The notes under the pieces: generated by a model
Told to the model about the DNA's origin: nothing
Seen by the model: only the letters and a program-made list of their open reading frames with translations
Database searches by the model: none
DNA from: Erysipelotrichaceae bacterium
GTDB taxonomy: Bacteria > Bacillota_I > Bacilli_A > Erysipelotrichales > Erysipelotrichaceae
NCBI GenBank assembly: GCA_017512885.1
Contig: JAFWEP010000003.1
Coordinates: forward strand, 62,001-126,000
Length of the DNA stretch: 64,000 bases
Direction: 5' to 3'
Position numbers and translations under genes: made by a program
In this document: positions 1 through 64,000 of the stretch, one piece after another
Numbering within the stretch: position 1 is the first letter of the stretch
How the letters are laid out: each line of letters opens with the position of its first letter

Positions 1-520
1 TAGGATCGGTCTTGGCATAGATGACCGCATAGTCGGCGATCGGCGCTCCCGATACGAAGCACTTCCGTCCGTTCAGGATGAAGTCATCCCCGTCAGCGAC
101 CGCTGTCGTCAGCGTGCCTCCGGCATCGGAACCGGCACCCGGCTCGGTCAGCGCAAAGACGATGTGTTTCCTTCCGGCAGCGATATCCGGCAGATATTTC
201 TGTTTCTGTTCCTCGTTCCCGCACATGACCAGCGGTCCGCCGCCCAGCGAGTTCGGGGTATTGGCATAGATCGCCAGTACCGGACAGACCCGGGCAAACT
301 CCTCGATCATCAGCACGTAGGCCAGCGAGTCCCCTCCCTGACCGCCGTACTCGACCGGGATCTTGATGCCGGTAAAGCCGTAACGGGCCATCTTCTGATA
401 CATTTCCGCTTCATAGCCGCCTTCCGTATCGAGCCTTTTCTGCAGCTCATCGGTAAACTCGGTCTCGGCGAAGTTGCGGAAATTCCTGCGCAGCAACTGG
501 TATTTCTCCGTGAGGATCAT
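1..520 (-). CDS. Acyl-CoA dehydrogenase, N-terminal part (runs off left edge)
   Basis: The minus strand is open from an ATG at 520 to the window edge, giving about 173 residues. The product matches the N-terminal and middle domains of flavin acyl-CoA dehydrogenases: a helical start, then GGQGGDSLAY, then the FAD/substrate-binding stretch FALTEPGAGSDAGG and NGRKCFVSGA. The family oxidises acyl-CoA to enoyl-CoA and passes electrons to ETF. The catalytic glutamate lies in the missing C-terminal domain, so chain-length preference cannot be judged. A GGAGG lies 8-12 bases before the start. The promoter carries a palindromic operator also found upstream of the next gene (see 552-565). Confidence 0.9.
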   Translation of the reverse strand, partial: MILTEKYQLLRRNFRNFAETEFTDELQKRLDTEGGYEAEMYQKMARYGFTGIKIPVEYGGQGGDSLAYVLMIEEFARVCPVLAIYANTPNSLGGGPLVMCGNEEQKQKYLPDIAAGRKHIVFALTEPGAGSDAGGTLTTAVADGDDFILNGRKCFVSGAPIADYAVIYAKTDP

Positions 521-551
521 AATTTCCAACCTCCGTTCTTTCCTATTGTCT

Positions 552-565
552 ACTTGTCGACAACT
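552..565. promoter_or_regulatory. Palindromic operator copy 1 (TTGTCGACAA core)
   Basis: ACTTGTCGACAACT contains the perfect 10-bp palindrome TTGTCGACAA at 554-563. It lies between the -10 box and the ribosome binding site of the acyl-CoA dehydrogenase gene, a position fit for repression. The same core forms a perfect 16-bp palindrome at 1987-2002. The binding protein is not visible in the window. Confidence 0.6.
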
Positions 566-573
566 TCACTATT

Positions 574-602
574 ATCTTACTGTATTGTCCATTTTCTGAC
601 AA
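574..602 (-). promoter_or_regulatory. Promoter of the acyl-CoA dehydrogenase gene
   Basis: On the minus strand TTGTCA (597-602) and TAAGAT (574-579) are separated by exactly 17 bases. An inverted repeat ATTGTC-N8-GACAAT (584-603) covers the -35 box, and the TTGTCGACAA palindrome lies just downstream of the -10 box, about where transcription would begin. Confidence 0.6.
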
Positions 603-615
603 TGTGACTTTGTAC

Positions 616-644
616 CAAAAAAGCCCCGTTTCCGGGGCTTCGTT
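616..644 (-). terminator. Rho-independent terminator after the membrane/kinase fusion gene
   Basis: On the minus strand a GAAGCCCC/GGGGCTT stem with a short GGAAAC-type loop is followed by a run of T. It lies directly downstream of the stop codon at 652. Confidence 0.85.
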
Positions 645-651
645 TGTGGTA

Positions 652-1959
652 TCAGGCATTCCGCTTAGCCAGGACGTCCTTGATCATCTTCAGGGCCATC
701 TCTGCCGACTCTTCGATCCCGATCTCATCGCTTCTGACACAGAGATCATAGTGCTCGGCCATGCCCCAGGTCTCACCGGTGATCTGCAGGGAATAGTTCC
801 GGCGGAACTCATCTTCCTTGCGGACATACTCCCGCGCTTCTTCCTCGCTCATCCCGTTCAGCCGGGCAAAACGCTTCGCTCTTTCTTCCAGTTTGGCGCT
901 GACGAAGAGGTCGAAGGTATGCGGACGGTCCTTCAGGACATAGGCGCCCAAACGGCCGACGATGACGCAGTTCTCACGGGCAGCGATGCTGCGGATGATC
1001 TCAGCCTGCGCATCGAAGACCTGCTGCTGGCGGGAAGGATTCTGGGAATAGACATAGGACTGCTGGTACAGAGAGTACAGCAGGGAGTTGGTATTGCGTT
1101 CCTCGAGCTTGCTGACTTCGTCGACCGTCAGTCCCATTTTGGCTGCCGTTTCGCTCAGCAGGGCGTAATCATAGAAGGCATAGCCCAGCTTCTCGGCCAG
1201 GATCTCGCCGATGCGGTGACCGCCCGAGCCCAGTTCGCGCTCGATGGTGATCACGTGCGGCATCGAAGGGATCGCTTCGGCCGGGACCTTTTCCGGAGCC
1301 CGGACGCCCAGGAACTTCTCGACCGGCTTGTTCAGGAGACGGGAGAAGACCCCGACGAAGAAACCGACCAGCACGGCGGCCAGGATCGTTCCTTCACGGA
1401 CTGCTTCCAGCTTGTGGAAGACCGTCAGGGAGATGACCGTCGTCAGCGCGATCATCGTGAAGTCGACCGCGATCTTGACCTTGCCGAACTCCTGCTTCAC
1501 CTTCTGGGAGATGACCGAGATCGCTCCTTCCGAAGCCATCGTCAGCAGGTTGGCCTTGACCTCGAAGAAGACGCCGATGCCGTCCAGCGCACAGGCAAAG
1601 ACCGCCATCAGCACGCAGACGATATAGTTATCGGAAGACACCCCTGCAAACAGGGAGTTCGCCAGGTCGATGAAGAAGCCGAAGATCACCACTGCGACCA
1701 GCTGCAGGAAACGGGTCGGCTTGAAAGCCTTCCCCAGCAGGAGGATCTGGATGATCACGAAGACGACGTTGATCAGGGTATTGAAATTCCCCATCGATAA
1801 GGGAAAGATCTGACTCAGTACATACGCCAGCGATGCGGACGGCGAAACGCCGAGACCGGAACGGGCCGACAAAGCGATCCCGCAGGAAAGGATAAAGAGC
1901 CCCGCGACCAGCAGGATGGCTCTTTTGATCAGTTCGGTACCGGAATACTTCATATGCAT
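652..1959 (-). CDS. YczE-like membrane domain fused to a cytidylate-kinase-like domain
   Basis: Of 435 residues, 1-215 form a multi-helix membrane domain of the YczE/YitT type (several helices, a GLGVSP motif near residue 35). Residues 235-435 form a Cytidylate_kin2-type P-loop kinase domain beginning VITIERELGSGGHRIG, where GSGGHRIG takes the place of the P-loop. Such kinase-like domains bind nucleotides, but the substrate is unknown. I chose ATG 1959: TTGGAGG at 1968-1974 is 8 bases upstream. The longer ATG at 1974 would lie at or before the transcription start. The gene has its own promoter and terminator and shares an operator with the acyl-CoA dehydrogenase gene. A membrane-tethered nucleotide-binding sensor or kinase is an inference only. 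Confidence 0.8.
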   Translation of the reverse strand: MHMKYSGTELIKRAILLVAGLFILSCGIALSARSGLGVSPSASLAYVLSQIFPLSMGNFNTLINVVFVIIQILLLGKAFKPTRFLQLVAVVIFGFFIDLANSLFAGVSSDNYIVCVLMAVFACALDGIGVFFEVKANLLTMASEGAISVISQKVKQEFGKVKIAVDFTMIALTTVISLTVFHKLEAVREGTILAAVLVGFFVGVFSRLLNKPVEKFLGVRAPEKVPAEAIPSMPHVITIERELGSGGHRIGEILAEKLGYAFYDYALLSETAAKMGLTVDEVSKLEERNTNSLLYSLYQQSYVYSQNPSRQQQVFDAQAEIIRSIAARENCVIVGRLGAYVLKDRPHTFDLFVSAKLEERAKRFARLNGMSEEEAREYVRKEDEFRRNYSLQITGETWGMAEHYDLCVRSDEIGIEESAEMALKMIKDVLAKRNA

Positions 1960-1978
1960 ACCTGTTGCCTCCAAGCTG

Positions 1979-2009
1979 ATTATACTAACTTGTCGACAAG
2001 TTTACAAGT
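1979..2009 (-). promoter_or_regulatory. Promoter with operator copy 2 between -35 and -10
   Basis: On the minus strand TTGTAA (2004-2009) and TATAAT (1979-1984) are 17 bases apart. The 16-bp perfect palindrome AACTTGTCGACAAGTT (1987-2002) fills the spacer, so a bound repressor would block RNA polymerase. The core is identical to that at 554-563. Confidence 0.7.
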
Positions 2010-2615
2010 TTAATACCCCAGTTCTTCGTCGACGTAGACGACTTCGTATTCCGCTCCCCGCGGGGCTTCCCAGAACACCATCAGGATCCGGCAGATCCGC
2101 TCCGGACTCTGGCAGTCGAAGCAGTGATCGCCGTGGATGCAGGGCGTGCCCGTACGGTGCATCCGCTTCGCGTTGCAGGGTGCTGCCACGTTGCGCGCTC
2201 TTTCCAGAGCTTTCTCGAAGCTCTCGGCCAGTTTATTCCTGCCGATCACCAGATAGACCTTCTGATGTCCGTAAGCCGTTTCCGCTACCCGGTTGCCGGT
2301 ATTGTCGATATTGATGAGCTCGCCGCTCTCGGCTGCTCCGTTCAGTGAAGAGAGATAGACCGCAGCGCTGCGTTCCTTGTAGCGGACTTCCTTATCGCTC
2401 ATCCCCTCCGGGATCTGCCAGTGCCACCAGACTTCATTGTGTTCCTTCAGCTTCTCATAGATCCCCAGGGTATCCAGAGTGACCGAAGAAGCCATACCGA
2501 CCGAGGTCTGATCGATGGCTCTGTTCAGATACTCAGCAGCCTCCTCTTTCGTTTCAAAAGAAGATATCTGAAAGCCTCTCTTTTTCAGATTCGCAAAGAA
2601 TACTTCCTTATCCAT
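2010..2615 (-). CDS. LUD-domain (LutC/YkgG-like) protein
   Basis: This 201-residue protein has the layout of the LUD (DUF162) family: an N-terminal helix pair, a Rossmann-like core with GMASSVTLDTLGI, and a late segment VYLVIGRNKLAES. The family includes LutC of lactate oxidation, but many members stand alone with no known reaction. A C-terminal cluster of cysteines (APC, TPCIHGDHCFDC, ICR) could bind metal or an iron-sulfur cluster; this is inferred from spacing only. A GGGGGAAAGGAT sequence precedes the ATG. No lutA or lutB neighbours are seen, so a role in lactate use is not supported. Confidence 0.75.
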   Translation of the reverse strand: MDKEVFFANLKKRGFQISSFETKEEAAEYLNRAIDQTSVGMASSVTLDTLGIYEKLKEHNEVWWHWQIPEGMSDKEVRYKERSAAVYLSSLNGAAESGELINIDNTGNRVAETAYGHQKVYLVIGRNKLAESFEKALERARNVAAPCNAKRMHRTGTPCIHGDHCFDCQSPERICRILMVFWEAPRGAEYEVVYVDEELGY

Positions 2616-2649
2616 ATCCTTTCCCCCTTCTCTTTTTTATTGTAACGGA

Positions 2650-2685
2650 AGAAAAAGAAAGAGCCATCCTTTTCGGACAGCTCTC
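2650..2685 (-). terminator. Rho-independent terminator after the Hsp70-like gene
   Basis: A 10-bp stem (2660-2669 with 2675-2684, two wobble pairs) with a five-base loop is followed on the minus strand by TTTCTTTTTC. Confidence 0.85.
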
Positions 2686-2689
2686 GGTA

Positions 2690-4606
2690 TCATCCCAGAG
2701 GGATCTCGACCACTTCCGCCATCTTGGTCAGACATTCTTCGATCTGTGCCGAGATGTCATCGACCAGACGCTGGGTGATCTCTTCGTTCTTGTCGGTCTT
2801 TAAGGATTCGTAGAGGTTGGCGCGCACTTCCGCGGTGATCGTATCCAGTCTTGCCTCGATGGTGTTCTTCGGCACCAGTTTCCGCAGGGGACGGGGCAGA
2901 TCGGTCTTTAAGAGCAGTTCCTCCATCTTGTCCTTGCCTAAGGCCAGCACCAGGATCGAGATCATCATCCCGGCGAAGATGCCGGTCGGACCGCTGGCGA
3001 TCAGAGCCACCCCGCTGCCTCCGCAGAGGAGACCGACGATGATGGAGATGATGGAATCGATCAGCCAGGTGATCTCGTTGACCGCAAAGACATCCTTGGC
3101 GCTGATCTTGACGTCCAGATCGCTGATGCGCATGTAGGACTTCAGGCTCAGGGCGGAATACGGCACGTGATGTTTGATGCAGATCGGCACCGTATACTCT
3201 TCCAGTTTCTCGGCGATCGGTTTCAGCCAGGCCGTGACCGGAGCGATCATCAGCTCGCGTGCTTCATCGCTGCGCAGATAGGCTGCGATCTCCCTTTCCA
3301 GTGCTTCGTTGGTGTCGGTCAGCTTCTGGATCTCGCCGTTGCGCCATCTTTCGAAGACCGGTTCCGCCGCCTTGCGGATGATCGGCTTGGTCAGTGTATC
3401 GACGATGTCTTTATAGAGATCGACGATATGTTCCTTGACGATGTCTTCGACCGTCGTCGCCTGTTTCAGTTCTTCGAGATCAGAGCGGAACTCACGCAGT
3501 TCCTCATCGATCTTACCGGACCAGGCCAGGCCCTTGGTGACCGAGAATTCCGGTTCGCTGCCGGTGATGATGACGGCTTCCGGAAAGATCTCCGCACACC
3601 ACTGCCGGATGCCCGGCATCTTGGAGACGCCGCCGGTCAGGAACAGCAGTTCCGGTACATTGCCGGAGATGGCCTGACGGACATTGCGCAGCGATTCCAG
3701 GAAGACTTCCTTGAAGGAAGAACCGTTCAGACGCTCGCTGGCTCCTTCTTCCAGATGCTTCGCCACCTTCTCGTCCATGGTCAGGCTCAGCCGTACCGGC
3801 GGGAAGGACTGCCGGATGAGGACCGAGTCCCTGCATTCATGATCCCGGAAGTATTCGACATCCGAGTAATATCTCTCTTTTAAACGCCGGCAGGCAAACT
3901 CACAGTAGTTCTTCCAGGCTTCCGACTCCGCAAAGATCTTTCGGATCTTCTGAGGATTGGAAGAGCTGTCGACGCAGTAGTTCAGCAGCAGTTCGTCCAT
4001 GATGCCGCCGCCTAAGAAGACTTCCCCGCCGGTCTGCATCTCGACTTCCCTGCCGCGGTTGATATAGGCGAAGTCGGTCGTCGAAGAACCGATGTCCACC
4101 ACCAGCATCGGCCGCGACAGGATATCGTAACCGATCTGCAGATGTTTGGACTGACAGGCAGCGATCAGGGCTGCTCTGGATTCCGAGATGACCTTGGCCG
4201 GCGGATAACCGACCCGTTCAAAGATCTCCCGGTAGCGTTCCCGCTCATTGCGGTCCCAGCCGGCCGGACAGCCGATATAGAAACAGGATTCATTGTCATT
4301 GCGCAGAAGATCGCCGCTGGCATAAAGCGCCCCTAAAACACCGGCCGCAAAGCTCTTGACGTCCTGTTCGACGCCCGGATCCTTCAGGAAGCGGGACTTG
4401 AAACGCAGTTTGCGCTTCTGGGCATTCTTGGCATAGCAGGCATTCTCGCCGATCAGCAGCGTTCCGTCGGAAAGGGCGGCATAAGCAGTGATGAAGCTTT
4501 TGACGCCTTCCACTTCCAGCACTGTCGGCGGGATCTCGCTGTTCTTCTCCAGCCGGCAGACCGCCGATTCGGCATCTCCCAGATCAAAACCGTAGAACCT
4601 TCTCAT
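2690..4606 (-). CDS. Hsp70/actin-fold ATPase with C-terminal membrane hairpin
   Basis: A 638-residue protein. Residues 1-370 form an Hsp70/actin-type ATPase: phosphate-1 loop at 6-14 (GFDLGDAES), phosphate-2 loop DIGSSTTD at 171-178, adenosine motif LFLTGGVSKMPG at 321-332. In place of an Hsp70 substrate-binding domain there is a long helical region (370-510). A Gly/Ile/Leu-rich hydrophobic block at 514-557 follows, long enough for a membrane hairpin, then a final helical tail. It overlaps its partner gene by 4 bases (ATGA), so the two are translationally coupled. The function is unknown; a membrane-bound chaperone or stress ATPase is an inference. Confidence 0.75.
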   Translation of the reverse strand: MRRFYGFDLGDAESAVCRLEKNSEIPPTVLEVEGVKSFITAYAALSDGTLLIGENACYAKNAQKRKLRFKSRFLKDPGVEQDVKSFAAGVLGALYASGDLLRNDNESCFYIGCPAGWDRNERERYREIFERVGYPPAKVISESRAALIAACQSKHLQIGYDILSRPMLVVDIGSSTTDFAYINRGREVEMQTGGEVFLGGGIMDELLLNYCVDSSSNPQKIRKIFAESEAWKNYCEFACRRLKERYYSDVEYFRDHECRDSVLIRQSFPPVRLSLTMDEKVAKHLEEGASERLNGSSFKEVFLESLRNVRQAISGNVPELLFLTGGVSKMPGIRQWCAEIFPEAVIITGSEPEFSVTKGLAWSGKIDEELREFRSDLEELKQATTVEDIVKEHIVDLYKDIVDTLTKPIIRKAAEPVFERWRNGEIQKLTDTNEALEREIAAYLRSDEARELMIAPVTAWLKPIAEKLEEYTVPICIKHHVPYSALSLKSYMRISDLDVKISAKDVFAVNEITWLIDSIISIIVGLLCGGSGVALIASGPTGIFAGMMISILVLALGKDKMEELLLKTDLPRPLRKLVPKNTIEARLDTITAEVRANLYESLKTDKNEEITQRLVDDISAQIEECLTKMAEVVEIPLG

Positions 4607-5484
4607 GACCAGTCACCCGAAACGATGCCTTTCTTTAACAGTTTCCCGTCTTTGACCAGAGCCGGACGGATCGTTTCTTTCTTTTCTCCGGGGATCACAT
4701 CGAACCAGGAGCGGTCTTCCTCGCTGTAGTTCAGCATCTCGATGCCCTGCTGATGCAGATAGAAAGGCACTTTGGAAAGCTGATCCAGAGCGTATTCTCC
4801 GTCCCGCGCATACTGTGCTTCCAACAGATCGGCATAGAGGCTCAGGGCACTGATGTCTTCTTCTTTGCCTTCGCTCTCCTGCCGCTGGCGCTCTTCGAGC
4901 TGCTGGACTGAGAGGGCTTCAGCAATGTTGCGGTCGACGATCAGTAAGACCGCATGCATCGTCTGATAGATCTTATTGGCATCGATGCGGTTCTCTGCCA
5001 TCAGTTCTTTCTCGCTGTAGGTCGCATTCTTCCGTTTGGTGAAGAAGAGTCCGGCCAGGAAGAGGCAGAGCAGACCGCCGCCGAAAGTGACACCGATCGC
5101 CGGCATCTCCATGACCCCGGCCAGCGCTTCGTCCGTGCCGCTCAGAACGGCTACCGCAGCCAGAGGCAGGGCGATCCCTGCAACCAGCAGGATCACAGCC
5201 GGCAGACGCACCTTCTTCTTTTCTTCTGTCAGGAGCTTGCCGCCCTTTTCCCAGATCTTCGTCTCGCCCACGCAGTCCACTAAAGGAGCGGCCATCCGGG
5301 CCGTCTGCAGCATATGCGCCGCACACCTGCGCTCGGTATCGGACGTGCAGTCCTCGTTGTATCGGTAAAGGAGCCGGTCATATTCCGACTCGATCAGGGG
5401 GATCGCTCTTTCGGCACTGCCGGCCTGGCTCAGGCTGGCCAGCAGCCGGTCTTTATCCTGTTCCAGATATTCCTGAAGTTTCAT
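4603..5484 (-). CDS. Membrane protein partner of the Hsp70-like ATPase, unknown function
   Basis: I do not recognise this 293-residue protein. It has a soluble helical N-terminus (1-90), two predicted membrane helices (about 93-115 and 127-149), and a helical soluble C-terminal domain ending in a Trp/Phe/Pro-containing segment. The start at 5484 (MKLQEYLEQD) is set by GGAGGAAGGAA immediately upstream; an in-frame ATG at 5529 is farther up and lacks a site. It is the first gene of a two-gene operon, with the ATPase starting inside its stop codon. The pairing suggests an anchor, exchange factor or regulator of the ATPase. Confidence 0.7.
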   Translation of the reverse strand: MKLQEYLEQDKDRLLASLSQAGSAERAIPLIESEYDRLLYRYNEDCTSDTERRCAAHMLQTARMAAPLVDCVGETKIWEKGGKLLTEEKKKVRLPAVILLVAGIALPLAAVAVLSGTDEALAGVMEMPAIGVTFGGGLLCLFLAGLFFTKRKNATYSEKELMAENRIDANKIYQTMHAVLLIVDRNIAEALSVQQLEERQRQESEGKEEDISALSLYADLLEAQYARDGEYALDQLSKVPFYLHQQGIEMLNYSEEDRSWFDVIPGEKKETIRPALVKDGKLLKKGIVSGDWS

Positions 5485-5513
5485 TTCCTTCCTCCTTTCG
5501 GAGTATATTTCTA

Positions 5514-5557
5514 TTATAAGAGAAAACACTTTCCCGGGACAACGTTCCCCGGGAAAG
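5514..5557. promoter_or_regulatory. Divergent intergenic region with a 10-bp inverted repeat
   Basis: CTTTCCCGGG (5529-5538) and CCCGGGAAAG (5548-5557) form a perfect inverted repeat around a 9-base spacer. It sits between the divergent Hsp70-like operon and the glycerophosphodiesterase gene. A minus-strand TATAAT lies at about 5514-5519, with TTGTCC 18 bases upstream inside the repeat. This fits an operator for the Hsp70-like operon, possibly for both genes. There is no T tract, so it is not a normal terminator. Confidence 0.5.
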
Positions 5558-5588
5558 AGGTATCATAGAAGAAACAAGGAGAAACAAG

Positions 5589-6326
5589 ATGAAAACACCT
5601 TTGATCTGGGGTCACCGCGGAGACTGCGTACATACACCGGAAAATACACTGATCGCTTTCGAGAGGGCCGTCCGGGACGGCGCCGACGGCGTCGAACTGG
5701 ATATCCAGCTCAGTAAGGACGGAGAGATCGTCGTCTGTCACGATGAGACGCTCGACCGCACCAGCAACGCTAAAGGCTGGTTAAAAGACTATACGCTGGC
5801 GGAACTGAAGTCCTTCAACTTCAATCAGAAGTTTCCGGAGTACGGCTTCCAGCCGATCCCGACGATGCGGGAAGTGCTGGAATTATTGAAGCCGAGCGGC
5901 CTCACCATCGACATCGAACTGAAGACGAGCTACCCGACCTTTTATCCGCAGATCGAAGACAAGATCCTCGCGCTGGTCAGAGAACTGGGCATGGAAGAGA
6001 AGGCCAATTACTCTTCCTTCAACCACTATACCTGCCGGAGACTGCTGGAACTCGATCCCACTCTCGATGTCGGTTTCCTTTACTTTGACGGAACGATGGA
6101 CTTCCCGGACTATGCGAAGAGCCATGGGGCGAAGGCCATCAACCCCGCCTACTTCAATCTCTTCCTGCCCGGAGAGCCGATGAAACGGGCGCAGGAACTG
6201 GGTCTGACGACCCGGGTCTGGACCGTCGATGCGAAGGAAGAAGTCGAAGCCTGCATTGAAAAAGGGATCGATGTGATCATCACCAACGACCCGGCCGGAG
6301 TCCGGAAGATCCTGTCTCAGCGATAG
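5589..6326 (+). CDS. ugpQ: Glycerophosphodiester phosphodiesterase (cytosolic UgpQ type)
   Basis: A 245-residue GDPD-family TIM barrel that hydrolyses glycerophosphodiesters to glycerol-3-phosphate and an alcohol such as choline. Key motifs are visible: GHRG near residue 8, ENTLIAFERAV with the first metal-binding glutamate, ELDIQLSKDG, and CHDETLDRT with the catalytic histidine. No signal peptide is present, so it acts inside the cell on imported substrate. AAGGAG precedes the ATG. It is followed by a BCCT carrier and a complete Ugp-type importer, which fits uptake of glycerophosphodiesters. Confidence 0.9.
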   Translation: MKTPLIWGHRGDCVHTPENTLIAFERAVRDGADGVELDIQLSKDGEIVVCHDETLDRTSNAKGWLKDYTLAELKSFNFNQKFPEYGFQPIPTMREVLELLKPSGLTIDIELKTSYPTFYPQIEDKILALVRELGMEEKANYSSFNHYTCRRLLELDPTLDVGFLYFDGTMDFPDYAKSHGAKAINPAYFNLFLPGEPMKRAQELGLTTRVWTVDAKEEVEACIEKGIDVIITNDPAGVRKILSQR

Positions 6327-6368
6327 GCTTATAATATATAACCTATTAATAACATTAATTAATATATA

Positions 6369-6397
6369 TTGAAGCGCTTACATTCCCATTGTAAAAT
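6369..6397 (+). promoter_or_regulatory. Promoter with cre/LacI-type operator before the BCCT gene
   Basis: TTGAAG (6369-6374) and TAAAAT (6392-6397) are 17 bases apart, preceded by a very A/T-rich tract (6330-6368). The palindrome AAGCGCTT (6372-6379) overlaps the -35 box. The 14-mer TTGAAGCGCTTACA resembles a CcpA cre site with two deviations. A half-copy, TGTAAGCG, lies at 6414-6421 next to the start codon. Carbon-catabolite or LacI-family control is likely but not proven. Confidence 0.6.
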
Positions 6398-6424
6398 ATA
6401 AACATAGGGGTCCTGTAAGCGTAA

Positions 6425-7966
6425 ATGTTCACCGGATACGATCACAACGACAATCAGAATGACAGCGTCCGCATGGACTGGACAGCGATACTGCTGCCGC
6501 TCTTTGCGGTCATTGCCCTCTGCATCTACTTCGCTCTGTACCCGCAGCAGTCGCAGGCTGTCCTGCAGGGTATCCGCCAGATCGTCGGAGATGATTTTTC
6601 GCTGTACTATGCCGCCCTGGGACTGGGAACTTTCGGATTTACCCTCTGGCTGGGTCTCTCCCGTTACGGCAAGGTCCGTTTCGGTGCGGACGAAAGACCG
6701 CAGTATTCCGATTTCCAATGGGGAGCGCTGATCTTCACCTCCACCATGGCGGCCGATATCCTCTTCTATTCACTGACCGAATGGGCACTCTATGCGAACG
6801 AACCCTACATCGAGGAACTGGGCGGGATCCAGCGCTGGGCTTCCACCTACCCTCTCTTTCACTGGGGTCCGATCGCATGGAGTTTTTGTATTGCCCTGGC
6901 TGTTGCCTTCGGCTACATGTTTCATGTCCGGGGCACCCATAAACAGAAATATTCCGAAGCCTGCCGTCCCTTACTGAAAGAAAAGACCGACGGGCTCTTA
7001 GGCCGGGTGATCGATCTGCTGGCGATCTTTTCCCTGATCGCCGGTACCGCGACGACCTTCTCAGTCACGACGCCCTTACTGTCCTCCGCCTTCAGTACGG
7101 TGACCGGCATCCCCGATTCCACCGCACTGGCCATCGCCATCCTGATCATCATCGCCGTGCTCTATACCCTGGTGCTCTACATCGGGATGAAGGCGATCTC
7201 AAAGCTGGCCGTCGTCTGTTCCTGGCTGTTCTTCGCCTTACTGGGCTATGTGCTCTTCTTCGGCGGAGAGACCCGCTACATCCTGGAGACCGGATTCAGT
7301 GCCTTGGGCAATCTGGCTCAGAACTTCCTGGCCATGGCGACCTGGATGGATCCCCTGCGGGAGACCCATTTCCCCCAGAACTGGACAGTCTACTACTGGG
7401 CCTACTGGATGGTCTGGTGCGTGGCGACGCCTTTCTTCATCGGCACGATCTCCCGAGGCAGGACGATAAGGCAGATGGTCTTCGGCGGTTATGGCTGGGG
7501 TCTGGCCGGCACCTTCCTCTCCTTCATCATCCTGGGCAACTACGGACTGGCCCAGCAGCTGAAGCATGGGCTGGACATCAGCGGCTATATCGCTAACGGC
7601 GGGCACTATGCCGCGATCATCATCAGAGTCTTCGATGCCCTGCCCCTGCCTGCGCTCGGACTGATCCTCCTAGTGATCACCATGATCGCTTTCTACGCTA
7701 CGACCTTCGACTCCCTGGCGATGGTCATCTCCTACTACTCCTACAAACAACTGGCTGTCGGCCAGGAGCCCGGCAAGAAGATCCGGGTCTTCTGGTCCCT
7801 TGTCTTCATCCTGCTGCCGATCGCATTACTGTTTGCACAGAATTCGATCTACAGTCTGCAGTCGGTATCGATCATTGCTGCCTTCCCGATCGGCGCCGTG
7901 ATCATCCTGATCTGTCTCAGTCTGGTCAAACAGCTGAAGGAAGACGAAAGCCAGAGGTCAAGATAA
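6425..7966 (+). CDS. BCCT-family transporter (betaine/choline/carnitine type)
   Basis: A 513-residue integral membrane protein with about twelve hydrophobic helices. The BCCT signature tryptophans lie in the segment from FHWGPIAWSFC (around residue 150) to the helix containing WTVYYWAYWMVWCVATPFFIG (around 320-340). The family carries quaternary ammonium compounds such as choline, betaine or carnitine with Na+ or H+, or by exchange. No close ribosome site precedes ATG 6425 (AGGGG is 15 bases away), so the start is slightly uncertain. Its position between a glycerophosphodiesterase and a Ugp importer suggests handling of the choline released from glycerophosphocholine, an inference. Confidence 0.85.
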   Translation: MFTGYDHNDNQNDSVRMDWTAILLPLFAVIALCIYFALYPQQSQAVLQGIRQIVGDDFSLYYAALGLGTFGFTLWLGLSRYGKVRFGADERPQYSDFQWGALIFTSTMAADILFYSLTEWALYANEPYIEELGGIQRWASTYPLFHWGPIAWSFCIALAVAFGYMFHVRGTHKQKYSEACRPLLKEKTDGLLGRVIDLLAIFSLIAGTATTFSVTTPLLSSAFSTVTGIPDSTALAIAILIIIAVLYTLVLYIGMKAISKLAVVCSWLFFALLGYVLFFGGETRYILETGFSALGNLAQNFLAMATWMDPLRETHFPQNWTVYYWAYWMVWCVATPFFIGTISRGRTIRQMVFGGYGWGLAGTFLSFIILGNYGLAQQLKHGLDISGYIANGGHYAAIIIRVFDALPLPALGLILLVITMIAFYATTFDSLAMVISYYSYKQLAVGQEPGKKIRVFWSLVFILLPIALLFAQNSIYSLQSVSIIAAFPIGAVIILICLSLVKQLKEDESQRSR

Positions 7967-8000
7967 GCTTTTCATTCATTGATCAAAGGAGGAGAAAAGA

Positions 8001-9317
8001 ATGAAAAAATTATTCGCTGTTCTTGTAGCCCTGCTCATGCTGGTCGGCTGCAGCAGCACCCCTTCCAGTTCTGCCGCTCCTGCTTCGAGCGGTGAGGAAC
8101 CGGCTCCCGCCGAGAAGATCGAGATCGAATTCTGGCTGGCTCAGGGCAACAATGTCATGGACCTGGTCAATTCCGAGATCGATGCCTTCAACGCTTCTCA
8201 GGACAAATACCACGTGACAGCCATCCAGCAGGAGAACTACGTCAAGACCTTCTCCAACCTGCAGGCTGCCATCGCCGGCAAGACCGCACCGGATGTCGTA
8301 CTGCTCGATACCGCTCCGGCCCGTCAGCTCTATGAAAAGGGCGCACTGGTCGCTTTAGACGGTTTCCAGGCTAACGACGTCGACTTCAACGAGGATGACT
8401 ACTATGAAGTCTATGCTGAACAGGGCAAGCACTCTGACGGCAATACCTTCGCCCGTCCCTGGTACGGTACGATCCAGATCGCTTACTACAGCGTCAAGGC
8501 CTTTGAGGATGCCGGTGTCGATCCCAACAGCATCAAGAGCTGGCAGGACCTCGTAGCGGTCGGACAGAAGTTCAAGGATGCCGGTTACCAGTATGTCTGG
8601 GAACCGATGGGCGGTGACGCCAAGAACCTGATCGACGCCGCCTTCGCCAACGGCGCCAAGGTCTTCTCCGATGACGGCAAGACCGTTACCATCAACTCTC
8701 CGGAATGGGTCGAAGTCTGGGAAAGCTTCCGTGACTGGATCCATGATGACAACTACATGCAGACCAAGTGGAACGGTATCGATGACTGGGTCTACTGGTA
8801 CGATACGATCGATGACGTGATCGAAGGCAGAGCTGCCGGTTATACCGGATCTCCGGTCGACTCCGTCGACTTCGACTTCAATGTGATCCGCCCGCTGGAA
8901 CAGTTCGGCTGGGAAGGCAATGTCTCGATGCCGTGGGCACAGGCGCTGATGCTGTGCATGCCGCAGGGCAACGGAGAAGAGAGACAGCAGGGCGCTTACG
9001 AATTCATCAAGTTCCTGACGAATCCGGAGAACCAGGCTGCCTACACCATGCTGACGACCTATCCGGCCGCCAACAAGCGTGTCACGGAAGTTCCGGAATA
9101 TCAGAAGTTCCTGGAAGAGAACCCGGTCGCCGGGGTCCTTCTGGCACAGTCTGAACACGCTGCGATCTACCCGGTCGACCCGACCGGCGGCAAGATCCTC
9201 GACGAACTGAACATCGCTGCTGAAAAGATCGAGATCGAAGGCGTCTCCGCTCAGGAAGCCCTCGATGAAGCACAGGCCAACGCTCAGATCGCTCTCGACG
9301 AAGCATTAGCCGGATAA
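8001..9317 (+). CDS. Ugp-type extracellular solute-binding lipoprotein
   Basis: A 438-residue family-1 solute-binding protein. The signal peptide ends in the lipobox LVGC with the lipidated cysteine at residue 17, followed by a Ser/Ala/Pro linker. The mature part has the usual pattern of these proteins (IEFWLAQG, DVVLLDTAPARQLYEKGALVALDGF, late helix YEFIKFLTNPENQAAY). It delivers substrate to the permeases encoded downstream. A strong AAAGGAGG lies before the ATG. Next to a glycerophosphodiesterase, glycerol-3-phosphate or a glycerophosphodiester is the likely ligand, although carbohydrate cannot be excluded by sequence alone. Confidence 0.85.
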   Translation: MKKLFAVLVALLMLVGCSSTPSSSAAPASSGEEPAPAEKIEIEFWLAQGNNVMDLVNSEIDAFNASQDKYHVTAIQQENYVKTFSNLQAAIAGKTAPDVVLLDTAPARQLYEKGALVALDGFQANDVDFNEDDYYEVYAEQGKHSDGNTFARPWYGTIQIAYYSVKAFEDAGVDPNSIKSWQDLVAVGQKFKDAGYQYVWEPMGGDAKNLIDAAFANGAKVFSDDGKTVTINSPEWVEVWESFRDWIHDDNYMQTKWNGIDDWVYWYDTIDDVIEGRAAGYTGSPVDSVDFDFNVIRPLEQFGWEGNVSMPWAQALMLCMPQGNGEERQQGAYEFIKFLTNPENQAAYTMLTTYPAANKRVTEVPEYQKFLEENPVAGVLLAQSEHAAIYPVDPTGGKILDELNIAAEKIEIEGVSAQEALDEAQANAQIALDEALAG

Positions 9318-9331
9318 ACAGCCGGTACCAC

Positions 9332-9359
9332 AGCAGCCGCAGCACTGGCCGCGGCTGCT
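9332..9359 (+). other. Intercistronic stem-loop after the binding-protein gene
   Basis: A 9-bp perfect stem (9332-9340 with 9351-9359, AGCAGCCGC type) with a 10-base loop lies between the binding-protein gene and the ATPase gene. The following TTCCCTCTT is a weak T tract. It probably stabilises the 3' end of the binding-protein mRNA or terminates in part, so that the binding protein is made in excess. Confidence 0.55.
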
Positions 9360-9381
9360 TCCCTCTTGGAAAGGAATACAC

Positions 9382-10479
9382 ATGGCAGAGATCATTCTGA
9401 AAAACATTACCAAGGAGTATGAGAACGGTTTCCAGGCCGTCAAGAATATCGATCTGGAGATCAAAGATAATGAATTCGTCATTCTGGTCGGACCTTCCGG
9501 ATGCGGGAAATCTACGACCCTGCGCATGATCGCCGGACTGGAAGACATCAGTGACGGTGATCTGTACCTGGACGGTAAACGTATCAATGATGTATCCCCG
9601 CAGGACAGAGATATCGCCATGGTCTTCCAGAACTATGCCCTCTACCCGCATATGACGGTCTACCAGAACATCGCCTACAGCTTGAAGATCAAGAAGGTCC
9701 CCAAGGATGAGATCGACCGGAGAGTCAAAGAGGTCGCTGCTTCCCTGGGCCTGACCGACTTACTGGACCGTCGTCCGGGACAGCTCTCCGGCGGCCAGAA
9801 ACAGCGTGTCGCCATGGGCCGGGCCATCATCCGTCATCCGAAGGCCTTCCTGATGGATGAACCTCTTTCGAACCTCGATGCCAAATTACGAGGCCAGATG
9901 CGGGTCGAGATCGCCGATCTCTATCAGCGTCTCAATACGACCTTCATCTACGTTACCCATGACCAGACTGAGGCGATGACCTTAGGCACCAAGATCGTCG
10001 TCATGAAAGACGGCGAGATCCAGCAGATCGATTCCCCCACCAACCTCTTCAACTACCCCGTCAACAAGTTCGTTGCCGGCTTCATCGGCACTCCGACCAT
10101 GAACTTCTTCGATGCCGAGTGTCTGGAAGAGAACGGCGAACTGTATCTGAAGACGGCTGACGGAAAGATCGTACTGACTCCCGAAAAGCAGCAGAAACTG
10201 CGGGAAGGCAATTGGGTCGGTAAGAAAGTGACCGGCGGCATCCGTCCGGAACATGTCCGGATCTGCAGCGAAGAAGAGACCGCCTTCAAGGGAAACGTCT
10301 CCGTCTTCGAACTTCTCGGCAGCAACGCGATCATCTATGTACAGTGCGGTGAAGAGCGCATCGTCATCAACACCGACGAGACCGCGCAGCAGGAGCACGG
10401 CAAGGAGCTCTTCCTGAACGTAAAGGAGGAGAAACTGCACATCTTTGATCCGGAGAGCGAAAGGACGATCACCAACTGA
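9382..10479 (+). CDS. ugpC: UgpC/MsmK-type ABC transporter ATPase
   Basis: A 365-residue ATPase with Walker A GPSGCGKST near residue 37, signature LSGGQKQRVAMGRA, Walker B FLMDEPLSNLD, switch histidine in VTHDQTEAM, and a C-terminal OB/TOBE regulatory domain of about 120 residues, the layout of MalK/UgpC/MsmK. It energises the importer formed with the next two permeases. In many Bacillota one such ATPase serves several sugar importers. It overlaps the first permease gene by one base (TGATG). GGAAAGGA precedes the start. Confidence 0.88.
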   Translation: MAEIILKNITKEYENGFQAVKNIDLEIKDNEFVILVGPSGCGKSTTLRMIAGLEDISDGDLYLDGKRINDVSPQDRDIAMVFQNYALYPHMTVYQNIAYSLKIKKVPKDEIDRRVKEVAASLGLTDLLDRRPGQLSGGQKQRVAMGRAIIRHPKAFLMDEPLSNLDAKLRGQMRVEIADLYQRLNTTFIYVTHDQTEAMTLGTKIVVMKDGEIQQIDSPTNLFNYPVNKFVAGFIGTPTMNFFDAECLEENGELYLKTADGKIVLTPEKQQKLREGNWVGKKVTGGIRPEHVRICSEEETAFKGNVSVFELLGSNAIIYVQCGEERIVINTDETAQQEHGKELFLNVKEEKLHIFDPESERTITN

Positions 10480-11375
10480 TGGCAAAGCCCAAACGGAAAT
10501 ACAAGCGCCGTTACGACAATACCGCTACGGTACTCCTGTTCATCCTGCCGGCGCTGATCCCGCTGATCGTCTTCTGGATCTATCCGATCCTGCGTACGAT
10601 CTGGTTAAGCTTTACGAACTGGGACTATATCTCCCCGACCTATAAGATCGTGGGATTAAAGAACTATCTTTCTCTCTTACGCAATCCGCGTTTCTATGAA
10701 GCGCTCGGACATACGGTCGTCTTTACCGCCGGAACGCTCTTCCCCTCGATCATCCTGGGACTCATCCTGGCGTTATTGCTGGTGAAGAACTTCCGGGGCA
10801 GCGGGATCCTCAAGTTCATCCTGTTCTCGCCCTGGATCACCCCGACCGTTGCGATCTCCATCGTCTGGTCCTGGATCTTCAAGGTCGACGGCGGTATCGC
10901 CAACACCATCCTGACTGCACTGAACATGTCTCCCCTGAAGTGGATCAACTCTTCGGATACGGCCATGATGAGCGTGATCATCGTCACTGTCTGGAAATCC
11001 CTCGGTTACTGCATGATCTTCTACCTCTCCGCGCTGGAAAGAGTGCCCGGTGAGCTCTACGAAGCCGGAGCTCTCGACGGAGCCTACGGCTGGCGGCAGT
11101 TCGTGGACATCACCCTGCCTTCGATCTCTCCGACGACCTTCTTCTTAATGATCATCACCATGGTCAACTCCTTACAGGCCTACGACCAGATCCAGGTACT
11201 GACCCAGGGCGGTCCTTCCGGCAGTACCCGTACCCTTCTGTACATGTACTACCAGTTAGGCTTCAATGAGTTCAACATGGGACAGGCTACGGCAGTAGCT
11301 GTCGTCATGATCCTGCTGACGGTCGGCCTCTCGGTCATCCAGTTCAAGGTCTCCGAGAAGTGGGTCTACTACTAA
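10479..11375 (+). CDS. ABC importer permease, UgpA/MalF class
   Basis: A 298-residue permease with six predicted membrane helices. The ATPase-contact EAA loop reads YEAGALDGAYGWRQFVDITLPSI, near residues 204-226. It forms a heterodimer with the next gene product. The start codon overlaps the stop of the ATPase gene, so translation is coupled. The size and order (binding protein, ATPase, two permeases) match Ugp-type importers of glycerol-3-phosphate compounds. Confidence 0.87.
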   Translation: MAKPKRKYKRRYDNTATVLLFILPALIPLIVFWIYPILRTIWLSFTNWDYISPTYKIVGLKNYLSLLRNPRFYEALGHTVVFTAGTLFPSIILGLILALLLVKNFRGSGILKFILFSPWITPTVAISIVWSWIFKVDGGIANTILTALNMSPLKWINSSDTAMMSVIIVTVWKSLGYCMIFYLSALERVPGELYEAGALDGAYGWRQFVDITLPSISPTTFFLMIITMVNSLQAYDQIQVLTQGGPSGSTRTLLYMYYQLGFNEFNMGQATAVAVVMILLTVGLSVIQFKVSEKWVYY

Positions 11376-11387
11376 GGAGGATACGGC

Positions 11388-12251
11388 ATGAATACACGTT
11401 ACAGTGACAACCGGCCTCTGCCATTACGGATCCTGGCTCTGCTGGGCAAGATCCTGATCCTGGGCAGCGCCAGTATCTTCACCGCTTTCCCCTTCATCTG
11501 GATGATCGTATCCTCATTGAAGACGAAAGCCGATATCCTCAACACCGACATCTTCTTCCCTACCGAACCGCAGTGGAACAACATCACCAGCATCCTCTTT
11601 AACTCTCCGATCCCCCGCTACATCTTCAATTCGGCCTGGGTATCGTTGGTCATCGTCGCTCTGCAGATCATCTCCGGAGCGATGCTGGCGTATGCGCTGG
11701 TCTTCCTGAAGTTCCGCACCAACAAGATCCTCTTCGCGGTCGTCATGGCCACTTACATGCTGCCGGTCGCAGCGACCTACATCCCCAGTTACATCATCCT
11801 GGCTGACTGGAAGATGCTGGACTCCTTCCGGGGCCTGATCATCTCCAGTACGGTAAGTATCTTCGGCATCTTCCTCCTGCGGCAGGGCTTCATGCAGATC
11901 CCGAAGGGACTGGTGGAAGCCGCCCGTATGGACGGAGCTTCACACTGGCGGGCCTTATGGGAAGTCGTAGCACCAATGACCAAAGCCAGCTTCATCACCT
12001 TCGGTCTGATGAACTTCATCTCCACCTACAACAACTACATGTGGCCTTCCCTGATCACCAAGTCCAGTGAATACTTCCTGGTCTCTCAGGGTCTCAGGGC
12101 CTTCTTCATCCGCGACGGCGCCTACGGTACCGAGTGGGCCTTAGTCATGGCTGCCTCGGCAGTCGTCGTTGTACCGCTGCTGGTGCTCTTTGCCTTTACC
12201 CAGAAATGGTTCATCAACGGCATCGGCGGAGAGACCGGCATCAAGGGCTAG
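11388..12251 (+). CDS. ABC importer permease, UgpE/MalG class
   Basis: A 287-residue permease with six helices. The EAA loop (VEAARMDGASHWRALWEVVAPM) lies near residues 183-204, and the C-terminus IGGETGIKG is typical of MalG/UgpE proteins. AAGGAGG lies 8 bases before the ATG. It is the last gene of the importer operon, followed by a clear terminator. Confidence 0.87.
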   Translation: MNTRYSDNRPLPLRILALLGKILILGSASIFTAFPFIWMIVSSLKTKADILNTDIFFPTEPQWNNITSILFNSPIPRYIFNSAWVSLVIVALQIISGAMLAYALVFLKFRTNKILFAVVMATYMLPVAATYIPSYIILADWKMLDSFRGLIISSTVSIFGIFLLRQGFMQIPKGLVEAARMDGASHWRALWEVVAPMTKASFITFGLMNFISTYNNYMWPSLITKSSEYFLVSQGLRAFFIRDGAYGTEWALVMAASAVVVVPLLVLFAFTQKWFINGIGGETGIKG

Positions 12252-12260
12252 ACCCCTATG

Positions 12261-12286
12261 GGCTGTCGAAAGACAGCCTTTTCTTT
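12261..12286 (+). terminator. Rho-independent terminator ending the importer operon
   Basis: GGCTGTC (12261-12267), loop GAAA, GACAGCC (12272-12278), then TTTTCTTT. The GNRA-like loop and T tract make it a strong terminator. Confidence 0.9.
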
Positions 12287-12306
12287 ACTAAAATAATGAA
12301 CACACG

Positions 12307-12356
12307 TTTACTTATCAAAGGGCTCCCTTTATAATAATGAACGGAGGTTCATTATT
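12307..12356 (+). promoter_or_regulatory. Promoter and autoregulatory operator of the TetR gene
   Basis: TTTACT (12307-12312) and TATAAT (12330-12335) are 17 bases apart. The inverted repeat AATAATGAAC (12333-12342), GGAG, GTTCATTATT (12347-12356) is a perfect 10-bp palindrome. It covers the -10 region and the GGAGG ribosome site and runs into the ATG. A further AATAATGAAC half-site lies at 12292-12301. Self-repression of the tetR-ABC operon is the natural reading. Confidence 0.75.
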
Positions 12357-12992
12357 ATGGCCCAGGTACTGAAGGAAGAGACCCGTCAGAAGATCGTAGA
12401 AGCCGCCGGCAATGAATTCCTGGAACACGGATGCGAGGATTCCTCGATGCGCCGGATCGCTTTTCACTGCAATATGACGGTAGGCAATCTCTACCGCTAT
12501 TTCAAAAACAAGGAACAGCTGATCTTCTCGGCTGTTTTTCCTGCCTATAAGGAGATCGATGATCTGGTAAAGGAACTGACCCACGGACAGTTGAGCTTCG
12601 AAGAGACGGAGTTTCATGATCTGTCCCTGACCGGAGAAGAACTGAAACACATGATCAGCCGGCTCTGCAGCGGTCTCCTTTCCACTTACCAGCGTCACCG
12701 CAAGGCGACACAGATCCTGATGATGCGCTCGGATGTCAATGAACGCATCACCGCCTGGTTCGCCGCCGTGATCAAGGCGCTGATCGCTTCCGCCTGGTCC
12801 CTGCCGGAAGATGACCGGCAGCTGGCCATCCTCTCCCGGGGCTATGCCGTATCGATCTTCAGCGGCATCAAAGAGATGATGATCGCCTCAGAGAACGATG
12901 ATGATCTGTCCCGTACCGTCGAGATCTACCTCCATTCCTTCGTGACCCTCTTGGAGAACAAGGATCTGTATATTGCAGGAGAAAGCTTATGA
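12357..12992 (+). CDS. TetR/AcrR-family repressor of the adjacent ABC export operon
   Basis: A 211-residue regulator. The N-terminal helix-turn-helix spans about residues 10-55 (IVEAAGNEFLEHGCEDSS, then MTVGNLYRYFKNKEQL). The rest is a helical ligand-binding and dimer domain of unknown specificity. It is the first gene of an operon; its stop overlaps the ABC ATPase start (ATGA), so it very likely controls that transporter and itself through the palindrome over its ribosome site. Confidence 0.88.
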   Translation: MAQVLKEETRQKIVEAAGNEFLEHGCEDSSMRRIAFHCNMTVGNLYRYFKNKEQLIFSAVFPAYKEIDDLVKELTHGQLSFEETEFHDLSLTGEELKHMISRLCSGLLSTYQRHRKATQILMMRSDVNERITAWFAAVIKALIASAWSLPEDDRQLAILSRGYAVSIFSGIKEMMIASENDDDLSRTVEIYLHSFVTLLENKDLYIAGESL

Positions 12993-13690
12993 GTTTCATT
13001 GAATTCCGCCATGTCAGCAAGATCTACCAGATGGGTGAAGTCGAGATCAAGGCCCTTGACGATATCTCCTTTGCGATCGACAAAGGCGAGTTCGTCGTCG
13101 TTTTGGGCAACAGCGGCGCCGGCAAGACCACGATCCTGAACCTTCTGGGTGGGATGGATACCGCCACCAAAGGCGAGATCATCGTGGACGGCAACGACAT
13201 CTCCCGGGCCAATGACCGCGAACTCTGCGACTACCGCCGCTACGATATCGGCTTCGTCTTCCAGTTCTACAATCTGGTCCAGAACCTGACGGCCCGGGAG
13301 AACGTGGAACTGGCCCTGCAGATCAGCAAGGATCCCCTGGATGCGCACTATGTACTGCGCTTAGTCGGTCTCGAAGAGCGTATGAACAACTTCCCTTCCC
13401 AGCTCTCCGGCGGCGAACAGCAGCGGGTGGCGATCGCCCGGGCGGTGGCCAAGAATCCGAAGCTGCTGCTCTGTGACGAACCGACCGGCGCTCTGGACTA
13501 CAAGACCGGCAAGCAGGTCTTACGGGTCTTACAGGAAATGTGCGAGAAACAGAACATGACCGTGGTCATGATCACCCACAACAGTGCTCTGGCGGCCATG
13601 GGTCAGAAAGTGATCCGGGTCAAGAGCGGTCAGATCTCTTCCGTTACCCTCAATGAACACCCCATGAATATCGAGGACATTGAATACTGA
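12989..13690 (+). CDS. MacB/LolD-type ABC ATPase
   Basis: A 233-residue ATPase of the MacB/LolD/FtsE class: Walker [10 protein letters not shown], signature [16 protein letters not shown], Walker [13 protein letters not shown], switch [10 protein letters not shown]. These ATPases power FtsX-fold permeases that act by mechanotransmission (peptide or lipid export, antimicrobial-peptide resistance), not classic import. It is coupled to tetR by a 4-base overlap and to the permease gene by a TGATG junction. Confidence 0.88.
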
Positions 13691-16600
13691 TGTTTCATAA
13701 GGATACGCTGCGGCTGATAAAGAATACCTTCAATCGTTTCTTTTCGCTCGTCATGATCGTCTTCATCGGCGTCGCTTTCATGATGGGTCTTTTCAGTACC
13801 CGTCAGATCATGGAAGACAGTGTCGACCTCTATGACGACAGCTATCATCTGCAGGATATCCAGATCTACTCTTCCTACGGTTTCAACGAGAAAGACATCG
13901 CTGCCCTGCATGGTCAGGAATACATTGAAAGAGTCTTCCCCAGCCGTCTGATCGACTGCTACAGCGAGAATAAGGACGGAACGGTGCGGGTCACCCGGGC
14001 CGAAGAGATCAGCCGCGATGTCGATCAGTTCGTCCTGACTGACGGCCGGATGCCGGAGAACGGACGGGAAGTGCTGATCCTGAACAACGGTTCCCTGCAT
14101 CCTTCCGCCGTCCTCGGAGAGAGCCTCAAGCTCTACCTCGAAGACGCCAACATCCTCGGCTCTCTCAAATACATGCATTACACGGTCGTCGGGGTCGTGA
14201 CCTCCCCGGCCTACATGGCCAAGACCCTGGGGACCGGTACCCTCAGGAACCTGGATCTGGAGATGGTGCTCTATCTGCCGGATGAAGATTTCCTGAGCGA
14301 ATACTATACGACTGTCTATCTGACCTTCCGGGATGCAGCGGCGCTGGATTCCTTCTCCCGGGAATATGACGACTTCATAACCGAAGAAAAGGCCGAACTG
14401 CAGGCTTTTGCGAACACCCAGCAGGATGTCCTCAAGGAGTCGCTCCTGGCCGATTACGAGAAAGAGATCGCCGACGGGGAACAGGAACTGGCCGAGAAGA
14501 AGGCCGAAGCCGAGCTGCAGTTCAAGGAAGCCAAGGAAGAGCTGGACAACGCCAATATCCAGCTGATCGCTGCCGAGAACCAGCTGACCACCCTGCAGCA
14601 GGCCCTGGCCACGGCCCAAGGTTACCAGCAGGATCTCTACGACCGCTATAACCGTAATGCCGGAGGGGTCTATGCCCGCATCGGTGAGATCGAAGCGCAG
14701 GCCGGCAGGGACTTCAATACCGTCTATACGGAACTGTTGGCCGACTACGGCTCCTACCAGACCCTGAAGAACCTTTCTTCCGATCAGACCCAGTCCGGTC
14801 TCAGCAGCCGCATCCAGGAACTGCAGAGTGCGAAAGACGAAGCCGCTGCCCGGCTCAGCGCCCTGCAGGAAGAGAAAGCAGGCTGCGAAGCTGTCCTGAA
14901 CGATCCGGAGAAGAGCGAAGAAGAAAAAGAGAGCGCACAGCAGCGTCTGCTGGCCCTGCAGCCGGAGATCGATGCCACGCAGAGCGAAGTCACCCTCAAC
15001 GAAGAGCTGATCAGCAGCCTGTCAGAGGTCAGCGTGCTCAGTGCCGAGGAAGCCAAAGCAGCGAAGGAGAGCCTCGATCAGAAGTACGGCGGGAACCTGG
15101 AAGGTTCCTACAGCGAATACACCCAGCTGCAGCGGGACAAGCTGATCTACGATGCCCTGAAGCAGGAGATCTCCGCAGCCAATACCGCCGTCGGGCAGAT
15201 CCAGGGCGAGATGGCCGGCATGCGCCAGCAGATCACTTCCGGCAAGGCCGCCTACGAGGAAGGCAAACGGAAGTACGATGAATCTCTGCTGGAATACGAA
15301 GCGGAGATCGAGAAAGCGGAAGCCGAGATCCGCAAGGCCAAACAGGATCTGGAAGAACTGCCGGAAGCGCAGTGGATGCTGCTGGACCGCAACAGTCACT
15401 ACAGTTCTTCGATGTTTGCGGCAAATGCGGAACAGATGGGAGCCATCGGCATTGCGCTGCCGATCCTCTTCTACCTGGTCGCCGCTCTCGTCTGCATGAC
15501 CACAATGACCCGCCTGGTCGATGAACAGCGCGGGCAGATCGGCATCTTCCGGGCTCTGGGCTTCTCCAAGGCGAAAATCATCTCCAAGTACATCTTCTAT
15601 GCCCTGCTGGCAACTCTGGCCGGCAGCATCCCCGGCATCTTTGCCGGCATGGCCCTCTTCCCCACCGTCATCTATGAGACCTGGCGGCTGATGTATCTGC
15701 TGCCGCAGAGACAGATCCTCTTCCCCCTGCAGAACGTCGTGCTCTGCTTCCTGCTGTTCAGCGGACTGATGTCGCTCGTTACCTTCTTCGTGGTGAATGC
15801 CACCCTGAAGGAAGTTCCCAGTCAGCTGATGCGTCCCAAGGCGCCGAAGACCTCCAAAAAGATCTTCTTAGAGAAGATCCCCTTCCTCTGGCGCAGACTG
15901 TCCTTTACTTCCAAGATCACAGCCCGCAACCTGATCCGCTACAAGAGCCGCTTCATCATGACGGTCGTCGGGATCGCCGGCTGTACGGCTTTACTGATCG
16001 TGGGCTGGGGCATCAAGGATTCGATCGGCGACGTTGTCGATCTGCAGTTCGGCGATATCTTCGCCTATGACTATGTCGTCAATCTGGAAGACGACAAGCA
16101 CCTGAATGATTTCGTTGCTGCATTGAAGAAGGATCTCGACAACGAGTACGTCGTTCCTTATGCTTCCTACTCTTCCAAGGTCTACCTGGACGAAGAGGAA
16201 GACAAGACCATCACTGTCATGGTGCTCGATGCCCGGGAAGCCCAGGATATCCTGCGCTTACGCAAAGCCAGCGACCATAAGACCGAGATCCGCCTGAAGA
16301 ACAGCGGCGTTATCATCTCCCAGAAGTTCGCCCGCAATCACGACCTGAAAGCCGGTGATACGATCACCATCGAATCTTCTACCGGCATCAAGCGGGAAGT
16401 ACGGATCAGCGAGATCTGCGAGATGTACTTCCAGCACTACCTCTACATCTCCGAAGAATACTACGACGTCCTCTTCGAAGAGCCTCTGCATCCCACCCAT
16501 ATCGCCGTCACCAACAGCACGGATGCCGACTTCTCATCCATCAAAGAGATGGAAGGCTGCGAAAGCATCGTCGACTTCGGCAGCGTGATCGTTCAGTTCA

Positions 16601-17019
16601 CCAACATGATCCAGGCTCTGGACGTGATCATCCTGGTCATCATCATCACCGCCGGTTCCCTGGCCTTCGTCGTACTGATCAACCTGACCCAGGTCAACAT
16701 CAGTGAACGGGTACGGGAGATCGCGACCTTAAAAGTACTGGGCTTCCGCAACAACGAAGTGGATGCCTATATCTTCAAGGAGATCTTCCTGCTGACCCTT
16801 TTCGGTGCTTTCTTCGGGATCCCCTTAGGCATCCTGGAACATCACTTCATCATGAACGTCATCAATATGGAGATGGTCATGTTCGGGTCGGAGATCAAAC
16901 TTCCCAGTTATCTCTATGCCATCGGCATCACCCTCATCTTCAGCCTGATCGTGCTCTTCTTTACCAGAAGGCCGCTGCGCAGGATCGATATGATCGAATC
17001 CCTGAAATCCGTAGAGTAA
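13690..17019 (+). CDS. Large FtsX-type ABC permease with long coiled-coil ectodomain
   Basis: An 1109-residue permease. Helix 1 (about 15-35) is followed by an extracytoplasmic domain, of which residues 236-563 are a long Glu/Lys/Gln/Ala-rich coiled coil. Three FtsX helices follow (about 578-730), then a second N-terminal helix (about 755-775), a MacB-like periplasmic domain (775-960), and a final FtsX helix set (about 968-1095). Two FtsX modules in one chain allow a single protein to form the membrane part with the preceding ATPase. The coiled coil could reach through the cell wall. Substrate unknown; control by the TetR gene suggests a toxic compound or peptide. Confidence 0.85.
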   Translation: MFHKDTLRLIKNTFNRFFSLVMIVFIGVAFMMGLFSTRQIMEDSVDLYDDSYHLQDIQIYSSYGFNEKDIAALHGQEYIERVFPSRLIDCYSENKDGTVRVTRAEEISRDVDQFVLTDGRMPENGREVLILNNGSLHPSAVLGESLKLYLEDANILGSLKYMHYTVVGVVTSPAYMAKTLGTGTLRNLDLEMVLYLPDEDFLSEYYTTVYLTFRDAAALDSFSREYDDFITEEKAELQAFANTQQDVLKESLLADYEKEIADGEQELAEKKAEAELQFKEAKEELDNANIQLIAAENQLTTLQQALATAQGYQQDLYDRYNRNAGGVYARIGEIEAQAGRDFNTVYTELLADYGSYQTLKNLSSDQTQSGLSSRIQELQSAKDEAAARLSALQEEKAGCEAVLNDPEKSEEEKESAQQRLLALQPEIDATQSEVTLNEELISSLSEVSVLSAEEAKAAKESLDQKYGGNLEGSYSEYTQLQRDKLIYDALKQEISAANTAVGQIQGEMAGMRQQITSGKAAYEEGKRKYDESLLEYEAEIEKAEAEIRKAKQDLEELPEAQWMLLDRNSHYSSSMFAANAEQMGAIGIALPILFYLVAALVCMTTMTRLVDEQRGQIGIFRALGFSKAKIISKYIFYALLATLAGSIPGIFAGMALFPTVIYETWRLMYLLPQRQILFPLQNVVLCFLLFSGLMSLVTFFVVNATLKEVPSQLMRPKAPKTSKKIFLEKIPFLWRRLSFTSKITARNLIRYKSRFIMTVVGIAGCTALLIVGWGIKDSIGDVVDLQFGDIFAYDYVVNLEDDKHLNDFVAALKKDLDNEYVVPYASYSSKVYLDEEEDKTITVMVLDAREAQDILRLRKASDHKTEIRLKNSGVIISQKFARNHDLKAGDTITIESSTGIKREVRISEICEMYFQHYLYISEEYYDVLFEEPLHPTHIAVTNSTDADFSSIKEMEGCESIVDFGSVIVQFTNMIQALDVIILVIIITAGSLAFVVLINLTQVNISERVREIATLKVLGFRNNEVDAYIFKEIFLLTLFGAFFGIPLGILEHHFIMNVINMEMVMFGSEIKLPSYLYAIGITLIFSLIVLFFTRRPLRRIDMIESLKSVE

Positions 17020-17021
17020 AA

Positions 17022-17046
17022 GAATGCCGGACACTGTCCGGCATTC
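17022..17046 (-). terminator. Terminator between convergent FtsX permease and dipeptidase genes
   Basis: A 25-base near-perfect palindrome (12-bp arms GAATGCCGGACA and TGTCCGGCATTC). On the minus strand it is followed by TTTTAC, so it mainly serves the dipeptidase gene. On the plus strand the tail (CTCTTAG) is poor. Confidence 0.75.
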
Positions 17047-17049
17047 CTC

Positions 17050-18510
17050 TTAGTTATCAGAACGGCTGTAGTTGTTTTTCATGAGCTTGCTGGCTTCCAG
17101 AAGGACCTTGTTCAGGGTATTGACCGTTTCCTTCTTCGCCATCTTGCAGAGCTCTTCGTTGGCTTCTTCCATCAGGCTGTAGTCCTTTTTGGCGATCATC
17201 TTCTCATCGTACTCATTGAGCAGACGGTGACCGCCGGAGGCAACGGCCAGCTGATAGCGTTCGACATGCTGGATGCAGGCTCCGAAATGCGGATCCGCCA
17301 GCGCGCCGATCAGACGGCTGCCCCAGTAGAAATCATCGGTGGAAGTATCCAGGGTCGTCTCGGCGACATACTTCGGCATCCTGGCGACATTGGCATATAA
17401 GGGCAGCGCCGCATTGAAACTGTTGGAACCGAAGCAGATCCATTCCACGCTCTTGATCGCTTCCGGTACATAGGGACGGATCTGGTTGATGGCCATCGTG
17501 CCGGTACGGGCGATACCGATCGTACGGTAGATGCCCTTCTCCGGATGGTTCACGCTGCTGTAGGGGTTATAGGGCGTGCCCTGGAAGTAGGAAGAGAGGA
17601 TGTACTTGACGTCTTCGACGGTGATCTTCTTTTCCGGTACCAGAGACCAGGGGATGTTGTCGCTCTCCGGCTTGAAGTCCGCATCTTCGCCGTCCCACTT
17701 GTAGGTCGTGGGGTTAAAGTAACGGCCCATGAACCAGGCCCGCGGGGTATTGTAGACATGGTCGGCATCGGAATGGGAACCGAAAGCCGCCCGGGGATCG
17801 AATTCCCTGCCCTGGGAGAGGTCGAGATGGTTCTTCGCGATGAATTCCTTCAGGTCCTTGGAGCACATGTATTCCTTCTGCTTGCCGAAGGCATCTTCAA
17901 AGTCAAAGTGATCGATGCCAAACTGGTTGGGCATGATGACGTATTCTTCATCTTTGACCCTTCTGGCGATCCAATGATGGCCGCCGATGGTCTCCAGCCA
18001 CCAGATCTCCTTCTCGTCATGGAAGGCGATGCCGTTGGCTTCGTAGGTACCGTACTTCTCCAGCAGTTCTCCTAAGCGGACCACACCTTCCCGGGCGTTA
18101 TGGATATAGGGCAATACCAGGACGACCAGATCCTCTTCACCGATCCCGCCGGGAACTTCCTTCTGGGTACGGGTCTTCTTCTGATAACGGACATAGGGAT
18201 CCGCTCCGATGACCCGGGGATTGGAAGTGATCGTTTCCGTCGCGCTCATGCCGACATTCTTCTCATTGATGCCGCAGGCAGCCCAGATCCCGTTCTTGGG
18301 ATCGACGCTGGGGCAGGCAGTGTAACGCAGCGGATCATCCGGGAGTTCGATCTCCAGATGGGAGATCACGCTTTTATATTTGCGCGGTTGTTTCTTCGGA
18401 TCGACGACGACCAGTTTCTTGACGTCATAGAAACCGTCATCATTGCGGGCGATCATCGTGGAACCGTCATAGCTGGCTTTTCTTCCGACCAGGATCGTTG
18501 TACAAGGCAT
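17050..18510 (-). CDS. C69-family dipeptidase (PepD type)
   Basis: A 486-residue Ntn hydrolase of peptidase family C69. The sequence begins MPCTTILVGRKASYDGSTM; Cys3 is the expected catalytic nucleophile. Other family landmarks are GINEKNVGMSATET, ANGIAFHDEKEIWWLETIGG and TYEANG. Full family length. It cleaves a broad range of dipeptides in the cytosol. There is no secretion signal. GGAGGG lies 7 bases before the ATG. It is monocistronic, with a terminator downstream, and lies 89 bases past the stop of cysK. Confidence 0.9.
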   Translation of the reverse strand: MPCTTILVGRKASYDGSTMIARNDDGFYDVKKLVVVDPKKQPRKYKSVISHLEIELPDDPLRYTACPSVDPKNGIWAACGINEKNVGMSATETITSNPRVIGADPYVRYQKKTRTQKEVPGGIGEEDLVVLVLPYIHNAREGVVRLGELLEKYGTYEANGIAFHDEKEIWWLETIGGHHWIARRVKDEEYVIMPNQFGIDHFDFEDAFGKQKEYMCSKDLKEFIAKNHLDLSQGREFDPRAAFGSHSDADHVYNTPRAWFMGRYFNPTTYKWDGEDADFKPESDNIPWSLVPEKKITVEDVKYILSSYFQGTPYNPYSSVNHPEKGIYRTIGIARTGTMAINQIRPYVPEAIKSVEWICFGSNSFNAALPLYANVARMPKYVAETTLDTSTDDFYWGSRLIGALADPHFGACIQHVERYQLAVASGGHRLLNEYDEKMIAKKDYSLMEEANEELCKMAKKETVNTLNKVLLEASKLMKNNYSRSDN

Positions 18511-18599
18511 ATCCAGCCCTCCTTTTTCTGTCTAACAGGATACCCTTTTTCCGAATCAAACTCAATCAAAGTGTTTAAAAGAGAGCTGCCAGGCAGCTC

Positions 18600-19523
18600 T
18601 CAGTCATATAACGCAGTAGAGAGATAACGGTCCCCGCTGTCCGGCAGCAGGACCACGATCGTCTTTCCTTCGTTCTCCGCTTTCTGCGCTTCCTTCACTG
18701 CCGCATACAAGGCAGCTCCGGAAGAGATCCCGACCAGGATCCCCTCATGACGGCCGACCAGTCTGCCGTAAGCGAAGGCATCCTCGTTGGTGACCCGCAC
18801 GATCTCATCATAGACCGCCGTATCCAGCACTTCCGGTACGAAACCGGCACCGATGCCCTGGATCCCGTGGGGACCGGCTTTCCCGCCGGAAAGGACTGGA
18901 GAACTGTCCGGTTCCACCGCCACGATCTTCACGTCTTTTCTTTCTTTCAGGTATTTGCCGATACCGGTGATGGTACCTCCGGTACCGACACCGGCTACGA
19001 AGACATCGACTTCTCCTTCACTGTCCTTCCAGATCTCCGGTCCGGTCGTCTTGTAGTGAGCCTGCCAGTTGGCAGGATTGACGAACTGTCCGGGGATGAA
19101 GGCATGGGGGATCTCCCTGGCCAGTTCTTCAGCCTTGGCGATCGCACCGCTCATGCCTTTGGAACCTTCCGATAAGACGATCTCTGCTCCGTAGGCCTTT
19201 AACAGTTTCCTTCTTTCCACCGACATCGTCTCCGGCATGGTCAGGATGCAGCGGTAGCCCTTCAGGGCAGCGATTGAAGCCAGACCGATCCCGGTATTGC
19301 CGGATGTCGGTTCGATGATGACACTGTCCGGCAGGAGCTTGCCGTCCTTTTCGGCCTGAGCGATCATTTCCCGGGCAACACGGTCCTTGACCGATCCGGC
19401 CGGGTTGAACAGTTCCACTTTGGCCAGCAGCTTCGCTTTCAGACCGAAATGTTCTTCGATGTGGTGCAGTTGCAGCAACGGGGTATTTCCGATCAGTTCT
19501 TCTGTAGAATGATATACAGGCAT
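18600..19523 (-). CDS. cysK: Cysteine synthase (O-acetylserine sulfhydrylase)
   Basis: A 307-residue PLP enzyme that makes cysteine from O-acetylserine and sulfide. The Schiff-base lysine is K46 in NPAGSVKDR, the substrate loop TSGNTG is at 73-78, and the phosphate loop GVGTGGT is at 178-184. GGISSGA-type C-terminal motif reads GISSGAALYA. GGAGG precedes the ATG. The 260-base leader upstream holds a Cys-containing mini-ORF, a terminator and an antiterminator, so expression is probably controlled by attenuation. Confidence 0.93.
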   Translation of the reverse strand: MPVYHSTEELIGNTPLLQLHHIEEHFGLKAKLLAKVELFNPAGSVKDRVAREMIAQAEKDGKLLPDSVIIEPTSGNTGIGLASIAALKGYRCILTMPETMSVERRKLLKAYGAEIVLSEGSKGMSGAIAKAEELAREIPHAFIPGQFVNPANWQAHYKTTGPEIWKDSEGEVDVFVAGVGTGGTITGIGKYLKERKDVKIVAVEPDSSPVLSGGKAGPHGIQGIGAGFVPEVLDTAVYDEIVRVTNEDAFAYGRLVGRHEGILVGISSGAALYAAVKEAQKAENEGKTIVVLLPDSGDRYLSTALYD

Positions 19524-19577
19524 TTTTTCTTTCCTCCTTTTTTATTGTACTCTCTGTCCTGATTCCTGTTTCCCCTT

Positions 19578-19595
19578 TCAATATCGTTTACGCAT
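19578..19595 (-). CDS. Possible five-residue mini-ORF before cysK
   Basis: ATG at 19595 encodes MRKRY and stops. A strong site GGGAGGAG lies 4 bases upstream. It sits between the leader terminator and the cysK start. It may be chance, or a translational gate for read-through transcripts. No family match is possible at this length. Confidence 0.3.
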   Translation of the reverse strand: MRKRY

Positions 19596-19607
19596 AGTCT
19601 CCTCCCT

Positions 19608-19644
19608 GAAAAAAGATCCGGAGCTTATTCCGGATCTCTGGTCT
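19608..19644 (-). terminator. Leader terminator (attenuator) of cysK with overlapping antiterminator strand
   Basis: On the minus strand AGATCCGGA (19629-19637), loop ATAAGC, TCCGGATCT (19614-19622), then TTTTT. This 9-bp perfect stem lies inside the cysK leader and not after a gene. Its 5' arm with the preceding bases (19629-19644) can instead pair with 19676-19691 in the leader ORF over 16 positions, with one mismatch and two wobbles, forming an antiterminator. Confidence 0.75.
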
Positions 19645-19663
19645 TCCGAAAACAGTCGATGAT

Positions 19664-19717
19664 CTACGCTTCGACAGACCGGAGACCCGAAGACTGCTGA
19701 CAGCTCATTCGCTTCAT
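19664..19717 (-). CDS. Putative cysK leader peptide
   Basis: ATG at 19717 encodes 17 residues, MKRMSCQQSSGLRSVEA. AAAGGAGG lies 6 bases upstream. The only cysteine codon is residue 6. The 3' half of the ORF contains the antiterminator strand (19676-19691). A CTTCG motif at Ser9-Ser10 can pair with CGAAG just before the stop, hiding that strand. A ribosome stalled at the Cys codon would cover CTTCG, free the antiterminator and allow cysK transcription. This is a structural inference from the sequence. Confidence 0.55.
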   Translation of the reverse strand: MKRMSCQQSSGLRSVEA

Positions 19718-19784
19718 AGAGACCTCCTTTCTGCCTTTCTGTTTTCAGTGTATGTCTCAATAAGGGCGTGCGCAAGAAAGATGC

Positions 19785-20195
19785 TCAGACGAGGACGCCC
19801 TTGCAGTGGTCCAGTTCATGCTGGAGGATCTGGGCGGTCAGACCCTGAAAAGTCTGCACATGTTCGCTGAAGCCCTCATCCTGATAGCGTACCCGGATCT
19901 CCCGGTAACGGGTCACACTGTGGCTGCCGCTTACTGAAAGACAGCCCTCCATCGCGGGATAAGGACCCTTCTTCTCCAGGATCTCTCCGTTCAGGATGGC
20001 CTTGATCAATGGTCCCTCCCGGAAAGCGATCAGGGCTTTGGGCACACCGATCATATTGGCGGCCATACCGAGACAATGGGCGCTGTGAAACTGCAGGGTA
20101 TCCTTCAGGTCCCGGATCAGTTCTCTGTCTTCTTCAGTCATCTCCTTTGCTTTCTGGGAAAGCAGGAAGGGATCTTTGCAGATAGGACGGATCAT
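19785..20195 (-). CDS. def: Peptide deformylase, short form with altered motif 1
   Basis: 136 residues from ATG 20195 (AGGAGGAAAC upstream; ATGA overlap with the stop of nnr). Motif 2 EGCLS (83-87, metal ligand C85) and motif 3 HELDH (126-130) are intact. Motif 1, normally GxGxAAxQ, reads GMAANMIG at 43-50, so the usual oxyanion glutamine is methionine. This variant recurs in short deformylase paralogues of Bacillota. It should remove formyl groups from new proteins, but reduced or altered activity is possible. It is third in the MATE-nnr-def operon. Confidence 0.85.
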   Translation of the reverse strand: MIRPICKDPFLLSQKAKEMTEEDRELIRDLKDTLQFHSAHCLGMAANMIGVPKALIAFREGPLIKAILNGEILEKKGPYPAMEGCLSVSGSHSVTRYREIRVRYQDEGFSEHVQTFQGLTAQILQHELDHCKGVLV

Positions 20196-21673
20196 GTTTC
20201 CTCCTGCAGGGAAAGGATCGCCTGCGGCAGATACGTGACCGTATCCGAAGCACACATCCCGTATTCTCCCTTTTCCTTCAACGCCAGTTCCCCGGCTCTT
20301 CCGTTCAGATAAGCAGCTGCTGCCACTCTCTCCAGGGCATCTTCTTCCTTCAGCAGACCCAGGACGACCCCGGAGAGCACGTCTCCGCTGCCGCCTTTGG
20401 CCATTCCGGCACAGCCGGTATCGGTGATATAGCTGGTATTTCCGTCGGTGATGATCGTACTGCAGCCCTTCAGAAGCAGGATCACTTTGTTTTCCCGGGC
20501 ATAGTTCTCTGCCAGAGACAGCGGATCCGACAATACTTCCGCTGCTTCTTTCCGACAGAGCCGGGAGAACTCCCGGGGATGCGGCGTCAGCACTGTTACG
20601 TTCTTTCTTGCCCGCAGGATCTTCTGATCCATCTCCGCCAGCGTATTCAGGGCATCGGCATCCAGCACCAGCGGCAGATCCCGCTGCAGCAGATCGTTCA
20701 GGATCCGCGGATACTCTTCGCTCCGGCCCCAGCCCGGACCGACCAGGAGAGCGGAAACACCGTTCAGGATCTTCTCCAGTTCTTCCGGTTCATAGTTCAT
20801 CTTCCCCTCTTTCTCCTTCAGCAGGGTCAGTGTGGCGTCCAGAAGATAGGGAGAGACCGCCGGAAAGAGGCTCTCCGGCACCGCCAGCGTACTTAAGCCT
20901 CTGCCGCAGCGCAAAGCGCTCAGAGCGAGGTTGGCCAGTTTGACGGCGCCGCTGTATTCCCGGCTGCCGCCCAGGATCATCGTCTTGCCGTAGTTGCCCT
21001 TGTGACTGTTCTCTGCCCGCTTCGGGAAGAAGGGAAGCAGGTCTTTCGCTTCCAGCAGGAAACGGTGACAGTCTTTCTGCAGCAGACCGATGTCAGCGCA
21101 GACGATCTCACCGCTGTGGTCTTTCCCGTCTGAAAGATAGAGCCCGGGCTTGCGGGCGCCCATGGTGACGGTCTTATCGGCTTTGACGGCGTCTCTGCCC
21201 AGTCCGTTCTCCGCATTCAGTCCGCTGGGGATATCGGCCGAAAGCACGTAAGAAGAGCTGTCATTGATCTGCTGAAGGATCTGCTTCAGATCCTCTTTCA
21301 ACTCTCCCCGGAAACCGGTGCCCAGCAGACAGTCGGCAAGGACCTCATAGCCCTGCAGGTCCATATCGGCTCTCAGAGGATACATGCGGATGCCCTCTTC
21401 CCGGCATTCCTTTTCCAGTTCTTTCGCCGCTTCGCCTTTCATCTCTCCTAATAGAAAGAGATCAGCCTCTCTGCCCGCTCTCTTCAGCTCCAAGGCCAGC
21501 GCCAGTCCGTCCGCACCGTTGTTGCCGCGGCCGCAGAGGATCGCACTCTTCCCTGCCGGAAGATGCACAAAGAGAGCCTTGCCGGCTCTTCGGATCAGTT
21601 CTTTCTCGGAAACAGTACGCATCGTTTCTGTTTCCTGGTTCTTTATCTCTTCTCGTAATGCTAAGGGGATCAT
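20192..21673 (-). CDS. nnr: Bifunctional NAD(P)H-hydrate epimerase / ADP-dependent dehydratase
   Basis: A 493-residue fusion that repairs hydrated NAD(P)H. Residues about 10-210 form the YjeF_N epimerase (CGRGNNGADGLALA nucleotide loop, DCLLGTGFRG). Residues about 220-490 form the ADP/ATP-dependent dehydratase (GNYGKTMILGGS, VLDADALN, LTPHPREFSRL, KGGSGDVLSG). The full family length is present. The ATG overlaps the stop of the MATE gene, and its own stop overlaps the deformylase start, so three genes are tightly coupled. Confidence 0.92.
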   Translation of the reverse strand: MIPLALREEIKNQETETMRTVSEKELIRRAGKALFVHLPAGKSAILCGRGNNGADGLALALELKRAGREADLFLLGEMKGEAAKELEKECREEGIRMYPLRADMDLQGYEVLADCLLGTGFRGELKEDLKQILQQINDSSSYVLSADIPSGLNAENGLGRDAVKADKTVTMGARKPGLYLSDGKDHSGEIVCADIGLLQKDCHRFLLEAKDLLPFFPKRAENSHKGNYGKTMILGGSREYSGAVKLANLALSALRCGRGLSTLAVPESLFPAVSPYLLDATLTLLKEKEGKMNYEPEELEKILNGVSALLVGPGWGRSEEYPRILNDLLQRDLPLVLDADALNTLAEMDQKILRARKNVTVLTPHPREFSRLCRKEAAEVLSDPLSLAENYARENKVILLLKGCSTIITDGNTSYITDTGCAGMAKGGSGDVLSGVVLGLLKEEDALERVAAAAYLNGRAGELALKEKGEYGMCASDTVTYLPQAILSLQEET

Positions 21674-23019
21674 CCGATGATATTTCCTTCCAGTCCAACC
21701 TTATGATAATACAAAGCGATCAGAGTGGAAGTAACGATCCAGCCGAAAGGATAACCTAAGCCGATCGGAATGATGGTATTGGAGATGAAACGGGACATGA
21801 TGAAGAGATAGATCTGCCGGGAAACACAGAAACCGAAGATCATGATGATCATCGGAGCCCGGGAGTTGCCCGAACCGCGCAAAGCGGAAGCGCAGACCTG
21901 GTTGATGACGGAAGTGACCGCAAACGGAGTGATCATCCGTAAGAACAGGGTACCGTAGGCAACGACTTCTTCCTTGCGGTTGAAGATCGCTACGGCCTGC
22001 GGAGCCAGCCACATCACCGGCACCATCAGAATCAGGGTGATGATCATGGCCAGCTTCAGACCGACCTTTACCCCCTCTTTGGCTCTCTCTTTCTGATCCA
22101 TGCCCAGATTCTGTCCGACGAAGGTGGTAACTGCCATACTGATCGACTGCATCGGCAGGAACATCAATGCGTCGATCTTGGAGTAAGCGCTCCAGCCGGA
22201 CATCACATCGGTACCGAAGTAGTTGATATAAGACTGTACGAAGATGTTGGAGAAGGAGACGAGCGCCATCTGGAAGGCCGCCGGGATACCGACGTGGATG
22301 ATGCGGCTCAGGATCTTCCAGTCGACCTTCATCTCTTTCAGTTCCAGTTTCACGACCGAAGAGGTCCGGAAGAGCACGATGAAAGTCAATAGCGCAGAGA
22401 TGCCCTGGGAGATGATCGTTGCCCAGGCAACGCCGGCGACACCCATCTTCACGAAGATGACGAGCGCCAGATCGAGCACGATATTCAGCACGGCGGCAAC
22501 GGTCAGGAAGTAGAAAGGCCGTTTGGAGTCCCCTACCGCCCTGAGGATGGCAGCGCCCATATTGTAGAACAGCAGACCGGTCAGACCGCCGAAGTAGATC
22601 GTCAGGTAGCGGGTCGATTCGGGGATGACTTCTACCGGGGTATTCATCATCTTTACGACCAGCGGGACCATCCCGATGCCGAGGGCCGTCAGGACGGCCG
22701 AAAGGAAGACCGTCATCACGACGGAGGTATGCACGGCTTTCTTTACATCATCATAACGTTTGGCTCCGTAGTACTGGGAGATGACGACAGCACCGCCGTT
22801 GGCCAGACCACTGAAGAAACCGATCAGCATATTGATGACCGGTCCGACCGTTCCGACTGCCGAAAAGGCTTCGTTGGAGACGAAGTTTCCGACCACCCAG
22901 GTATCGACCATATTGTAGAGCTGCTGGAAGATGTTGCCGATCAGTAACGGTACCGAGAACCGCAGGATATGTCCGAAGATATCTCCGGAAGTCATATCGG
23001 TACTTCTTTTCGTACTCAT
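21670..23019 (-). CDS. MATE-family efflux transporter
   Basis: A 449-residue, twelve-helix transporter. The family pattern is clear in the N-half (IFQQLYNMVDTWVVGNFVSNEAFSAVG, then GGAVVISQYYGA) and its repeat in the C-half (FVGQNLGMDQKERAKEGVK). These proteins export cationic drugs or metabolites using Na+ or H+. It is the first gene of the MATE-nnr-def operon, with a GGGG-type ribosome site. A second MATE gene lies at 35246-36610. Confidence 0.9.
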   Translation of the reverse strand: MSTKRSTDMTSGDIFGHILRFSVPLLIGNIFQQLYNMVDTWVVGNFVSNEAFSAVGTVGPVINMLIGFFSGLANGGAVVISQYYGAKRYDDVKKAVHTSVVMTVFLSAVLTALGIGMVPLVVKMMNTPVEVIPESTRYLTIYFGGLTGLLFYNMGAAILRAVGDSKRPFYFLTVAAVLNIVLDLALVIFVKMGVAGVAWATIISQGISALLTFIVLFRTSSVVKLELKEMKVDWKILSRIIHVGIPAAFQMALVSFSNIFVQSYINYFGTDVMSGWSAYSKIDALMFLPMQSISMAVTTFVGQNLGMDQKERAKEGVKVGLKLAMIITLILMVPVMWLAPQAVAIFNRKEEVVAYGTLFLRMITPFAVTSVINQVCASALRGSGNSRAPMIIMIFGFCVSRQIYLFIMSRFISNTIIPIGLGYPFGWIVTSTLIALYYHKVGLEGNIIG

Positions 23020-23104
23020 CCCCGCACCCCCCTCTTAAGAAAAACTACTAAACATGATACTCTTATTTTGTGGAAAATCATAAGAAAGTGCACAGGTACA
23101 GGTT

Positions 23105-24244
23105 ATGAAACTTTTATTTGCATCCGATTCCTTTAAAGGCTCCCTCTCTTCCCGCCGCTGCGGAGAACTGTTAAGAAGAGCCGCTTACGATACGCTGGGT
23201 CAGGGAGACTACGAGATCCTGCCCGTCGCCGACGGCGGCGAGGGAAGCCTGCTGGCGCTCAGCGAAGCGCTGGACGGCGAGATCCGTTATGCCGATGTCC
23301 ATGACCCTTTAGGACGTTCGCTGCGGGCTCCCTACTTCCTCAGCAGTGACCGCAAAGCCTTCCTGGAGATGGCGGAAGTCAGCGGACTGACGCTGCTGAA
23401 GGAAGAAGAAAGAGATCCCCTGGAGACCTCTACCTTCGGTTTCGGGGAGCTGATCCGTGATGCCCTGAACAAAGGCGCCAAAGAGATCTATCTGGCCATC
23501 GGCGGCTCTGCCACCAATGACGGCGGGATCGGGGCCTTACGGGCCCTGGGCTGGCGTTTCCTCTCCAACGGCAAAGAGCTGGAAGGCAAAGGCAAGGACC
23601 TCAAGAAGATCACCCGCATCGACAAGCACAATGCCGACAGCCGCATCGCCGATACCCGCTTCGTCGTGCTCTGCGACGTCAACAACCCCCTTACCGGTCC
23701 GAACGGGGCGACCTATGTCTACGGTCCCCAGAAGGGTGCCGGAGAGGTCAAGAAAGAGAAACTGGAACAGGGCATGTGCCACTACCGTGAACTGCTGATC
23801 GAAGACACCAAGCAGGATCCTAACGAGATCCCCGGAGCCGGCGCTGCCGGCGGGATCGGCGCTGCCTTTGCGCTCTACCTGCATGCCGAGATGACTTCCG
23901 GCTGCGAAGCGATCCTGAATATCCTGGACTTCGACAGGAAGCTGGAAGGCGTGGACTATCTGGTCACCGGCGAAGGAAAAGTCGACGAACAGACGGCGAA
24001 CGGCAAGCTGATCTCCGTTATTGCAGAACACTGCCAGAAAGCAGAAGTGCCCTGCGCAGTCCTCTGCGGACAGATCGCCGGTGGGGAAGAAGCCCTCAAG
24101 GAAAAAGGAGTCATCCTGCTGCGGCAGACCAAACCGGCCGACATGGAAACGAAGGAAGCAATGGAAAAGGCCGACAGTCTCTACCAGGCAGCGGCCAAAG
24201 AACTGATGCGGGAGATCCGCGAAGATCTGCTGCTGAAGAAATAG
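23105..24244 (+). CDS. Glycerate kinase (GarK/GlxK family)
   Basis: A 379-residue glycerate 2-kinase, usual length 375-385. Landmarks are FASDSFKGSLSS at the N-terminus, VADGGEGSLLAL, AIGGSATNDGGIGALRALGW near residue 133, GAGAAGGIGAAF near 243, and VTGEGKVDEQT. It phosphorylates glycerate for entry into glycolysis. It diverges from the MATE operon. The ribosome site is weak (AGGTACAGGTT). An FMN-reductase gene follows 8 bases on, within the same transcript. Confidence 0.92.
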   Translation: MKLLFASDSFKGSLSSRRCGELLRRAAYDTLGQGDYEILPVADGGEGSLLALSEALDGEIRYADVHDPLGRSLRAPYFLSSDRKAFLEMAEVSGLTLLKEEERDPLETSTFGFGELIRDALNKGAKEIYLAIGGSATNDGGIGALRALGWRFLSNGKELEGKGKDLKKITRIDKHNADSRIADTRFVVLCDVNNPLTGPNGATYVYGPQKGAGEVKKEKLEQGMCHYRELLIEDTKQDPNEIPGAGAAGGIGAAFALYLHAEMTSGCEAILNILDFDRKLEGVDYLVTGEGKVDEQTANGKLISVIAEHCQKAEVPCAVLCGQIAGGEEALKEKGVILLRQTKPADMETKEAMEKADSLYQAAAKELMREIREDLLLKK

Positions 24245-24252
24245 GAGGACTC

Positions 24253-24852
24253 ATGAAGATCACTGTCTTATACGGCAGCGCCCGGAAAAACGGCGTCAGT
24301 TCCACAGCTGCGAGAAAAGTACTGGAACGGGTATACCGGGAAGGTGATGAAGTCAGGGAATACCCGCTGGCCGAGCAGCATATCCTGCCCTGTGTCGGCT
24401 GTCTGGCCTGCCGGAAGCAGGAAGTCTGTTCCCGCAGGGGAGACGACATGGAGAGGATCTATGCGGACGTCGTCAGCTCTGATTTCGTCATCTTCGCTTC
24501 GCCGATCTACTGTTTCGATGTGACCGGACCCTTCAAACTGATGTATGACCGTCTCTATCCGATGCTGGACGGCCCGCAGCCGAAGTATACGCCCCGTCAT
24601 CCGGGCATCCGCTCCTGCCTGATCCTCTCGCAGGGAGCGCCGCTGACAGCCTTCGGCGATGCTGCAGAACGCAACGAACTGCGTCTGAAGAACAATGGCT
24701 TCACGAATCTGGCGACTCTGCGCTACGGTATGGGCATCGACCTCTCGTATGAGAGCGAAGAAGTGCAGCAGAGAGCTGCTGCCGCCCGGCAGAAACAGGA
24801 AGAAGACAATGACCGGCTGATCGAAGAGATCGCCGCAAAGCTGAACAGATGA
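24253..24852 (+). CDS. Flavodoxin-fold NAD(P)H-dependent FMN reductase / iron-sulfur flavoprotein-like
   Basis: A 199-residue flavodoxin-fold protein. The FMN-phosphate loop is YGSARKNGVSS (residues 6-16). A cysteine cluster PCVGCLACRKQEVCSRRGDDM (about 50-70) resembles that of the iron-sulfur flavoproteins. FASPIYCFDVTGPFKLMYDR is the usual flavin-contact segment. It likely reduces flavins, quinones or other acceptors. AGGAGG precedes the start. A strong terminator follows. Confidence 0.85.
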   Translation: MKITVLYGSARKNGVSSTAARKVLERVYREGDEVREYPLAEQHILPCVGCLACRKQEVCSRRGDDMERIYADVVSSDFVIFASPIYCFDVTGPFKLMYDRLYPMLDGPQPKYTPRHPGIRSCLILSQGAPLTAFGDAAERNELRLKNNGFTNLATLRYGMGIDLSYESEEVQQRAAAARQKQEEDNDRLIEEIAAKLNR

Positions 24853-24857
24853 AAACA

Positions 24858-24881
24858 GGACGATCAACCGATCGTCCTTTT
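24858..24881. terminator. Bidirectional terminator between FMN reductase and trmD
   Basis: GGACGATC (24858-24865), four-base loop, GATCGTCC (24870-24877), TTTT on the plus side, and TGTTTTC on the minus side. It serves both convergent genes. Confidence 0.85.
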
Positions 24882-25925
24882 CTATCGTTCCGGATACGCT
24901 GCTGCCAGCTGCAGCAGTTCGCGGTACAACGCCTCTTCGTGATCCTCTGCTTCTTCCTCCCCGAAAGCCAGTGAAAAAGCGTAGAGCCAGGCCCGGCGGG
25001 CGCCCTCTTCGGAGATCGCGTTGACCGCTTTCACCTGCGAAGGCTTCCGGATGTTCTGCAGGACCTTGGTCAGGTTCTTCAGCGCCTCCCGGAAACGGGG
25101 ATCGTTGTTGCCGAGGCGGTAGGCCTGCATGAACTCCAGCAGGATCGTCGAGTACTTCTCATTGAACGCATCGATGTCGACGCTCCCTTCTCCCTCGGCT
25201 TCTTCTTCGTTGCAGAGGAACTCTTCCCTTTCCTGCATCAGCAGTTCTTCGTCGATGCTGAGACCGCGCTTCTGCAATAGATCCGGTCTCCTCTCCTGCG
25301 TGCGCAGCAGAGACTGTTTTAAGCGCCAGCGGCGGATCTTTTCGTGGTCTCCCGACAGCAACACTTCCGGAACTTCCTTCCCTTCATAGACCGCCGGTTT
25401 GGTGTACTGCGGGTACTCCAGAAGCCCGTCCTCAAAGGATTCTTCCTCGGTGCTCTCTTTGCGCAGGGCTCCTTCCAGCAGTCTGCCCAGCGAATCGATC
25501 AGGGTCAGGGCCGGCAGTTCGCCGCCGGAAAGGATATAGTCTCCCATCGAGAGCTCTTCATCGCATGCGTCGATGACCCGCTGGTCGATCCCTTCGTAGT
25601 GACCGCAGAGCAGGATCAGATGATCCTCTTTGAGATATTCGTGAGCCAGCTGCTGGTCATAGATCCTTCCGGCCGGGGAGAAGACGATCCTTCTTCCTTC
25701 TCCGGCTTCCTTTAAGGCCTTAAAGAGCGGCTCGCACTTCAGGACCATCCCCGCTCCGCCGCCGTAGGGCGAATCATCGATATGCCGGAAACTGCCGTCC
25801 GCATACTCCTTTACATCCAGGATCCGCACTTCCAGGATCCCCTTTTCCTGCGCTCTCTTCAGGATCGGCGCTTCTCCCAGATAGGAGAACAGCTCCGGAA
25901 AGATCGTTAATACCGTGATCTTCAT
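24882..25925 (-). CDS. trmD: tRNA (guanine-N1)-methyltransferase with C-terminal extension
   Basis: A 347-residue protein; TrmD is usually about 240-250. Residues 1-235 are a complete SPOUT methyltransferase for G37 of tRNA: DDSPYGGGAGMVL, the SAM knot with LLCGHYEGIDQRV and MGDYILSGGELP, and the C-terminal domain with WRLKQSLLRTQERRPDLL. About 100 further residues (247-347) are acidic and helical, with no domain I recognise. It is not next to rimM, rpsP or rplS; it is coupled (ATGA) to a GNAT gene instead. Confidence 0.92.
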   Translation of the reverse strand: MKITVLTIFPELFSYLGEAPILKRAQEKGILEVRILDVKEYADGSFRHIDDSPYGGGAGMVLKCEPLFKALKEAGEGRRIVFSPAGRIYDQQLAHEYLKEDHLILLCGHYEGIDQRVIDACDEELSMGDYILSGGELPALTLIDSLGRLLEGALRKESTEEESFEDGLLEYPQYTKPAVYEGKEVPEVLLSGDHEKIRRWRLKQSLLRTQERRPDLLQKRGLSIDEELLMQEREEFLCNEEEAEGEGSVDIDAFNEKYSTILLEFMQAYRLGNNDPRFREALKNLTKVLQNIRKPSQVKAVNAISEEGARRAWLYAFSLAFGEEEAEDHEEALYRELLQLAAAYPER

Positions 25926-26362
25926 AGAAACCTCTTCTTGAAGCCTTTGACTTCTTCATAGCCCATTTCCTGATAGAAGCGGTGGGCACCGCTGCGGGAA
26001 TTTCCCGAACAGAGGAAGGCGTATTTGGCGCCCTTCTCTTTCATCCAGGTTTCCAGTTCTGCGAACAGTTCCTTCATCACCTTCTGATGACGATAGTCAT
26101 GATGGGTCACGACATTCTCTACCGCACACATCGGTGCGCAGTCTCCGCAGAAGTCCCCGAACAGGATGCCGCAGACGCTGCCGATCAGTTTCCCGTCCTC
26201 TTCACAGACCAGCAGGCAGCAGTCCTCCCGGGCATTGAAGTCCCGGATCTTTCGCTGCAGCAGGGTCTTGTCCGCTGCTCCTTCAGAGAGGTCATCCATC
26301 AGTTCACAGAACTGTTCCAGGTCTCTTGGGGACTGCGGATCGACTTTTCGGATCTTACGCAT
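25922..26362 (-). CDS. GNAT-family N-acetyltransferase
   Basis: 146 residues from ATG 26362, chosen because AAGGAGG lies just upstream; the longer ATG at 26383 has none. Motif A of the acetyl-CoA site is seen in AVENVVTHHDYRHQKVMKELF (about 92-112), with a degenerate RxxGxG/A (YRHQKV). The final strand-helix ends AHRFYQEMGYEEVKGF. A Cys-rich stretch CGDCAPMC at about 80-88 is unusual. The substrate is unknown. It precedes and overlaps trmD. Confidence 0.8.
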   Translation of the reverse strand: MRKIRKVDPQSPRDLEQFCELMDDLSEGAADKTLLQRKIRDFNAREDCCLLVCEEDGKLIGSVCGILFGDFCGDCAPMCAVENVVTHHDYRHQKVMKELFAELETWMKEKGAKYAFLCSGNSRSGAHRFYQEMGYEEVKGFKKRFL

Positions 26363-26480
26363 AGGGACCTCCTTTTCCGTCATTATAGCAGACTTCTTTC
26401 ATGTATTTTTTCACATGAAATTCCGCATATGCCTTATAATAAAAACAGAGATATTGATTATACAGGAGGTCAATACACAC

Positions 26481-27326
26481 ATGAAAGTTGATGCAAAGGG
26501 CGCACTGGAAGTTCGCGGCGTAGCGAACACCGTCCTCAAAGGTTTCTCCGCAGATCCGACAAAGCTGAACGCTCTGTTAGGCGAAGGCGACAAGACGCAG
26601 GTCATCCGCGGATTGCTTGGAAGCACGGAACTCAGCGATGCGGAAGTTGAAGAAGTCTCCAAAGACGTCCTCGACAACAATGTCATCAAGCTCTTTACCG
26701 GAGCCGAAGGTTCCATCGATGCAGCCGATCTGATGAATACGGTCGGTGACCTCAGCGATAATACGGTCACCCGTGCAAAAGGCATCGCCGCTCTCTTCGA
26801 CGGCAAGCTGGACATCAATGATGCCCTCTTGCTGGTAAGTCTTCTGAGCGGCAAGGGCCTGGGCAAGGTCAACGCTTCGACTGCTCTGAGCCTTCTGGCC
26901 AAACTGGTCGGCGGAAGTTCCTCTTCCAACAGCTCTGCTTCCCTGCTGACGAACGTCATCGGTTCGATGCTGGGCGGAAGTTCCTCTTCCAACACTTCGA
27001 CTGCTGCAAACGCAGCGACCGGTCTCTTAGGCACCCTGCTGGGCGGCAATTCCAAACCGGCTTCCACTTCCTCTTCCGGAACCGGTCTGCTCGGCGCACT
27101 GCTGGGCGGCAACCAGAAACCGAAAGAACCGACCCAGGAAGAACAGATGGCGGCCATGCTGCAGCAGCTGCTGGCCGGCAACACTTCTTCCAACAACAAC
27201 GCCGGTACCGCAGCAGCCAACCAGCTGGTCCAGAGCCTCTTAGGTTCCGGTGCGACCGCTACCAACTCCAACGGCAGCGTCAACCTGAACACGCTCTTCA
27301 ACCTGGCCGGAAACCTGCTTCAGTAG
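26481..27326 (+). CDS. Low-complexity protein with LLGG repeats, unknown function
   Basis: 281 residues from ATG 26481 (AGGAGG upstream). No signal peptide or clear membrane helix is visible at the N-terminus. Residues 1-130 form an ordinary acidic domain with a dockerin- or EF-hand-like turn near FDGKLDINDALLLVS. Residues 135-281 are Ser/Asn/Ala/Gly/Leu-rich, with repeats such as NVIGSMLGGSSSSN, TGLLGTLLGGNSKP and TGLLGALLGGNQKP. This resembles self-associating low-complexity proteins; I do not recognise a family. TATAAT (26435-26440) and a strong terminator show a single-gene unit. Confidence 0.7.
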   Translation: MKVDAKGALEVRGVANTVLKGFSADPTKLNALLGEGDKTQVIRGLLGSTELSDAEVEEVSKDVLDNNVIKLFTGAEGSIDAADLMNTVGDLSDNTVTRAKGIAALFDGKLDINDALLLVSLLSGKGLGKVNASTALSLLAKLVGGSSSSNSSASLLTNVIGSMLGGSSSSNTSTAANAATGLLGTLLGGNSKPASTSSSGTGLLGALLGGNQKPKEPTQEEQMAAMLQQLLAGNTSSNNNAGTAAANQLVQSLLGSGATATNSNGSVNLNTLFNLAGNLLQ

Positions 27327-27343
27327 TATCCCGAAAGGATAAG

Positions 27344-27370
27344 GGATCACCCTGCGGTGATCCTTTTTTT
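27344..27370 (+). terminator. Rho-independent terminator after the LLGG-repeat gene
   Basis: GGATCACC (27344-27351), loop CTGC, GGTGATCC (27356-27363), then seven T. Confidence 0.92.
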
Positions 27371-27548
27371 ACTTCTCGTACTGCGGCTGCCAGGAGGCAA
27401 AGTGTGCCAGCTGCTCGTCGCTGCGGTGATAATAGCGTACGCCTTTGTTCAGCTTGGCGATCTCAGCCATCTCTTCTTCCGTTAATACAAAGTCCTGGAT
27501 ATTCAGGTCGTCGCGGATATGGCCGACGTTCTTGCTGCCGGAGATCAT
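27369..27548 (-). pseudogene. Aldo/keto reductase remnant (C-terminus only)
   Basis: On the minus strand about 58 codons read SGSKNVGHIRDDLNIQDF, then LTEEEMAEIAKLNKG, and end WQPQYEK-stop. This is the C-terminal end of an aldo/keto reductase (the NADPH-site PGSKN motif and last helices). The remaining 220 or so residues are gone. In frame just upstream lies a TAG. The reading ends exactly where LysR homology begins on the other strand. Confidence 0.85.
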
Positions 27549-28119
27549 CGAACGCTACCAGCAGGAAGAACCTTCCGTATCGGTCACTCCGCAGTTCAAC
27601 TACCACCATGCCCCGGAGAACTTCCTGCAGGGAGAACGGGACATCCTCTTTGCGATCCGTAATTCCGTGAAACAGGTCCCCGATATCGTATTGCATCCGC
27701 TCTTTGATTCCCGTCTCTGTCTGGTCTGCCGTCCGGATGATCCCTTAGCTGAAAAGACCCTCATCCGGGAAGAAGATCTTTTCGGACGCACCCTGATGAT
27801 CGGGGGAGGTTCTCCTGCTCCTCTGCGTGCTCTGCAGCAGCGGCTGATCCGTCACCCGGAGATCTCTTATTTCAACAGCAATGATCACGACACCTCGCTG
27901 ACTTTCGTCGCTGCCGGCAAAGCGATCGTCATTGCGCCTGATTTCCTGAACAACCATCATCCGCAGTTCCGCTGGATCCCCTTCGACTGTGAAGAGAAGA
28001 TCCCCTGTGTGCTCTGTACCCACAGCAGTGACAAGCGAAAGACTTTGAAGGAGTTCACGGAACGGATCTGCCGGTATTACCGGGACATTCAGGTCAGGAA
28101 TGTTATAATGGGGATATAA
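27535..28119 (+). pseudogene. LysR-family regulator remnant (effector domain only)
   Basis: From codon CTG at 27535 the plus strand encodes about 194 residues of a LysR substrate-binding domain (LPEIIERYQQEEPSV, later LFDSRLCLVCRPDDPLA and VAAGKAIVIAPDF). The helix-turn-helix and linker are missing. An in-frame ATG at 27445 exists, but the 90 bases to the junction are antisense aldo/keto reductase, and no ribosome site is seen. It is therefore a 5'-truncated gene. Residual expression as a domain fragment cannot be excluded. Confidence 0.85.
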
Positions 28120-28132
28120 CGAGGAGAAAACG

Positions 28133-29845
28133 ATGGCCAGAGAATACGCGGTATATGACGGGCATGGCACAGATGCCCCTATCCTGTATCAGACCGAAGG
28201 CTTTGAACCGACAGAAGTGACCGCTGTGATCGACCTGTCCGAAGAGAAACAGCTGCGTATCAGCGGCAGCGACAGTATGCAGGACCTCAATGAAGAACTG
28301 ATCCTGCAGCTGAAAGAGATGGAAAATGCCGGCAAGGCCAAAGACGCCTTTTTAAGCAACATGTCTCATGATATCCGTACCCCGATGAATGCGATCATCG
28401 GCATGACGGCGTTAGCCAGGAAGCATATCGATGAAAAAGCCAGGGTCCTGGACAGTCTGAACAAGATCGAAACGGCTTCAGCCCACCTGCTCAGTCTGAT
28501 CAACGAAGTCCTGGATATGTCCCGGATCGATTCCGGACGGCTGGCTCTGGCCGAAGAGGCCTTCTCTTTAAGTGACCTCCTCCACGACATCCTGACCATC
28601 GTCCGTCCCCAGATGCAGCAGAAAGGACATCAGTTCTCCTTTGATGTCCGGGACATCAGCTATGAATCACTGGTCGGTGATACGCTCCGCCTGCGGCAGA
28701 TCTATGTCAATATCATCAATAACGCCGTCAAATATACTGAAGCGAACGGAGAGATCACGGTAAAGGTCTCGGAGAGCACTGAAGGAGAACGTTGCTGGCT
28801 GAACTTCCTCTGCCGGGACAATGGCATCGGCATGACTGCGGAATTCCTGGAAAAGATCTTCGAACCCTTTGAAAGGGCAAACTCCACCACCATCTCCCGT
28901 ATCGAAGGAACAGGTCTCGGCATGAGTATCGTCAAGAGACTGGTCGAAGCCATGTCCGGTTCGATCCATATCGATTCCGCTCCGGGAAAAGGCACGGCCG
29001 TTGAGATCCGCATCCCTCTGCGCTATGAACATCTCGAAGTCCATAGTGAAGAGCTGCAGGGCAAACGGGTGCTGATCGTAGAAGCCGATGAAGAACTTCG
29101 CGATGACTACCGCCGCTGTCTGAAGGATGCCGGTCTGCATGCCGTATTCGTTTCCTCTGCTTCCGAAGCCGTCGCCCAGCAGGCCGAGGATGAATTCCGC
29201 GATCAGCACGCGGATGCGGTCATCATCGGACATGACATCGGCAAGGACGGCAGCATCTATGATCTGGCCTCTTACCTGCATCAGCGTGATCCGCAGCTGC
29301 CGATCATCCTGATCAGTGACGACAACTGGGAAGACATCGAATACAAAGCCAATCACAGCGGCATCGAATACTTCCTGCCCATCCCCTTCTTCCGCAAGAG
29401 CCTGCTGAATGGTCTCAGCGAAGCGCTGCGCGGAGCCAGGGGCAGTGATCCTCTGACTTCCGTCGACCTGCACGGGAAACATATCCTGCTGGTCGAAGAC
29501 AACCTGATCAACCGGGAGATCGCCCGGGAGATCCTGAGCTCCACCCATGCCGAGATCGATACCGCCGAAGACGGAAAGATCGCTCTGGAGAAATTCAAGG
29601 ACAGTGTGGAGGACTACTACGACCTGATCCTGATGGACATCCAGATGCCGGTCATGGACGGTTACGAAGCCAGCAAGGCTATCCGGGCCCTGGATCGGAA
29701 GGACGCTTCCACCGTAAAGATCTTCGCAATGACCGCCAACGCCTTTGCCGAAGACATCGCCAAAGCCTACCAGGCCGGGATGAACGAACATCTCGCCAAA
29801 CCGGTCGATATCGCCAAACTGATGCAGGCCCTGCGCCGTATTTAA
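28133..29845 (+). CDS. Soluble hybrid histidine kinase lacking a sensor domain
   Basis: 570 residues with no membrane helix or PAS/GAF domain; the first 65 residues are an unassigned short N-terminus. HisKA carries SHDIRTP with phospho-acceptor H79. The HATPase domain follows (N-box NIINNAVKY, DNGIGM, GTGLGMSI). The first receiver (about 308-425) is degenerate, with HDIGKDG where the phospho-acceptor Asp belongs. The second receiver is intact (ILMDIQMPVMDG, D502; switch K near 557). GAGGAG precedes the ATG. An HD-GYP-like gene begins 6 bases after the stop, the likely output. Confidence 0.85.
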   Translation: MAREYAVYDGHGTDAPILYQTEGFEPTEVTAVIDLSEEKQLRISGSDSMQDLNEELILQLKEMENAGKAKDAFLSNMSHDIRTPMNAIIGMTALARKHIDEKARVLDSLNKIETASAHLLSLINEVLDMSRIDSGRLALAEEAFSLSDLLHDILTIVRPQMQQKGHQFSFDVRDISYESLVGDTLRLRQIYVNIINNAVKYTEANGEITVKVSESTEGERCWLNFLCRDNGIGMTAEFLEKIFEPFERANSTTISRIEGTGLGMSIVKRLVEAMSGSIHIDSAPGKGTAVEIRIPLRYEHLEVHSEELQGKRVLIVEADEELRDDYRRCLKDAGLHAVFVSSASEAVAQQAEDEFRDQHADAVIIGHDIGKDGSIYDLASYLHQRDPQLPIILISDDNWEDIEYKANHSGIEYFLPIPFFRKSLLNGLSEALRGARGSDPLTSVDLHGKHILLVEDNLINREIAREILSSTHAEIDTAEDGKIALEKFKDSVEDYYDLILMDIQMPVMDGYEASKAIRALDRKDASTVKIFAMTANAFAEDIAKAYQAGMNEHLAKPVDIAKLMQALRRI

Positions 29846-29851
29846 AAGAAT

Positions 29852-31657
29852 ATGCAGCCCTATCAGGAAAGATACATCGCCAACTGTAAAGAGATCGCTG
29901 CCCGCAGTGACCTTTTCGCATTGAATGCGGACACTTTCCCGGAATGGCTGGAAGAGAGCTGCCAGGCAGAAGAAAGGATGCAGGAGCTGCGGGAAGAGAA
30001 TATGCGTCTGCTTCACGATGAGTTCTTCCCGGTACTGGATACCCTGCCCTCCCTTTCATCCGAAGAGATCGAGGAACTGGATGCCTTCGGAGACATTCTG
30101 ATGGACTGGAAAACGAACCTGGACTGCGGCCTCTATATCACCATCCATGAAGCCCTGCTGAGTCTGGCCCGCATCCGCAAAGACCGCAGCGCCATCATCC
30201 GTGAGCTTTACAAGCTGGGCATGGGCCTCTACTACCAGGACCGCATGATCCAGGGGCTGGAGAGCGAACATACGCAGCCCTACTATTTCCGCAACGAGAT
30301 GGTCTTTACTGAAGCCGGTTCCTACCTGCGCTTCTTTGAAGAGATCGAAGATGAAGCCACAAAAGGCTACATCATCCGTGCGCTTGCCAATATCGCGATC
30401 TGCACCGTCGACCGCCATCGGCGGGTCGCCGTCAGCGCCCGCACCCTGCAGATCACGCAGGATGAATACTACCGCAAACAGGCTCCGGGACTGCCCTGGG
30501 ACACCTACCTGCAGCGTGCCCATCAGCAGATGAGTTCCAACCGCAATACCCTTTCCCGGGGAGATATGACCCCCTCTGAACTGGCGCTGATCCTGGAATC
30601 CTGTCAGGTCGTCTTCCAGCCGGAAAAGGACAACAAGGACCCCAACCTGCGCTGGCTGTGGCCTTACTACGAAATGGAATACACCTGCGGTTTCACCGAT
30701 CTCAAAACGACCCTGCAGCGCATGGAAGACCTGATCGCTTCCGCACCGGCAGATCGTTATGACTACTCCGGTCTCTATGCCACCGTGCAGCTGCCGATCT
30801 ATTACGGCCGGCTCTTAAAGGCCAATCAAAACATGCCTGACAGAGCCAGATATATCTCCTTCCTGAAGAAAGCCTACCAGCGGATGACGAAGGTCCTCTT
30901 TGCGATCCCGGCAGAGAACTTCGATGATCTCTTCGCCTATTTCGTGACTCTGGTCTTCTCGGATTACTATGAGACCGAAGGCGTGCCGACCTACCGGGAG
31001 ATCACCTCGGCCCTGATCCCAAAGCTCAATACCGAACTGTATATCCGCTCTTACGTCGTCGGAGAACTGGCTGCCTGTCTCAGCGAACGGGTCTATGACC
31101 GTGATCCCTCTTTCTTCGCGGAACTGCCGCCCTTGCAGGACATTCCTGCCGAAAAGAAAAAAGAGACCCTCTCCGCCTATGCCCGGAACTGCGGTCTCTA
31201 TCATGACTTCGGACTGATCAAACTGAAGATCGAAAGCGTAGAGAGACAGCGTGATCTCTTCCAGACCGAATCGGATATCTACCGCCTGCATACCTTCTCC
31301 GGACACGATGATCTCTGTTCCCGGGCTTCCACGAAAGACTATGCCGATATCGCTCTGGGACATCACCGCTGGTACAGTGAGGGCGACGGTTATCCCGAAG
31401 GATACCGGCGCAACGAGTCTCCCTGGCGGGCTATGACCGACTGTATCGCTCTCTCGGTCTTCTTGCAGGAAGAGTATCAGGGAGACCTGAAACCTCTGTT
31501 AGAGGAGATCGACAGGGACAAAGGCCGTTTCTCCCCCTTACTGACATCCTACCTGAGCGACAGAAAGTTCTGTGAAGAACTGGAAACGATCCTCACCCAT
31601 GCCGCAGAAGAGGCCTACATCCATATCTGGAACATCAAAAATGAAAAGGCGTCGTAA
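29852..31657 (+). CDS. HD-GYP-like protein paired with the hybrid kinase
   Basis: 601 residues. The first 430 are helical with no domain I recognise. The C-terminal part retains HD-GYP landmarks: HD at 451-452 (YHDFGLIKLK), HH at 504-505 (GHHRWYSEGDGYPEGY) and a following helix RAMTDCIALSVFLQE like the family's second half. HD-GYP proteins hydrolyse cyclic di-GMP. Several spacer elements are odd, so activity is uncertain. Only a weak ribosome site is present, so translation is probably coupled to the kinase. Confidence 0.6.
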   Translation: MQPYQERYIANCKEIAARSDLFALNADTFPEWLEESCQAEERMQELREENMRLLHDEFFPVLDTLPSLSSEEIEELDAFGDILMDWKTNLDCGLYITIHEALLSLARIRKDRSAIIRELYKLGMGLYYQDRMIQGLESEHTQPYYFRNEMVFTEAGSYLRFFEEIEDEATKGYIIRALANIAICTVDRHRRVAVSARTLQITQDEYYRKQAPGLPWDTYLQRAHQQMSSNRNTLSRGDMTPSELALILESCQVVFQPEKDNKDPNLRWLWPYYEMEYTCGFTDLKTTLQRMEDLIASAPADRYDYSGLYATVQLPIYYGRLLKANQNMPDRARYISFLKKAYQRMTKVLFAIPAENFDDLFAYFVTLVFSDYYETEGVPTYREITSALIPKLNTELYIRSYVVGELAACLSERVYDRDPSFFAELPPLQDIPAEKKKETLSAYARNCGLYHDFGLIKLKIESVERQRDLFQTESDIYRLHTFSGHDDLCSRASTKDYADIALGHHRWYSEGDGYPEGYRRNESPWRAMTDCIALSVFLQEEYQGDLKPLLEEIDRDKGRFSPLLTSYLSDRKFCEELETILTHAAEEAYIHIWNIKNEKAS

Positions 31658-31670
31658 GACGTCTTTCCTT
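31645..31670 (+). terminator. Terminator overlapping the stop of the HD-GYP-like gene
   Basis: AAAGGCGTC (31645-31653), loop GTAA holding the stop codon, GACGTCTTT (31658-31666), CCTTT. One wobble pair. Confidence 0.7.
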
Positions 31671-32602
31671 TATCCGTCGAGGCAGTCATCGCAGAACTCT
31701 ATGATGCCTTCTTCCACATCCTCCCGCAGTTCTGCATAGTTATGGATCTCATGACGGTAACCGGTATAGAGCTCGGTAGTGACCCTGTGTCCGGTATCGA
31801 TCAGCCAGTTTGCAGTCTGGTAGACACCGGTACCGAACTGTCCGACCGGATCCTGATCCCCGGCGATGTTGTAGACGGGGAGATCGGCCGGAACTTTCTT
31901 CGCCCACTCCTCACCGGTGATGTCTTTCATCATCTGTAAGAAGTAGAGCCAGGCACGGTTCAGGGTAGGCTTCGTGAAGGCATCGAAGGGATCTTTCGCA
32001 TGATCCTTCTGCACATAAGGATCATGACAGATCCATTCATTGCCTAAGGTCACACCTTCCTCGCAGCGGCTGAACATCCAGCCCATCAGCTTCGCAGCCA
32101 GTGTCGGATCCGCTTCTTCTCCCTTGCCTTCGTCGACAAGTTTCTGTACTTCAGCGATACTTTCATCCAGGCCCGGCCATACACCGGTCGTACCGCAGAT
32201 AACAGCACCTTTCAGGTCCTTTCCGTAACGGGCCATATACATGCGGGCAATGAAAGAGCCCATACTGTGTCCGAAAAGGAAGTACGGAAGATCCGGATAC
32301 CTTTTGACGACCAGATCGTGGAAACGTTTCTCATCTTCCACCATCGTGGTGTAGCCCTTGTTGCCCCAGTCGCCCCAGCGGTCATTCTCGAGAGCGGTCT
32401 TTCCGTGACCTACGTGGTCATCGGCGGCGACGATGTAGCCGGCTTCCATAAAGCTCGTGATCATGTGGAGGTAGCGCCGGGAGTGTTCGCCGAAGCCATG
32501 GATCAGCTGGATGATGCCGATCGGTTCACAGGCCGGAACGTAGATCCAGCCAAAAACACCGTCCCGCTCGTTGTACGACAAAAACTGTACTTCGTGCAGC
32601 AT
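31670..32602 (-). CDS. Alpha/beta hydrolase (monoacylglycerol lipase / lysophospholipase type)
   Basis: A 310-residue serine hydrolase of the Hydrolase_4 group: oxyanion HGFGEHSRRY near residue 35, AADDHVGHGKT, nucleophile elbow GHSMGS near residue 111, acid in GDQDPVG, and histidine in YRHEIHNY. No signal peptide is present, so it is cytosolic. It probably cleaves monoglycerides, lysophospholipids or similar esters. GGAGG lies 12 bases before the ATG. A promoter with TATCAT at 32635-32640 lies upstream. Confidence 0.85.
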   Translation of the reverse strand: MLHEVQFLSYNERDGVFGWIYVPACEPIGIIQLIHGFGEHSRRYLHMITSFMEAGYIVAADDHVGHGKTALENDRWGDWGNKGYTTMVEDEKRFHDLVVKRYPDLPYFLFGHSMGSFIARMYMARYGKDLKGAVICGTTGVWPGLDESIAEVQKLVDEGKGEEADPTLAAKLMGWMFSRCEEGVTLGNEWICHDPYVQKDHAKDPFDAFTKPTLNRAWLYFLQMMKDITGEEWAKKVPADLPVYNIAGDQDPVGQFGTGVYQTANWLIDTGHRVTTELYTGYRHEIHNYAELREDVEEGIIEFCDDCLDG

Positions 32603-32634
32603 GATTATTTTTATCCTCCATTCTTTACTTTTTC

Positions 32635-32664
32635 ATGATAGCACGGAAAAAACCGTTTCCACAA
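32635..32664 (-). promoter_or_regulatory. Promoter of the alpha/beta hydrolase gene
   Basis: On the minus strand TTGTGG (32659-32664) and TATCAT (32635-32640) are 18 bases apart. A small inverted repeat (ACGG/CCGT around a T run) lies in the spacer. Confidence 0.4.
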
Positions 32665-32671
32665 ATAAAAA

Positions 32672-32700
32672 TAAGAAAAGACCCGGTCTATGACCGGGTC
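32672..32700 (-). terminator. Terminator overlapping the stop of the NYN-domain gene
   Basis: On the minus strand GACCCGGT (32693-32700), loop CATAG with the stop codon, ACCGGGTC (32680-32687), then TTTTCTTATTTTT. Confidence 0.88.
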
Positions 32701-33677
32701 ACGATCTCTTCTTTCAGCCGGACCTTGTTGCCGACGACTTCCACACTGGGGATGACCCTATCCAGATAGACCGAGAAACGGGTGACCCCGCTCTTGCGGA
32801 TGCTGGCGGAAAGGTTGGGATTCAGTTCCTTCAGTTCGGACTGCAGGGCAGAGATATCGATCTCCTTCTCCCTGTGACGGGAGAAGACCCTCTTGATCTG
32901 CTTCTCGATCTCCGAAGTCGGAGAGCTCTGCAGAGCGACCCAGGCTGCATTGTCATGGTAGATCACGTTCAGTGAAGGGAAGTCCTTCAGGAACTCGGAA
33001 AGTTTGCTGTAGTGGTAGTTGCGGATATCGAAATCCGGGTAGATCTTTACCAGACGGGAACCGATCTCTCCGAGACCGGTCTCCTTTCCTTCGACCGAGT
33101 TATCGGTAACGATCTTGATGATGGCACTCTCGATATCATCCTTATCGGTGAACAGAGATTCCCCTTCCGCATTGCCTTCCGGCTCGGAAGTTTCCTTTTC
33201 CTTGCGGCTGCGGGTCTTTTTCTTCTTCGGCGCTTCCGTCTCATCGCTGTCGATGACGTCAAGGAAAACGAAACGTTCGCAGGAATTCCGGAAAGATTCC
33301 GGAGTCTTCTTCTCTCCCATGCCGATGACGGTCATGCCGGCTTCCCGGATCCGGGTCGCCAGACGGTTGAAGTCACCGTCCGAAGAAACGATGCAGAAGC
33401 CCTGCACATCTCCGGTATAGAGGATGTCCATCGCATCGATGATCAGACAGATATCCGAGGCATTCTTGCCGGGCGTGTTGTTCGTCTGCATGACCGGAGT
33501 GATCGAGTAGTTTCCGGCTGTCTTCAGCCAGGAATGCAGACGGTCGCTGGACCAGTCGCCGTACATCCGGCGTACGGTGATCTTGCCGTATTTGGAAAGT
33601 TCACTCAGGATCTCCTGAATGTACTTGGGAGCCACGTTATCGGCATCTATCAGTAAGGCAATATTGATGTCTTCCAT
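32688..33677 (-). CDS. NYN-domain putative RNase with OST-HTH/LOTUS domain
   Basis: 329 residues from ATG 33677 (AAGGAG upstream). Residues 1-140 form a PIN-like NYN nuclease domain with acidic residues in ALLIDADNVAP, KNASDICLIIDAMD and IVSSDGDF. A Lys/Arg-rich linker (about 145-170) is followed by LOTUS/OST-HTH-like sequence (FDIRNYHYSKLSEFLKDFPSLNV, about 215-245) and a second helical module (about 265-320). Such proteins bind or cut structured RNA; the target is unknown. TATAAT at 33699-33704 marks its own promoter. Confidence 0.85.
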   Translation of the reverse strand: MEDINIALLIDADNVAPKYIQEILSELSKYGKITVRRMYGDWSSDRLHSWLKTAGNYSITPVMQTNNTPGKNASDICLIIDAMDILYTGDVQGFCIVSSDGDFNRLATRIREAGMTVIGMGEKKTPESFRNSCERFVFLDVIDSDETEAPKKKKTRSRKEKETSEPEGNAEGESLFTDKDDIESAIIKIVTDNSVEGKETGLGEIGSRLVKIYPDFDIRNYHYSKLSEFLKDFPSLNVIYHDNAAWVALQSSPTSEIEKQIKRVFSRHREKEIDISALQSELKELNPNLSASIRKSGVTRFSVYLDRVIPSVEVVGNKVRLKEEIVTRS

Positions 33678-33758
33678 TGTTTTCTCCTTATGTCCCCTAT
33701 TATAACGCAAAAGAGACCTGCAGGTCTCTCAGTGCTTCGGCAGGACATGTCCTGCGAG

Positions 33759-34724
33759 TCAGCTCTTCCTTCTGACCATCATCACTGCCGGCAGGCTGAG
33801 CAGGAAGGGAAAGAAATAATTGGCCAGCCGGTAGACCAGCAGCAGGGAACTGACCTGCTGCTGCGGCAGATCTCTGCCGAAGAACAGCAGGAAGGCGAAT
33901 TCGATCGGCCCGAGACCGGATACATTGGGCAGCGAACCGGAAAGAGCCAGGATCAGTGAAGTGTAGATAACAGCTTTCAGCGTCGGCAGCGGCAGCTGCA
34001 GAAAGCGGCAGATCAGCGCCGGCAGGAGGCAGAGTGAAAGGAACTTCAGCAGATCCAGCAGCAGCACGGAGAGTGTCGTCCCCTTCCGGGCGAAGCAGTC
34101 TTTGACTTCGGTATTGAGCAGCTGCAGGTTCTCCTGCAGGGAACGTTTCTGCTTCGCAAAACGTTCCGGCATTTTCTCACAGAATCTCTGTCCCAGCTGA
34201 TTGATGCGGGTGCTGCAGGCAGCCAGGGTCAGAATGACGGTGATCGCGGTCCCGGCCGCAAAGCCGTAAGCCAGATACGGCGCAAGATCGGAAACCTCCA
34301 TCCCGCTGCCGATCCCCAGCAGCAGACAGAATGCCGCCAGCAGCAGGACCGCCGCTTTGTGCAGGATGTAGGAATAGAGGCAGACTCCTGCCGAAGCAGC
34401 TGCCGGGATCTCCGTATCCTGCAGATACAGTACCTGCAGAGGCAGAGCACCAGCGCCGGCAGTTGTCACATTCGCAAAGAGGCCCAGAAAGGAGAGGACC
34501 ACGCCCCGGAAGAGAGACAGCTTCCGCTGAGCGCCAAATGCCTGCGTATAGGCAGCACCTTCCAGCAGATAGTAGATGCAGCCTGCCCCCAGCAGGATCA
34601 CTGTCTTCGGCAGAGACAATGCGTTCAGCGCTTCCCGGATGGAGGCGAGATTGCGCCCGAAGACAAGATAGAGGATAGCAGCAATGATCAGAAGCTGCAG
34701 GATGCGAAACAGTTTTTCTTTCAC
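33759..34724 (-). CDS. UPF0104 / lysylphosphatidylglycerol-synthase-like membrane protein
   Basis: 321 residues from GTG 34724. The longer ATG at 34856 would read through the previous gene's terminator, so it is rejected. About eight hydrophobic helices are seen. Landmarks are YYLLEGAAYTQAFG, LGLFANVTTAGAGALPLQVLYL, SGLGPIEFAFLLF and LVYRLANYFFPFLLS. The family is the membrane (flippase-like) half of MprF, without the transferase domain. It is thought to move or bind lipids; function here unknown. Confidence 0.82.
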   Translation of the reverse strand: MKEKLFRILQLLIIAAILYLVFGRNLASIREALNALSLPKTVILLGAGCIYYLLEGAAYTQAFGAQRKLSLFRGVVLSFLGLFANVTTAGAGALPLQVLYLQDTEIPAAASAGVCLYSYILHKAAVLLLAAFCLLLGIGSGMEVSDLAPYLAYGFAAGTAITVILTLAACSTRINQLGQRFCEKMPERFAKQKRSLQENLQLLNTEVKDCFARKGTTLSVLLLDLLKFLSLCLLPALICRFLQLPLPTLKAVIYTSLILALSGSLPNVSGLGPIEFAFLLFFGRDLPQQQVSSLLLVYRLANYFFPFLLSLPAVMMVRRKS

Positions 34725-34749
34725 GAACCTAATTCTAGTCCTTTTTCCG

Positions 34750-34781
34750 CAAAAGAAAAGCATCCCCGGGATGCTTTTCTT
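34750..34781 (-). terminator. Terminator after the YegP-like gene
   Basis: A 13-bp perfect stem (34754-34766 with 34768-34780, AGAAAAGCATCCC type), followed on the minus strand by TTTTGC. It separates the YegP-like gene from the UPF0104 gene. Confidence 0.85.
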
Positions 34782-34788
34782 GATTATC

Positions 34789-35154
34789 TTACTTTTCGAC
34801 AGCAGCCTTGCCGGCGCCCTTCTTGACGTCTTCAACAGCTTCCTTCGCCAGGTCAACGGTCTCGAAGGGATCGCTGTGAGCGACGATCTGGCCGTTGCGG
34901 GCTTTCAGGCGGAAACGGTACTTGCCGGCCTTGTCTTCATAGACTTCGAATTTCGGGCACTTCTCAGCGGCATAGTTCTCTAACGTCTGATCTTCGACCG
35001 GAGCAGCAGCAGCGTTCTTCTTGACGCTCTCGATGCCGTTCAGGCAGGTCTTGCGGGTCGTGTAGACTTCCGAAGAAACGAAGGCATTATCTTCCTTGGC
35101 TCTGAACAGATCGAATTTGACGCCGGTGTTCGTGTTCTTAACTACGAATTTCAT
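34789..35154 (-). CDS. YegP-like DUF1508 protein, two tandem repeats
   Basis: 121 residues with two DUF1508 repeats: residues 1-48 (KFVVKNTNTGVKFDLFRAKE, ending GIESVKKNA) and 67-112 (KFEVYEDKAGKYRFRLKARNG, ending AVEDVKKGA). Each repeat is a small beta-sheet plus helix. The first copy is diverged (VSSEVYTTRKTCLNG). Family function is unknown; proteins of this type are small, abundant and cytosolic. An AGGAGG site and a good terminator indicate strong, single-gene expression. Confidence 0.85.
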   Translation of the reverse strand: MKFVVKNTNTGVKFDLFRAKEDNAFVSSEVYTTRKTCLNGIESVKKNAAAAPVEDQTLENYAAEKCPKFEVYEDKAGKYRFRLKARNGQIVAHSDPFETVDLAKEAVEDVKKGAGKAAVEK

Positions 35155-35205
35155 GGGTCTTTTCCTCCTATTGTTTATGCAAATCCCTTAATTTAAGTAT
35201 ACGTG

Positions 35206-35242
35206 AAAAAAGCCGGAATGGATATCCTTTTCCGGCTTTTTT
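35206..35242 (-). terminator. Terminator after the second MATE gene
   Basis: AAAAAAGCCGGAA (35206-35218) pairs with TTCCGGCTTTTTT (35230-35242). It works on the minus strand after the MATE stop at 35246; A and T runs on both sides make it symmetrical. Confidence 0.85.
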
Positions 35243-35245
35243 GGT

Positions 35246-36610
35246 TCAGTTATGCATCAGTTTTGCCCGGGCTGACAGCGAACGCTTCAGCCAGCCTCCC
35301 TGCAGGTAATAGGCCAGGAACAGCAGTCCGGTAATGACCCAGGACAGCGGGTAACAGCGCAGGGTATCGAAGATGCTGGAGGAAGGGACGAAGACGATCC
35401 AGACGATACGGAAGACCGCAATTCCGGCCGCCGTTATCAGCATCGTCGTCAGCGAATCGCCGCAGGAGCGCAGTCCGCTGGAGAAGACCTCTACGAAGAT
35501 GAAGGTGATCCAGTAGGGACAGAGATAACGCAGGATCTCGACCCCGATACGGATGACTTCCGGATCGGAAGTGAAGAGCGGATAGAGGTAAGGTCCTCCA
35601 AAATACATGAAGACCGCCAGGACCCCGGAGATCAGCAGGTCCAGCAGCAGCGAGACCCGGAATCCCTTCCGGACCCTTTCGATATTGCCGGCCCCGAAGT
35701 TCTGTCCGCTGAAGGTCAGCACCGAAGTGCCGAAGGCTCCGGACGTCGTCCAGAAGAGGGCATCGATCTTGCCGAAGGCGGTATAGGCCGCCATCGTATC
35801 GACACCGTAGCCGTTGACCGAACGCTGGATGAAGAGGTTGGAGACCGAATACAGACAGCTCTGGATGCCGGTCGGCAGTCCGATCACTACGATCCGGGAA
35901 AGGATATCCCGGTCGAAACGAAGGTCCTTCAGACGGAAACGGTAGGCCTCGTAGCTCCTTCCCAGGACATAGAGGGTCAGGACGCAGCTGACCGCCTGCG
36001 AAAGGACCGTCGCCAGCGCTGCTCCTTCGACGCCCATCCCCAGCCAGGCTACACAGACGATATCGAGGACGATATTGGTGAAGCAGGAGATGATCAGGAA
36101 GTAGAGCGGACGTCGGGAATCCCCTACGGCCCTTAATACGCCGGCACCGTTATTGTAGATCATGGAAGGGATCATCCCGGCCAGGAAGATCTGCATATAG
36201 CGTACGGAAAGCGGAAAGACGCTGTCCGGTACATTCATCATACGCAGCAGAGCCGGCGTCAGGGCGATCCCGCCTACCGTCAGCAATGCCCCCAGACTGA
36301 CCGCCAGAAACATGGCTGAAGAAACAGCCCGTCTGACACCTTTGGTGTCGCCGGAGCCGTAATACTGGCTGACGACGACGGTCGCACCGGAAGAGAGTCC
36401 GGTCACGAAACCGACCAGCAGGTTGATCATGGTCCCGGTCGTTCCGCCTACGGCGCCCAGCGCTTCCTTGCCGACGAAGTTCCCGACGACGACCGCATCC
36501 ACGGTGTTATATAACTGCTGAAAGAAAGTCCCGATCAGGATCGGGAAGAAAAAATACAGGATCGGTCTGACGATCGGACCGTGCAGCAGGTCAGGACGGC
36601 TTTTCCGCAT
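35246..36610 (-). CDS. MATE-family efflux transporter (second copy)
   Basis: 454 residues from ATG 36610, where CGGAGG lies 7 bases upstream; an upstream in-frame ATG at 36712 reads across a terminator and is rejected. Twelve helices; N-half IGTFFQQLYNTVDAVVVGNFVGKEALGAVG, with GATVVVSQYYGSGD, C-half GQNFGAGNIERVRKGFR. It is a paralogue of the MATE at 21670-23019. An Rrf2-family gene lies directly upstream but ends in its own terminator, so this gene needs its own promoter (TATAGT near 36640). Confidence 0.9.
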   Translation of the reverse strand: MRKSRPDLLHGPIVRPILYFFFPILIGTFFQQLYNTVDAVVVGNFVGKEALGAVGGTTGTMINLLVGFVTGLSSGATVVVSQYYGSGDTKGVRRAVSSAMFLAVSLGALLTVGGIALTPALLRMMNVPDSVFPLSVRYMQIFLAGMIPSMIYNNGAGVLRAVGDSRRPLYFLIISCFTNIVLDIVCVAWLGMGVEGAALATVLSQAVSCVLTLYVLGRSYEAYRFRLKDLRFDRDILSRIVVIGLPTGIQSCLYSVSNLFIQRSVNGYGVDTMAAYTAFGKIDALFWTTSGAFGTSVLTFSGQNFGAGNIERVRKGFRVSLLLDLLISGVLAVFMYFGGPYLYPLFTSDPEVIRIGVEILRYLCPYWITFIFVEVFSSGLRSCGDSLTTMLITAAGIAVFRIVWIVFVPSSSIFDTLRCYPLSWVITGLLFLAYYLQGGWLKRSLSARAKLMHN

Positions 36611-36660
36611 AGGACACCTCCGGAAAACATACCAAACCACTATAGCACTTTCTAAACAAA

Positions 36661-36693
36661 AGAAAAGAAAAAAGATCGGAAACTTTTCCGATC
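36661..36693 (-). terminator. Terminator after the Rrf2-family gene
   Basis: GATCGGAAA (36674-36682) and TTTCCGATC (36685-36693) form the stem; on the minus strand TTTTTTCTTTTC follows. Confidence 0.85.
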
Positions 36694-36701
36694 CTTGAAA
36701 A

Positions 36702-37103
36702 CTATCTGGCACAGAGATCCGACAGTGTCAGACCATGCAGATAAGACCTCAGATTCTGGTTGTAATCAGAGATCTTCCGGTAGGTAGCGGGTGCATACTT
36801 TTCCATACTGGCACAGGCTTTCTCATCTTCCAGCGTGCGTTCATACAGGATATCGTCTCCGAAGAGATCCAGCACATCCCTGACCTGAACATCCTTCGGA
36901 TCGACCGCCAGCCGCCAGCCGCCGGTCACTCCGCGTTCTACGCTGACGATCCCGGCCTTGCGCATCTTGCCCATGACCGTATACAGGAAGTTCTGCGGGA
37001 TGTCCATCTCCTCCGCGATCTCTGCCGCATTGGCCATCTCTCCTTTCGCTGTCAGGTAGATCAGCGCACTCAGTGCATAATCTGTAGTCATTTTCCACTG
37101 CAT
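36702..37103 (-). CDS. Rrf2-family transcriptional regulator
   Basis: 133 residues. The N-terminal winged helix-turn-helix is clear (TTDYALSALIYLTAKGEMANAAEIAEEMDIPQNFLYTVMGKMRKAGIV; wing RGVTGGWRLA). The three conserved cysteines that bind an iron-sulfur cluster in IscR/NsrR are not present in order: only one cysteine (KACASM) is in the expected region and one at the C-terminus. It thus probably senses by another means. It may control the adjacent MATE gene. Confidence 0.85.
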   Translation of the reverse strand: MQWKMTTDYALSALIYLTAKGEMANAAEIAEEMDIPQNFLYTVMGKMRKAGIVSVERGVTGGWRLAVDPKDVQVRDVLDLFGDDILYERTLEDEKACASMEKYAPATYRKISDYNQNLRSYLHGLTLSDLCAR

Positions 37104-37179
37104 AAATAAACCCCATACTTTACTATTCTTATCAACTATTAATTATAGCTCTTTTTTCTGATTTGTGACAGGTTTCGCA

Positions 37180-37207
37180 TAAAAAAGGATCTGTTATGTT
37201 CGATCCT
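37180..37207 (-). terminator. Terminator after apbE
   Basis: AGGATC (37202-37207 on the minus strand) pairs with GATCCT (37186-37191), then TTTTT. The stem is short (6 bp). Confidence 0.6.
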
Positions 37208-37208
37208 G

Positions 37209-38267
37209 TTACCGGCGATAAGCTTCGTCAGTAATGGAGAGATCCGCAAGGTCGCTGGAGACATGCAGCTCCCGGTCGACCAGCACATAGTCCTTCGCCC
37301 AGGCTTCCTGCAGGGCGTCTGCCCCTCTGATGCAGAAAGCAGTCGAAAGCGCATCGGCTTCCGCCGCCGAAGAAGAAAGCACCACGGCACTGAGCAGACC
37401 GTCACTGCGCACATTGATGGGATAGCCGGTCTCCGGATCCAGGATATGACAGTAACGGATACCGTCCTGTTCAAAGCAACGATAGGCATCGCTGCTGTCG
37501 GCAGCTGCCTGATCCTTTATCCGCAGGGTGCCGAACGAAATGTCTTCGTTCGCTCCGGGACGGGGCTTGCTGAGGGCGAGCTCGCTCTCACCCAGCACGA
37601 AGAGCGAGGAGGAACCGCAGCGGAAGGAAGCTTCCTTCACCCCTTCCGCCTGCAGATGATCTCTGACCCGGTCGCAGACATAACCCTTGGCGATCCCGCC
37701 CAGATCGATCATCGCCGAACATCTCTTTCCTTCGATCTCCTGATCGGGGATCCCCTTGTAGAGAGTATAGGAACTTCCGTCGCTTCCTAAAACGATCTCT
37801 TCACAGCCCAAAAGCTGCCGATAAGCTTTGATCGTCTCTTCTTCCGGGATGGTATATTCTCTTTCCTCACCGGCTGCGGCCGGGGCAAAGCCCCAGAGCT
37901 TCACCAGCGGATAGACTGTCGGATCATAGGCGCCTCCGGTCAGTTCATAGCAGGCCTCTGCCTGTTGCCAGAGCGAGGCAAAGGTCTCCGAGATGACCAG
38001 CTCTTCTCCGTGTGAGAGCGCATTAAAACGGCTGATCTCCGAGTCTTCCTCTCGCAGGTCGGCCGTTTCCGAGACTTCCTGCAGGATCTGCAGGCAGCCT
38101 TCCCAGAGTTTCTGCGCTTCTTTCTGACTGCGTGTTTTCACCTGCAGGATGACGGCAGTCGAAAAGTAGTCCGTCGTCTGAAAAGTATAGGTCTTCGGCT
38201 GCAGAAGCGCAAACAGCAGACTGCCGCCGATCAACAGTGTTAATGCCAGGGTCCGGAACTTCTTCAC
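37209..38267 (-). CDS. apbE: FAD:protein FMN transferase (ApbE)
   Basis: 352 residues from a GTG at 38267 with only a weak ribosome site. An N-terminal hydrophobic helix (7-22) lacks a lipobox cysteine, so the protein is anchored or secreted. Family motifs: YFSTAVILQV, EISRFNA, GGAYDPTVYPLVKLWGF (about 115-131), IDLGGIAKGYVCD (about 207), and ILDPETGYPI. It attaches FMN to Thr/Ser of partner proteins such as Rnf or NQR subunits or extracellular reductases, none of which is in the window. Confidence 0.9.
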   Translation of the reverse strand: MKKFRTLALTLLIGGSLLFALLQPKTYTFQTTDYFSTAVILQVKTRSQKEAQKLWEGCLQILQEVSETADLREEDSEISRFNALSHGEELVISETFASLWQQAEACYELTGGAYDPTVYPLVKLWGFAPAAAGEEREYTIPEEETIKAYRQLLGCEEIVLGSDGSSYTLYKGIPDQEIEGKRCSAMIDLGGIAKGYVCDRVRDHLQAEGVKEASFRCGSSSLFVLGESELALSKPRPGANEDISFGTLRIKDQAAADSSDAYRCFEQDGIRYCHILDPETGYPINVRSDGLLSAVVLSSSAAEADALSTAFCIRGADALQEAWAKDYVLVDRELHVSSDLADLSITDEAYRR

Positions 38268-38296
38268 AGAACCATCTTAACAGAAAAGCCCGGGAC

Positions 38297-38908
38297 TTAC
38301 ATCCCGGACTCCATGAACCATTTTAATGCCTTCAATAAGCGCTCTTCCCCGTCTGCGAAATGACCGCCGGGATTCCTCTCCTGTCTGAGAGAGACGCCCT
38401 TCTCTTTTAAGATCTGCGCACAGGCAGCCGTCTCTTCCGCTACGCTCGCCAGCAGGGGATTGCGGCTGTTGGCCTCCTGATCGCCCAGTGACAGGTAGAC
38501 GTCCTCAGCGTGAAAAGGATGTTCGGAAAGGTATTCCCGGAAACCGGGGTACCAGAGCGATCCCGAGATCGAGATGATCTGCGCAAAAGCGTCGCTTTTG
38601 GAAGCGGCATATAACGCAAAAAGACCAGCCAGCGAGACACCGGCCAGACACTTCCTGCCCGGGATCTCTTTTACCTCTTCCAACAGTCTCTGCAGGAAAG
38701 CATCGCCTCCGCCGGAGAAGTCCTCCCCTTTCTTAAAGACCTTCTTCGCCGGCCAGGGCGAAAGATCTTTGTTCCAGTCGATCCCGGAGACGGTATATGC
38801 GCTGCAATGATTCTCCCGGCAGAAGGAGAGGCAGTTCTGCGGAAATCCTTCTTCCAGAAAGATCAGGCTGCAGTCTGCCTGCAGATCTTTATATGCTTCC
38901 CGGATCAC
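38297..38908 (-). CDS. Esterase-D-like alpha/beta hydrolase
   Basis: 203 residues from GTG 38908, overlapping the nitroreductase stop (GTGA). Nucleophile elbow GVSLAGLFALYA near residue 90, then ISISGSLWYPGF, acid in SLGDQEANS, histidine in GGHFADG. This matches the Fes/IroE/esterase-D group that cleaves siderophore or other esters; a cytosolic esterase is the safest call. It is shorter than usual because the lid is small. Confidence 0.75.
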   Translation of the reverse strand: MIREAYKDLQADCSLIFLEEGFPQNCLSFCRENHCSAYTVSGIDWNKDLSPWPAKKVFKKGEDFSGGGDAFLQRLLEEVKEIPGRKCLAGVSLAGLFALYAASKSDAFAQIISISGSLWYPGFREYLSEHPFHAEDVYLSLGDQEANSRNPLLASVAEETAACAQILKEKGVSLRQERNPGGHFADGEERLLKALKWFMESGM

Positions 38909-39429
38909 TTTACCCAGTAAGCAAACTTTTCCTTGCGCGGTCTGGCTTCCGGCATTTCACCTTCCGGATAACCGAGGATCAGGTTGCCGATCCCTTCGTA
39001 GTCACCTTCCACGCCCAGTTCCTTCAGCAGGGCCTGTCCTTCTTCGGAAGCCATGACTTCCTTCGCCCGGTGGATCCAGCAGGAACCCAGTCCCAGGGCA
39101 TGGGCGGCATTCATCATATTGCCCATCGCCAGCGATCCGTCATACAGGTAGGTCATCGAAGAACGGTCCGCCAGGACGACGATCACCGCCGGCGCTCCGT
39201 AGAAGGGATCGATGTCCGCTCCCATCACAGCCGCATTGAGCCGGGAGAGCCTGTCTCTGACTTCCTTCTTCGTGACCACGACTGCGATCACCGGCTGCTT
39301 TCCCATCCCGGAGGGGGCATAGGCACCGGCTTTCAGAACTTCTTCGATCAGTTCTTCGGGTACTTCCTTCGCCTGATACTTCCGGACCGAGCGTCTCTCC
39401 AACAGTGTTTCCATCACCTTGTTTTCCAT
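38905..39429 (-). CDS. Nitroreductase-family flavoprotein
   Basis: 174 residues, a typical short nitroreductase. FMN-binding motif ERRSVRKYQAKEVPEE at 11-26, substrate/flavin loop APSGMGKQP (about 38-46), and GLGSCWIHRAKE (about 113-124). It reduces nitroaromatics, quinones or similar compounds with NAD(P)H. AAAGGAG lies 8 bases before the ATG. It forms a two-gene unit with the esterase. Confidence 0.88.
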   Translation of the reverse strand: MENKVMETLLERRSVRKYQAKEVPEELIEEVLKAGAYAPSGMGKQPVIAVVVTKKEVRDRLSRLNAAVMGADIDPFYGAPAVIVVLADRSSMTYLYDGSLAMGNMMNAAHALGLGSCWIHRAKEVMASEEGQALLKELGVEGDYEGIGNLILGYPEGEMPEARPRKEKFAYWVK

Positions 39430-39460
39430 GATAGTTCTCCTTTTTCTTCATTATACCGCG

Positions 39461-39488
39461 AAAAGAAAAAGGCGTTTATGCAACGCCT
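39461..39488 (-). terminator. Terminator after the KtrA gene
   Basis: On the minus strand AGGCGTT, loop GCATA, AACGCCT (39470-39488), then TTTTCTTTT. Confidence 0.85.
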
Positions 39489-40135
39489 CAGTTTCCGTAG
39501 ATCTTCCGCAGCTGTTTCTCCGTACCGCCGACGATTAGCGTCTGTTTCTCTCCGAAACTGTCATTGACGTCGATGACCGGGTCAAAACCCTTCTCGGAAC
39601 GGATCCCGATGATATTGATCCCGTAGCGGCTGCGTACCTGCAGTTCTCCGACGGTCTTGCCGACCCAGCTGTAGGGTACTTCCACTTCCATGATCTGGTA
39701 GTCTTCCGTCAGTTTGAAGTAGTCCAGGATGCGGTTGCGGGTATAGCGTACAGCCAGATGGTCTGCCACTTCCTGTTCCGGGAAGATGACCTCATCCGCC
39801 CCGATCTTCTTCAGCAGACGGGCATGGAAATTGGAACTGGCCCGGGCAACGACTTTCTGGGCGCCCAGTTCCTTTAAGACGGCCGTGATCATCATCGAGG
39901 CTTCAAAGTCCTTACTGATGCAGACGATGCAGTAGTCAAAGTTATTGACCCCGATCTCCCGCAGCGTATCCATATCGGTGCAGTCACCGATCTTGACCGC
40001 TGTCACGACATCCGCCAGTTTCTGCGCTTTGTCCTCATTCCGGTCCAGCAGCATCACTTCGTTGCCTTCCAGCATCAGCTGTTCCGCCAGACGCGAGCCC
40101 ATGCGTCCGGCCCCTATTACCAGAAACGAATTCAT
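39488..40135 (-). CDS. ktrA: Potassium uptake regulatory subunit (KtrA/TrkA, RCK)
   Basis: 215 residues: RCK_N Rossmann domain (VIGAGRMGSRLAEQL at 6-20, LLDRNEDKAQ, GDCTDMDTLREIGV), then RCK_C (about 135-215) with YSWVGKTVGELQVRSRYGINIIGI. It forms an octameric ring that gates the KtrB channel in response to ATP/ADP or c-di-AMP. AAGGAGG precedes the ATG. The ktrB gene ends 9 bases upstream; the two form one operon. Confidence 0.92.
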   Translation of the reverse strand: MNSFLVIGAGRMGSRLAEQLMLEGNEVMLLDRNEDKAQKLADVVTAVKIGDCTDMDTLREIGVNNFDYCIVCISKDFEASMMITAVLKELGAQKVVARASSNFHARLLKKIGADEVIFPEQEVADHLAVRYTRNRILDYFKLTEDYQIMEVEVPYSWVGKTVGELQVRSRYGINIIGIRSEKGFDPVIDVNDSFGEKQTLIVGGTEKQLRKIYGN

Positions 40136-40144
40136 AGTCCTCCT

Positions 40145-41488
40145 TTACCCGATGATCAGTTTACCGACCGGGTTCTTTACCTTTTCCGAAGCAGAAGGCC
40201 GGGACAGTGCCAGGAATACGGTCATACCGCCCAGTCTTCCGATGAACATCAATGCGATCACCGTCAGTTTCGAGATATCATTCAGTGTCGGGGTGATGCC
40301 TAAGGTCACTCCGACCGTTCCTACAGCCGAGATACACTCAAAGAGAGATTCCTCCACCCCTTCTCCGCAGAGACAGAGGATATAGGAGCCGAGCACGGCC
40401 AGCAGGATGTAGAGCGAAGCAGTGACGAAGGCCCTTCTTACTACCAGATGATCGATACGGTAGCGTCCGATCGGCGTATCTACCGTTTCGGTAGAGTGCA
40501 GCCACTCCCAGACGGTCATGCCGATCAGGACCAGCGTCGTGATCTTGAGACCGCCGCCGGTGCCGCCCGGAGCGGCTCCGGCGATCATCAGCGCCATCAT
40601 CATCAGTTTGCCGGCTGGCGAGAGCGTACTCAGATCGACGTTGGAGAATCCGGCTGTACGCGGGGTCACCGTCAGGAAGAAGGCATTGACCATACTGTCA
40701 AGCGGGGTCATGCCCGCTAAGGAAGCATTCTGTTCGCTCATGATATAGAAGAAGAGCGGAATGACGATCAGCAGCATCGTCGTCGTCAGGACGATCTGGG
40801 TATGCAGTTCCAGTTTCTTCCATTGGAAACGCTTGTGCAGGAGATCGCTCCAGACCACGAAGCCCAGTCCGCCCAAGAGGACCAGGAAAGCGGCTGTCAG
40901 CAGCACTAACGGATCGTTCTGGAAGGAGATCAGGGAAGGCGCTTCCCGTGCTCCGAGCAGGTCGAAACCGGCATTGCAGAAGGAAGAGACGGCATGGAAG
41001 AGCGAGAACCAGAGTCCCTGTTTCCAGCCGAAGAGCGGTACGAAACGGATGCTGAAGAGGAGCGCTCCTGCCAGTTCCAGGAACAGGCTTCCGCCCAGGA
41101 TCAGTTTGACCAGCGGGACGATGCCGTCTAACTGCAGGGCACTGACCGATTCCATCAGCAGACTGCGCTGGTTAAGACCGATCTTCTTCCTCCGGCTCAG
41201 CAGGAAGAGGAAGATGACGGTCACGAAGCCGAGTCCGCCGATCTGGATCAGGATCAGTAAGACGATCTGCCCGAAGAGAGTGAACTGGGTATAGGGATCA
41301 TAGACGGTCAGACCGGTGACACAGGTCGCCGAGGTCGCTTCAAACAGGGCATTGAGGAACGGCATATACTGTCCGTCACGATTGCTGATGGGCAGCATCA
41401 GCAGCAATGATCCTAACAGGATCAGCGCCGCAAAGCCGAAACTCAGCAGGACAGCCGGCGGCTGCCGGCGGACAAACTTCTTCTTCAT
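40145..41488 (-). CDS. ktrB: Potassium uptake membrane subunit (KtrB/TrkH)
   Basis: 447 residues with four M1-P-M2 repeats. The four selectivity-filter segments are all visible: TSATCVTGLTV, SSFCNAGFDL, TPRTAGFSNVD and SAVGTVGVTLG. The length is typical of KtrB rather than the longer TrkH. With KtrA it imports K+ with Na+ or H+. AAAGGAGG precedes the ATG. It diverges from the adenosine deaminase operon. Confidence 0.93.
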   Translation of the reverse strand: MKKKFVRRQPPAVLLSFGFAALILLGSLLLMLPISNRDGQYMPFLNALFEATSATCVTGLTVYDPYTQFTLFGQIVLLILIQIGGLGFVTVIFLFLLSRRKKIGLNQRSLLMESVSALQLDGIVPLVKLILGGSLFLELAGALLFSIRFVPLFGWKQGLWFSLFHAVSSFCNAGFDLLGAREAPSLISFQNDPLVLLTAAFLVLLGGLGFVVWSDLLHKRFQWKKLELHTQIVLTTTMLLIVIPLFFYIMSEQNASLAGMTPLDSMVNAFFLTVTPRTAGFSNVDLSTLSPAGKLMMMALMIAGAAPGGTGGGLKITTLVLIGMTVWEWLHSTETVDTPIGRYRIDHLVVRRAFVTASLYILLAVLGSYILCLCGEGVEESLFECISAVGTVGVTLGITPTLNDISKLTVIALMFIGRLGGMTVFLALSRPSASEKVKNPVGKLIIG

Positions 41489-41572
41489 CTCTGCAGCACC
41501 TCCTTTCCTGCACAGATATTCCTATCATACACTGTTTTCTGTCTTTCCTGAAGTTCTCACTTCACAATCTGA

Positions 41573-41595
41573 TAAAATAAAGAAAAGGAAGGTAA
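41573..41595 (+). promoter_or_regulatory. Likely promoter -10 and ribosome site of the add operon
   Basis: TAAAAT (41573-41578) is the best -10; no convincing -35 lies 16-18 bases upstream. AAAAGGAAGG follows before the ATG at 41603. Confidence 0.35.
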
Positions 41596-41602
41596 AGATC
41601 CT

Positions 41603-42622
41603 ATGCGTTATCATTTCCCGAAATGTGACCTCCACCTGCATCTGGACGGTTCTTTCCGTATCGAGACCGTCTGGCGCTTAGCGAAAGAACAGGGCGTGAT
41701 CCTGCCCGGAAAGACTCTGGAAGAATACCGTCAGTTCCTGATCGACTGCTCCAATGCGGAATCCGTCAACCAGTACCTGAAGATGTTCGATGACCCGATC
41801 AAAGTGATGCAGGATCCCGACTCTTTAGCCCTGGTCACCAAAGAACTGATCCTCGACCTGCAGGAGATCGGCATGGCCTATGCCGAGATCCGCTTCGCTC
41901 CCCAGCTGCATACCCGCAAGGGCATGAGCCAGGCGGAAGCGGTGGAAGCGGTCCTGAAAGGAAGAGAAGAAGGCCTGAAGGAATGTCCCGGTCTCAGGAT
42001 CGGCATCATCACCTGCATGATGAGCATCGGTCCGGAGACCCTGAACTGGGAAGCCAACGAAGAGACCGTCGAAGTCTGCCGCAAGTATCTCGGCAAAGGC
42101 GTCGTCGGCATCGACCTGGCCGGAGCCGAAGGCATCGTCCCCTTAAGCAACTTTGCCCCGCTCTTTGCGAAAGCGAAGGAATACGGACTGCCTATGACCT
42201 GCCATGCCGGTGACAGTCAGGACTGGAAAACGGTCGAAGATGCGATCGCCTTCGGCGTCACCCGTATCGGTCACGGTCACCACATCTATGAGAATCCGGC
42301 GCTCTGCCGCGTTGCCGCTGAGAAAGGCATCGCCTTAGAGATCTGTCCCACCTCCAACATACAGTGCAAGACCCGTGAGTCCTACCCTCTGCACCCGGCT
42401 CAGAACCTCTTAAACATGGGCATCCCGGTCACCATCAATACCGATAATATGACGCTGGCCCGGGTCAATGTAGAGGATGAATATGATCACTGTCTCAACG
42501 AGATGGGCTTCGAAGAGGAAGATCTGATCCTCATGAACATCAACTCCGTCAAAGCTTCCTTCATGCCGGAAGAAGACAAGAAGGTCCTCATCGCCGAACT
42601 GATGACCTATCTGGAGAGCTAG
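41603..42622 (+). CDS. add: Adenosine deaminase
   Basis: 339 residues with full ADA signatures: metal ligands in CDLHLHLDGS (H11, H13), CHAGDSQDW, catalytic GVTRIGHGHH, and the metal-binding aspartate in TINTDN; PTSNIQCK is also typical. It deaminates adenosine or deoxyadenosine to inosine. It starts a three-gene nucleoside operon; the phosphorylase gene begins 2 bases after its stop. Confidence 0.93.
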   Translation: MRYHFPKCDLHLHLDGSFRIETVWRLAKEQGVILPGKTLEEYRQFLIDCSNAESVNQYLKMFDDPIKVMQDPDSLALVTKELILDLQEIGMAYAEIRFAPQLHTRKGMSQAEAVEAVLKGREEGLKECPGLRIGIITCMMSIGPETLNWEANEETVEVCRKYLGKGVVGIDLAGAEGIVPLSNFAPLFAKAKEYGLPMTCHAGDSQDWKTVEDAIAFGVTRIGHGHHIYENPALCRVAAEKGIALEICPTSNIQCKTRESYPLHPAQNLLNMGIPVTINTDNMTLARVNVEDEYDHCLNEMGFEEEDLILMNINSVKASFMPEEDKKVLIAELMTYLES

Positions 42623-42624
42623 AA

Positions 42625-43377
42625 ATGCTGCAGGCACATATCCATCTGGATGAGACCGTACAGGCACCCTGCGCACTGATGCCCGGCGACCCCAAACGGG
42701 TCGATGTCATCGCGAAGTGTCTCGAAGATGTGCAGGAGCTGACCTTTAACCGCGAATACCGCTCGATCCTCGGTACCTACAAAGGCATGAAGGTGATCGG
42801 GATCTCCACCGGCATGGGCGGTTCCTCCGTGGCCATTGCCGTCGAAGAACTGAAGAATATCGGCGTCAACACAATGATGCGCATCGGTTCTGCCGGAGCA
42901 ATGCAGGAAGGCATCGGTCTGGGCGATCTGGTGCTGGCGGAAGGAGCGATCCGCGATGACGGAGCCTCCAAGGCCTATGTCGAGCCGATCTATCCGGCCG
43001 TTCCGGATTACCGGCTGATCCACCACTGTGCCAAAGTCGCCGAAGAATACGGCTGGCCCTTCCATACCGGCATCGTCCTCTCCCACGAGTCCTTCTACAT
43101 CGACAATGATCAGGAGATCTGTGAAGCCTGGTCAAAGAAAGGTGTGCTGGCCTCCGATTTCGAAACAGCTGCCCTCTTCACCGTCGGACGCATCCGCGGT
43201 GTCCATACCGCTTCCATCCTGAACAATGTCGTCCTCTGGGGACAGGACAGTGCGGAAGCTGTCAGCGATTACTCCACGGGTGCGGAAAAGACCGCGCTCG
43301 GCGAAGAAAGAGAAGTCAAGGTAGCCCTGGAAGCCATGTATCGGCTGCAGAAAGAACTGAAAGGAGAACAGGTATGA
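42625..43377 (+). CDS. Nucleoside phosphorylase (NP-I family, uridine phosphorylase-like)
   Basis: 250 residues of the PNP/Udp trimer-of-dimers family: MPGDPKRVDVIAK at 19-31, STGMGGSSVAIAVEEL (about 61-76), RIGSAGAMQ (phosphate contact arginine, about 86), and FETAALFTVG in the ribose/base site (E/T/A pattern). It splits ribonucleosides with phosphate into base and ribose-1-phosphate. After adenosine deaminase, inosine is a reasonable substrate, but Udp-like features leave uridine possible. It is coupled to the next gene (ATGA). Confidence 0.88.
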   Translation: MLQAHIHLDETVQAPCALMPGDPKRVDVIAKCLEDVQELTFNREYRSILGTYKGMKVIGISTGMGGSSVAIAVEELKNIGVNTMMRIGSAGAMQEGIGLGDLVLAEGAIRDDGASKAYVEPIYPAVPDYRLIHHCAKVAEEYGWPFHTGIVLSHESFYIDNDQEICEAWSKKGVLASDFETAALFTVGRIRGVHTASILNNVVLWGQDSAEAVSDYSTGAEKTALGEEREVKVALEAMYRLQKELKGEQV

Positions 43378-44768
43378 AGAAAGCCTGGGAAAAAGAATTA
43401 GAGATCCTGCAGGCAGGAGAACCCTGCTATCAGGAAGATGACAACGAAACGATCTGGGAAGAAGGAGCCGGTCCGCAGGAAGAAGCACAGGATATCCTGG
43501 CAAAGATGTACTGGCATTCGCAGGTACCGGGAAGCCGGGCCCACGAATCGATCTGTCTGGCCGGGATCCAGGCCATGGAGAACCGCGGCTATGTCTGTCC
43601 GGGAGCGATGGAGATCATCGAAGAAGGCATGAAGACCTATGAAGAGAATGATCTGCCCAAACTGCACAAGCTGACGGAAAGAGCCTTCCGGGCTGCCTAT
43701 GAAGCAGAAAAGGACGAAAGCTCCCCCTACTGGCAGCAGACCTTCTATGAGACCTTTGAAGACTACGCCAAAGCGGTAGACTTCCCGGCAGCCGTCGACG
43801 TAAAGATCGACGAAGAGTACACCGGGAAGACCTACGCCGGCTGGCTCTCACAGATCATCGGCGGTGCTTACGGCACCTGCATCGAAGGCTATACCGGCGA
43901 TGCCATCAAGAAACGCTACGGCGAAGTCGACCGCTATATCCGCAAACCCAATACCTACAATGACGACATCACCTTTGAGTTATGTCTCCTGCTGGCCTAT
44001 GAAGAATACGGGAAAAAGACGACCTCCAAAGAGATCGCCGAAGAATGGATCGCCCGTATCCCGATGGCCTGGAGCGCCGAAGATTTCGCTCTGCGCAATC
44101 TGAAAGCCGGCATCATGCCGCCGCAGTCCGGTCTCTTCCACAACCCCTTCAACGAATGGATCGGGGCTCAGATGCGCGGTGCCATCGCCGGACAGCTCTT
44201 CCCCGGTGATCTGAAGAAAGCCGCGGAATGTGCCTGGAAGGATGCGGTCATCTCCCATGCCCGCAACGGCATCCTGGGTGAAGTCTTCAATGCCCTGATG
44301 GTCTCGATGGCCTACTATGAGAAAGATGTCCGCAAGATCTTAAAGACCTGCATCGATCTGATCCCGGCGGACAGCGAATACGGACAGGTCATCCGTTACG
44401 CCTATGAACAGTGTCAGACCCATGACGACTACTACAGCGCCTGGAAGCCCTGTGAAAAGAAGCTGGAACATTACAACTGGATCCATGCCTATCCCAATGC
44501 CGCTATCGAAGTGATCGCCCTCTGGTATGGCGAGAATGACTTCAACAGGACTCTGGCGGCTGTCGGCGGCTGCGGTCAGGATGCCGACTGCAACGCTGCC
44601 CAGGTCATGACCATCATCGGTACGATCCACGGACCGGATGCCATCCCCGAATACTGGAAGAAGCCGATCGGTGACGAACTGGATACCTACGTAAGAGACC
44701 TCAAGAAGATCTCGATCCATGAACTGGCTGAAAAGACCACAAAAGTCGCAGCTTCCCTGAAAGACTGA
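43374..44768 (+). CDS. ADP-ribosylglycohydrolase-family protein in a nucleoside operon
   Basis: 464 residues. The first 145 are helical and not part of the common domain. The ADP-ribosylglycohydrolase fold follows: WLSQIIGGAYGTCIEG (about 148-163), Mg-binding NDDITFE (about 195-201), and GCGQDADCNAAQVMTIIGTIHG (about 398-419) with paired metal-binding aspartates. The family cuts N-glycosidic bonds of ADP-ribosyl groups; some members act on other ribosides. Co-translation with adenosine deaminase and a phosphorylase points to a nucleoside- or nucleotide-derived substrate, an inference. Confidence 0.82.
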   Translation: MKKAWEKELEILQAGEPCYQEDDNETIWEEGAGPQEEAQDILAKMYWHSQVPGSRAHESICLAGIQAMENRGYVCPGAMEIIEEGMKTYEENDLPKLHKLTERAFRAAYEAEKDESSPYWQQTFYETFEDYAKAVDFPAAVDVKIDEEYTGKTYAGWLSQIIGGAYGTCIEGYTGDAIKKRYGEVDRYIRKPNTYNDDITFELCLLLAYEEYGKKTTSKEIAEEWIARIPMAWSAEDFALRNLKAGIMPPQSGLFHNPFNEWIGAQMRGAIAGQLFPGDLKKAAECAWKDAVISHARNGILGEVFNALMVSMAYYEKDVRKILKTCIDLIPADSEYGQVIRYAYEQCQTHDDYYSAWKPCEKKLEHYNWIHAYPNAAIEVIALWYGENDFNRTLAAVGGCGQDADCNAAQVMTIIGTIHGPDAIPEYWKKPIGDELDTYVRDLKKISIHELAEKTTKVAASLKD

Positions 44769-44781
44769 TCTTGGATCAACG

Positions 44782-44822
44782 GACATCCCGTCAGACATTT
44801 CTGTCTGCGGGATGTCTTTTTT
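44782..44822 (+). terminator. Long two-step terminator ending the add operon
   Basis: GACATCCCG (44782-44790), one bulged T, CAGACA, four-base loop, TGTCTG, CGGGATGTC (44808-44816), then six T. Fifteen base pairs in all. Confidence 0.93.
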
Positions 44823-44882
44823 GGTTTCGTTTTAAGTAAGAGTTGTATTGTTAGGGTACAAAACAAATGGGGGAACATGTAA

Positions 44883-47072
44883 ATGAAACGAATATTGATC
44901 CTGTTATTATCGGCTGCCCTGCTGCTTGCAGCAGGCTGCAGCAGTTCCTCTTCCTCTTCGGAAAGCAGTTCTTCGGCAGAAGTCCCGGCTTCTTCGGAAA
45001 CGGAGAGCGGCTCTGCCAAAACAGAGGCGATGCGGGCGATCGAGGAAGCACTGGATCTGGAGAACATGGATGCAGAATGGTCCTATGCCGAAGGAAGCGA
45101 TTCCTGGACGCTGTCGATCATCACCGCCGTCACTGCTCCGGAGATCGCTGACGAAGAAGGCGTCTCAGTCTGTGTACCGGGCGCTTACGTCAAGGGCATC
45201 GATACGGACGGTGACGGAGAAGTCGATGTCACGAGCGGCACCGCCGTCGGCGACCTGATCATCGATCCTGAGGGAACGGTCACCAGCAGCAGCGGACAGG
45301 TCTATACCGCAGCCACCGCTCCCGTCATCATCAATACCGGCGCAGCCGGCTATTCCGAACAGCAGAACCAGACTGCTTCGGCCACCTATGCCGCTGAAGG
45401 CTACATCAATGTCGCCTGCGGCAACCGCGGCAAACAGAGCACGATGACCGATGAAGACGGCAACACCGTCTATACCGGAGATGCCCCCTCCTGTCTGGTC
45501 GACCAGAAGAATGCGGTCCGCTTCGTCAAATACAATATCCTGCTTGGCAACCTGCCCGGCAGCGTCGATCATTTCGTCTCGACCGGCGGTTCCGGCGGCG
45601 GAGCGCATGCGGTCATGCTGGCGGCAACTTCGGACAATCCCGATTTCTATGATTATGAGATCGCTGTCGGTGCAGTCGGCGTCTATCAGGACGAAGAAGG
45701 AAACTACATCACTTCCGTCACGATCGACGGCGAAGAAGTCGAACTCTCTGACGGCATGTGGGGCTGTATGGCCTACAGTGCGATCACTTCCCTGCAGGAA
45801 GCCGATATGGCGATGGCCTTTGAGTACCTGCAGGATGATGCTTACTCCTTCAATACTTCCTTCCAGAAACAGACAGCCGTCTATCTGGCCGAGAAGTATC
45901 AGGAATACATCAACGGCAAGGATCTCTCCGTTTCCGAAGCAGCACTCGGCTTCGATCTGAACGAAGACGGTGATACTTCCGATACGGTCGCCTTAACGAT
46001 CGAACAGGCTGAAGACGGTACTTATTCCGGCACCTATCTCGATCTTTATCTCAAGGTTTTTAAAGAAAGCCTGAACTCCTATCTGGCACGTCTCGTCTAT
46101 GCCGACGGCTGGACCTGGTTCAATGAAGACGGCAGCGCTATGAGCGACGAAGAAGTCGCAGCTCTTACCTCTGAAGAAAGAGCAGTCCTCTTCCTGGAAG
46201 GCCGCTACGCCAAGAGTTCTTCCGGCGGAGGCGGTATGCCGGGCGACGGCGGCGGTTTCCCGGGCGGTGACGACGGTCCCGGCGGCGAAGGAGGTCCCGG
46301 CGGCAATGCACCTTCCGGCGAGATGCCTGGTGGTGGTTTCCCGGGTAATGACTCTTCCACTGAAGAAGTCGGCACTCCGGATGCCGGAACGACCCAGTCT
46401 GCTTCCGGCAGTACGGACTCCGCCAACTATGCTTCCTTCAGCGAGATGCTGGCGGCCTATCAGGCCGATATCGCCGAAGTCGAAGCCGGCGATAAGTACG
46501 GAAACAATATCGTTGAACTCTATGATCCCACCAGCTACATCGGTGACGAAGAGACCAACGATCCCACCTGGGCCCGGATCCTGATGGGCGCTTCCGAAGG
46601 CGATATCTCCATGTTGAACAGTATGAACCTGCTGGTCGCCTGGTTAAATGCCGGTACCGATGCCCATATCGAATGGCAGTGGGACGGCGGTCACGTGCCT
46701 TCCGAAGTCCTCGGTGATTCTTTCGCCCTCTATGTCGATACGATGTATGCGAAACATGCCGGCGGCAATGCCGTAGAAAACACCTCCAGTGTCCAGACGA
46801 CGAACGGTACAGCCACCGAAGCGAGCGGAACGGATCTCACTTCCTGGATCAGCTATGACAGCGAGGAAGGCGTCTCCTTCTCGCTCAGCGATATCGCCGC
46901 CTACCGTACAGCCGGTGCTTCCAAAGCCGTCCCCGGTTTCGATGTCATGGACTACGGTCAGGAAGACTATGTCTTCGGCTCTTCCGAGAAGGACGCCCGT
47001 CACTGGAACAGGTACCTCCTGGAAGTATTCGAAGAGAACGAAGAGATGCTCAGTGAGCTCTTCAATCAGTAA
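44883..47072 (+). CDS. Extracellular tannase-like serine hydrolase lipoprotein
   Basis: 729 residues. Signal peptide ends LLAAGC (lipid cysteine 19), then a Ser-rich linker. The mature part resembles bacterial tannases (alpha/beta hydrolases): VRFVKYNILLGNLPGS, nucleophile elbow STGGSGGGAHA with Ser237, likely acid D593 in GTDAHIEW and histidine H604 in DGGHVPSEV. A Gly/Pro/Asp-rich block at about 445-490 interrupts the lid region. DTDGDGEVD and DLNEDGDTSD look like calcium-binding turns. It would cleave galloyl or other plant phenolic esters outside the cell; the exact ester is uncertain. Confidence 0.7.
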   Translation: MKRILILLLSAALLLAAGCSSSSSSSESSSSAEVPASSETESGSAKTEAMRAIEEALDLENMDAEWSYAEGSDSWTLSIITAVTAPEIADEEGVSVCVPGAYVKGIDTDGDGEVDVTSGTAVGDLIIDPEGTVTSSSGQVYTAATAPVIINTGAAGYSEQQNQTASATYAAEGYINVACGNRGKQSTMTDEDGNTVYTGDAPSCLVDQKNAVRFVKYNILLGNLPGSVDHFVSTGGSGGGAHAVMLAATSDNPDFYDYEIAVGAVGVYQDEEGNYITSVTIDGEEVELSDGMWGCMAYSAITSLQEADMAMAFEYLQDDAYSFNTSFQKQTAVYLAEKYQEYINGKDLSVSEAALGFDLNEDGDTSDTVALTIEQAEDGTYSGTYLDLYLKVFKESLNSYLARLVYADGWTWFNEDGSAMSDEEVAALTSEERAVLFLEGRYAKSSSGGGGMPGDGGGFPGGDDGPGGEGGPGGNAPSGEMPGGGFPGNDSSTEEVGTPDAGTTQSASGSTDSANYASFSEMLAAYQADIAEVEAGDKYGNNIVELYDPTSYIGDEETNDPTWARILMGASEGDISMLNSMNLLVAWLNAGTDAHIEWQWDGGHVPSEVLGDSFALYVDTMYAKHAGGNAVENTSSVQTTNGTATEASGTDLTSWISYDSEEGVSFSLSDIAAYRTAGASKAVPGFDVMDYGQEDYVFGSSEKDARHWNRYLLEVFEENEEMLSELFNQ

Positions 47073-47087
47073 CTCTCAGGGAATAGA

Positions 47088-47118
47088 AAAAGCTATCTGC
47101 CTTTGACAGATAGCTTTT
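47088..47118. terminator. Bidirectional terminator between tannase-like and ribokinase-like genes
   Basis: AAAAGCTATCTG (47088-47099), seven-base loop, CAGATAGCTTTT (47107-47118). Flanking A and T runs let it work in both directions. Confidence 0.85.
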
Positions 47119-47120
47119 GT

Positions 47121-48002
47121 TTACAGATGCAGATCGCTGAGCGAAGGGATGGACTGCGCCGCTCCGGCTCCCTGACAGGTATAGGAGGCCGCCCGGGAAG
47201 CGATATCGAGGGCTTCCTTTACTCCCCTGCCCTGCAGGATCATCGCCAGATAGTAACCGGTGAAGGTATCCCCGGCTGCCGTCGTATCGACGACATCCGT
47301 CGGATAAGCCGGCTGGCTGATCTCTTCTGCTCCGTGCAGGTAACTGGATCCGTCTCCGCCTAAAGTCAGGACGATTTCCTTCTGAGGATACTTCTCCTGC
47401 AGTGCTTTCTTTACTCCGCTGATATCCGAGGCATCGCCTCCGGCCAGGAAGGCGCCTTCCACTTCATTGACGATGAAGGTATCGATCAGCTCCAGCGGAT
47501 ATCCCCAGATCTTCTCATTGGCCGGAGCTACGTTGAAGGCGATCTTCATCCCCTTCCCGTGAGCCTTCTCGATCAGATAGGCCATGGAAGAGATCTCGTT
47601 CTGGATCAGCAGGACGTCTCCTCTTTCAAAGTGACACAGCACATCATCGATCTCTTGCGGAGTGATGGACTGATTGCTGCCGCCGTAGAGGATGATGCAG
47701 TTCTCGCCCTTGCAGACCTGGATGATCGCGTGACCGGTCGCTTCGTCGTCGGCTTTCTTCAGGTAGTCGGTACGGACACCGTACTTGCGCAGATAGTCGA
47801 TGAAGTCCTGTCCGTCAGCACCGACCTTGCCGGCATGATAGACCTCCACACCGGCCTTGGCCAGAGCGATGGACTGGTTCAGTCCCTTGCCGCCGAAACC
47901 ACGGGCATAGCCCAGCGAAGACTGCGTCTCTTTGGGAGCCACGAAATGATCCATCTGATAGACATGATCATAGTTCAGAGAACCGAAATTGAGCACCTTC
48001 AT
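47121..48002 (-). CDS. Ribokinase-like PfkB-family kinase
   Basis: 293 residues from ATG 48002 (GAGGC upstream, one base after the preceding stop). PfkB motifs: GGKGLNQSIALAKAG (about 37-51), GADGQDF, and the catalytic-base motif DTTAAGDTFTGYY (about 240-252). It most likely phosphorylates ribose released by the two nucleoside hydrolases encoded upstream, making ribose-5-phosphate. A nucleoside kinase role is the alternative. It is the last gene of the nucleoside import operon. Confidence 0.85.
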   Translation of the reverse strand: MKVLNFGSLNYDHVYQMDHFVAPKETQSSLGYARGFGGKGLNQSIALAKAGVEVYHAGKVGADGQDFIDYLRKYGVRTDYLKKADDEATGHAIIQVCKGENCIILYGGSNQSITPQEIDDVLCHFERGDVLLIQNEISSMAYLIEKAHGKGMKIAFNVAPANEKIWGYPLELIDTFIVNEVEGAFLAGGDASDISGVKKALQEKYPQKEIVLTLGGDGSSYLHGAEEISQPAYPTDVVDTTAAGDTFTGYYLAMILQGRGVKEALDIASRAASYTCQGAGAAQSIPSLSDLHL

Positions 48003-48003
48003 A

Positions 48004-48948
48004 TTATGCCTCGTAAGTGGTATAGATCTCACTGACCAGCTTTACGATCGCTTCCCGATCGCAGTCCAGCAGCACGGTCGTATTTTTTACGCCGTGCTTG
48101 CCGTCGGAATAGAGGTCACAGACCGTTTTGCCCAATGTCTCGACGCCGGTCGTTTCAACATGAACGCCGGCTTCTTTACCGCTGAAGAATTCCGGATGGG
48201 CCAGATTGAGGATCGGGCAGGAGTCATGCATGCACATGATCTCACCGAGACCCAGCTGTTTATAGAGGGCCAGGGTATTTCTCGTTGCCTGGGAAATGAG
48301 CTTGCAGACCTTGTTGTCGGTGGAGGCGATCGCTTCCACTTCTTCCTTGTTCAGATGCGCCTTCAAAGTCACATCGAGACCGGCCATGGTGACCGGGATA
48401 CCGGACTTGAAGACACAGGCTGCCGCATGAGGATCGCCCATGATGTTGAACTCAGCCGTCATATTGGTATTGCCGGGACCGGCTGCCACGCCGCCCATGA
48501 TGTGGATGCCTTTGACATACTGCGGCAGATCCGGATACTTGATGACCGCATTGGCGACGTCGGTCAATGGACCGACGGCCACGACCTGCAGTTCTCCCGG
48601 ATATTTCTTCGCACACTGATAAAGCGCATCCCAGGCATGGCCTTCGGCTTCCGGGGCATCGGAATGTGCGATCTCCGCTCCGCCCAGGCCATCGGCACCG
48701 TGGACATATTCCGCTCTCCTGGGTTCCACGATCCAGGGACGGTCTGCTCCCTTATAGACCGGAATATCCTTCCTTCCGGCCAAGGCAGCGATATCCCGCG
48801 TATTGCGGAAAGTATTCTCCAGCGTCACATTGCCGGCAACGGCCGAGAGACCGACGATCTCCAGCTCCGGCAGACGGAACGCCAGCAGTAAAGCCATCGC
48901 ATCATCGACACCGCAGTCGGTATCGATCCAGACCGGGATCTTTTTCAT
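48004..48948 (-). CDS. Nucleoside hydrolase (second of two)
   Basis: 314 residues from ATG 48948 (GGAGGT upstream; ATGA overlap with the preceding gene). Calcium-binding DTDCGVDDAMALL at 8-20, AVAGNVTLENTFRNT, MGGVAAGPGNTNMTAEFNIMGDPHAA (about 148-173). The active-site histidine region reads CMHDSCPIL (about 236-244). It hydrolyses ribonucleosides to base and ribose. Compared with its neighbour (31-35% apparent similarity by eye, not measured), it likely has another base preference. Confidence 0.88.
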   Translation of the reverse strand: MKKIPVWIDTDCGVDDAMALLLAFRLPELEIVGLSAVAGNVTLENTFRNTRDIAALAGRKDIPVYKGADRPWIVEPRRAEYVHGADGLGGAEIAHSDAPEAEGHAWDALYQCAKKYPGELQVVAVGPLTDVANAVIKYPDLPQYVKGIHIMGGVAAGPGNTNMTAEFNIMGDPHAAACVFKSGIPVTMAGLDVTLKAHLNKEEVEAIASTDNKVCKLISQATRNTLALYKQLGLGEIMCMHDSCPILNLAHPEFFSGKEAGVHVETTGVETLGKTVCDLYSDGKHGVKNTTVLLDCDREAIVKLVSEIYTTYEA

Positions 48949-49898
48949 AAATTGACCTCCCATCCTTCAAACTTGGCGCAGGCTTCGACCAGATAGTCGA
49001 CGAACTTCTGCCGGTCGAGACCGACGACAGCCTTGCAGTTGGGCTTGTTGCCGGTGATGCCGTAGACATCGGCGACCGTTTCCCCACGGGTATAGAGACC
49101 GCTCAGTTCGGTCGTGACATAGTAATCCCGGATATCGAAGATCTCCGGATGGATCAGCGACAGGACTGCGCAGGGATCGTGCAGGGTCGCACCCTTCCAG
49201 CCCAGTTCGCTGAGATGGATAAAGAAGAAATCGAACCATTCCGCGACTGTCTTGGCTACCGGATTGTTCAGAGCACGGATCCGCTCCCAGTCTTCCGGAT
49301 AGACGATGGCCTGTTCGGTAACGTCAAGACCGCACATCTGCACCGGTACCCCGGAATGATATTCCAGATAGGAAGCTTCCGGGTCGACCAGGATATTGAA
49401 TTCGGCAGCAGGGGTCCAGTTGCCGTTGCGGATGCCGCCGCCCATGGTGGAGATCACTTCGATCTTCTCTTTCAGTTCCGGATGCGTCAGCAGTAAGGCT
49501 CCGACATTGGTCTGCGGACCGGTCGCGATGATCGTGACCTTCTCTTCCGATTCCTGCAGGACCTTGGCCATCATTTCGATGGCAGACAGAGAGCTCTCGG
49601 GATGCTCCGGCTCCGGCAGTTTCGGACCATCCAGTCCGCTCTCCCCGTGGAAGTTGGGGGCAATGATCAGATCGGACATCAGCGGGACCGCCCGGCCCTT
49701 GGCCACTTCTACATCCAGATGCAGCAGAGCTGCGATCCTTCTGGCGTTATAGGTAACTTTGGCCAGGGTCTGGTTGCCGGCGACCGTCGTGATCGCCTTG
49801 ATGTCGAACTCCGGCATCGATGCTGCCAGGACCCAGGCGATCGCATCATCATGACCGGGATCCCCATCCAGGATGACCGGTCTTTTCTTTATACTCAT
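48945..49898 (-). CDS. Nucleoside hydrolase (first of two)
   Basis: 317 residues of the IunH/RihA family: DGDPGHDDAIAWVLA at 11-25, TVAGNQTLAKVTYNARRIAALL, STMGGGIRNGNWTPAAEFNILVDPEA (about 150-175), and active-site LHDPCAVLSL (about 240-249), where the base-contact histidine of the family sits. It splits purine or pyrimidine ribonucleosides. AAGGAAA precedes the ATG. It follows the nucleoside importer genes across a small hairpin. Confidence 0.9.
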   Translation of the reverse strand: MSIKKRPVILDGDPGHDDAIAWVLAASMPEFDIKAITTVAGNQTLAKVTYNARRIAALLHLDVEVAKGRAVPLMSDLIIAPNFHGESGLDGPKLPEPEHPESSLSAIEMMAKVLQESEEKVTIIATGPQTNVGALLLTHPELKEKIEVISTMGGGIRNGNWTPAAEFNILVDPEASYLEYHSGVPVQMCGLDVTEQAIVYPEDWERIRALNNPVAKTVAEWFDFFFIHLSELGWKGATLHDPCAVLSLIHPEIFDIRDYYVTTELSGLYTRGETVADVYGITGNKPNCKAVVGLDRQKFVDYLVEACAKFEGWEVNL

Positions 49899-49912
49899 AG
49901 TGTTTCCTTTCT

Positions 49913-49939
49913 AAAAGGCGATCCGGAGACCGCCTTTTT
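49913..49939 (-). terminator. Weak intercistronic hairpin before the nucleoside hydrolases
   Basis: AAAAGGCG (49913-49920) pairs with CGCCTTTTT (49931-49939) around a 10-base loop; on the minus strand TTTTAG follows. It probably allows partial read-through from the importer genes to the hydrolases. Confidence 0.55.
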
Positions 49940-49941
49940 GA

Positions 49942-50916
49942 CTAACTCTTTTTGGGTTCTTCTTCGGCGTTGAGACCGGCCAGACGTTTCTTTTCGTCAT
50001 TGGTCTGTTTGATCGAGTAAACGACGAGACCGACGATCGTAGCGATGTACGGCCACATGTTGACCAGGTTATCGGAGATACCGGTCGTACGGGCAAAGCC
50101 GGACAGAGCGTAGAAGAAACCAAAGAGGATCGAAGTCAGGGCTGCCGGGATCGGGTTGGCGCCGCCCATCGAGCAGGCTGCGAGACCGATGAATCCTCGT
50201 CCGCCGACGATACCTTTCGTGAAGTAGGAAAGGTAAACGGAAGACATGAAGGCACCGCCCAGACCGCCGAACATACCGGAGATGATCAGGGCGATGGTAC
50301 GGATCTTCAGGGAGGAGATACCGACCGATTCGGCCGCATTGACGTTCTCACCGACGGCCCGGATCCGTAAGCCCAGCTTCGTCTTGAAGAGGAAGAAGGA
50401 CAGTACGAAGATCAGGATGTAGGCGATATAGGTCAGGATATTCTGTCCGGACAGGATCTGTCCCAGGACCGGGATATCCTTCAGGCCCGGAATACTGATC
50501 TGCGGTAAGGTACCGGACTGCAGGGAGTTCGAGGTGGAACGGTCACCGGTGAAGACATACAGGAAGAAGGCCGTCAGACCGTTTCCTAAGAGGTTCATGG
50601 CGATACCGACCAGAATGATATCGACTTTTAATCGGAAGGCAAAGAAGGATACGAGGTAACCGAGGATGCCGCCGACGATGATCGATACCAGCAGTCCCAG
50701 CCAGGGGTTGGTATGACCGATATAGTAGGAAGCCATGACGCCGCAGAAGGAGCTGATCAGCATGATCCCTTCGATACCCATGTTGGTGGCATTCGCTTTC
50801 TGAGCGATCGCACAGCCCAGGGCCGCGAAGAGGATCGGAGGCGTAACGGCTAAGACGGTAGCGTAGAAGTTCGGATTCGCAAAGATCCGGGCAAATGTTG
50901 ATAAGACCTGTCCCAT
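49942..50916 (-). CDS. Nucleoside ABC importer permease 2 (YufQ/NupC type)
   Basis: 324 residues with about nine hydrophobic helices; BPD_transp_2 family. Landmarks are NATNMGIEGIMLISSFCGV (about 43-61), LGLRIRAVGENVNAAESVGISSLKIR (the conserved cytoplasmic loop), and GGRGFIGLAACSMGGANP. It pairs with the next permease and the double ATPase below. GGAGG overlaps the end of the preceding gene. Confidence 0.88.
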   Translation of the reverse strand: MGQVLSTFARIFANPNFYATVLAVTPPILFAALGCAIAQKANATNMGIEGIMLISSFCGVMASYYIGHTNPWLGLLVSIIVGGILGYLVSFFAFRLKVDIILVGIAMNLLGNGLTAFFLYVFTGDRSTSNSLQSGTLPQISIPGLKDIPVLGQILSGQNILTYIAYILIFVLSFFLFKTKLGLRIRAVGENVNAAESVGISSLKIRTIALIISGMFGGLGGAFMSSVYLSYFTKGIVGGRGFIGLAACSMGGANPIPAALTSILFGFFYALSGFARTTGISDNLVNMWPYIATIVGLVVYSIKQTNDEKKRLAGLNAEEEPKKS

Positions 50917-50919
50917 AAC

Positions 50920-52044
50920 TTATTTGGCCTCCTTTGCAGCCTTCGCCTTCTTGGCTTCTGCTTCCGCAACGATCATCTTCCGGTAAGTGCCGGAGAGGAA
51001 CTTCTCCGCCAGCAGGAAGAGGATGACGACGCCTTCGATGACCAGGGTCAGTTCGTTCTGAACGTTGGTCTTGAAGGACATGACCATCGCACCTGTCCGC
51101 AGATAAGCCAGGAACAGAGCAGCGAGCGGTACGTATTTCGGATTATTCTTGGCAAAGATCGCGATCGTGACGCCGTCCCAGCCAAAGCCGGTCAGTTCGA
51201 CCCAGGAATAGTTGGTATAGTTCGACATGATCTCACAGGCACCGCCGAGACCGCCGATCATACCGCCGATGATCTGCGCAATGATCGCGACATTGACGAT
51301 ATTGATACCGACATATTTTGCGAAGTTGGCGTTGACACCGACCGTTCTCAGCTTATAGCCGGTCTTCGTACGGAACAGGAAGTACCAGGCCAGGATGACC
51401 ACCGCCAGGACCACGAAGAAGGAGAGGAACAGTGTGAACTGATTGTTGCCTCTGCCGAACTTCAGGGTCATGATCGTATCTTTGGCCCAGGGGTAGGTGT
51501 TCTTGGAGGATGCCGGGTTCTTGAAGTAAGTGAACAGCAGATACATCGAGAAGTTCAGACAGACATAGTTCATCATCAGCGAAACGACCATGATCGACGC
51601 ATTGAACAGTCTGTTCAGAAGAGCCGGGATGAAGGTGATCAGAGCACCGACCAGGATGCCCAGGATCATCGATAACGGGATGCCCAGGGCAGGATTGTTC
51701 GGGGCGATGTAGAGGTTCGTCAGGGCAGCAGTCAGACCGCCGAAGAGGAACGAACCTTCCAGACCCAGGTTGAACTGGTTGGCACTGAACATGATACAGA
51801 CAGCGGTACCGGTAAACATGATCGGGATCGCTTTCTGGATCCAGAAACTGAAGTAGCTGGCATTCATCAGCGGAGCCGTGAAGTAGTACTTCAGAGATTC
51901 GGAAGGCTTGTTGCTGGTGAAGAGGATCAGGACCGTCGCCAGGCCAAGACCGATGGCGATGGAGACTGCCATACGCAGGATCGAATGCTTCTGTGCTGCT
52001 TTCATATTGGCGATATTCAGGGCAGCAAGTTTGTCCTTAAGCAT
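50920..52044 (-). CDS. Nucleoside ABC importer permease 1 (YufP type)
   Basis: 374 residues from ATG 52044, chosen because GGAGG lies 8 bases upstream; an in-frame GTG at 52053 would sit on that site. BPD_transp_2 family, with FSANQFNLGLEGSFLFGGL (about 90-108), TGYKLRTVGVNANFAKYVGI and VELTGFGWDGVTIAIFAKNNP. The start lies inside the 3' end of the ATPase gene (8-base overlap). Confidence 0.88.
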   Translation of the reverse strand: MLKDKLAALNIANMKAAQKHSILRMAVSIAIGLGLATVLILFTSNKPSESLKYYFTAPLMNASYFSFWIQKAIPIMFTGTAVCIMFSANQFNLGLEGSFLFGGLTAALTNLYIAPNNPALGIPLSMILGILVGALITFIPALLNRLFNASIMVVSLMMNYVCLNFSMYLLFTYFKNPASSKNTYPWAKDTIMTLKFGRGNNQFTLFLSFFVVLAVVILAWYFLFRTKTGYKLRTVGVNANFAKYVGINIVNVAIIAQIIGGMIGGLGGACEIMSNYTNYSWVELTGFGWDGVTIAIFAKNNPKYVPLAALFLAYLRTGAMVMSFKTNVQNELTLVIEGVVILFLLAEKFLSGTYRKMIVAEAEAKKAKAAKEAK

Positions 52045-53587
52045 GCAGTGCACCTCCGATCTCTTCCGGAGTCATCCTCTTGACTCCCAGCATGTAGTAA
52101 CCGAGTTCATCTTCGGTCAGATGTTCCATATCGGTAATATAGGCTACGATCTCACCGCCGTGCATGACGAGCAGGGAGTCCGAGAGGTTCATGATCTCGC
52201 CGAGGTCGGCGGAGATCAGCAGGACGGCTTTTCCTTCGTCGCGCATCTCGACCAGTTTCTGACGGATGAATTCGGAAGCGCCGATATCGATACCGCGCGT
52301 CGGCTGGTCACAGACCAGTAAACGGTTATAGGAAGTGAATTCACGGGCGACGACGACTTTCTGGATGTTGCCGCCGGAGAGGCTGTTGATCTGTTCTTCG
52401 CCGTTCTCACAGAGAACTTTGAATTCTTCGATCCAGCGGTCCGTATCTTCCTTGATCTCTTTCGGCTTGTTCAGGATCCTGCCGACATAACGCGGATCAT
52501 CGATCTTATCGGCGATCATATTCTCCTTGATCGACATCTTCGGAGCGATACCCATCGTCATCCGGTCTTCCGGTACATGGACCATGCCCAGTTTGCGCAG
52601 GCCCTTGATGTTCTCGGAAGAGACTTCCTTGTCCAGCATTTTGATGGAGCCTTCGGAATAGACATGCAGACCGGTGATCGCATCGATCAGTTCACGCTGA
52701 CCGTTGCCTTCAACACCGGCGATGCCGACGATCTCACCGGAACGGACCGAGAAGGAGACACCCTTGACGACCTTCTTGCCGGCTTCGTTGTAGACACCCA
52801 GATCCTTGACGACCAGGACGTTCTCCTTCGGCTGAGCCGGTTCCTTCTCGACTTCCAGCAGGATATCGACACCGACCATGGCCCGGGAGATATCGGCTTC
52901 CGTGACCCCGGCCGTATCGAAGGTATCGATGGTCTTGCCCTTACGGATGACGGTGACCCGGTCACAAAGTTCCTTGACTTCGTTCAGTTTGTGCGAAATG
53001 AAGATGATGGTCTTGCCGGACTCGCGCAGCGCACGCAGCTGCTGGAACAGCTCCGCTGTTTCCTGCGGTGTCAGAACGGCGGTCGGTTCATCGAGGATCA
53101 GGATCTCACAGCCCTTGACCAGAGCCTTGACGATCTCGACCTTCTGTTTCATACCGACAGAAATATCCATGACCCGAGCCCGGGGATTGATGTTAAAGTT
53201 ATACTTTTTGCAGACTTCTTCGGTCATTTCGATCGCTTTGTTCATATCGAAATGCAGACCGGAAGTCGGTTCGATGCCGAGGACGACGTTTTCGGCGACC
53301 GTCAGAGACGGCACCAGCATGAAGTGCTGGTGCACCATACCGATACCTTCTTCGATCGCCCGGGTCGGAGAACTGAGGTTAACGGTCTTCCCCTTGATCG
53401 TGATCGTTCCCTCATCCGGCTGCTCGATCCCGAACAGCATCTTCATCAAGGTCGATTTCCCGGCGCCGTTCTCGCCGCAGATCGCGTGGATCTCACCCTG
53501 ACGGGCCGAGAAGTTCACGTGGTCATTGGCCATACAGCCGTTGTCATAGACCTTGGTGATGTCCTTCATGACAAGAAAATTATCCAT
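52037..53587 (-). CDS. Nucleoside ABC importer double ATPase (YufO type)
   Basis: 516 residues with two nucleotide-binding domains. Domain 1: Walker A GENGAGKST, signature ISVGMKQKVEIVKA, Walker B LILDEPTAVLTP. Domain 2 has a divergent Walker A (GVEGNGQREL) and signature LSGGNIQKVVVARE, then CDQPTRGID. This is the RbsA/YufO pattern. It powers the two permeases encoded downstream. GAGGGAAAGAG precedes the ATG. Confidence 0.9.
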   Translation of the reverse strand: MDNFLVMKDITKVYDNGCMANDHVNFSARQGEIHAICGENGAGKSTLMKMLFGIEQPDEGTITIKGKTVNLSSPTRAIEEGIGMVHQHFMLVPSLTVAENVVLGIEPTSGLHFDMNKAIEMTEEVCKKYNFNINPRARVMDISVGMKQKVEIVKALVKGCEILILDEPTAVLTPQETAELFQQLRALRESGKTIIFISHKLNEVKELCDRVTVIRKGKTIDTFDTAGVTEADISRAMVGVDILLEVEKEPAQPKENVLVVKDLGVYNEAGKKVVKGVSFSVRSGEIVGIAGVEGNGQRELIDAITGLHVYSEGSIKMLDKEVSSENIKGLRKLGMVHVPEDRMTMGIAPKMSIKENMIADKIDDPRYVGRILNKPKEIKEDTDRWIEEFKVLCENGEEQINSLSGGNIQKVVVAREFTSYNRLLVCDQPTRGIDIGASEFIRQKLVEMRDEGKAVLLISADLGEIMNLSDSLLVMHGGEIVAYITDMEHLTEDELGYYMLGVKRMTPEEIGGALHA

Positions 53588-53606
53588 ACTCTTTCCCTCT
53601 TAAGAA

Positions 53607-53645
53607 ACAAACCTCTGATACTACAAAGCAATATCAGAGGTTTGT
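53607..53645 (-). terminator. Strong intercistronic hairpin after the Bmp binding-protein gene
   Basis: A 14-bp perfect stem (53607-53620 with 53632-53645, ACAAACCTCTGATA type) with an 11-base loop lies between the binding-protein and ATPase genes; TTCTT follows on the minus strand. Partial termination or 3'-end protection would give excess binding protein. Confidence 0.7.
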
Positions 53646-53688
53646 AATCGCCTTATAGGCAGTTATTTAATGAATTGTCTAGAGCTGT

Positions 53689-54837
53689 TTACTGAACGCT
53701 CTCAACGAAGGAAGCGAACCAGCCGTCTTCCTTGTTGAAGGCAGTACCCGGATCGATCTTGCCGGAGATGATGTCAGCGACGATCTCTTCAGCTTTCGCG
53801 ATCTGATCAGCGGTCAGCAGAGCCTTGGTCGCATCGTTGACAGCAGCGGAAACGAAGTTGCCGTCCAGACCGAGCAGTTCGTTCGTGCCATAGGGCAGCG
53901 TGCCGTCCAGATGTCTTTCCATCGCATGGTAGAAGCCGTAGTTAACGTTCTTCTGCATGGAGGTCAGAGTTCTTTCAGCTCTTGCGGTATCGCCGATGGA
54001 AGCGAAGTAGGTGCCCTGGTCACCATCGACACCGATGATGTACTTGCCGGCATCCTGTTCGATAACAGCATCGAATCCGCCCAGACCTGCAGAACCGCCG
54101 CAGGAGAAGACGACATCGTAGCCATCCTGGTACAGACCGGTAGCAACCGTCTTACCCTGAGCAGCATCGCTGAAGGAGTTCATCCAGGAGCAGTTGACGT
54201 GAACGTTCGGGTTGATGTACTTCGCGCCGTTGGCGAAACCAACGAAGAAGTCATCCAGAACGGTGTTGTCCATACCACCCATGAAGGCGACCTTATCGGT
54301 CTGGCTCAGCATGGCAGCCATAGCGCCGACAACGAAGGAACCTTCGTTCTGAGCGAACATCATGGAGTAGACATTGTCGCAGTCATACTGATGATCCCAT
54401 TCCACATCGGGTCCGTCGAAGTTCCAGATCTCATCGAAGAACCAGAACTTGGTATCCGGATATTCCTGAGCCAGCTTGCCGGTGTAGTCCTTCATATCGT
54501 AGGTACCGACGACGACGATATCCCATCCTTCGGAAACGATATCGTTCAGCTTGCTTTCCCAGGTAGAGTTATCGTAGGTCAGTTCGCGGTATTCAGTGTA
54601 GACCTTATCGCCGAAGTCACGGTCGATCCAGTCCAGACCTTCCTTACCGGAGTCGAAGAACGACTTGTCACCCAGCGTACCGTTGATGACGAAGACCAGA
54701 CGAATACGATCATCGGTCTCACCGCTTGCCGGAGTTTCGCCGGAAGATGCCGGTGCTGCAGAGCTGGAGCCGCTGGAGCAGGCTGCCATACCGATCAGCA
54801 TCAGGCAGGCTAAGAGAAGTGCGAGTAATTTCTTCAT
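53689..54837 (-). CDS. BMP-family nucleoside-binding lipoprotein
   Basis: 382 residues from ATG 54837 (AGGAGGATGAA upstream; a longer ATG at 54864 is rejected). Signal peptide with lipobox GMAAC, cysteine 20. Bmp/Med family landmarks: VINGTLGDKSFFDSGKEGLD (about 46-65), VVVGTYDMKDY, FVVGAMAAMLS, GVDGDQGTYF. These proteins bind purine or pyrimidine nucleosides and feed the YufOPQ-type importer. It is the first gene of a seven-gene operon ending with the ribokinase-like kinase. Confidence 0.9.
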   Translation of the reverse strand: MKKLLALLLACLMLIGMAACSSGSSSAAPASSGETPASGETDDRIRLVFVINGTLGDKSFFDSGKEGLDWIDRDFGDKVYTEYRELTYDNSTWESKLNDIVSEGWDIVVVGTYDMKDYTGKLAQEYPDTKFWFFDEIWNFDGPDVEWDHQYDCDNVYSMMFAQNEGSFVVGAMAAMLSQTDKVAFMGGMDNTVLDDFFVGFANGAKYINPNVHVNCSWMNSFSDAAQGKTVATGLYQDGYDVVFSCGGSAGLGGFDAVIEQDAGKYIIGVDGDQGTYFASIGDTARAERTLTSMQKNVNYGFYHAMERHLDGTLPYGTNELLGLDGNFVSAAVNDATKALLTADQIAKAEEIVADIISGKIDPGTAFNKEDGWFASFVESVQ

Positions 54838-54850
54838 TTCATCCTCCTGT

Positions 54851-54868
54851 GAGTTTGTAACCAAACTC
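54851..54868 (-). other. 5'-UTR hairpin before the Bmp gene
   Basis: GAGTTTG (54851-54857), loop TAAC, CAAACTC (54862-54868) form a 7-bp perfect stem just upstream of the ribosome site. It is most likely a 5' stabiliser or protein-binding site. No purine-riboswitch core was seen. Confidence 0.4.
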
Positions 54869-54881
54869 CTTTCTACTCTTT

Positions 54882-54910
54882 ATTTTATTGAAAATGGAAA
54901 ACGCTTGCAA
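54882..54910 (-). promoter_or_regulatory. Promoter with cre-like site for the nucleoside import operon
   Basis: On the minus strand TTGCAA (54905-54910) and TAAAAT (54882-54887) are 17 bases apart. TGCAAGCGTTTTCC (54896-54909) matches the cre pattern TGWNANCGNTNWCA at 12 of 14 positions and overlaps the -35 box, so CcpA-type control is plausible. Confidence 0.6.
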
Positions 54911-54992
54911 TCCGGGACACGTGATTTTTAGGCCATAATCAGAAAAGGTTTTCGGTTTCTATCCTTCTTTCTGAAAGAAAACAGATTCTTTA

Positions 54993-55021
54993 CAAAAAAG
55001 AAAGGATTTTCATCCTTTCTT
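54993..55021 (-). terminator. Terminator ending the tetR-to-GNAT operon
   Basis: A 10-bp stem (AAGAAAGGAT/ATCCTTTCTT) with a four-base loop and TTTTTTG on the minus side. It overlaps the GNAT stop codon region. Confidence 0.85.
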
Positions 55022-55531
55022 GCTCAGATCGATCCAGTACCTCTGCAGGATCTCTCCTTCGTCATCGACTTCATTTTCCAGCACCCCGCCGTTCTTCTGA
55101 ATGCTGCGGGCACTGCCGATGTTGTCCTTGTCGCAGGTCATCAGCACCCTCTCGATGCCAAGCTTCCTGCACTCTTCGAGAGCCAGAGCGATCATCTCTG
55201 TAGCGATCCCTTCCCTGCGCCGGGAGGGACGTACACCGTCGCCGATATGGCCGCCGTACATGCGCAGGTAATCGTTCAGATAGTGACGGATATTGATCGC
55301 TCCTACGATCTCTCCGCTCTCTTCTTCGAGACAGAAGAAGGTGCTGTCCGGAACGAGACCGTTCTGCGGTTCCTTCAGTTCGATCGCTTCGCAATAGGCC
55401 GGGAAATCATGAACGTCGCCCTTGCTGACGGCATAGGGCGTGATCTTCTCCCCGCTCTCTTCCCATTCCTTCAGATAATCTGTGATCGCTTCCTTATACT
55501 TCTCTTCCGCTTTGACCAGTCGCAGTGTCAT
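55010..55531 (-). CDS. GNAT-family N-acetyltransferase
   Basis: 173 residues. Acetyl-CoA motif A is clear: GGHIGDGVRPSRRREGIATEMI (about 93-114, with RRxGxA as RREGIA). The C-terminal segment reads CDKDNIGSARSIQKNGGVLEN, typical of the RimJ/RimL-like Acetyltransf_3 group. Substrate unknown. Its ATG overlaps the Nudix stop. It is the last gene of the operon. Confidence 0.85.
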   Translation of the reverse strand: MTLRLVKAEEKYKEAITDYLKEWEESGEKITPYAVSKGDVHDFPAYCEAIELKEPQNGLVPDSTFFCLEEESGEIVGAINIRHYLNDYLRMYGGHIGDGVRPSRRREGIATEMIALALEECRKLGIERVLMTCDKDNIGSARSIQKNGGVLENEVDDEGEILQRYWIDLSKKG

Positions 55532-56037
55532 TTCAGATAGCCCTCCGTTATCAATAACTGCAGTACTTTCGCTTCCCTTATCAGCATCACCGGTTCCTTA
55601 TTCCCGGAGGCATTCTTCAGGTTCGTTTCGATCACTTCCTGCGGGTCCGCCCACACGGGAGTGAAACCTTCCTCCGCCTCATAGCGGTCCAGATGCTGCT
55701 GCGTCCTTTCAGCGATCTCACCGAAATAGTAATAGTTCTCCTGGATGAAATGATCGCCGTGTTCGCCCTTCTCTTCGCGGTGGACGTTTCCGTATTCTCG
55801 GATGCTTGTTTCGTCGACCTTTATCCCCGCTTCTTCTTCCGCTTCCCGGAATAAAGCACTCAGAGGATCTTCCCCTTCTTCGATCCCGCCCCCGGGAAAC
55901 TTGTAGTAGTCATCCCGCTGACTGTAGACCATGAGCACTCTGTTGTCTTTTATCACGATCAGCCGGGCCGAAGGCCGGATGAAGAGCGGTGCATCCTCTT
56001 CGTAGTCCCTTTGGACCAGAGAAAACAGTTCTCTCAT
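55528..56037 (-). CDS. Nudix hydrolase
   Basis: 169 residues from ATG 56037 (ATGA overlap with the preceding gene; ATG 56043 is an alternative). The Nudix box GGGIEEGEDPLSALFREAEEEAGI at about 48-71 keeps the REUXEE core. It hydrolyses nucleoside diphosphates linked to another group; FPGGGIEEG is common in MutT-like clean-up enzymes. Substrate unknown. Confidence 0.88.
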   Translation of the reverse strand: MRELFSLVQRDYEEDAPLFIRPSARLIVIKDNRVLMVYSQRDDYYKFPGGGIEEGEDPLSALFREAEEEAGIKVDETSIREYGNVHREEKGEHGDHFIQENYYYFGEIAERTQQHLDRYEAEEGFTPVWADPQEVIETNLKNASGNKEPVMLIREAKVLQLLITEGYLK

Positions 56038-56492
56038 TCCCATAACCCCGGTGCTTCTTCACGCAGATAACGCTCTCCCAGTTCATTGGCCCAGCGTTCC
56101 GGGAAGAAGGCATAGTAAGCCTTCCGGCGGGCTTTCCGCTCTCTGCGGAAATAAGGCAGCCGGTTCCAGATCAGAGAAGGCAGACCGATCACAGGCAGGT
56201 AGAGCGGCCCCAGCAGCAAGGACTGCCGGGTATGCCCGTATTCATGGACCAGGATCCTGCGGAAGATGCCCCGGCTGACTTTCCCGTCCGAAGAACGCTC
56301 CAAGGGCGGCGGGATCGGGATGAATACAAACATGCCCAAAGATGCTCCGCTGCGGGAAGGCCATTCCGTTACGAGGGCTCCGTGGAACCAGTAATGTTTC
56401 TTCGGAAGATTCACCAGGAATACCAGGAAGCCCAGAAAGGTCTGCAGGATGCCCCAGGTACACTGGATCAGGACATACAAAAAGGTCATCAT
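56034..56492 (-). CDS. Small membrane protein with HEXXH metalloprotease-like motif
   Basis: 152 residues. An N-terminal helix (4-28) and a hydrophobic stretch around 90-108 suggest membrane association. HEYGHTRQSLLLG at about 83-95 has the zinc-protease HEXXH pattern, and a later glutamate in NELGERYLREE could be the third ligand. I know of no named family. Two adjacent ATGs (56492, 56489) follow GGAGG; the second has better spacing. It lies between an M24 peptidase and a Nudix gene. Confidence 0.6.
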   Translation of the reverse strand: MMTFLYVLIQCTWGILQTFLGFLVFLVNLPKKHYWFHGALVTEWPSRSGASLGMFVFIPIPPPLERSSDGKVSRGIFRRILVHEYGHTRQSLLLGPLYLPVIGLPSLIWNRLPYFRRERKARRKAYYAFFPERWANELGERYLREEAPGLWE

Positions 56493-56518
56493 GCCTCCAT
56501 GATAACCTTTTTTCGTTT

Positions 56519-57604
56519 TTAGTCGATAACTTCCCAGTCGTGGGTGTAGTGGTTCAGCACTTCCGCCCCGTCTTCGGTGATCAGCACCAGATCTTCGATC
56601 CGGACCCCGATGCCGCTCTCGACATTGTAGATGCCCGGTTCGATCGAGAAGGTGTTGCCCGGCTTTGTAAAGTTCGGGTTGGCCTGCGAGACATCGCCGA
56701 AATCGTGGGTCTCGATGCCGATGAAGTGACCTAAACGATGAGTGAAGTCCTTGCCGTAGCCGCCTTCGGTGATGATGTCTCTGGCTTTCTTATCGATCGA
56801 AGCGATCGGGATGCCCGGCTTCAGCATCGCTTCAGCCTCTTCGTTGGCTCTGCGCACCAGATCGTAGATCTTTCTTGTCAGGGCATCCGGTTCTCTCTTG
56901 TAGTAGAAGACCCGGGTCATGTCGGAGCAGTAATCATCGACCTTGCAGCCGACATCGAAGAGGACGGTATCCCCTTCTTTCAGGACCGTGCTGTCCGGTC
57001 CGTGATGCGGATCGGCCGCATTCCTGCCGAAAGCGACGATCGGATGGAAGGAATAGCCGGAAGCGCCCAGAGACTTATAGATGCCTAAGCACTGAGCAGC
57101 GACTTCTTCTTCCGTGACTCCCGCTTTGATAAGCTTCTTGAATTCGGCCATGGCCTTGTCGTTGACGAGAGATGCTACGCGCATCTTCTGTCGTTCCGCT
57201 TCATCCTTGATCGCCCGCGCATCATCGATCGCGAAGGATCCGTTGCGGTAGCCTTCCGCCACATGGGCATCGCCCATCGGCAAGAGGAACCGGGCCGGCA
57301 GGTTCTTGTCGACCCCGAGGACCTTCTTCTCGTTGATCTCGTTCTTCAGCAGGACATTGATATCGTCCCCGTCATTGTAGTAGACCTTTTTGACTCCGAT
57401 CTCTTCCGGGAAACGGGACAAAGCATTGACGATCAGCGTCGGTGTCCCTTCCTCCTTCAGGATCAGACCCATGAAACGTTCTCCCGGGAAGATCCACTTC
57501 CCGGTCAGATAGAAGACCGCCAGCGGGTCACTGACCAGCATCTGTTCAATGCCCTGCTGCTGCAGAAGATTCCTGACTTTCTGATTTCTTTCCAGATCCA
57601 GCAT
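56519..57604 (-). CDS. M24-family Xaa-Pro peptidase
   Basis: 361 residues. N-terminal creatinase-like domain (1-125), then the pita-bread fold with the five metal ligands: DVGCKVDDYCSDMTR (two Asp), HRLGHFIGIETHD (His), SIEPGIY (Glu) and RIEDLVLI (Glu). It removes N-terminal residues ahead of proline, or splits Xaa-Pro dipeptides, in the cytosol. AGGAGG precedes the ATG. It lies 8 bases after the HAD gene. Confidence 0.9.
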   Translation of the reverse strand: MLDLERNQKVRNLLQQQGIEQMLVSDPLAVFYLTGKWIFPGERFMGLILKEEGTPTLIVNALSRFPEEIGVKKVYYNDGDDINVLLKNEINEKKVLGVDKNLPARFLLPMGDAHVAEGYRNGSFAIDDARAIKDEAERQKMRVASLVNDKAMAEFKKLIKAGVTEEEVAAQCLGIYKSLGASGYSFHPIVAFGRNAADPHHGPDSTVLKEGDTVLFDVGCKVDDYCSDMTRVFYYKREPDALTRKIYDLVRRANEEAEAMLKPGIPIASIDKKARDIITEGGYGKDFTHRLGHFIGIETHDFGDVSQANPNFTKPGNTFSIEPGIYNVESGIGVRIEDLVLITEDGAEVLNHYTHDWEVID

Positions 57605-57612
57605 ATTCCCTC

Positions 57613-58386
57613 CTATAGTAAGCCGTAATGCTGCAAGGCTCTTACGATACCGCCTTTATCGATATCTGCCGTCACATAGTCTGCTGCTGCTTTTGCCGCT
57701 TCCGAACCGTTGCCCATGGCTACGCCGATCCCGGCTCCTTCCAGCATCGAGAGATCGTTCTCCCCGTCACCGAAGGCCATACAGTCTTCGATAGTGATCC
57801 CGAAGAGCGAGGCCATGCGCTTGCAGCCGGCCAGCTTCTCTCCGCCCGGGGCATTGACGTCCAGGGCATCTTCCCGCCAGTAGGTCAGCCGGCAGCCCTG
57901 CAGTTTCCCGATCAGATCACTGAGCTCCGCTTCCTTTCCGCAGAGCGTAGCCATATAGATCTCTTCGTCCTGATACTCCTGGGGGAGCGGCGTCTCGGTA
58001 TGGATCGCGGCATAAGCGGCTGTCAGATCCTTCCCCTCCCGGTTGGCATAGTTGCCTTTGGTGGTGACCAATACCACGCAGACTTCCTTTTCCCGGAAGG
58101 CCTGCAGGATCGTTTCCTTCTCTTTCCCTTCCAGATAGTCGGCAAAGAGGACCTCACCGTTCTCACCCAGCCCCAGCTGTCCGTTCATCAAGACCCAGCC
58201 GTCCGCTGTGAATCCCCTGAGACCCTCTAATTCAGCGATCTCCCAGAGATTGCGTCCGCTGGCGATAAAGACCTTGATGCCTTTCCTTCTCAGTGCTTTC
58301 AAAGCCTCGCGGGTATCTTCATGGATGATCCCGCCGGCCTCATGGTCCAGCAAAGTCCCGTCGATATCGAAGAAGGCCGCTCTCAT
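57613..58386 (-). CDS. Cof-type HAD-superfamily phosphatase
   Basis: 257 residues from ATG 58386, which overlaps the tetR stop (ATGA). HAD motif I FFDIDGTLLD (5-14), motif II FIASGRN, cap domain C2 type (about 80-185), Lys in motif III region (GCKRMA), motif IV AFGDGENDLSML. Cof-type enzymes dephosphorylate sugar phosphates or nucleotides such as FMN or PLP; the substrate here is unknown. Confidence 0.9.
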   Translation of the reverse strand: MRAAFFDIDGTLLDHEAGGIIHEDTREALKALRRKGIKVFIASGRNLWEIAELEGLRGFTADGWVLMNGQLGLGENGEVLFADYLEGKEKETILQAFREKEVCVVLVTTKGNYANREGKDLTAAYAAIHTETPLPQEYQDEEIYMATLCGKEAELSDLIGKLQGCRLTYWREDALDVNAPGGEKLAGCKRMASLFGITIEDCMAFGDGENDLSMLEGAGIGVAMGNGSEAAKAAADYVTADIDKGGIVRALQHYGLL

Positions 58387-58982
58387 CGGCTGCGCTCCAG
58401 CAGTTCGTCGATCCCGCCCTGCATGAACCACAGCATGTTCCTTAACTGCTTCTTCACATCGCTCCCCTCCGTCTGATGGGAAATGATCTGTAAGAAGGAC
58501 TCCAGTTCCAGATGGGAAGTCCAGTGCAGCGTAGTCTGGTTCAGGATCGTCAGATCGGCGCCGTTCCTCTCGAAGAGCTTGTGATGACGCCGGTCGAGCT
58601 GTTCGATCACGTCATCATAGAAACGGATGACCAGCGGCAGATCGCGGTGATGCAGGAGGATGCTGACTTCCTGCGGGCATTCCTCCACTCTTTCTAACAA
58701 CCGGCAGCTCATGCGGTAGCTGGCATCTTTGTCATACTCTTCCCCTGCCGCATAGTCCTGCAGTGTCTGCAGCACATAGTCTGTCAGAGGACTGACGCAC
58801 TGCGCCAGCAGATCTTCCTTGTCCCGGAAGAAGAAATAGAGCGCTCCGGTCGTTACCCCGGCATTGGCCGAGATCGTGCGCAGACTGGCTTTTTCGTAAC
58901 CGTTGTCGGTAAACTCCTGCAATGCGGACTGCAGCAGCTGCCTGCGTGTCTGTTCCCGGTCGGTTCCTGCTTTGCGGGCCAT
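58383..58982 (-). CDS. TetR/AcrR-family transcriptional regulator
   Basis: 199 residues from ATG 58982 (AAAGGAG upstream; the longer ATG at 59003 is rejected because it falls in the promoter). HTH: LLQSALQEFTDNGYEKASLRTISANAGVTTGALYFFFRDKEDLL, about 17-60. The ligand domain is helical and unassigned. It is the first gene of a six-gene operon and probably represses it through the small inverted repeat at 58998-59008. Confidence 0.88.
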   Translation of the reverse strand: MARKAGTDREQTRRQLLQSALQEFTDNGYEKASLRTISANAGVTTGALYFFFRDKEDLLAQCVSPLTDYVLQTLQDYAAGEEYDKDASYRMSCRLLERVEECPQEVSILLHHRDLPLVIRFYDDVIEQLDRRHHKLFERNGADLTILNQTTLHWTSHLELESFLQIISHQTEGSDVKKQLRNMLWFMQGGIDELLERSR

Positions 58983-58997
58983 AACTGTCTCCTTTCG

Positions 58998-59015
58998 TAA
59001 CAACGTTATTTTATA
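58998..59015 (-). promoter_or_regulatory. Promoter -10 and small operator of the tetR operon
   Basis: On the minus strand TATAAAAT (59008-59015) is followed by TAAC-GTT-GTTA (58998-59008), a short inverted repeat near the transcription start and upstream of the tetR ribosome site. Self-repression is likely; the repeat is short, so confidence is moderate. Confidence 0.45.
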
Positions 59016-59057
59016 GGAGGAGACAGATCTGTGTCAAGAAAAGCTCCTGACAGATAT

Positions 59058-59091
59058 AAAAAAATAGAACGTCATCGACGTTCTATTTTTT
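59058..59091. terminator. Terminator after the IT-superfamily carrier gene
   Basis: AATAGAACGTC and GACGTTCTATT with a three-base loop, flanked by long A and T runs (59058-59091). It ends the fermentation operon on the minus strand. Confidence 0.9.
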
Positions 59092-59113
59092 AGAAAGGGG
59101 ACGTAAATGATAT

Positions 59114-60385
59114 TCAGCCGGCCAAAGCAGTCAGGATACCGGTCATAAAGAAGATACTGACGACTGCCAGACAGATGACCGATATGATCAGCTGTTTGGT
59201 GAAAGTCTTGGAACGGACAGATTCATCCGCATTGGTCAGGGTGGACCAATGTCCGATAACACAGGCTCCGGCAAACGACATCGGGCTGATGGTCGCGATG
59301 AAGGAACCGGCGATCAGGGCAGAATAGGTCGCCAGCTGCGCACCGGCACCCAGGTCCATGGATTCGAGGACCGGTACGATGGTCGGTGTCAGGGAAGGGA
59401 TCGGTACTGCCAGGGCGTAAGAGAAGAAGGACAGGAAACCACCGGTGAAACTGTAGACCGAAGATACTGTCAGCGGGTTGGAGACGGACTCAATGGCCTG
59501 TGCCAGGACATCCACACCACCCAGGCTCTTGCAGACACCCATGTAGATCCCGGTACCGACGACCAGCAGGATCGCTCCCCACTGGGTCTTCGCCAATACA
59601 TCTTTCTGATCAACAGCTCCGATCGCGATCAGGATTACTGTGAAGATACACACCAGCATGCCTACATGCCAGCCGGTAAGGATGAAGGTAACGATGAAGA
59701 CCGGCAGGGAGAGGATCGTGATCAGCTGTTTCTGCGTGAACTTAGGCAGTTCTTCTGCCTGATAGCTTTCTGCTCCTTCCGGAGTCTTCCAGGTCCAACA
59801 GCGGAAGACGATATAGACGACGATCGCAGCGACAATAGCAGCAATAAAGGTACCGACCCAGGCCATGAAACGGATATTTCCGGAAAGACCGCCGCCCATG
59901 CCGATGCCAAACAAGGCAGAACCGCCGTCAGAGATGGGGCTGGCGAAGGCAGAGATGCCGGCCAGAGCAGTAATGATACCTACCGGTAGCGGATCGCAGC
60001 CGATCGACATACCGATCGACATCGTGATGATCGGAATGACCGTACAGCCCATCGAAGAAGGACCGCAGTTGGCGAAAGCACTGGTGAACAGGAAGCAGAC
60101 CAGTGGCCAGACTTTCGGACCGACGTGGAACCTTGAAAGGAACTTGCGGACAAAGAGCTGCAGGGCTCCGCTCGAGAGCAGGGCCGCCGAATAGATGAAC
60201 ATGCCCAGCATGGAAGTATAGACGTTCAGATTGACACCGGAATAGATCTCCATGTCCGTAAGGCCGGACAGACGGCCGATAATGATCGCACCGGCAATCG
60301 ACAGCAGGCCGGCATTGATCTTCGTGTAGTAAGAGATAGCGACGATGATCAGAAATATGATCAGTGATAGAACCCCAATGTTCAT
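59114..60385 (-). CDS. IT-superfamily organic-anion transporter (SLC13/MatC/DctM-like)
   Basis: 423 residues with about eleven hydrophobic helices. Two related halves are seen: FANCGPSSMGCTVIPIITMSIGMSIGCDP (about 105-133) and YALAVPIPSLTPTIVPVLESMDLGAGAQL (about 322-350), the helix-break patterns of the ion-transporter superfamily. These carry di- or monocarboxylates with Na+ or H+. As the last gene in an operon with PduL and butyrate kinase, it may export or exchange the acid product. AAGGAG precedes the ATG. Confidence 0.75.
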   Translation of the reverse strand: MNIGVLSLIIFLIIVAISYYTKINAGLLSIAGAIIIGRLSGLTDMEIYSGVNLNVYTSMLGMFIYSAALLSSGALQLFVRKFLSRFHVGPKVWPLVCFLFTSAFANCGPSSMGCTVIPIITMSIGMSIGCDPLPVGIITALAGISAFASPISDGGSALFGIGMGGGLSGNIRFMAWVGTFIAAIVAAIVVYIVFRCWTWKTPEGAESYQAEELPKFTQKQLITILSLPVFIVTFILTGWHVGMLVCIFTVILIAIGAVDQKDVLAKTQWGAILLVVGTGIYMGVCKSLGGVDVLAQAIESVSNPLTVSSVYSFTGGFLSFFSYALAVPIPSLTPTIVPVLESMDLGAGAQLATYSALIAGSFIATISPMSFAGACVIGHWSTLTNADESVRSKTFTKQLIISVICLAVVSIFFMTGILTALAG

Positions 60386-60420
60386 GTTTACTCCTTATTC
60401 TTGTTGGAAAACTTCCGTGT

Positions 60421-60996
60421 TTACAGGATCATAATGCCGTTGGTATTGGAAGTTATCCCGGCAGCATTCCCTTCTTCAGTATCGATATGCATCAGGACCG
60501 GGATATCCACTTCTTTCGGTGATACTTTGACCTGGACATTCTCGAAGACCAGGCCGCGTTCTCCTTCGACAGCTACCCGGACTTTCTGATTGTTGGTGAT
60601 ACCGAGCCGTTCCGCTTCCCCCGTAAACATGTGGATGTGTCTGGCGGCGACGATGCCGCATTTGTCGCTTATTTCCCCGCAGGGACCAGACAGCGTCAAC
60701 TCCACTGCATCGTTCAGATCACCACTCATGCATACCGGAGCTTTGACTCCCAGCTTATAGTTGTCAGCGACCAGCAGTTCCACCTGATTGTACTTGCGGA
60801 GCGGTCCCAGGACCCGGATCTTCTCAATGCTTCCCTTGGGTCCTTTGACAGTGATCGTCTCTTTATAAGCTACGAGATCAGCTCCGTTCAGGGATCGTTC
60901 GAAAGTCAGTTCTTTCTTGCCGAACAGTTTTTCGACGGTCTCTTCATTCAGGTGACAGTGATGGTTGGACAATCGGATTAGGATCTTTTCTTCCAT
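60421..60996 (-). CDS. pduL: Phosphate acyltransferase PduL, cytosolic form
   Basis: 191 residues with two PduL domains. Zinc-site histidines are visible in SNHHCHL (residues 10-16) and AARHIHM (about 117-123), and the second domain has VLMHIDTEEGNAAG (about 167-180). It exchanges CoA for phosphate on propionyl- or other acyl-CoA. The protein begins at the catalytic domain without the N-terminal encapsulation peptide of microcompartment PduL, so it acts free in the cytosol, supplying acyl-phosphate to butyrate kinase encoded upstream. Confidence 0.92.
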   Translation of the reverse strand: MEEKILIRLSNHHCHLNEETVEKLFGKKELTFERSLNGADLVAYKETITVKGPKGSIEKIRVLGPLRKYNQVELLVADNYKLGVKAPVCMSGDLNDAVELTLSGPCGEISDKCGIVAARHIHMFTGEAERLGITNNQKVRVAVEGERGLVFENVQVKVSPKEVDIPVLMHIDTEEGNAAGITSNTNGIMIL

Positions 60997-61010
60997 TTCT
61001 TATCCTCCTT

Positions 61011-62336
61011 TCATTCCGTTTGCCCTGCATTGGCAGGGAAGAGTTCCTGATAGATATTGCGGCAGTGGGTCTCCCGAATGGTGAAGGTCAGTCCGAACAT
61101 GATCAGGGCTGCCCCCATAAAGACCCGGAAAGTATTCTGATAAAGGCCTGCCCCGGCAATACCGGAAGCAGCGTAGGCATCCATCAGTGAAGCGGCCAGT
61201 CTTGGCGCGACTGTCGACCCCAGCATGCCTACCATATTTACAGCAGAGACGGAGGAGCCGGTGTAGCGTGGATCGTTGACTTCTTTGGCACAGAAGAACA
61301 CCATGACTGTCTGATAATAGACCAGACCGTTGATGAACATCACGATCATCAGGACAGCAGGTACTCTAAGTACCGCTGTACCGCTGACGAACAGCACCCA
61401 GGTCAGGGCTGAGAGCCCGGAAAGAACGATCATGACCTTCCGGCGGGAAGCGATCTGATCGGAGATCGGTCCGGCGATGATCCCACCCAGCATCTGTCCG
61501 ACAGCCTGTACCGTGGTATAACTGGAAGCCTGCAGATTCGTATAACCGAAGGTCTCTGCCAGGTAAGGCACGGCATAGGTACTGGCAAAGACAGCATTGA
61601 CGGACATATGGATGAACAGGATGACCAGCAGCGGCCACATATAACGATTGCGGTAGATGCTGCTGAAGGTCCTGACGAGACCTTTGTCCGGTCTTCCTTG
61701 CTTCCCGGCAGATCTTTCGCTGACGATGCCCCGCCATTCTTCCGGTGTATTGCGGATCAGTAGGAAGGAAGTCAGGGACAGTACAGCTGCGAAGACACTT
61801 ACCGCAATGATCGTCATCCGCCAGGTAATCGCCTGTACCAGGAAGGCCATCGGAGCCTGGGCAAAGACAGAACCCAGTGAACCCAGAAGGCTTTGTAGTC
61901 CGCTGACCTTTCCCTGTGAGCGCTGGTCATACCAGGCAGAGATAAAACGCTGGATACAGACGACCGGAGCAGAGACTCCGAATCCGATGATCACCCGGGC
62001 GATATAGAGCATCGTCAGATTTTTAGCGGTACCAAAGAGGAATCCGCCAATGGCGGTAGCGGCCATGCCCAGGCTGACAACGATCCGGATACCCAGTACA
62101 TCTGCCAGATATCCGGTCGGTATCTGCATCAGCATGTACGGAAAGAAGTAGAGCGAAGTCAGGATGCCCAGCGAGGATCGCGGAACCTGGAATGTCGCGC
62201 TAAGCGCTTCCCCGAGGGTTCCGGTCGAATTGCGGAAGAGACGGACGATGAAGTCAGCCAGGGCCAGCAGGAACAGGGATATTGCTGCGATCCTTCTCTC
62301 CTGCTTCTTTTCCCCTGCCATATCACCCTTCTTCAT
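61011..62336 (-). CDS. Major facilitator superfamily transporter
   Basis: 441 residues with twelve predicted helices. MFS motif A-like loop GYLADVLGIRIVVSLG (about 75-90) and its repeat GPISDQIASRRKVMIVLSG (about 292-310). N-terminal half resembles carboxylate or sugar-phosphate antiporters (MFS_1). The ATG at 62336 lies 14 bases inside the butyrate kinase gene, with AGGAAGAGG upstream; ATG 62321 is an alternative. It probably moves an organic acid of this pathway. Confidence 0.85.
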   Translation of the reverse strand: MKKGDMAGEKKQERRIAAISLFLLALADFIVRLFRNSTGTLGEALSATFQVPRSSLGILTSLYFFPYMLMQIPTGYLADVLGIRIVVSLGMAATAIGGFLFGTAKNLTMLYIARVIIGFGVSAPVVCIQRFISAWYDQRSQGKVSGLQSLLGSLGSVFAQAPMAFLVQAITWRMTIIAVSVFAAVLSLTSFLLIRNTPEEWRGIVSERSAGKQGRPDKGLVRTFSSIYRNRYMWPLLVILFIHMSVNAVFASTYAVPYLAETFGYTNLQASSYTTVQAVGQMLGGIIAGPISDQIASRRKVMIVLSGLSALTWVLFVSGTAVLRVPAVLMIVMFINGLVYYQTVMVFFCAKEVNDPRYTGSSVSAVNMVGMLGSTVAPRLAASLMDAYAASGIAGAGLYQNTFRVFMGAALIMFGLTFTIRETHCRNIYQELFPANAGQTE

Positions 62337-63408
62337 AGCGATGAGCCTCTTCCTGTCTGTTCATAATGCGCAGCACTCCATGTGCCAGTGCTTCCAGTTC
62401 AAAACTGCCGGGAATGATCATTACTGGAGCCAGAAAGGACAGTCTCTCTCGCAGAAGGGAAGTGAACAGGTCGGAGTAAGCCAGACCGCCGGTGAAGATC
62501 ACCTGATCGATCCGGCCTTTCACGGTCGTCGCCAGTGCCCCGGCATCCTTGGCCGTCATATAAGCCATCACTTCGATCATCGTTCGGGCTTTTTCATCCC
62601 CTTCTTCCGCAGCAGTTGTGATCTTCTGCATATCCGAGGTGCCCAGGTAATCAATCAGACCACCCCTGCCCCGTAAGAGTTTCATCAATTCTTTCTGCGT
62701 ATAACAGCCGGAGAAACAGAGTTCCACCAGAGAATCGTTTGGGATCTTACCGGCCCGTTCGGGCGTGATAGACCCTTCCTCCGAACAGATCTTGTCGATC
62801 ATCCTGCCCTTCTCATGCATCTCCACGGAGATCCCTCCGCCCAGATGCAGGATCAGCAGGTTCAGGTCCTCATAATGGGAACCGAGATGGGCCGCTGCCC
62901 GGCGGCCGACCTCTTTGGTATTGAGAGGATGGGCTCCGGCGATCCGGGGGATGAAAGATACTCCGGAATAGCGTGCCAGATCGCACAGTTCATCGGTACG
63001 GACCGCATCGTAGAAATAAGCTGGGATCCCGTACTGTTTCTTTAACTCACCGGCAATCAGCACCGAGAGGGAAGAAGCCGTCATCGGGAAACCTTCCCTG
63101 GGTACTGAAGCCAGGGCCAGAATCGCATCATCGATCTCATAGCCACCGCCCTGGAAGATCCCGAAGGCACCGCCCCTGGCGGCGATCACATCGACCTGAT
63201 CCGGCCGGGTATTGTTCTTTGCCAGGAATTGCAGGACTGCTTCAGTTCGCATTGGGATCTGTTCCGCGACCGTATCGTACTTATCCAGTCCATGCAGGGT
63301 ATGATCCGCGCTTTCTGAAGTGATCAGTTCTTCATCACGAAACAGGGCCAGCTTGGTAGACGTTGATCCCGTATTGATCACCAGGATCTGAATGGAATCC
63401 GTCTTCAT
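62323..63408 (-). CDS. buk: Butyrate kinase
   Basis: 361 residues from ATG 63408 (GGAG 8 bases upstream). ASKHA acetokinase fold: phosphate loop INTGSTSTKLALF (12-24), ARGGAFG, HPLNTKEVGRRAAA, LHLGGGISVEMHEKGRMID (about 190-208), and VIFTGGLAYSDLF (about 308-320). It makes ATP from butyryl-phosphate or branched-chain acyl-phosphates. With PduL nearby it completes acyl-CoA -> acid + ATP. The gene starts after the oxidoreductase gamma-subunit stop. Confidence 0.93.
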   Translation of the reverse strand: MKTDSIQILVINTGSTSTKLALFRDEELITSESADHTLHGLDKYDTVAEQIPMRTEAVLQFLAKNNTRPDQVDVIAARGGAFGIFQGGGYEIDDAILALASVPREGFPMTASSLSVLIAGELKKQYGIPAYFYDAVRTDELCDLARYSGVSFIPRIAGAHPLNTKEVGRRAAAHLGSHYEDLNLLILHLGGGISVEMHEKGRMIDKICSEEGSITPERAGKIPNDSLVELCFSGCYTQKELMKLLRGRGGLIDYLGTSDMQKITTAAEEGDEKARTMIEVMAYMTAKDAGALATTVKGRIDQVIFTGGLAYSDLFTSLLRERLSFLAPVMIIPGSFELEALAHGVLRIMNRQEEAHRYEEG

Positions 63409-63411
63409 CAC

Positions 63412-63966
63412 TCAGTCTCCGAAATCGTAGTGATAACCGGCATCAAAAGCACGGATATTCATGTCGATCAGTTTTTCCTTGTGTGCTTTCGTGAAGTATT
63501 CCCGGATCACTTCCACACAAAGATCCCTTTCAAACCAGCCGGTCAGCTTCACGGCCGCTCCCATCATCACGAAGTTCGCGGAACGGGAAGACCCGGCAGC
63601 ATCAGCGACATCCAGGCAGGGAAACTTATAGAGTTTCAGTGTTGGGTAGGCGTTTTCGTCATATTCGCCCATATTGGAATTGCAGAGGACGATCGCCCCA
63701 TCCCGGCAGAAGCGGGCATGCGCATCGTAAGCAGCCCCGGTCAGGGCGATCAGCACATCAGGATGTTCCTCACGAGGATCGCAGATCTCTTCCGGCGGGC
63801 TCGCAAATTTGGTGCATGAGCTGGCTGCTCCGCCACGCTGTTCCTTGCCATACTGGGGGACGTTCGTGACATCCTTGCCGGCTTTCAGACAGAGATGGGC
63901 GAAGACAAGGGCTCCGGTCACTACACCCTGTCCGCCAAAGCCGCTGAATACTATCTCATTTGCCAT
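63412..63966 (-). CDS. 2-oxoacid:ferredoxin oxidoreductase gamma subunit
   Basis: 184 residues of the POR gamma family: FSGFGGQGVVTGALVFAHLCLKAG (residues 7-30), YGKEQRGGAASSCTKFA, IALTGAAYDAHARFC, and SARSRSANFVMMGA-like DVADAAGSSRSANFVMMGAAVKLTG. It belongs to complexes that oxidise 2-oxoglutarate, branched-chain or other 2-oxoacids to acyl-CoA with reduced ferredoxin. GAGGAGG precedes the ATG. The alpha and beta genes should lie just beyond the right edge. Coupling to butyrate kinase points to branched-chain (VOR-type) acids, inferred. Confidence 0.88.
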   Translation of the reverse strand: MANEIVFSGFGGQGVVTGALVFAHLCLKAGKDVTNVPQYGKEQRGGAASSCTKFASPPEEICDPREEHPDVLIALTGAAYDAHARFCRDGAIVLCNSNMGEYDENAYPTLKLYKFPCLDVADAAGSSRSANFVMMGAAVKLTGWFERDLCVEVIREYFTKAHKEKLIDMNIRAFDAGYHYDFGD

Positions 63967-63977
63967 GTCGTTCCTCC

Positions 63978-64000
63978 TCAGAAATTCTCGATAAAGCCAC
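63978..64000 (-). CDS. 3' end of the upstream gene (probably oxidoreductase beta subunit)
   Basis: On the minus strand the last seven codons read GFIENF-stop (after a partial codon), ending at 63978. It lies 11 bases before the gamma-subunit start and overlaps its ribosome site. By gene order it is probably the beta subunit; the fragment is too short to identify. Confidence 0.4.

Follow-up and report, generated by a model that had tools for sequence, protein, structure and literature searches.

A cysteine-codon leader ahead of cysK in Erysipelotrichaceae, a probable ribosome-mediated transcription attenuator

Introduction

Ribosome-mediated transcription attenuation with an intrinsic terminator is typified by the E. 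coli trp leader. In Bacillota, the genes of cysteine metabolism are usually held to be controlled by CymR, T-boxes, or SAM riboswitches.

The uORF (short leader ORF) of Corynebacterium ilvB is likewise a ribosome-mediated attenuator with an intrinsic terminator (PMC11109978). For cysteine, the uORFC-8-2 motif, found before cysS in Rhodobacterales, combines tandem Cys codons in a uORF with an intrinsic terminator (PMC8632094). In mycobacteria and other Actinobacteria, poly-Cys leader ORFs before cysteine genes are known or predicted, with no conserved terminators (PMC1262725); they are described as acting by translation attenuation (Canestrari 2020, cited in PMC13236596). A His leader peptide precedes hisZ and a hisS paralogue in Bacillus, and the authors describing it knew of no earlier amino-acid leader peptide system beyond Proteobacteria and Actinobacteria (PMC2965389).

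Anatomy of the cysK leader

The window is the whole stretch of DNA analyzed here, 64,000 nucleotides from an Erysipelotrichaceae bacterium. An earlier sequence-only reading proposed a Cys-codon attenuator ahead of its cysK gene, and inspection of the sequence finds all of the leader features that it listed in place on the minus strand. The leader lies downstream of a deformylase gene of the same strand, which ends at 19785; no clear promoter was found between the two. The features are as follows.

18600-19523, minus: cysK, cysteine synthase A, the putative regulated gene (TIGR01139, 440.6 bits, cut-off 350.95)
19578-19595, minus: mini-ORF MRKRY with a strong Shine-Dalgarno (SD) sequence, 3' of the terminator (sequence; not conserved)
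19596-19603, minus: AGGAGACT, 3' of the T tract, pairable with GGTCTCT at 19724-19718, a weak form of the outer helix (-10.4 kcal/mol)
19609-19614, minus: terminator T tract, of which the first T also closes the stem (sequence)
19614-19637, minus: terminator hairpin AGATCCGGA-ATAAGC-TCCGGATCT, segments 3 and 4 (sequence; helix covaries in relatives)
19628-19648, minus: antiterminator 3' arm CGGAAGACCAGAGATCCGGAA, which contains segment 3 (duplex energy against shuffles)
19664-19717, minus: uORF MKRMSCQQSSGLRSVEA, 17 codons (sequence)
19671-19692, minus: segment 2, the antiterminator 5' arm CTTCGGGTCTCCGGTCTGTCGA (duplex energy against shuffles)
19692-19669, minus: CTTCG/CGAAG (sequence)
19700-19702, minus: single Cys codon TGT, codon 6, the proposed control codon (sequence)
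19722-19730, minus: strong SD of the uORF, AAAGGAGGT (sequence)
19723-19735, minus: GGCAGAAAGGAGG, SD included, pairable with 19685-19673 as the segment 1:2 protector (minimum-energy fold without a ribosome)

The terminator stem upstream of cysK is a perfect 9 bp (19637-19614), and 15 of 16 positions pair between 19691-19676 and 19644-19629, two of them as G-T, both as the earlier reading described. The end of the Cys codon is separated from the antiterminator arm by 7 nt, matching where the last Cys codon lies in relatives. The MRKRY mini-ORF, also pointed out at the outset, has no counterpart in the cysK leaders of relatives; its SD region overlaps the strand able to pair with the uORF start region.

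The CTTCG/CGAAG hairpin was proposed to hide the antiterminator strand. The sequence is present, but it lies outside the minimum-energy fold and has no visible counterpart in relatives, and it was rejected as the protector on these grounds. A more likely protector is the SD region paired with the antiterminator arm (19735-19723 with 19685-19673).

The antiterminator duplex of the window has an energy of -27.3 kcal/mol versus a shuffled mean of -14.6 kcal/mol; 2 of 20,000 dinucleotide shuffles are as stable. Cutting both strands of the window into 300-nt tiles gives 426, of which 39 (~9%) contain an SD-led short uORF with at least one Cys codon, such that the single-Cys uORF is not significant alone. 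The original caution that one Cys codon weakens the case still applies to this member, which a model built without the window leader misses (see below). The fold of the whole leader is weakly better than that of shuffles (z -1.3) and is uninformative. No Rfam family matches the window or the leaders of its relatives, and a permissive search of the window leader for a T-box or SAM riboswitch returned only unrelated sub-threshold hits, in agreement with the sequence-only reading. The case for an attenuator from the window sequence alone is suggestive only.

Cys-run leaders before cysK in relatives

cysK loci were collected from the GTDB family of the window and from named genomes, many of which are labelled Solobacterium or Erysipelotrichaceae. 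In many of these relatives, cysK is preceded by a short uORF that has a strong SD and contains 2-6 Cys codons in a row, e.g., MFENIKHNMVCCCCCCICHSPDGSPGSF (L020), MKQFRNTCCCCMCNNTRICRLGLF (L013), and MRNNGAGMCCCRCIRDRICRHGMF (L012, from a same-genus genome). Among the 142 cysK upstream regions left after removal of repeats, at least two adjacent Cys codons occur in 39 and at least three in 27, versus 0.5 and 0.025 expected from dinucleotide shuffles; the reverse strand, used as a control, gives 1 and 0, respectively. TGT and TGC are swapped among relatives and the runs vary in length and position, as expected if the amino acid is what counts. A DNA-level search with the leader in 40 relatives returned, besides the window itself, only short purine-rich matches at the ribosome-site end of cysK. 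A search of whole genomes for the poly-Cys uORF pattern yielded mostly reading-frame noise except for the cysK leaders.

Both pairings of the proposed switch covary in relatives, and the Cys codons are found in the same place; the comparison of relatives' cysK leaders suggested alongside the original proposal therefore came out in its favor, and the reading of the leader as a Cys-codon attenuator is largely right. In 28 leaders, the terminator was located, and the stretch separating it from the Cys run was searched for the best partner of its 5' arm. The resulting antiterminator is better than dinucleotide shuffles (p ≤ 0.05) in 23 of the 28, its arm mostly starts 4-16 nt beyond the last codon of the Cys run, and that of the window is the strongest of the set. 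On a plain MAFFT alignment of 26 leaders, 85.6% of cells are paired in the antiterminator helix and 87.3% in the terminator. The latter has 17 cells with both sides changed, with none of 500 shuffles as good, and sliding its partner by one column lowers pairing to at most 56%. With hand-set registers, none of 2,000 shuffles equals either helix (8 bp each) in the percentage of pairing or in the number of double-sided changes. Examples of compensation include ACCCGG/CCGGGT, GACCGG/CCGGTC, GCCCGG/CCGGGC, TCTCGG/CCGAGA, and ACCTGG/CCAGGG.

Short Cys uORFs are also observed near the cysK genes of L007, L016, L017, L028, and L015, which fall outside the leader clade. Their peptides are MKNYKAFFRCCK, MKRCCSSLNELY, MERCCNSLNE, MKRKRMCCC, and MNSDCCC..., and no terminator was found between uORF and cysK at these five loci; they are perhaps a second kind, translational or Rho-dependent. 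A second poly-Cys leader, MVHMKKTICCCCICTSTRFCRPGSFQL, occupies 534-730 (minus) of a contig in another genome (G199:C64, loci L203/L085), directly before a non-cysK gene and near the contig end. It scores 80.6 bits with model R2, in whose training set it is absent. Its location could reflect relocation of the leader to another gene or misassembly of the contig.

Phylogenetic spread and standing of the window member

Two changes suffice to account for the Cys leaders on a 58-row cysK tree, versus a shuffled mean of 19, and the window cysK lies inside a group of 30 rows that holds 25 Cys leaders, with a support of 94/77 only. Four cysK genes of this group were scored as leaderless, one of which (L054) has, on inspection, a two-Cys uORF and an antiterminator. 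The L054 leader is low in Cys (MFLLSVQSGCCRKE), its antiterminator, GAAACCGGGCTC/GAGTCCGGTTTC, is a perfect 12 bp, and the terminator follows immediately.

Strong hits to a covariance model occur in four genera of the family (g1, g3, g35, g43), in 20 of 196 genomes. In a sample of 392 genomes of the phylum, the matches of this model are confined to the same family under strict filters that may lose weak ones. cysK loci were also sampled from the order and class beyond this family. No SD-led uORF there contains two adjacent Cys codons, and the single locus of that sample in which one does (G005) is itself of the window's family.

The window leader is a very divergent member. Model R2, built without it, has no match at 19590-19747 with filters off and E up to 10, nor does it find family members elsewhere in the same genome, whose cysE-like locus has no Cys-run uORF. 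A model trained with the window included gives 38 bits, which is not independent evidence. Synteny of the window cysK locus with same-genus genomes is absent. With no match to R2 and no synteny, the case for membership by descent is built on the cysK tree and shared anatomy and not on a sequence profile. The interpretation is supported strongly for the leader family and fairly for the window member.

An Rrf2-family regulator gene is encoded in the window at 36708-37088, minus (G000:C34:98708-99088; 97 bits, above the Pfam cut-off), and a second one is found on contig G000:C8. A CymR-like regulator may be a second control of the cysteine genes.

Proposed mechanism and alternatives

The leader probably controls cysK by ribosome-mediated transcription attenuation, with charged tRNA-Cys as the signal sensed. 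The parts, their spacing, the covariation, and the Cys runs of relatives are read directly from the DNA; translation of the uORF, pausing, termination, and a response to cysteine are inferred. With ample cysteine, the ribosome would reach the uORF stop and mask segment 2, allowing the terminator (3:4) to form and to end transcription ~85 nt upstream of cysK. When Cys-tRNA(Cys) is scarce, the ribosome would stall on the Cys codon; segment 2, which lies immediately beyond, would then pair with segment 3, blocking the terminator and letting transcription continue into cysK. Without translation of the uORF, its SD region could pair with segment 2, which should again favor termination. In the read-through RNA of most relatives, the uORF SD region could pair with the terminator 3' arm, the U tract, and the bases beyond, which would silence the uORF.

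Equilibrium folding of the window leader favors the terminator in every ribosome state; the choice would therefore have to fall during transcription. A comparison of terminated and read-through forms at equilibrium over four ribosome states has no consistent direction (11 of 28 leaders positive). As a kinetic proxy, folding was computed for RNA that stops short of segment 4. By this measure, the pairing probability of segments 3 and 2 in the window is 0.80 for a ribosome waiting at the Cys codon and 0.00 for one at the stop. Over the 28 leaders, pausing is favored in 13 and the opposite direction in 7. The latter are mainly leaders in which the uORF extends well beyond segment 2, suggesting that leaders with long uORFs are not fully captured by the simple model.

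A less probable reading is that the window copy is a decayed or retuned member, in which termination persists and slow translation of the uORF, whatever its cause, relieves it, cysteine-specific sensing having been lost. It has one Cys codon versus the 2-6 of relatives, and the leave-one-out model fails to recover it. However, the window leader retains its SD, uORF, and terminator intact, together with the strongest antiterminator of the set, the remaining Cys codon occupies the position of the last Cys codon of relatives relative to the antiterminator arm, and L054, with its two Cys codons and perfect antiterminator, is a second few-Cys leader. We consider this reading unlikely. Sensing of another amino acid, e.g., serine, the precursor of cysteine, is more improbable than any other reading weighed here: although the 17 codons include four for Ser (positions 5, 9, 10, and 14), the common uORF feature of relatives is the Cys run and not Ser, and there would be little point in raising cysK when serine is lacking.

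The hairpin could also be the ordinary terminator of the deformylase gene, with the uORF arising by chance, as the location of that gene on the same strand and the lack of a clear intervening promoter might suggest. Yet relatives with other upstream genes retain uORF, antiterminator, and terminator directly 5' of cysK, and the window antiterminator is equalled by only 2 of 20,000 shuffles; this explanation is given very little weight. Ribosome-mediated attenuation of cysK by charged tRNA-Cys is the preferred reading.

The outer helix

In the relatives' leaders, the region from before the uORF SD to the start codon is complementary to the terminator 3' arm, the U tract, and the bases that follow, a long-range pairing that the earlier reading had not noted. 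Pairs from the same leader average -23.5 kcal/mol versus -15.1 kcal/mol for cross-leader pairs, and the part beyond the U tract alone gives -13.0 versus -9.0 kcal/mol; neither difference is matched in 5,000 permutations, although relatedness within the set makes the sequences non-independent. The minimum-energy read-through fold of many leaders is a rod with the outer helix outside and the antiterminator inside. The outermost 6 bp are paired in just 54.5% of cells on the plain alignment, and the register of the helix seems to shift among leaders. In the window, the helix is weak (GGTCTCT with the segment 3' of the T tract, listed above).

On the basis of this complementarity, we infer that the outer helix hides the uORF SD after read-through. 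A self-locking class of attenuator is tentatively proposed, with slightly less than even confidence, in which the SD region zips with the terminator 3' arm, the U tract, and beyond, forming a long rod around the antiterminator and silencing the leader ORF post read-through; the class would be Cys-specific and restricted to one cysK clade in Bacillota. The outer helix is a testable proposal for how a leader ORF is shut off once read-through has happened.

Comparison with known systems

No description of a Cys leader in Bacillota or ahead of cysK turned up in the literature searched, a negative that is not proof of absence because most subscription journals lay outside the search. Cys-specific control of cysK in Bacillota thus appears to be unreported. 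The clade with poly-Cys uORFs and intrinsic terminators would mean that codon-counting attenuation arose for cysteine in Bacillota too, apparently in one cysK lineage. Its series of one to six Cys codons provides natural material on the number of control codons that an attenuator needs.

Like the E. coli trp type and Corynebacterium ilvB, the leader has a short ORF with putative control codons, an antiterminator that competes with a terminator, and a biosynthetic gene downstream. Unlike these, it concerns cysteine and cysK in Bacillota, and its relatives add a helix between the uORF SD region and the terminator 3' half and beyond. The uORFC-8-2 motif belongs to Alphaproteobacteria, precedes a tRNA-synthetase gene, and places its Cys codons (14-15) inside the first stem, whereas here the Cys codons precede the antiterminator arm. 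The actinobacterial poly-Cys leaders share the Cys runs before cysteine genes but are described as lacking conserved terminators and as partly leaderless, in contrast to the SD-led uORFs and intrinsic terminators described here. The Bacillus His leader, likened by description and not by sequence relation, has in common a codon-run leader with a premature terminator in Bacillota but concerns histidine and tRNA-synthetase-like genes. The proposed mechanism is classical ribosome-mediated attenuation, and the amino acid, the gene, the lineage, and the outer helix together set these leaders apart as an apparently new form of it.
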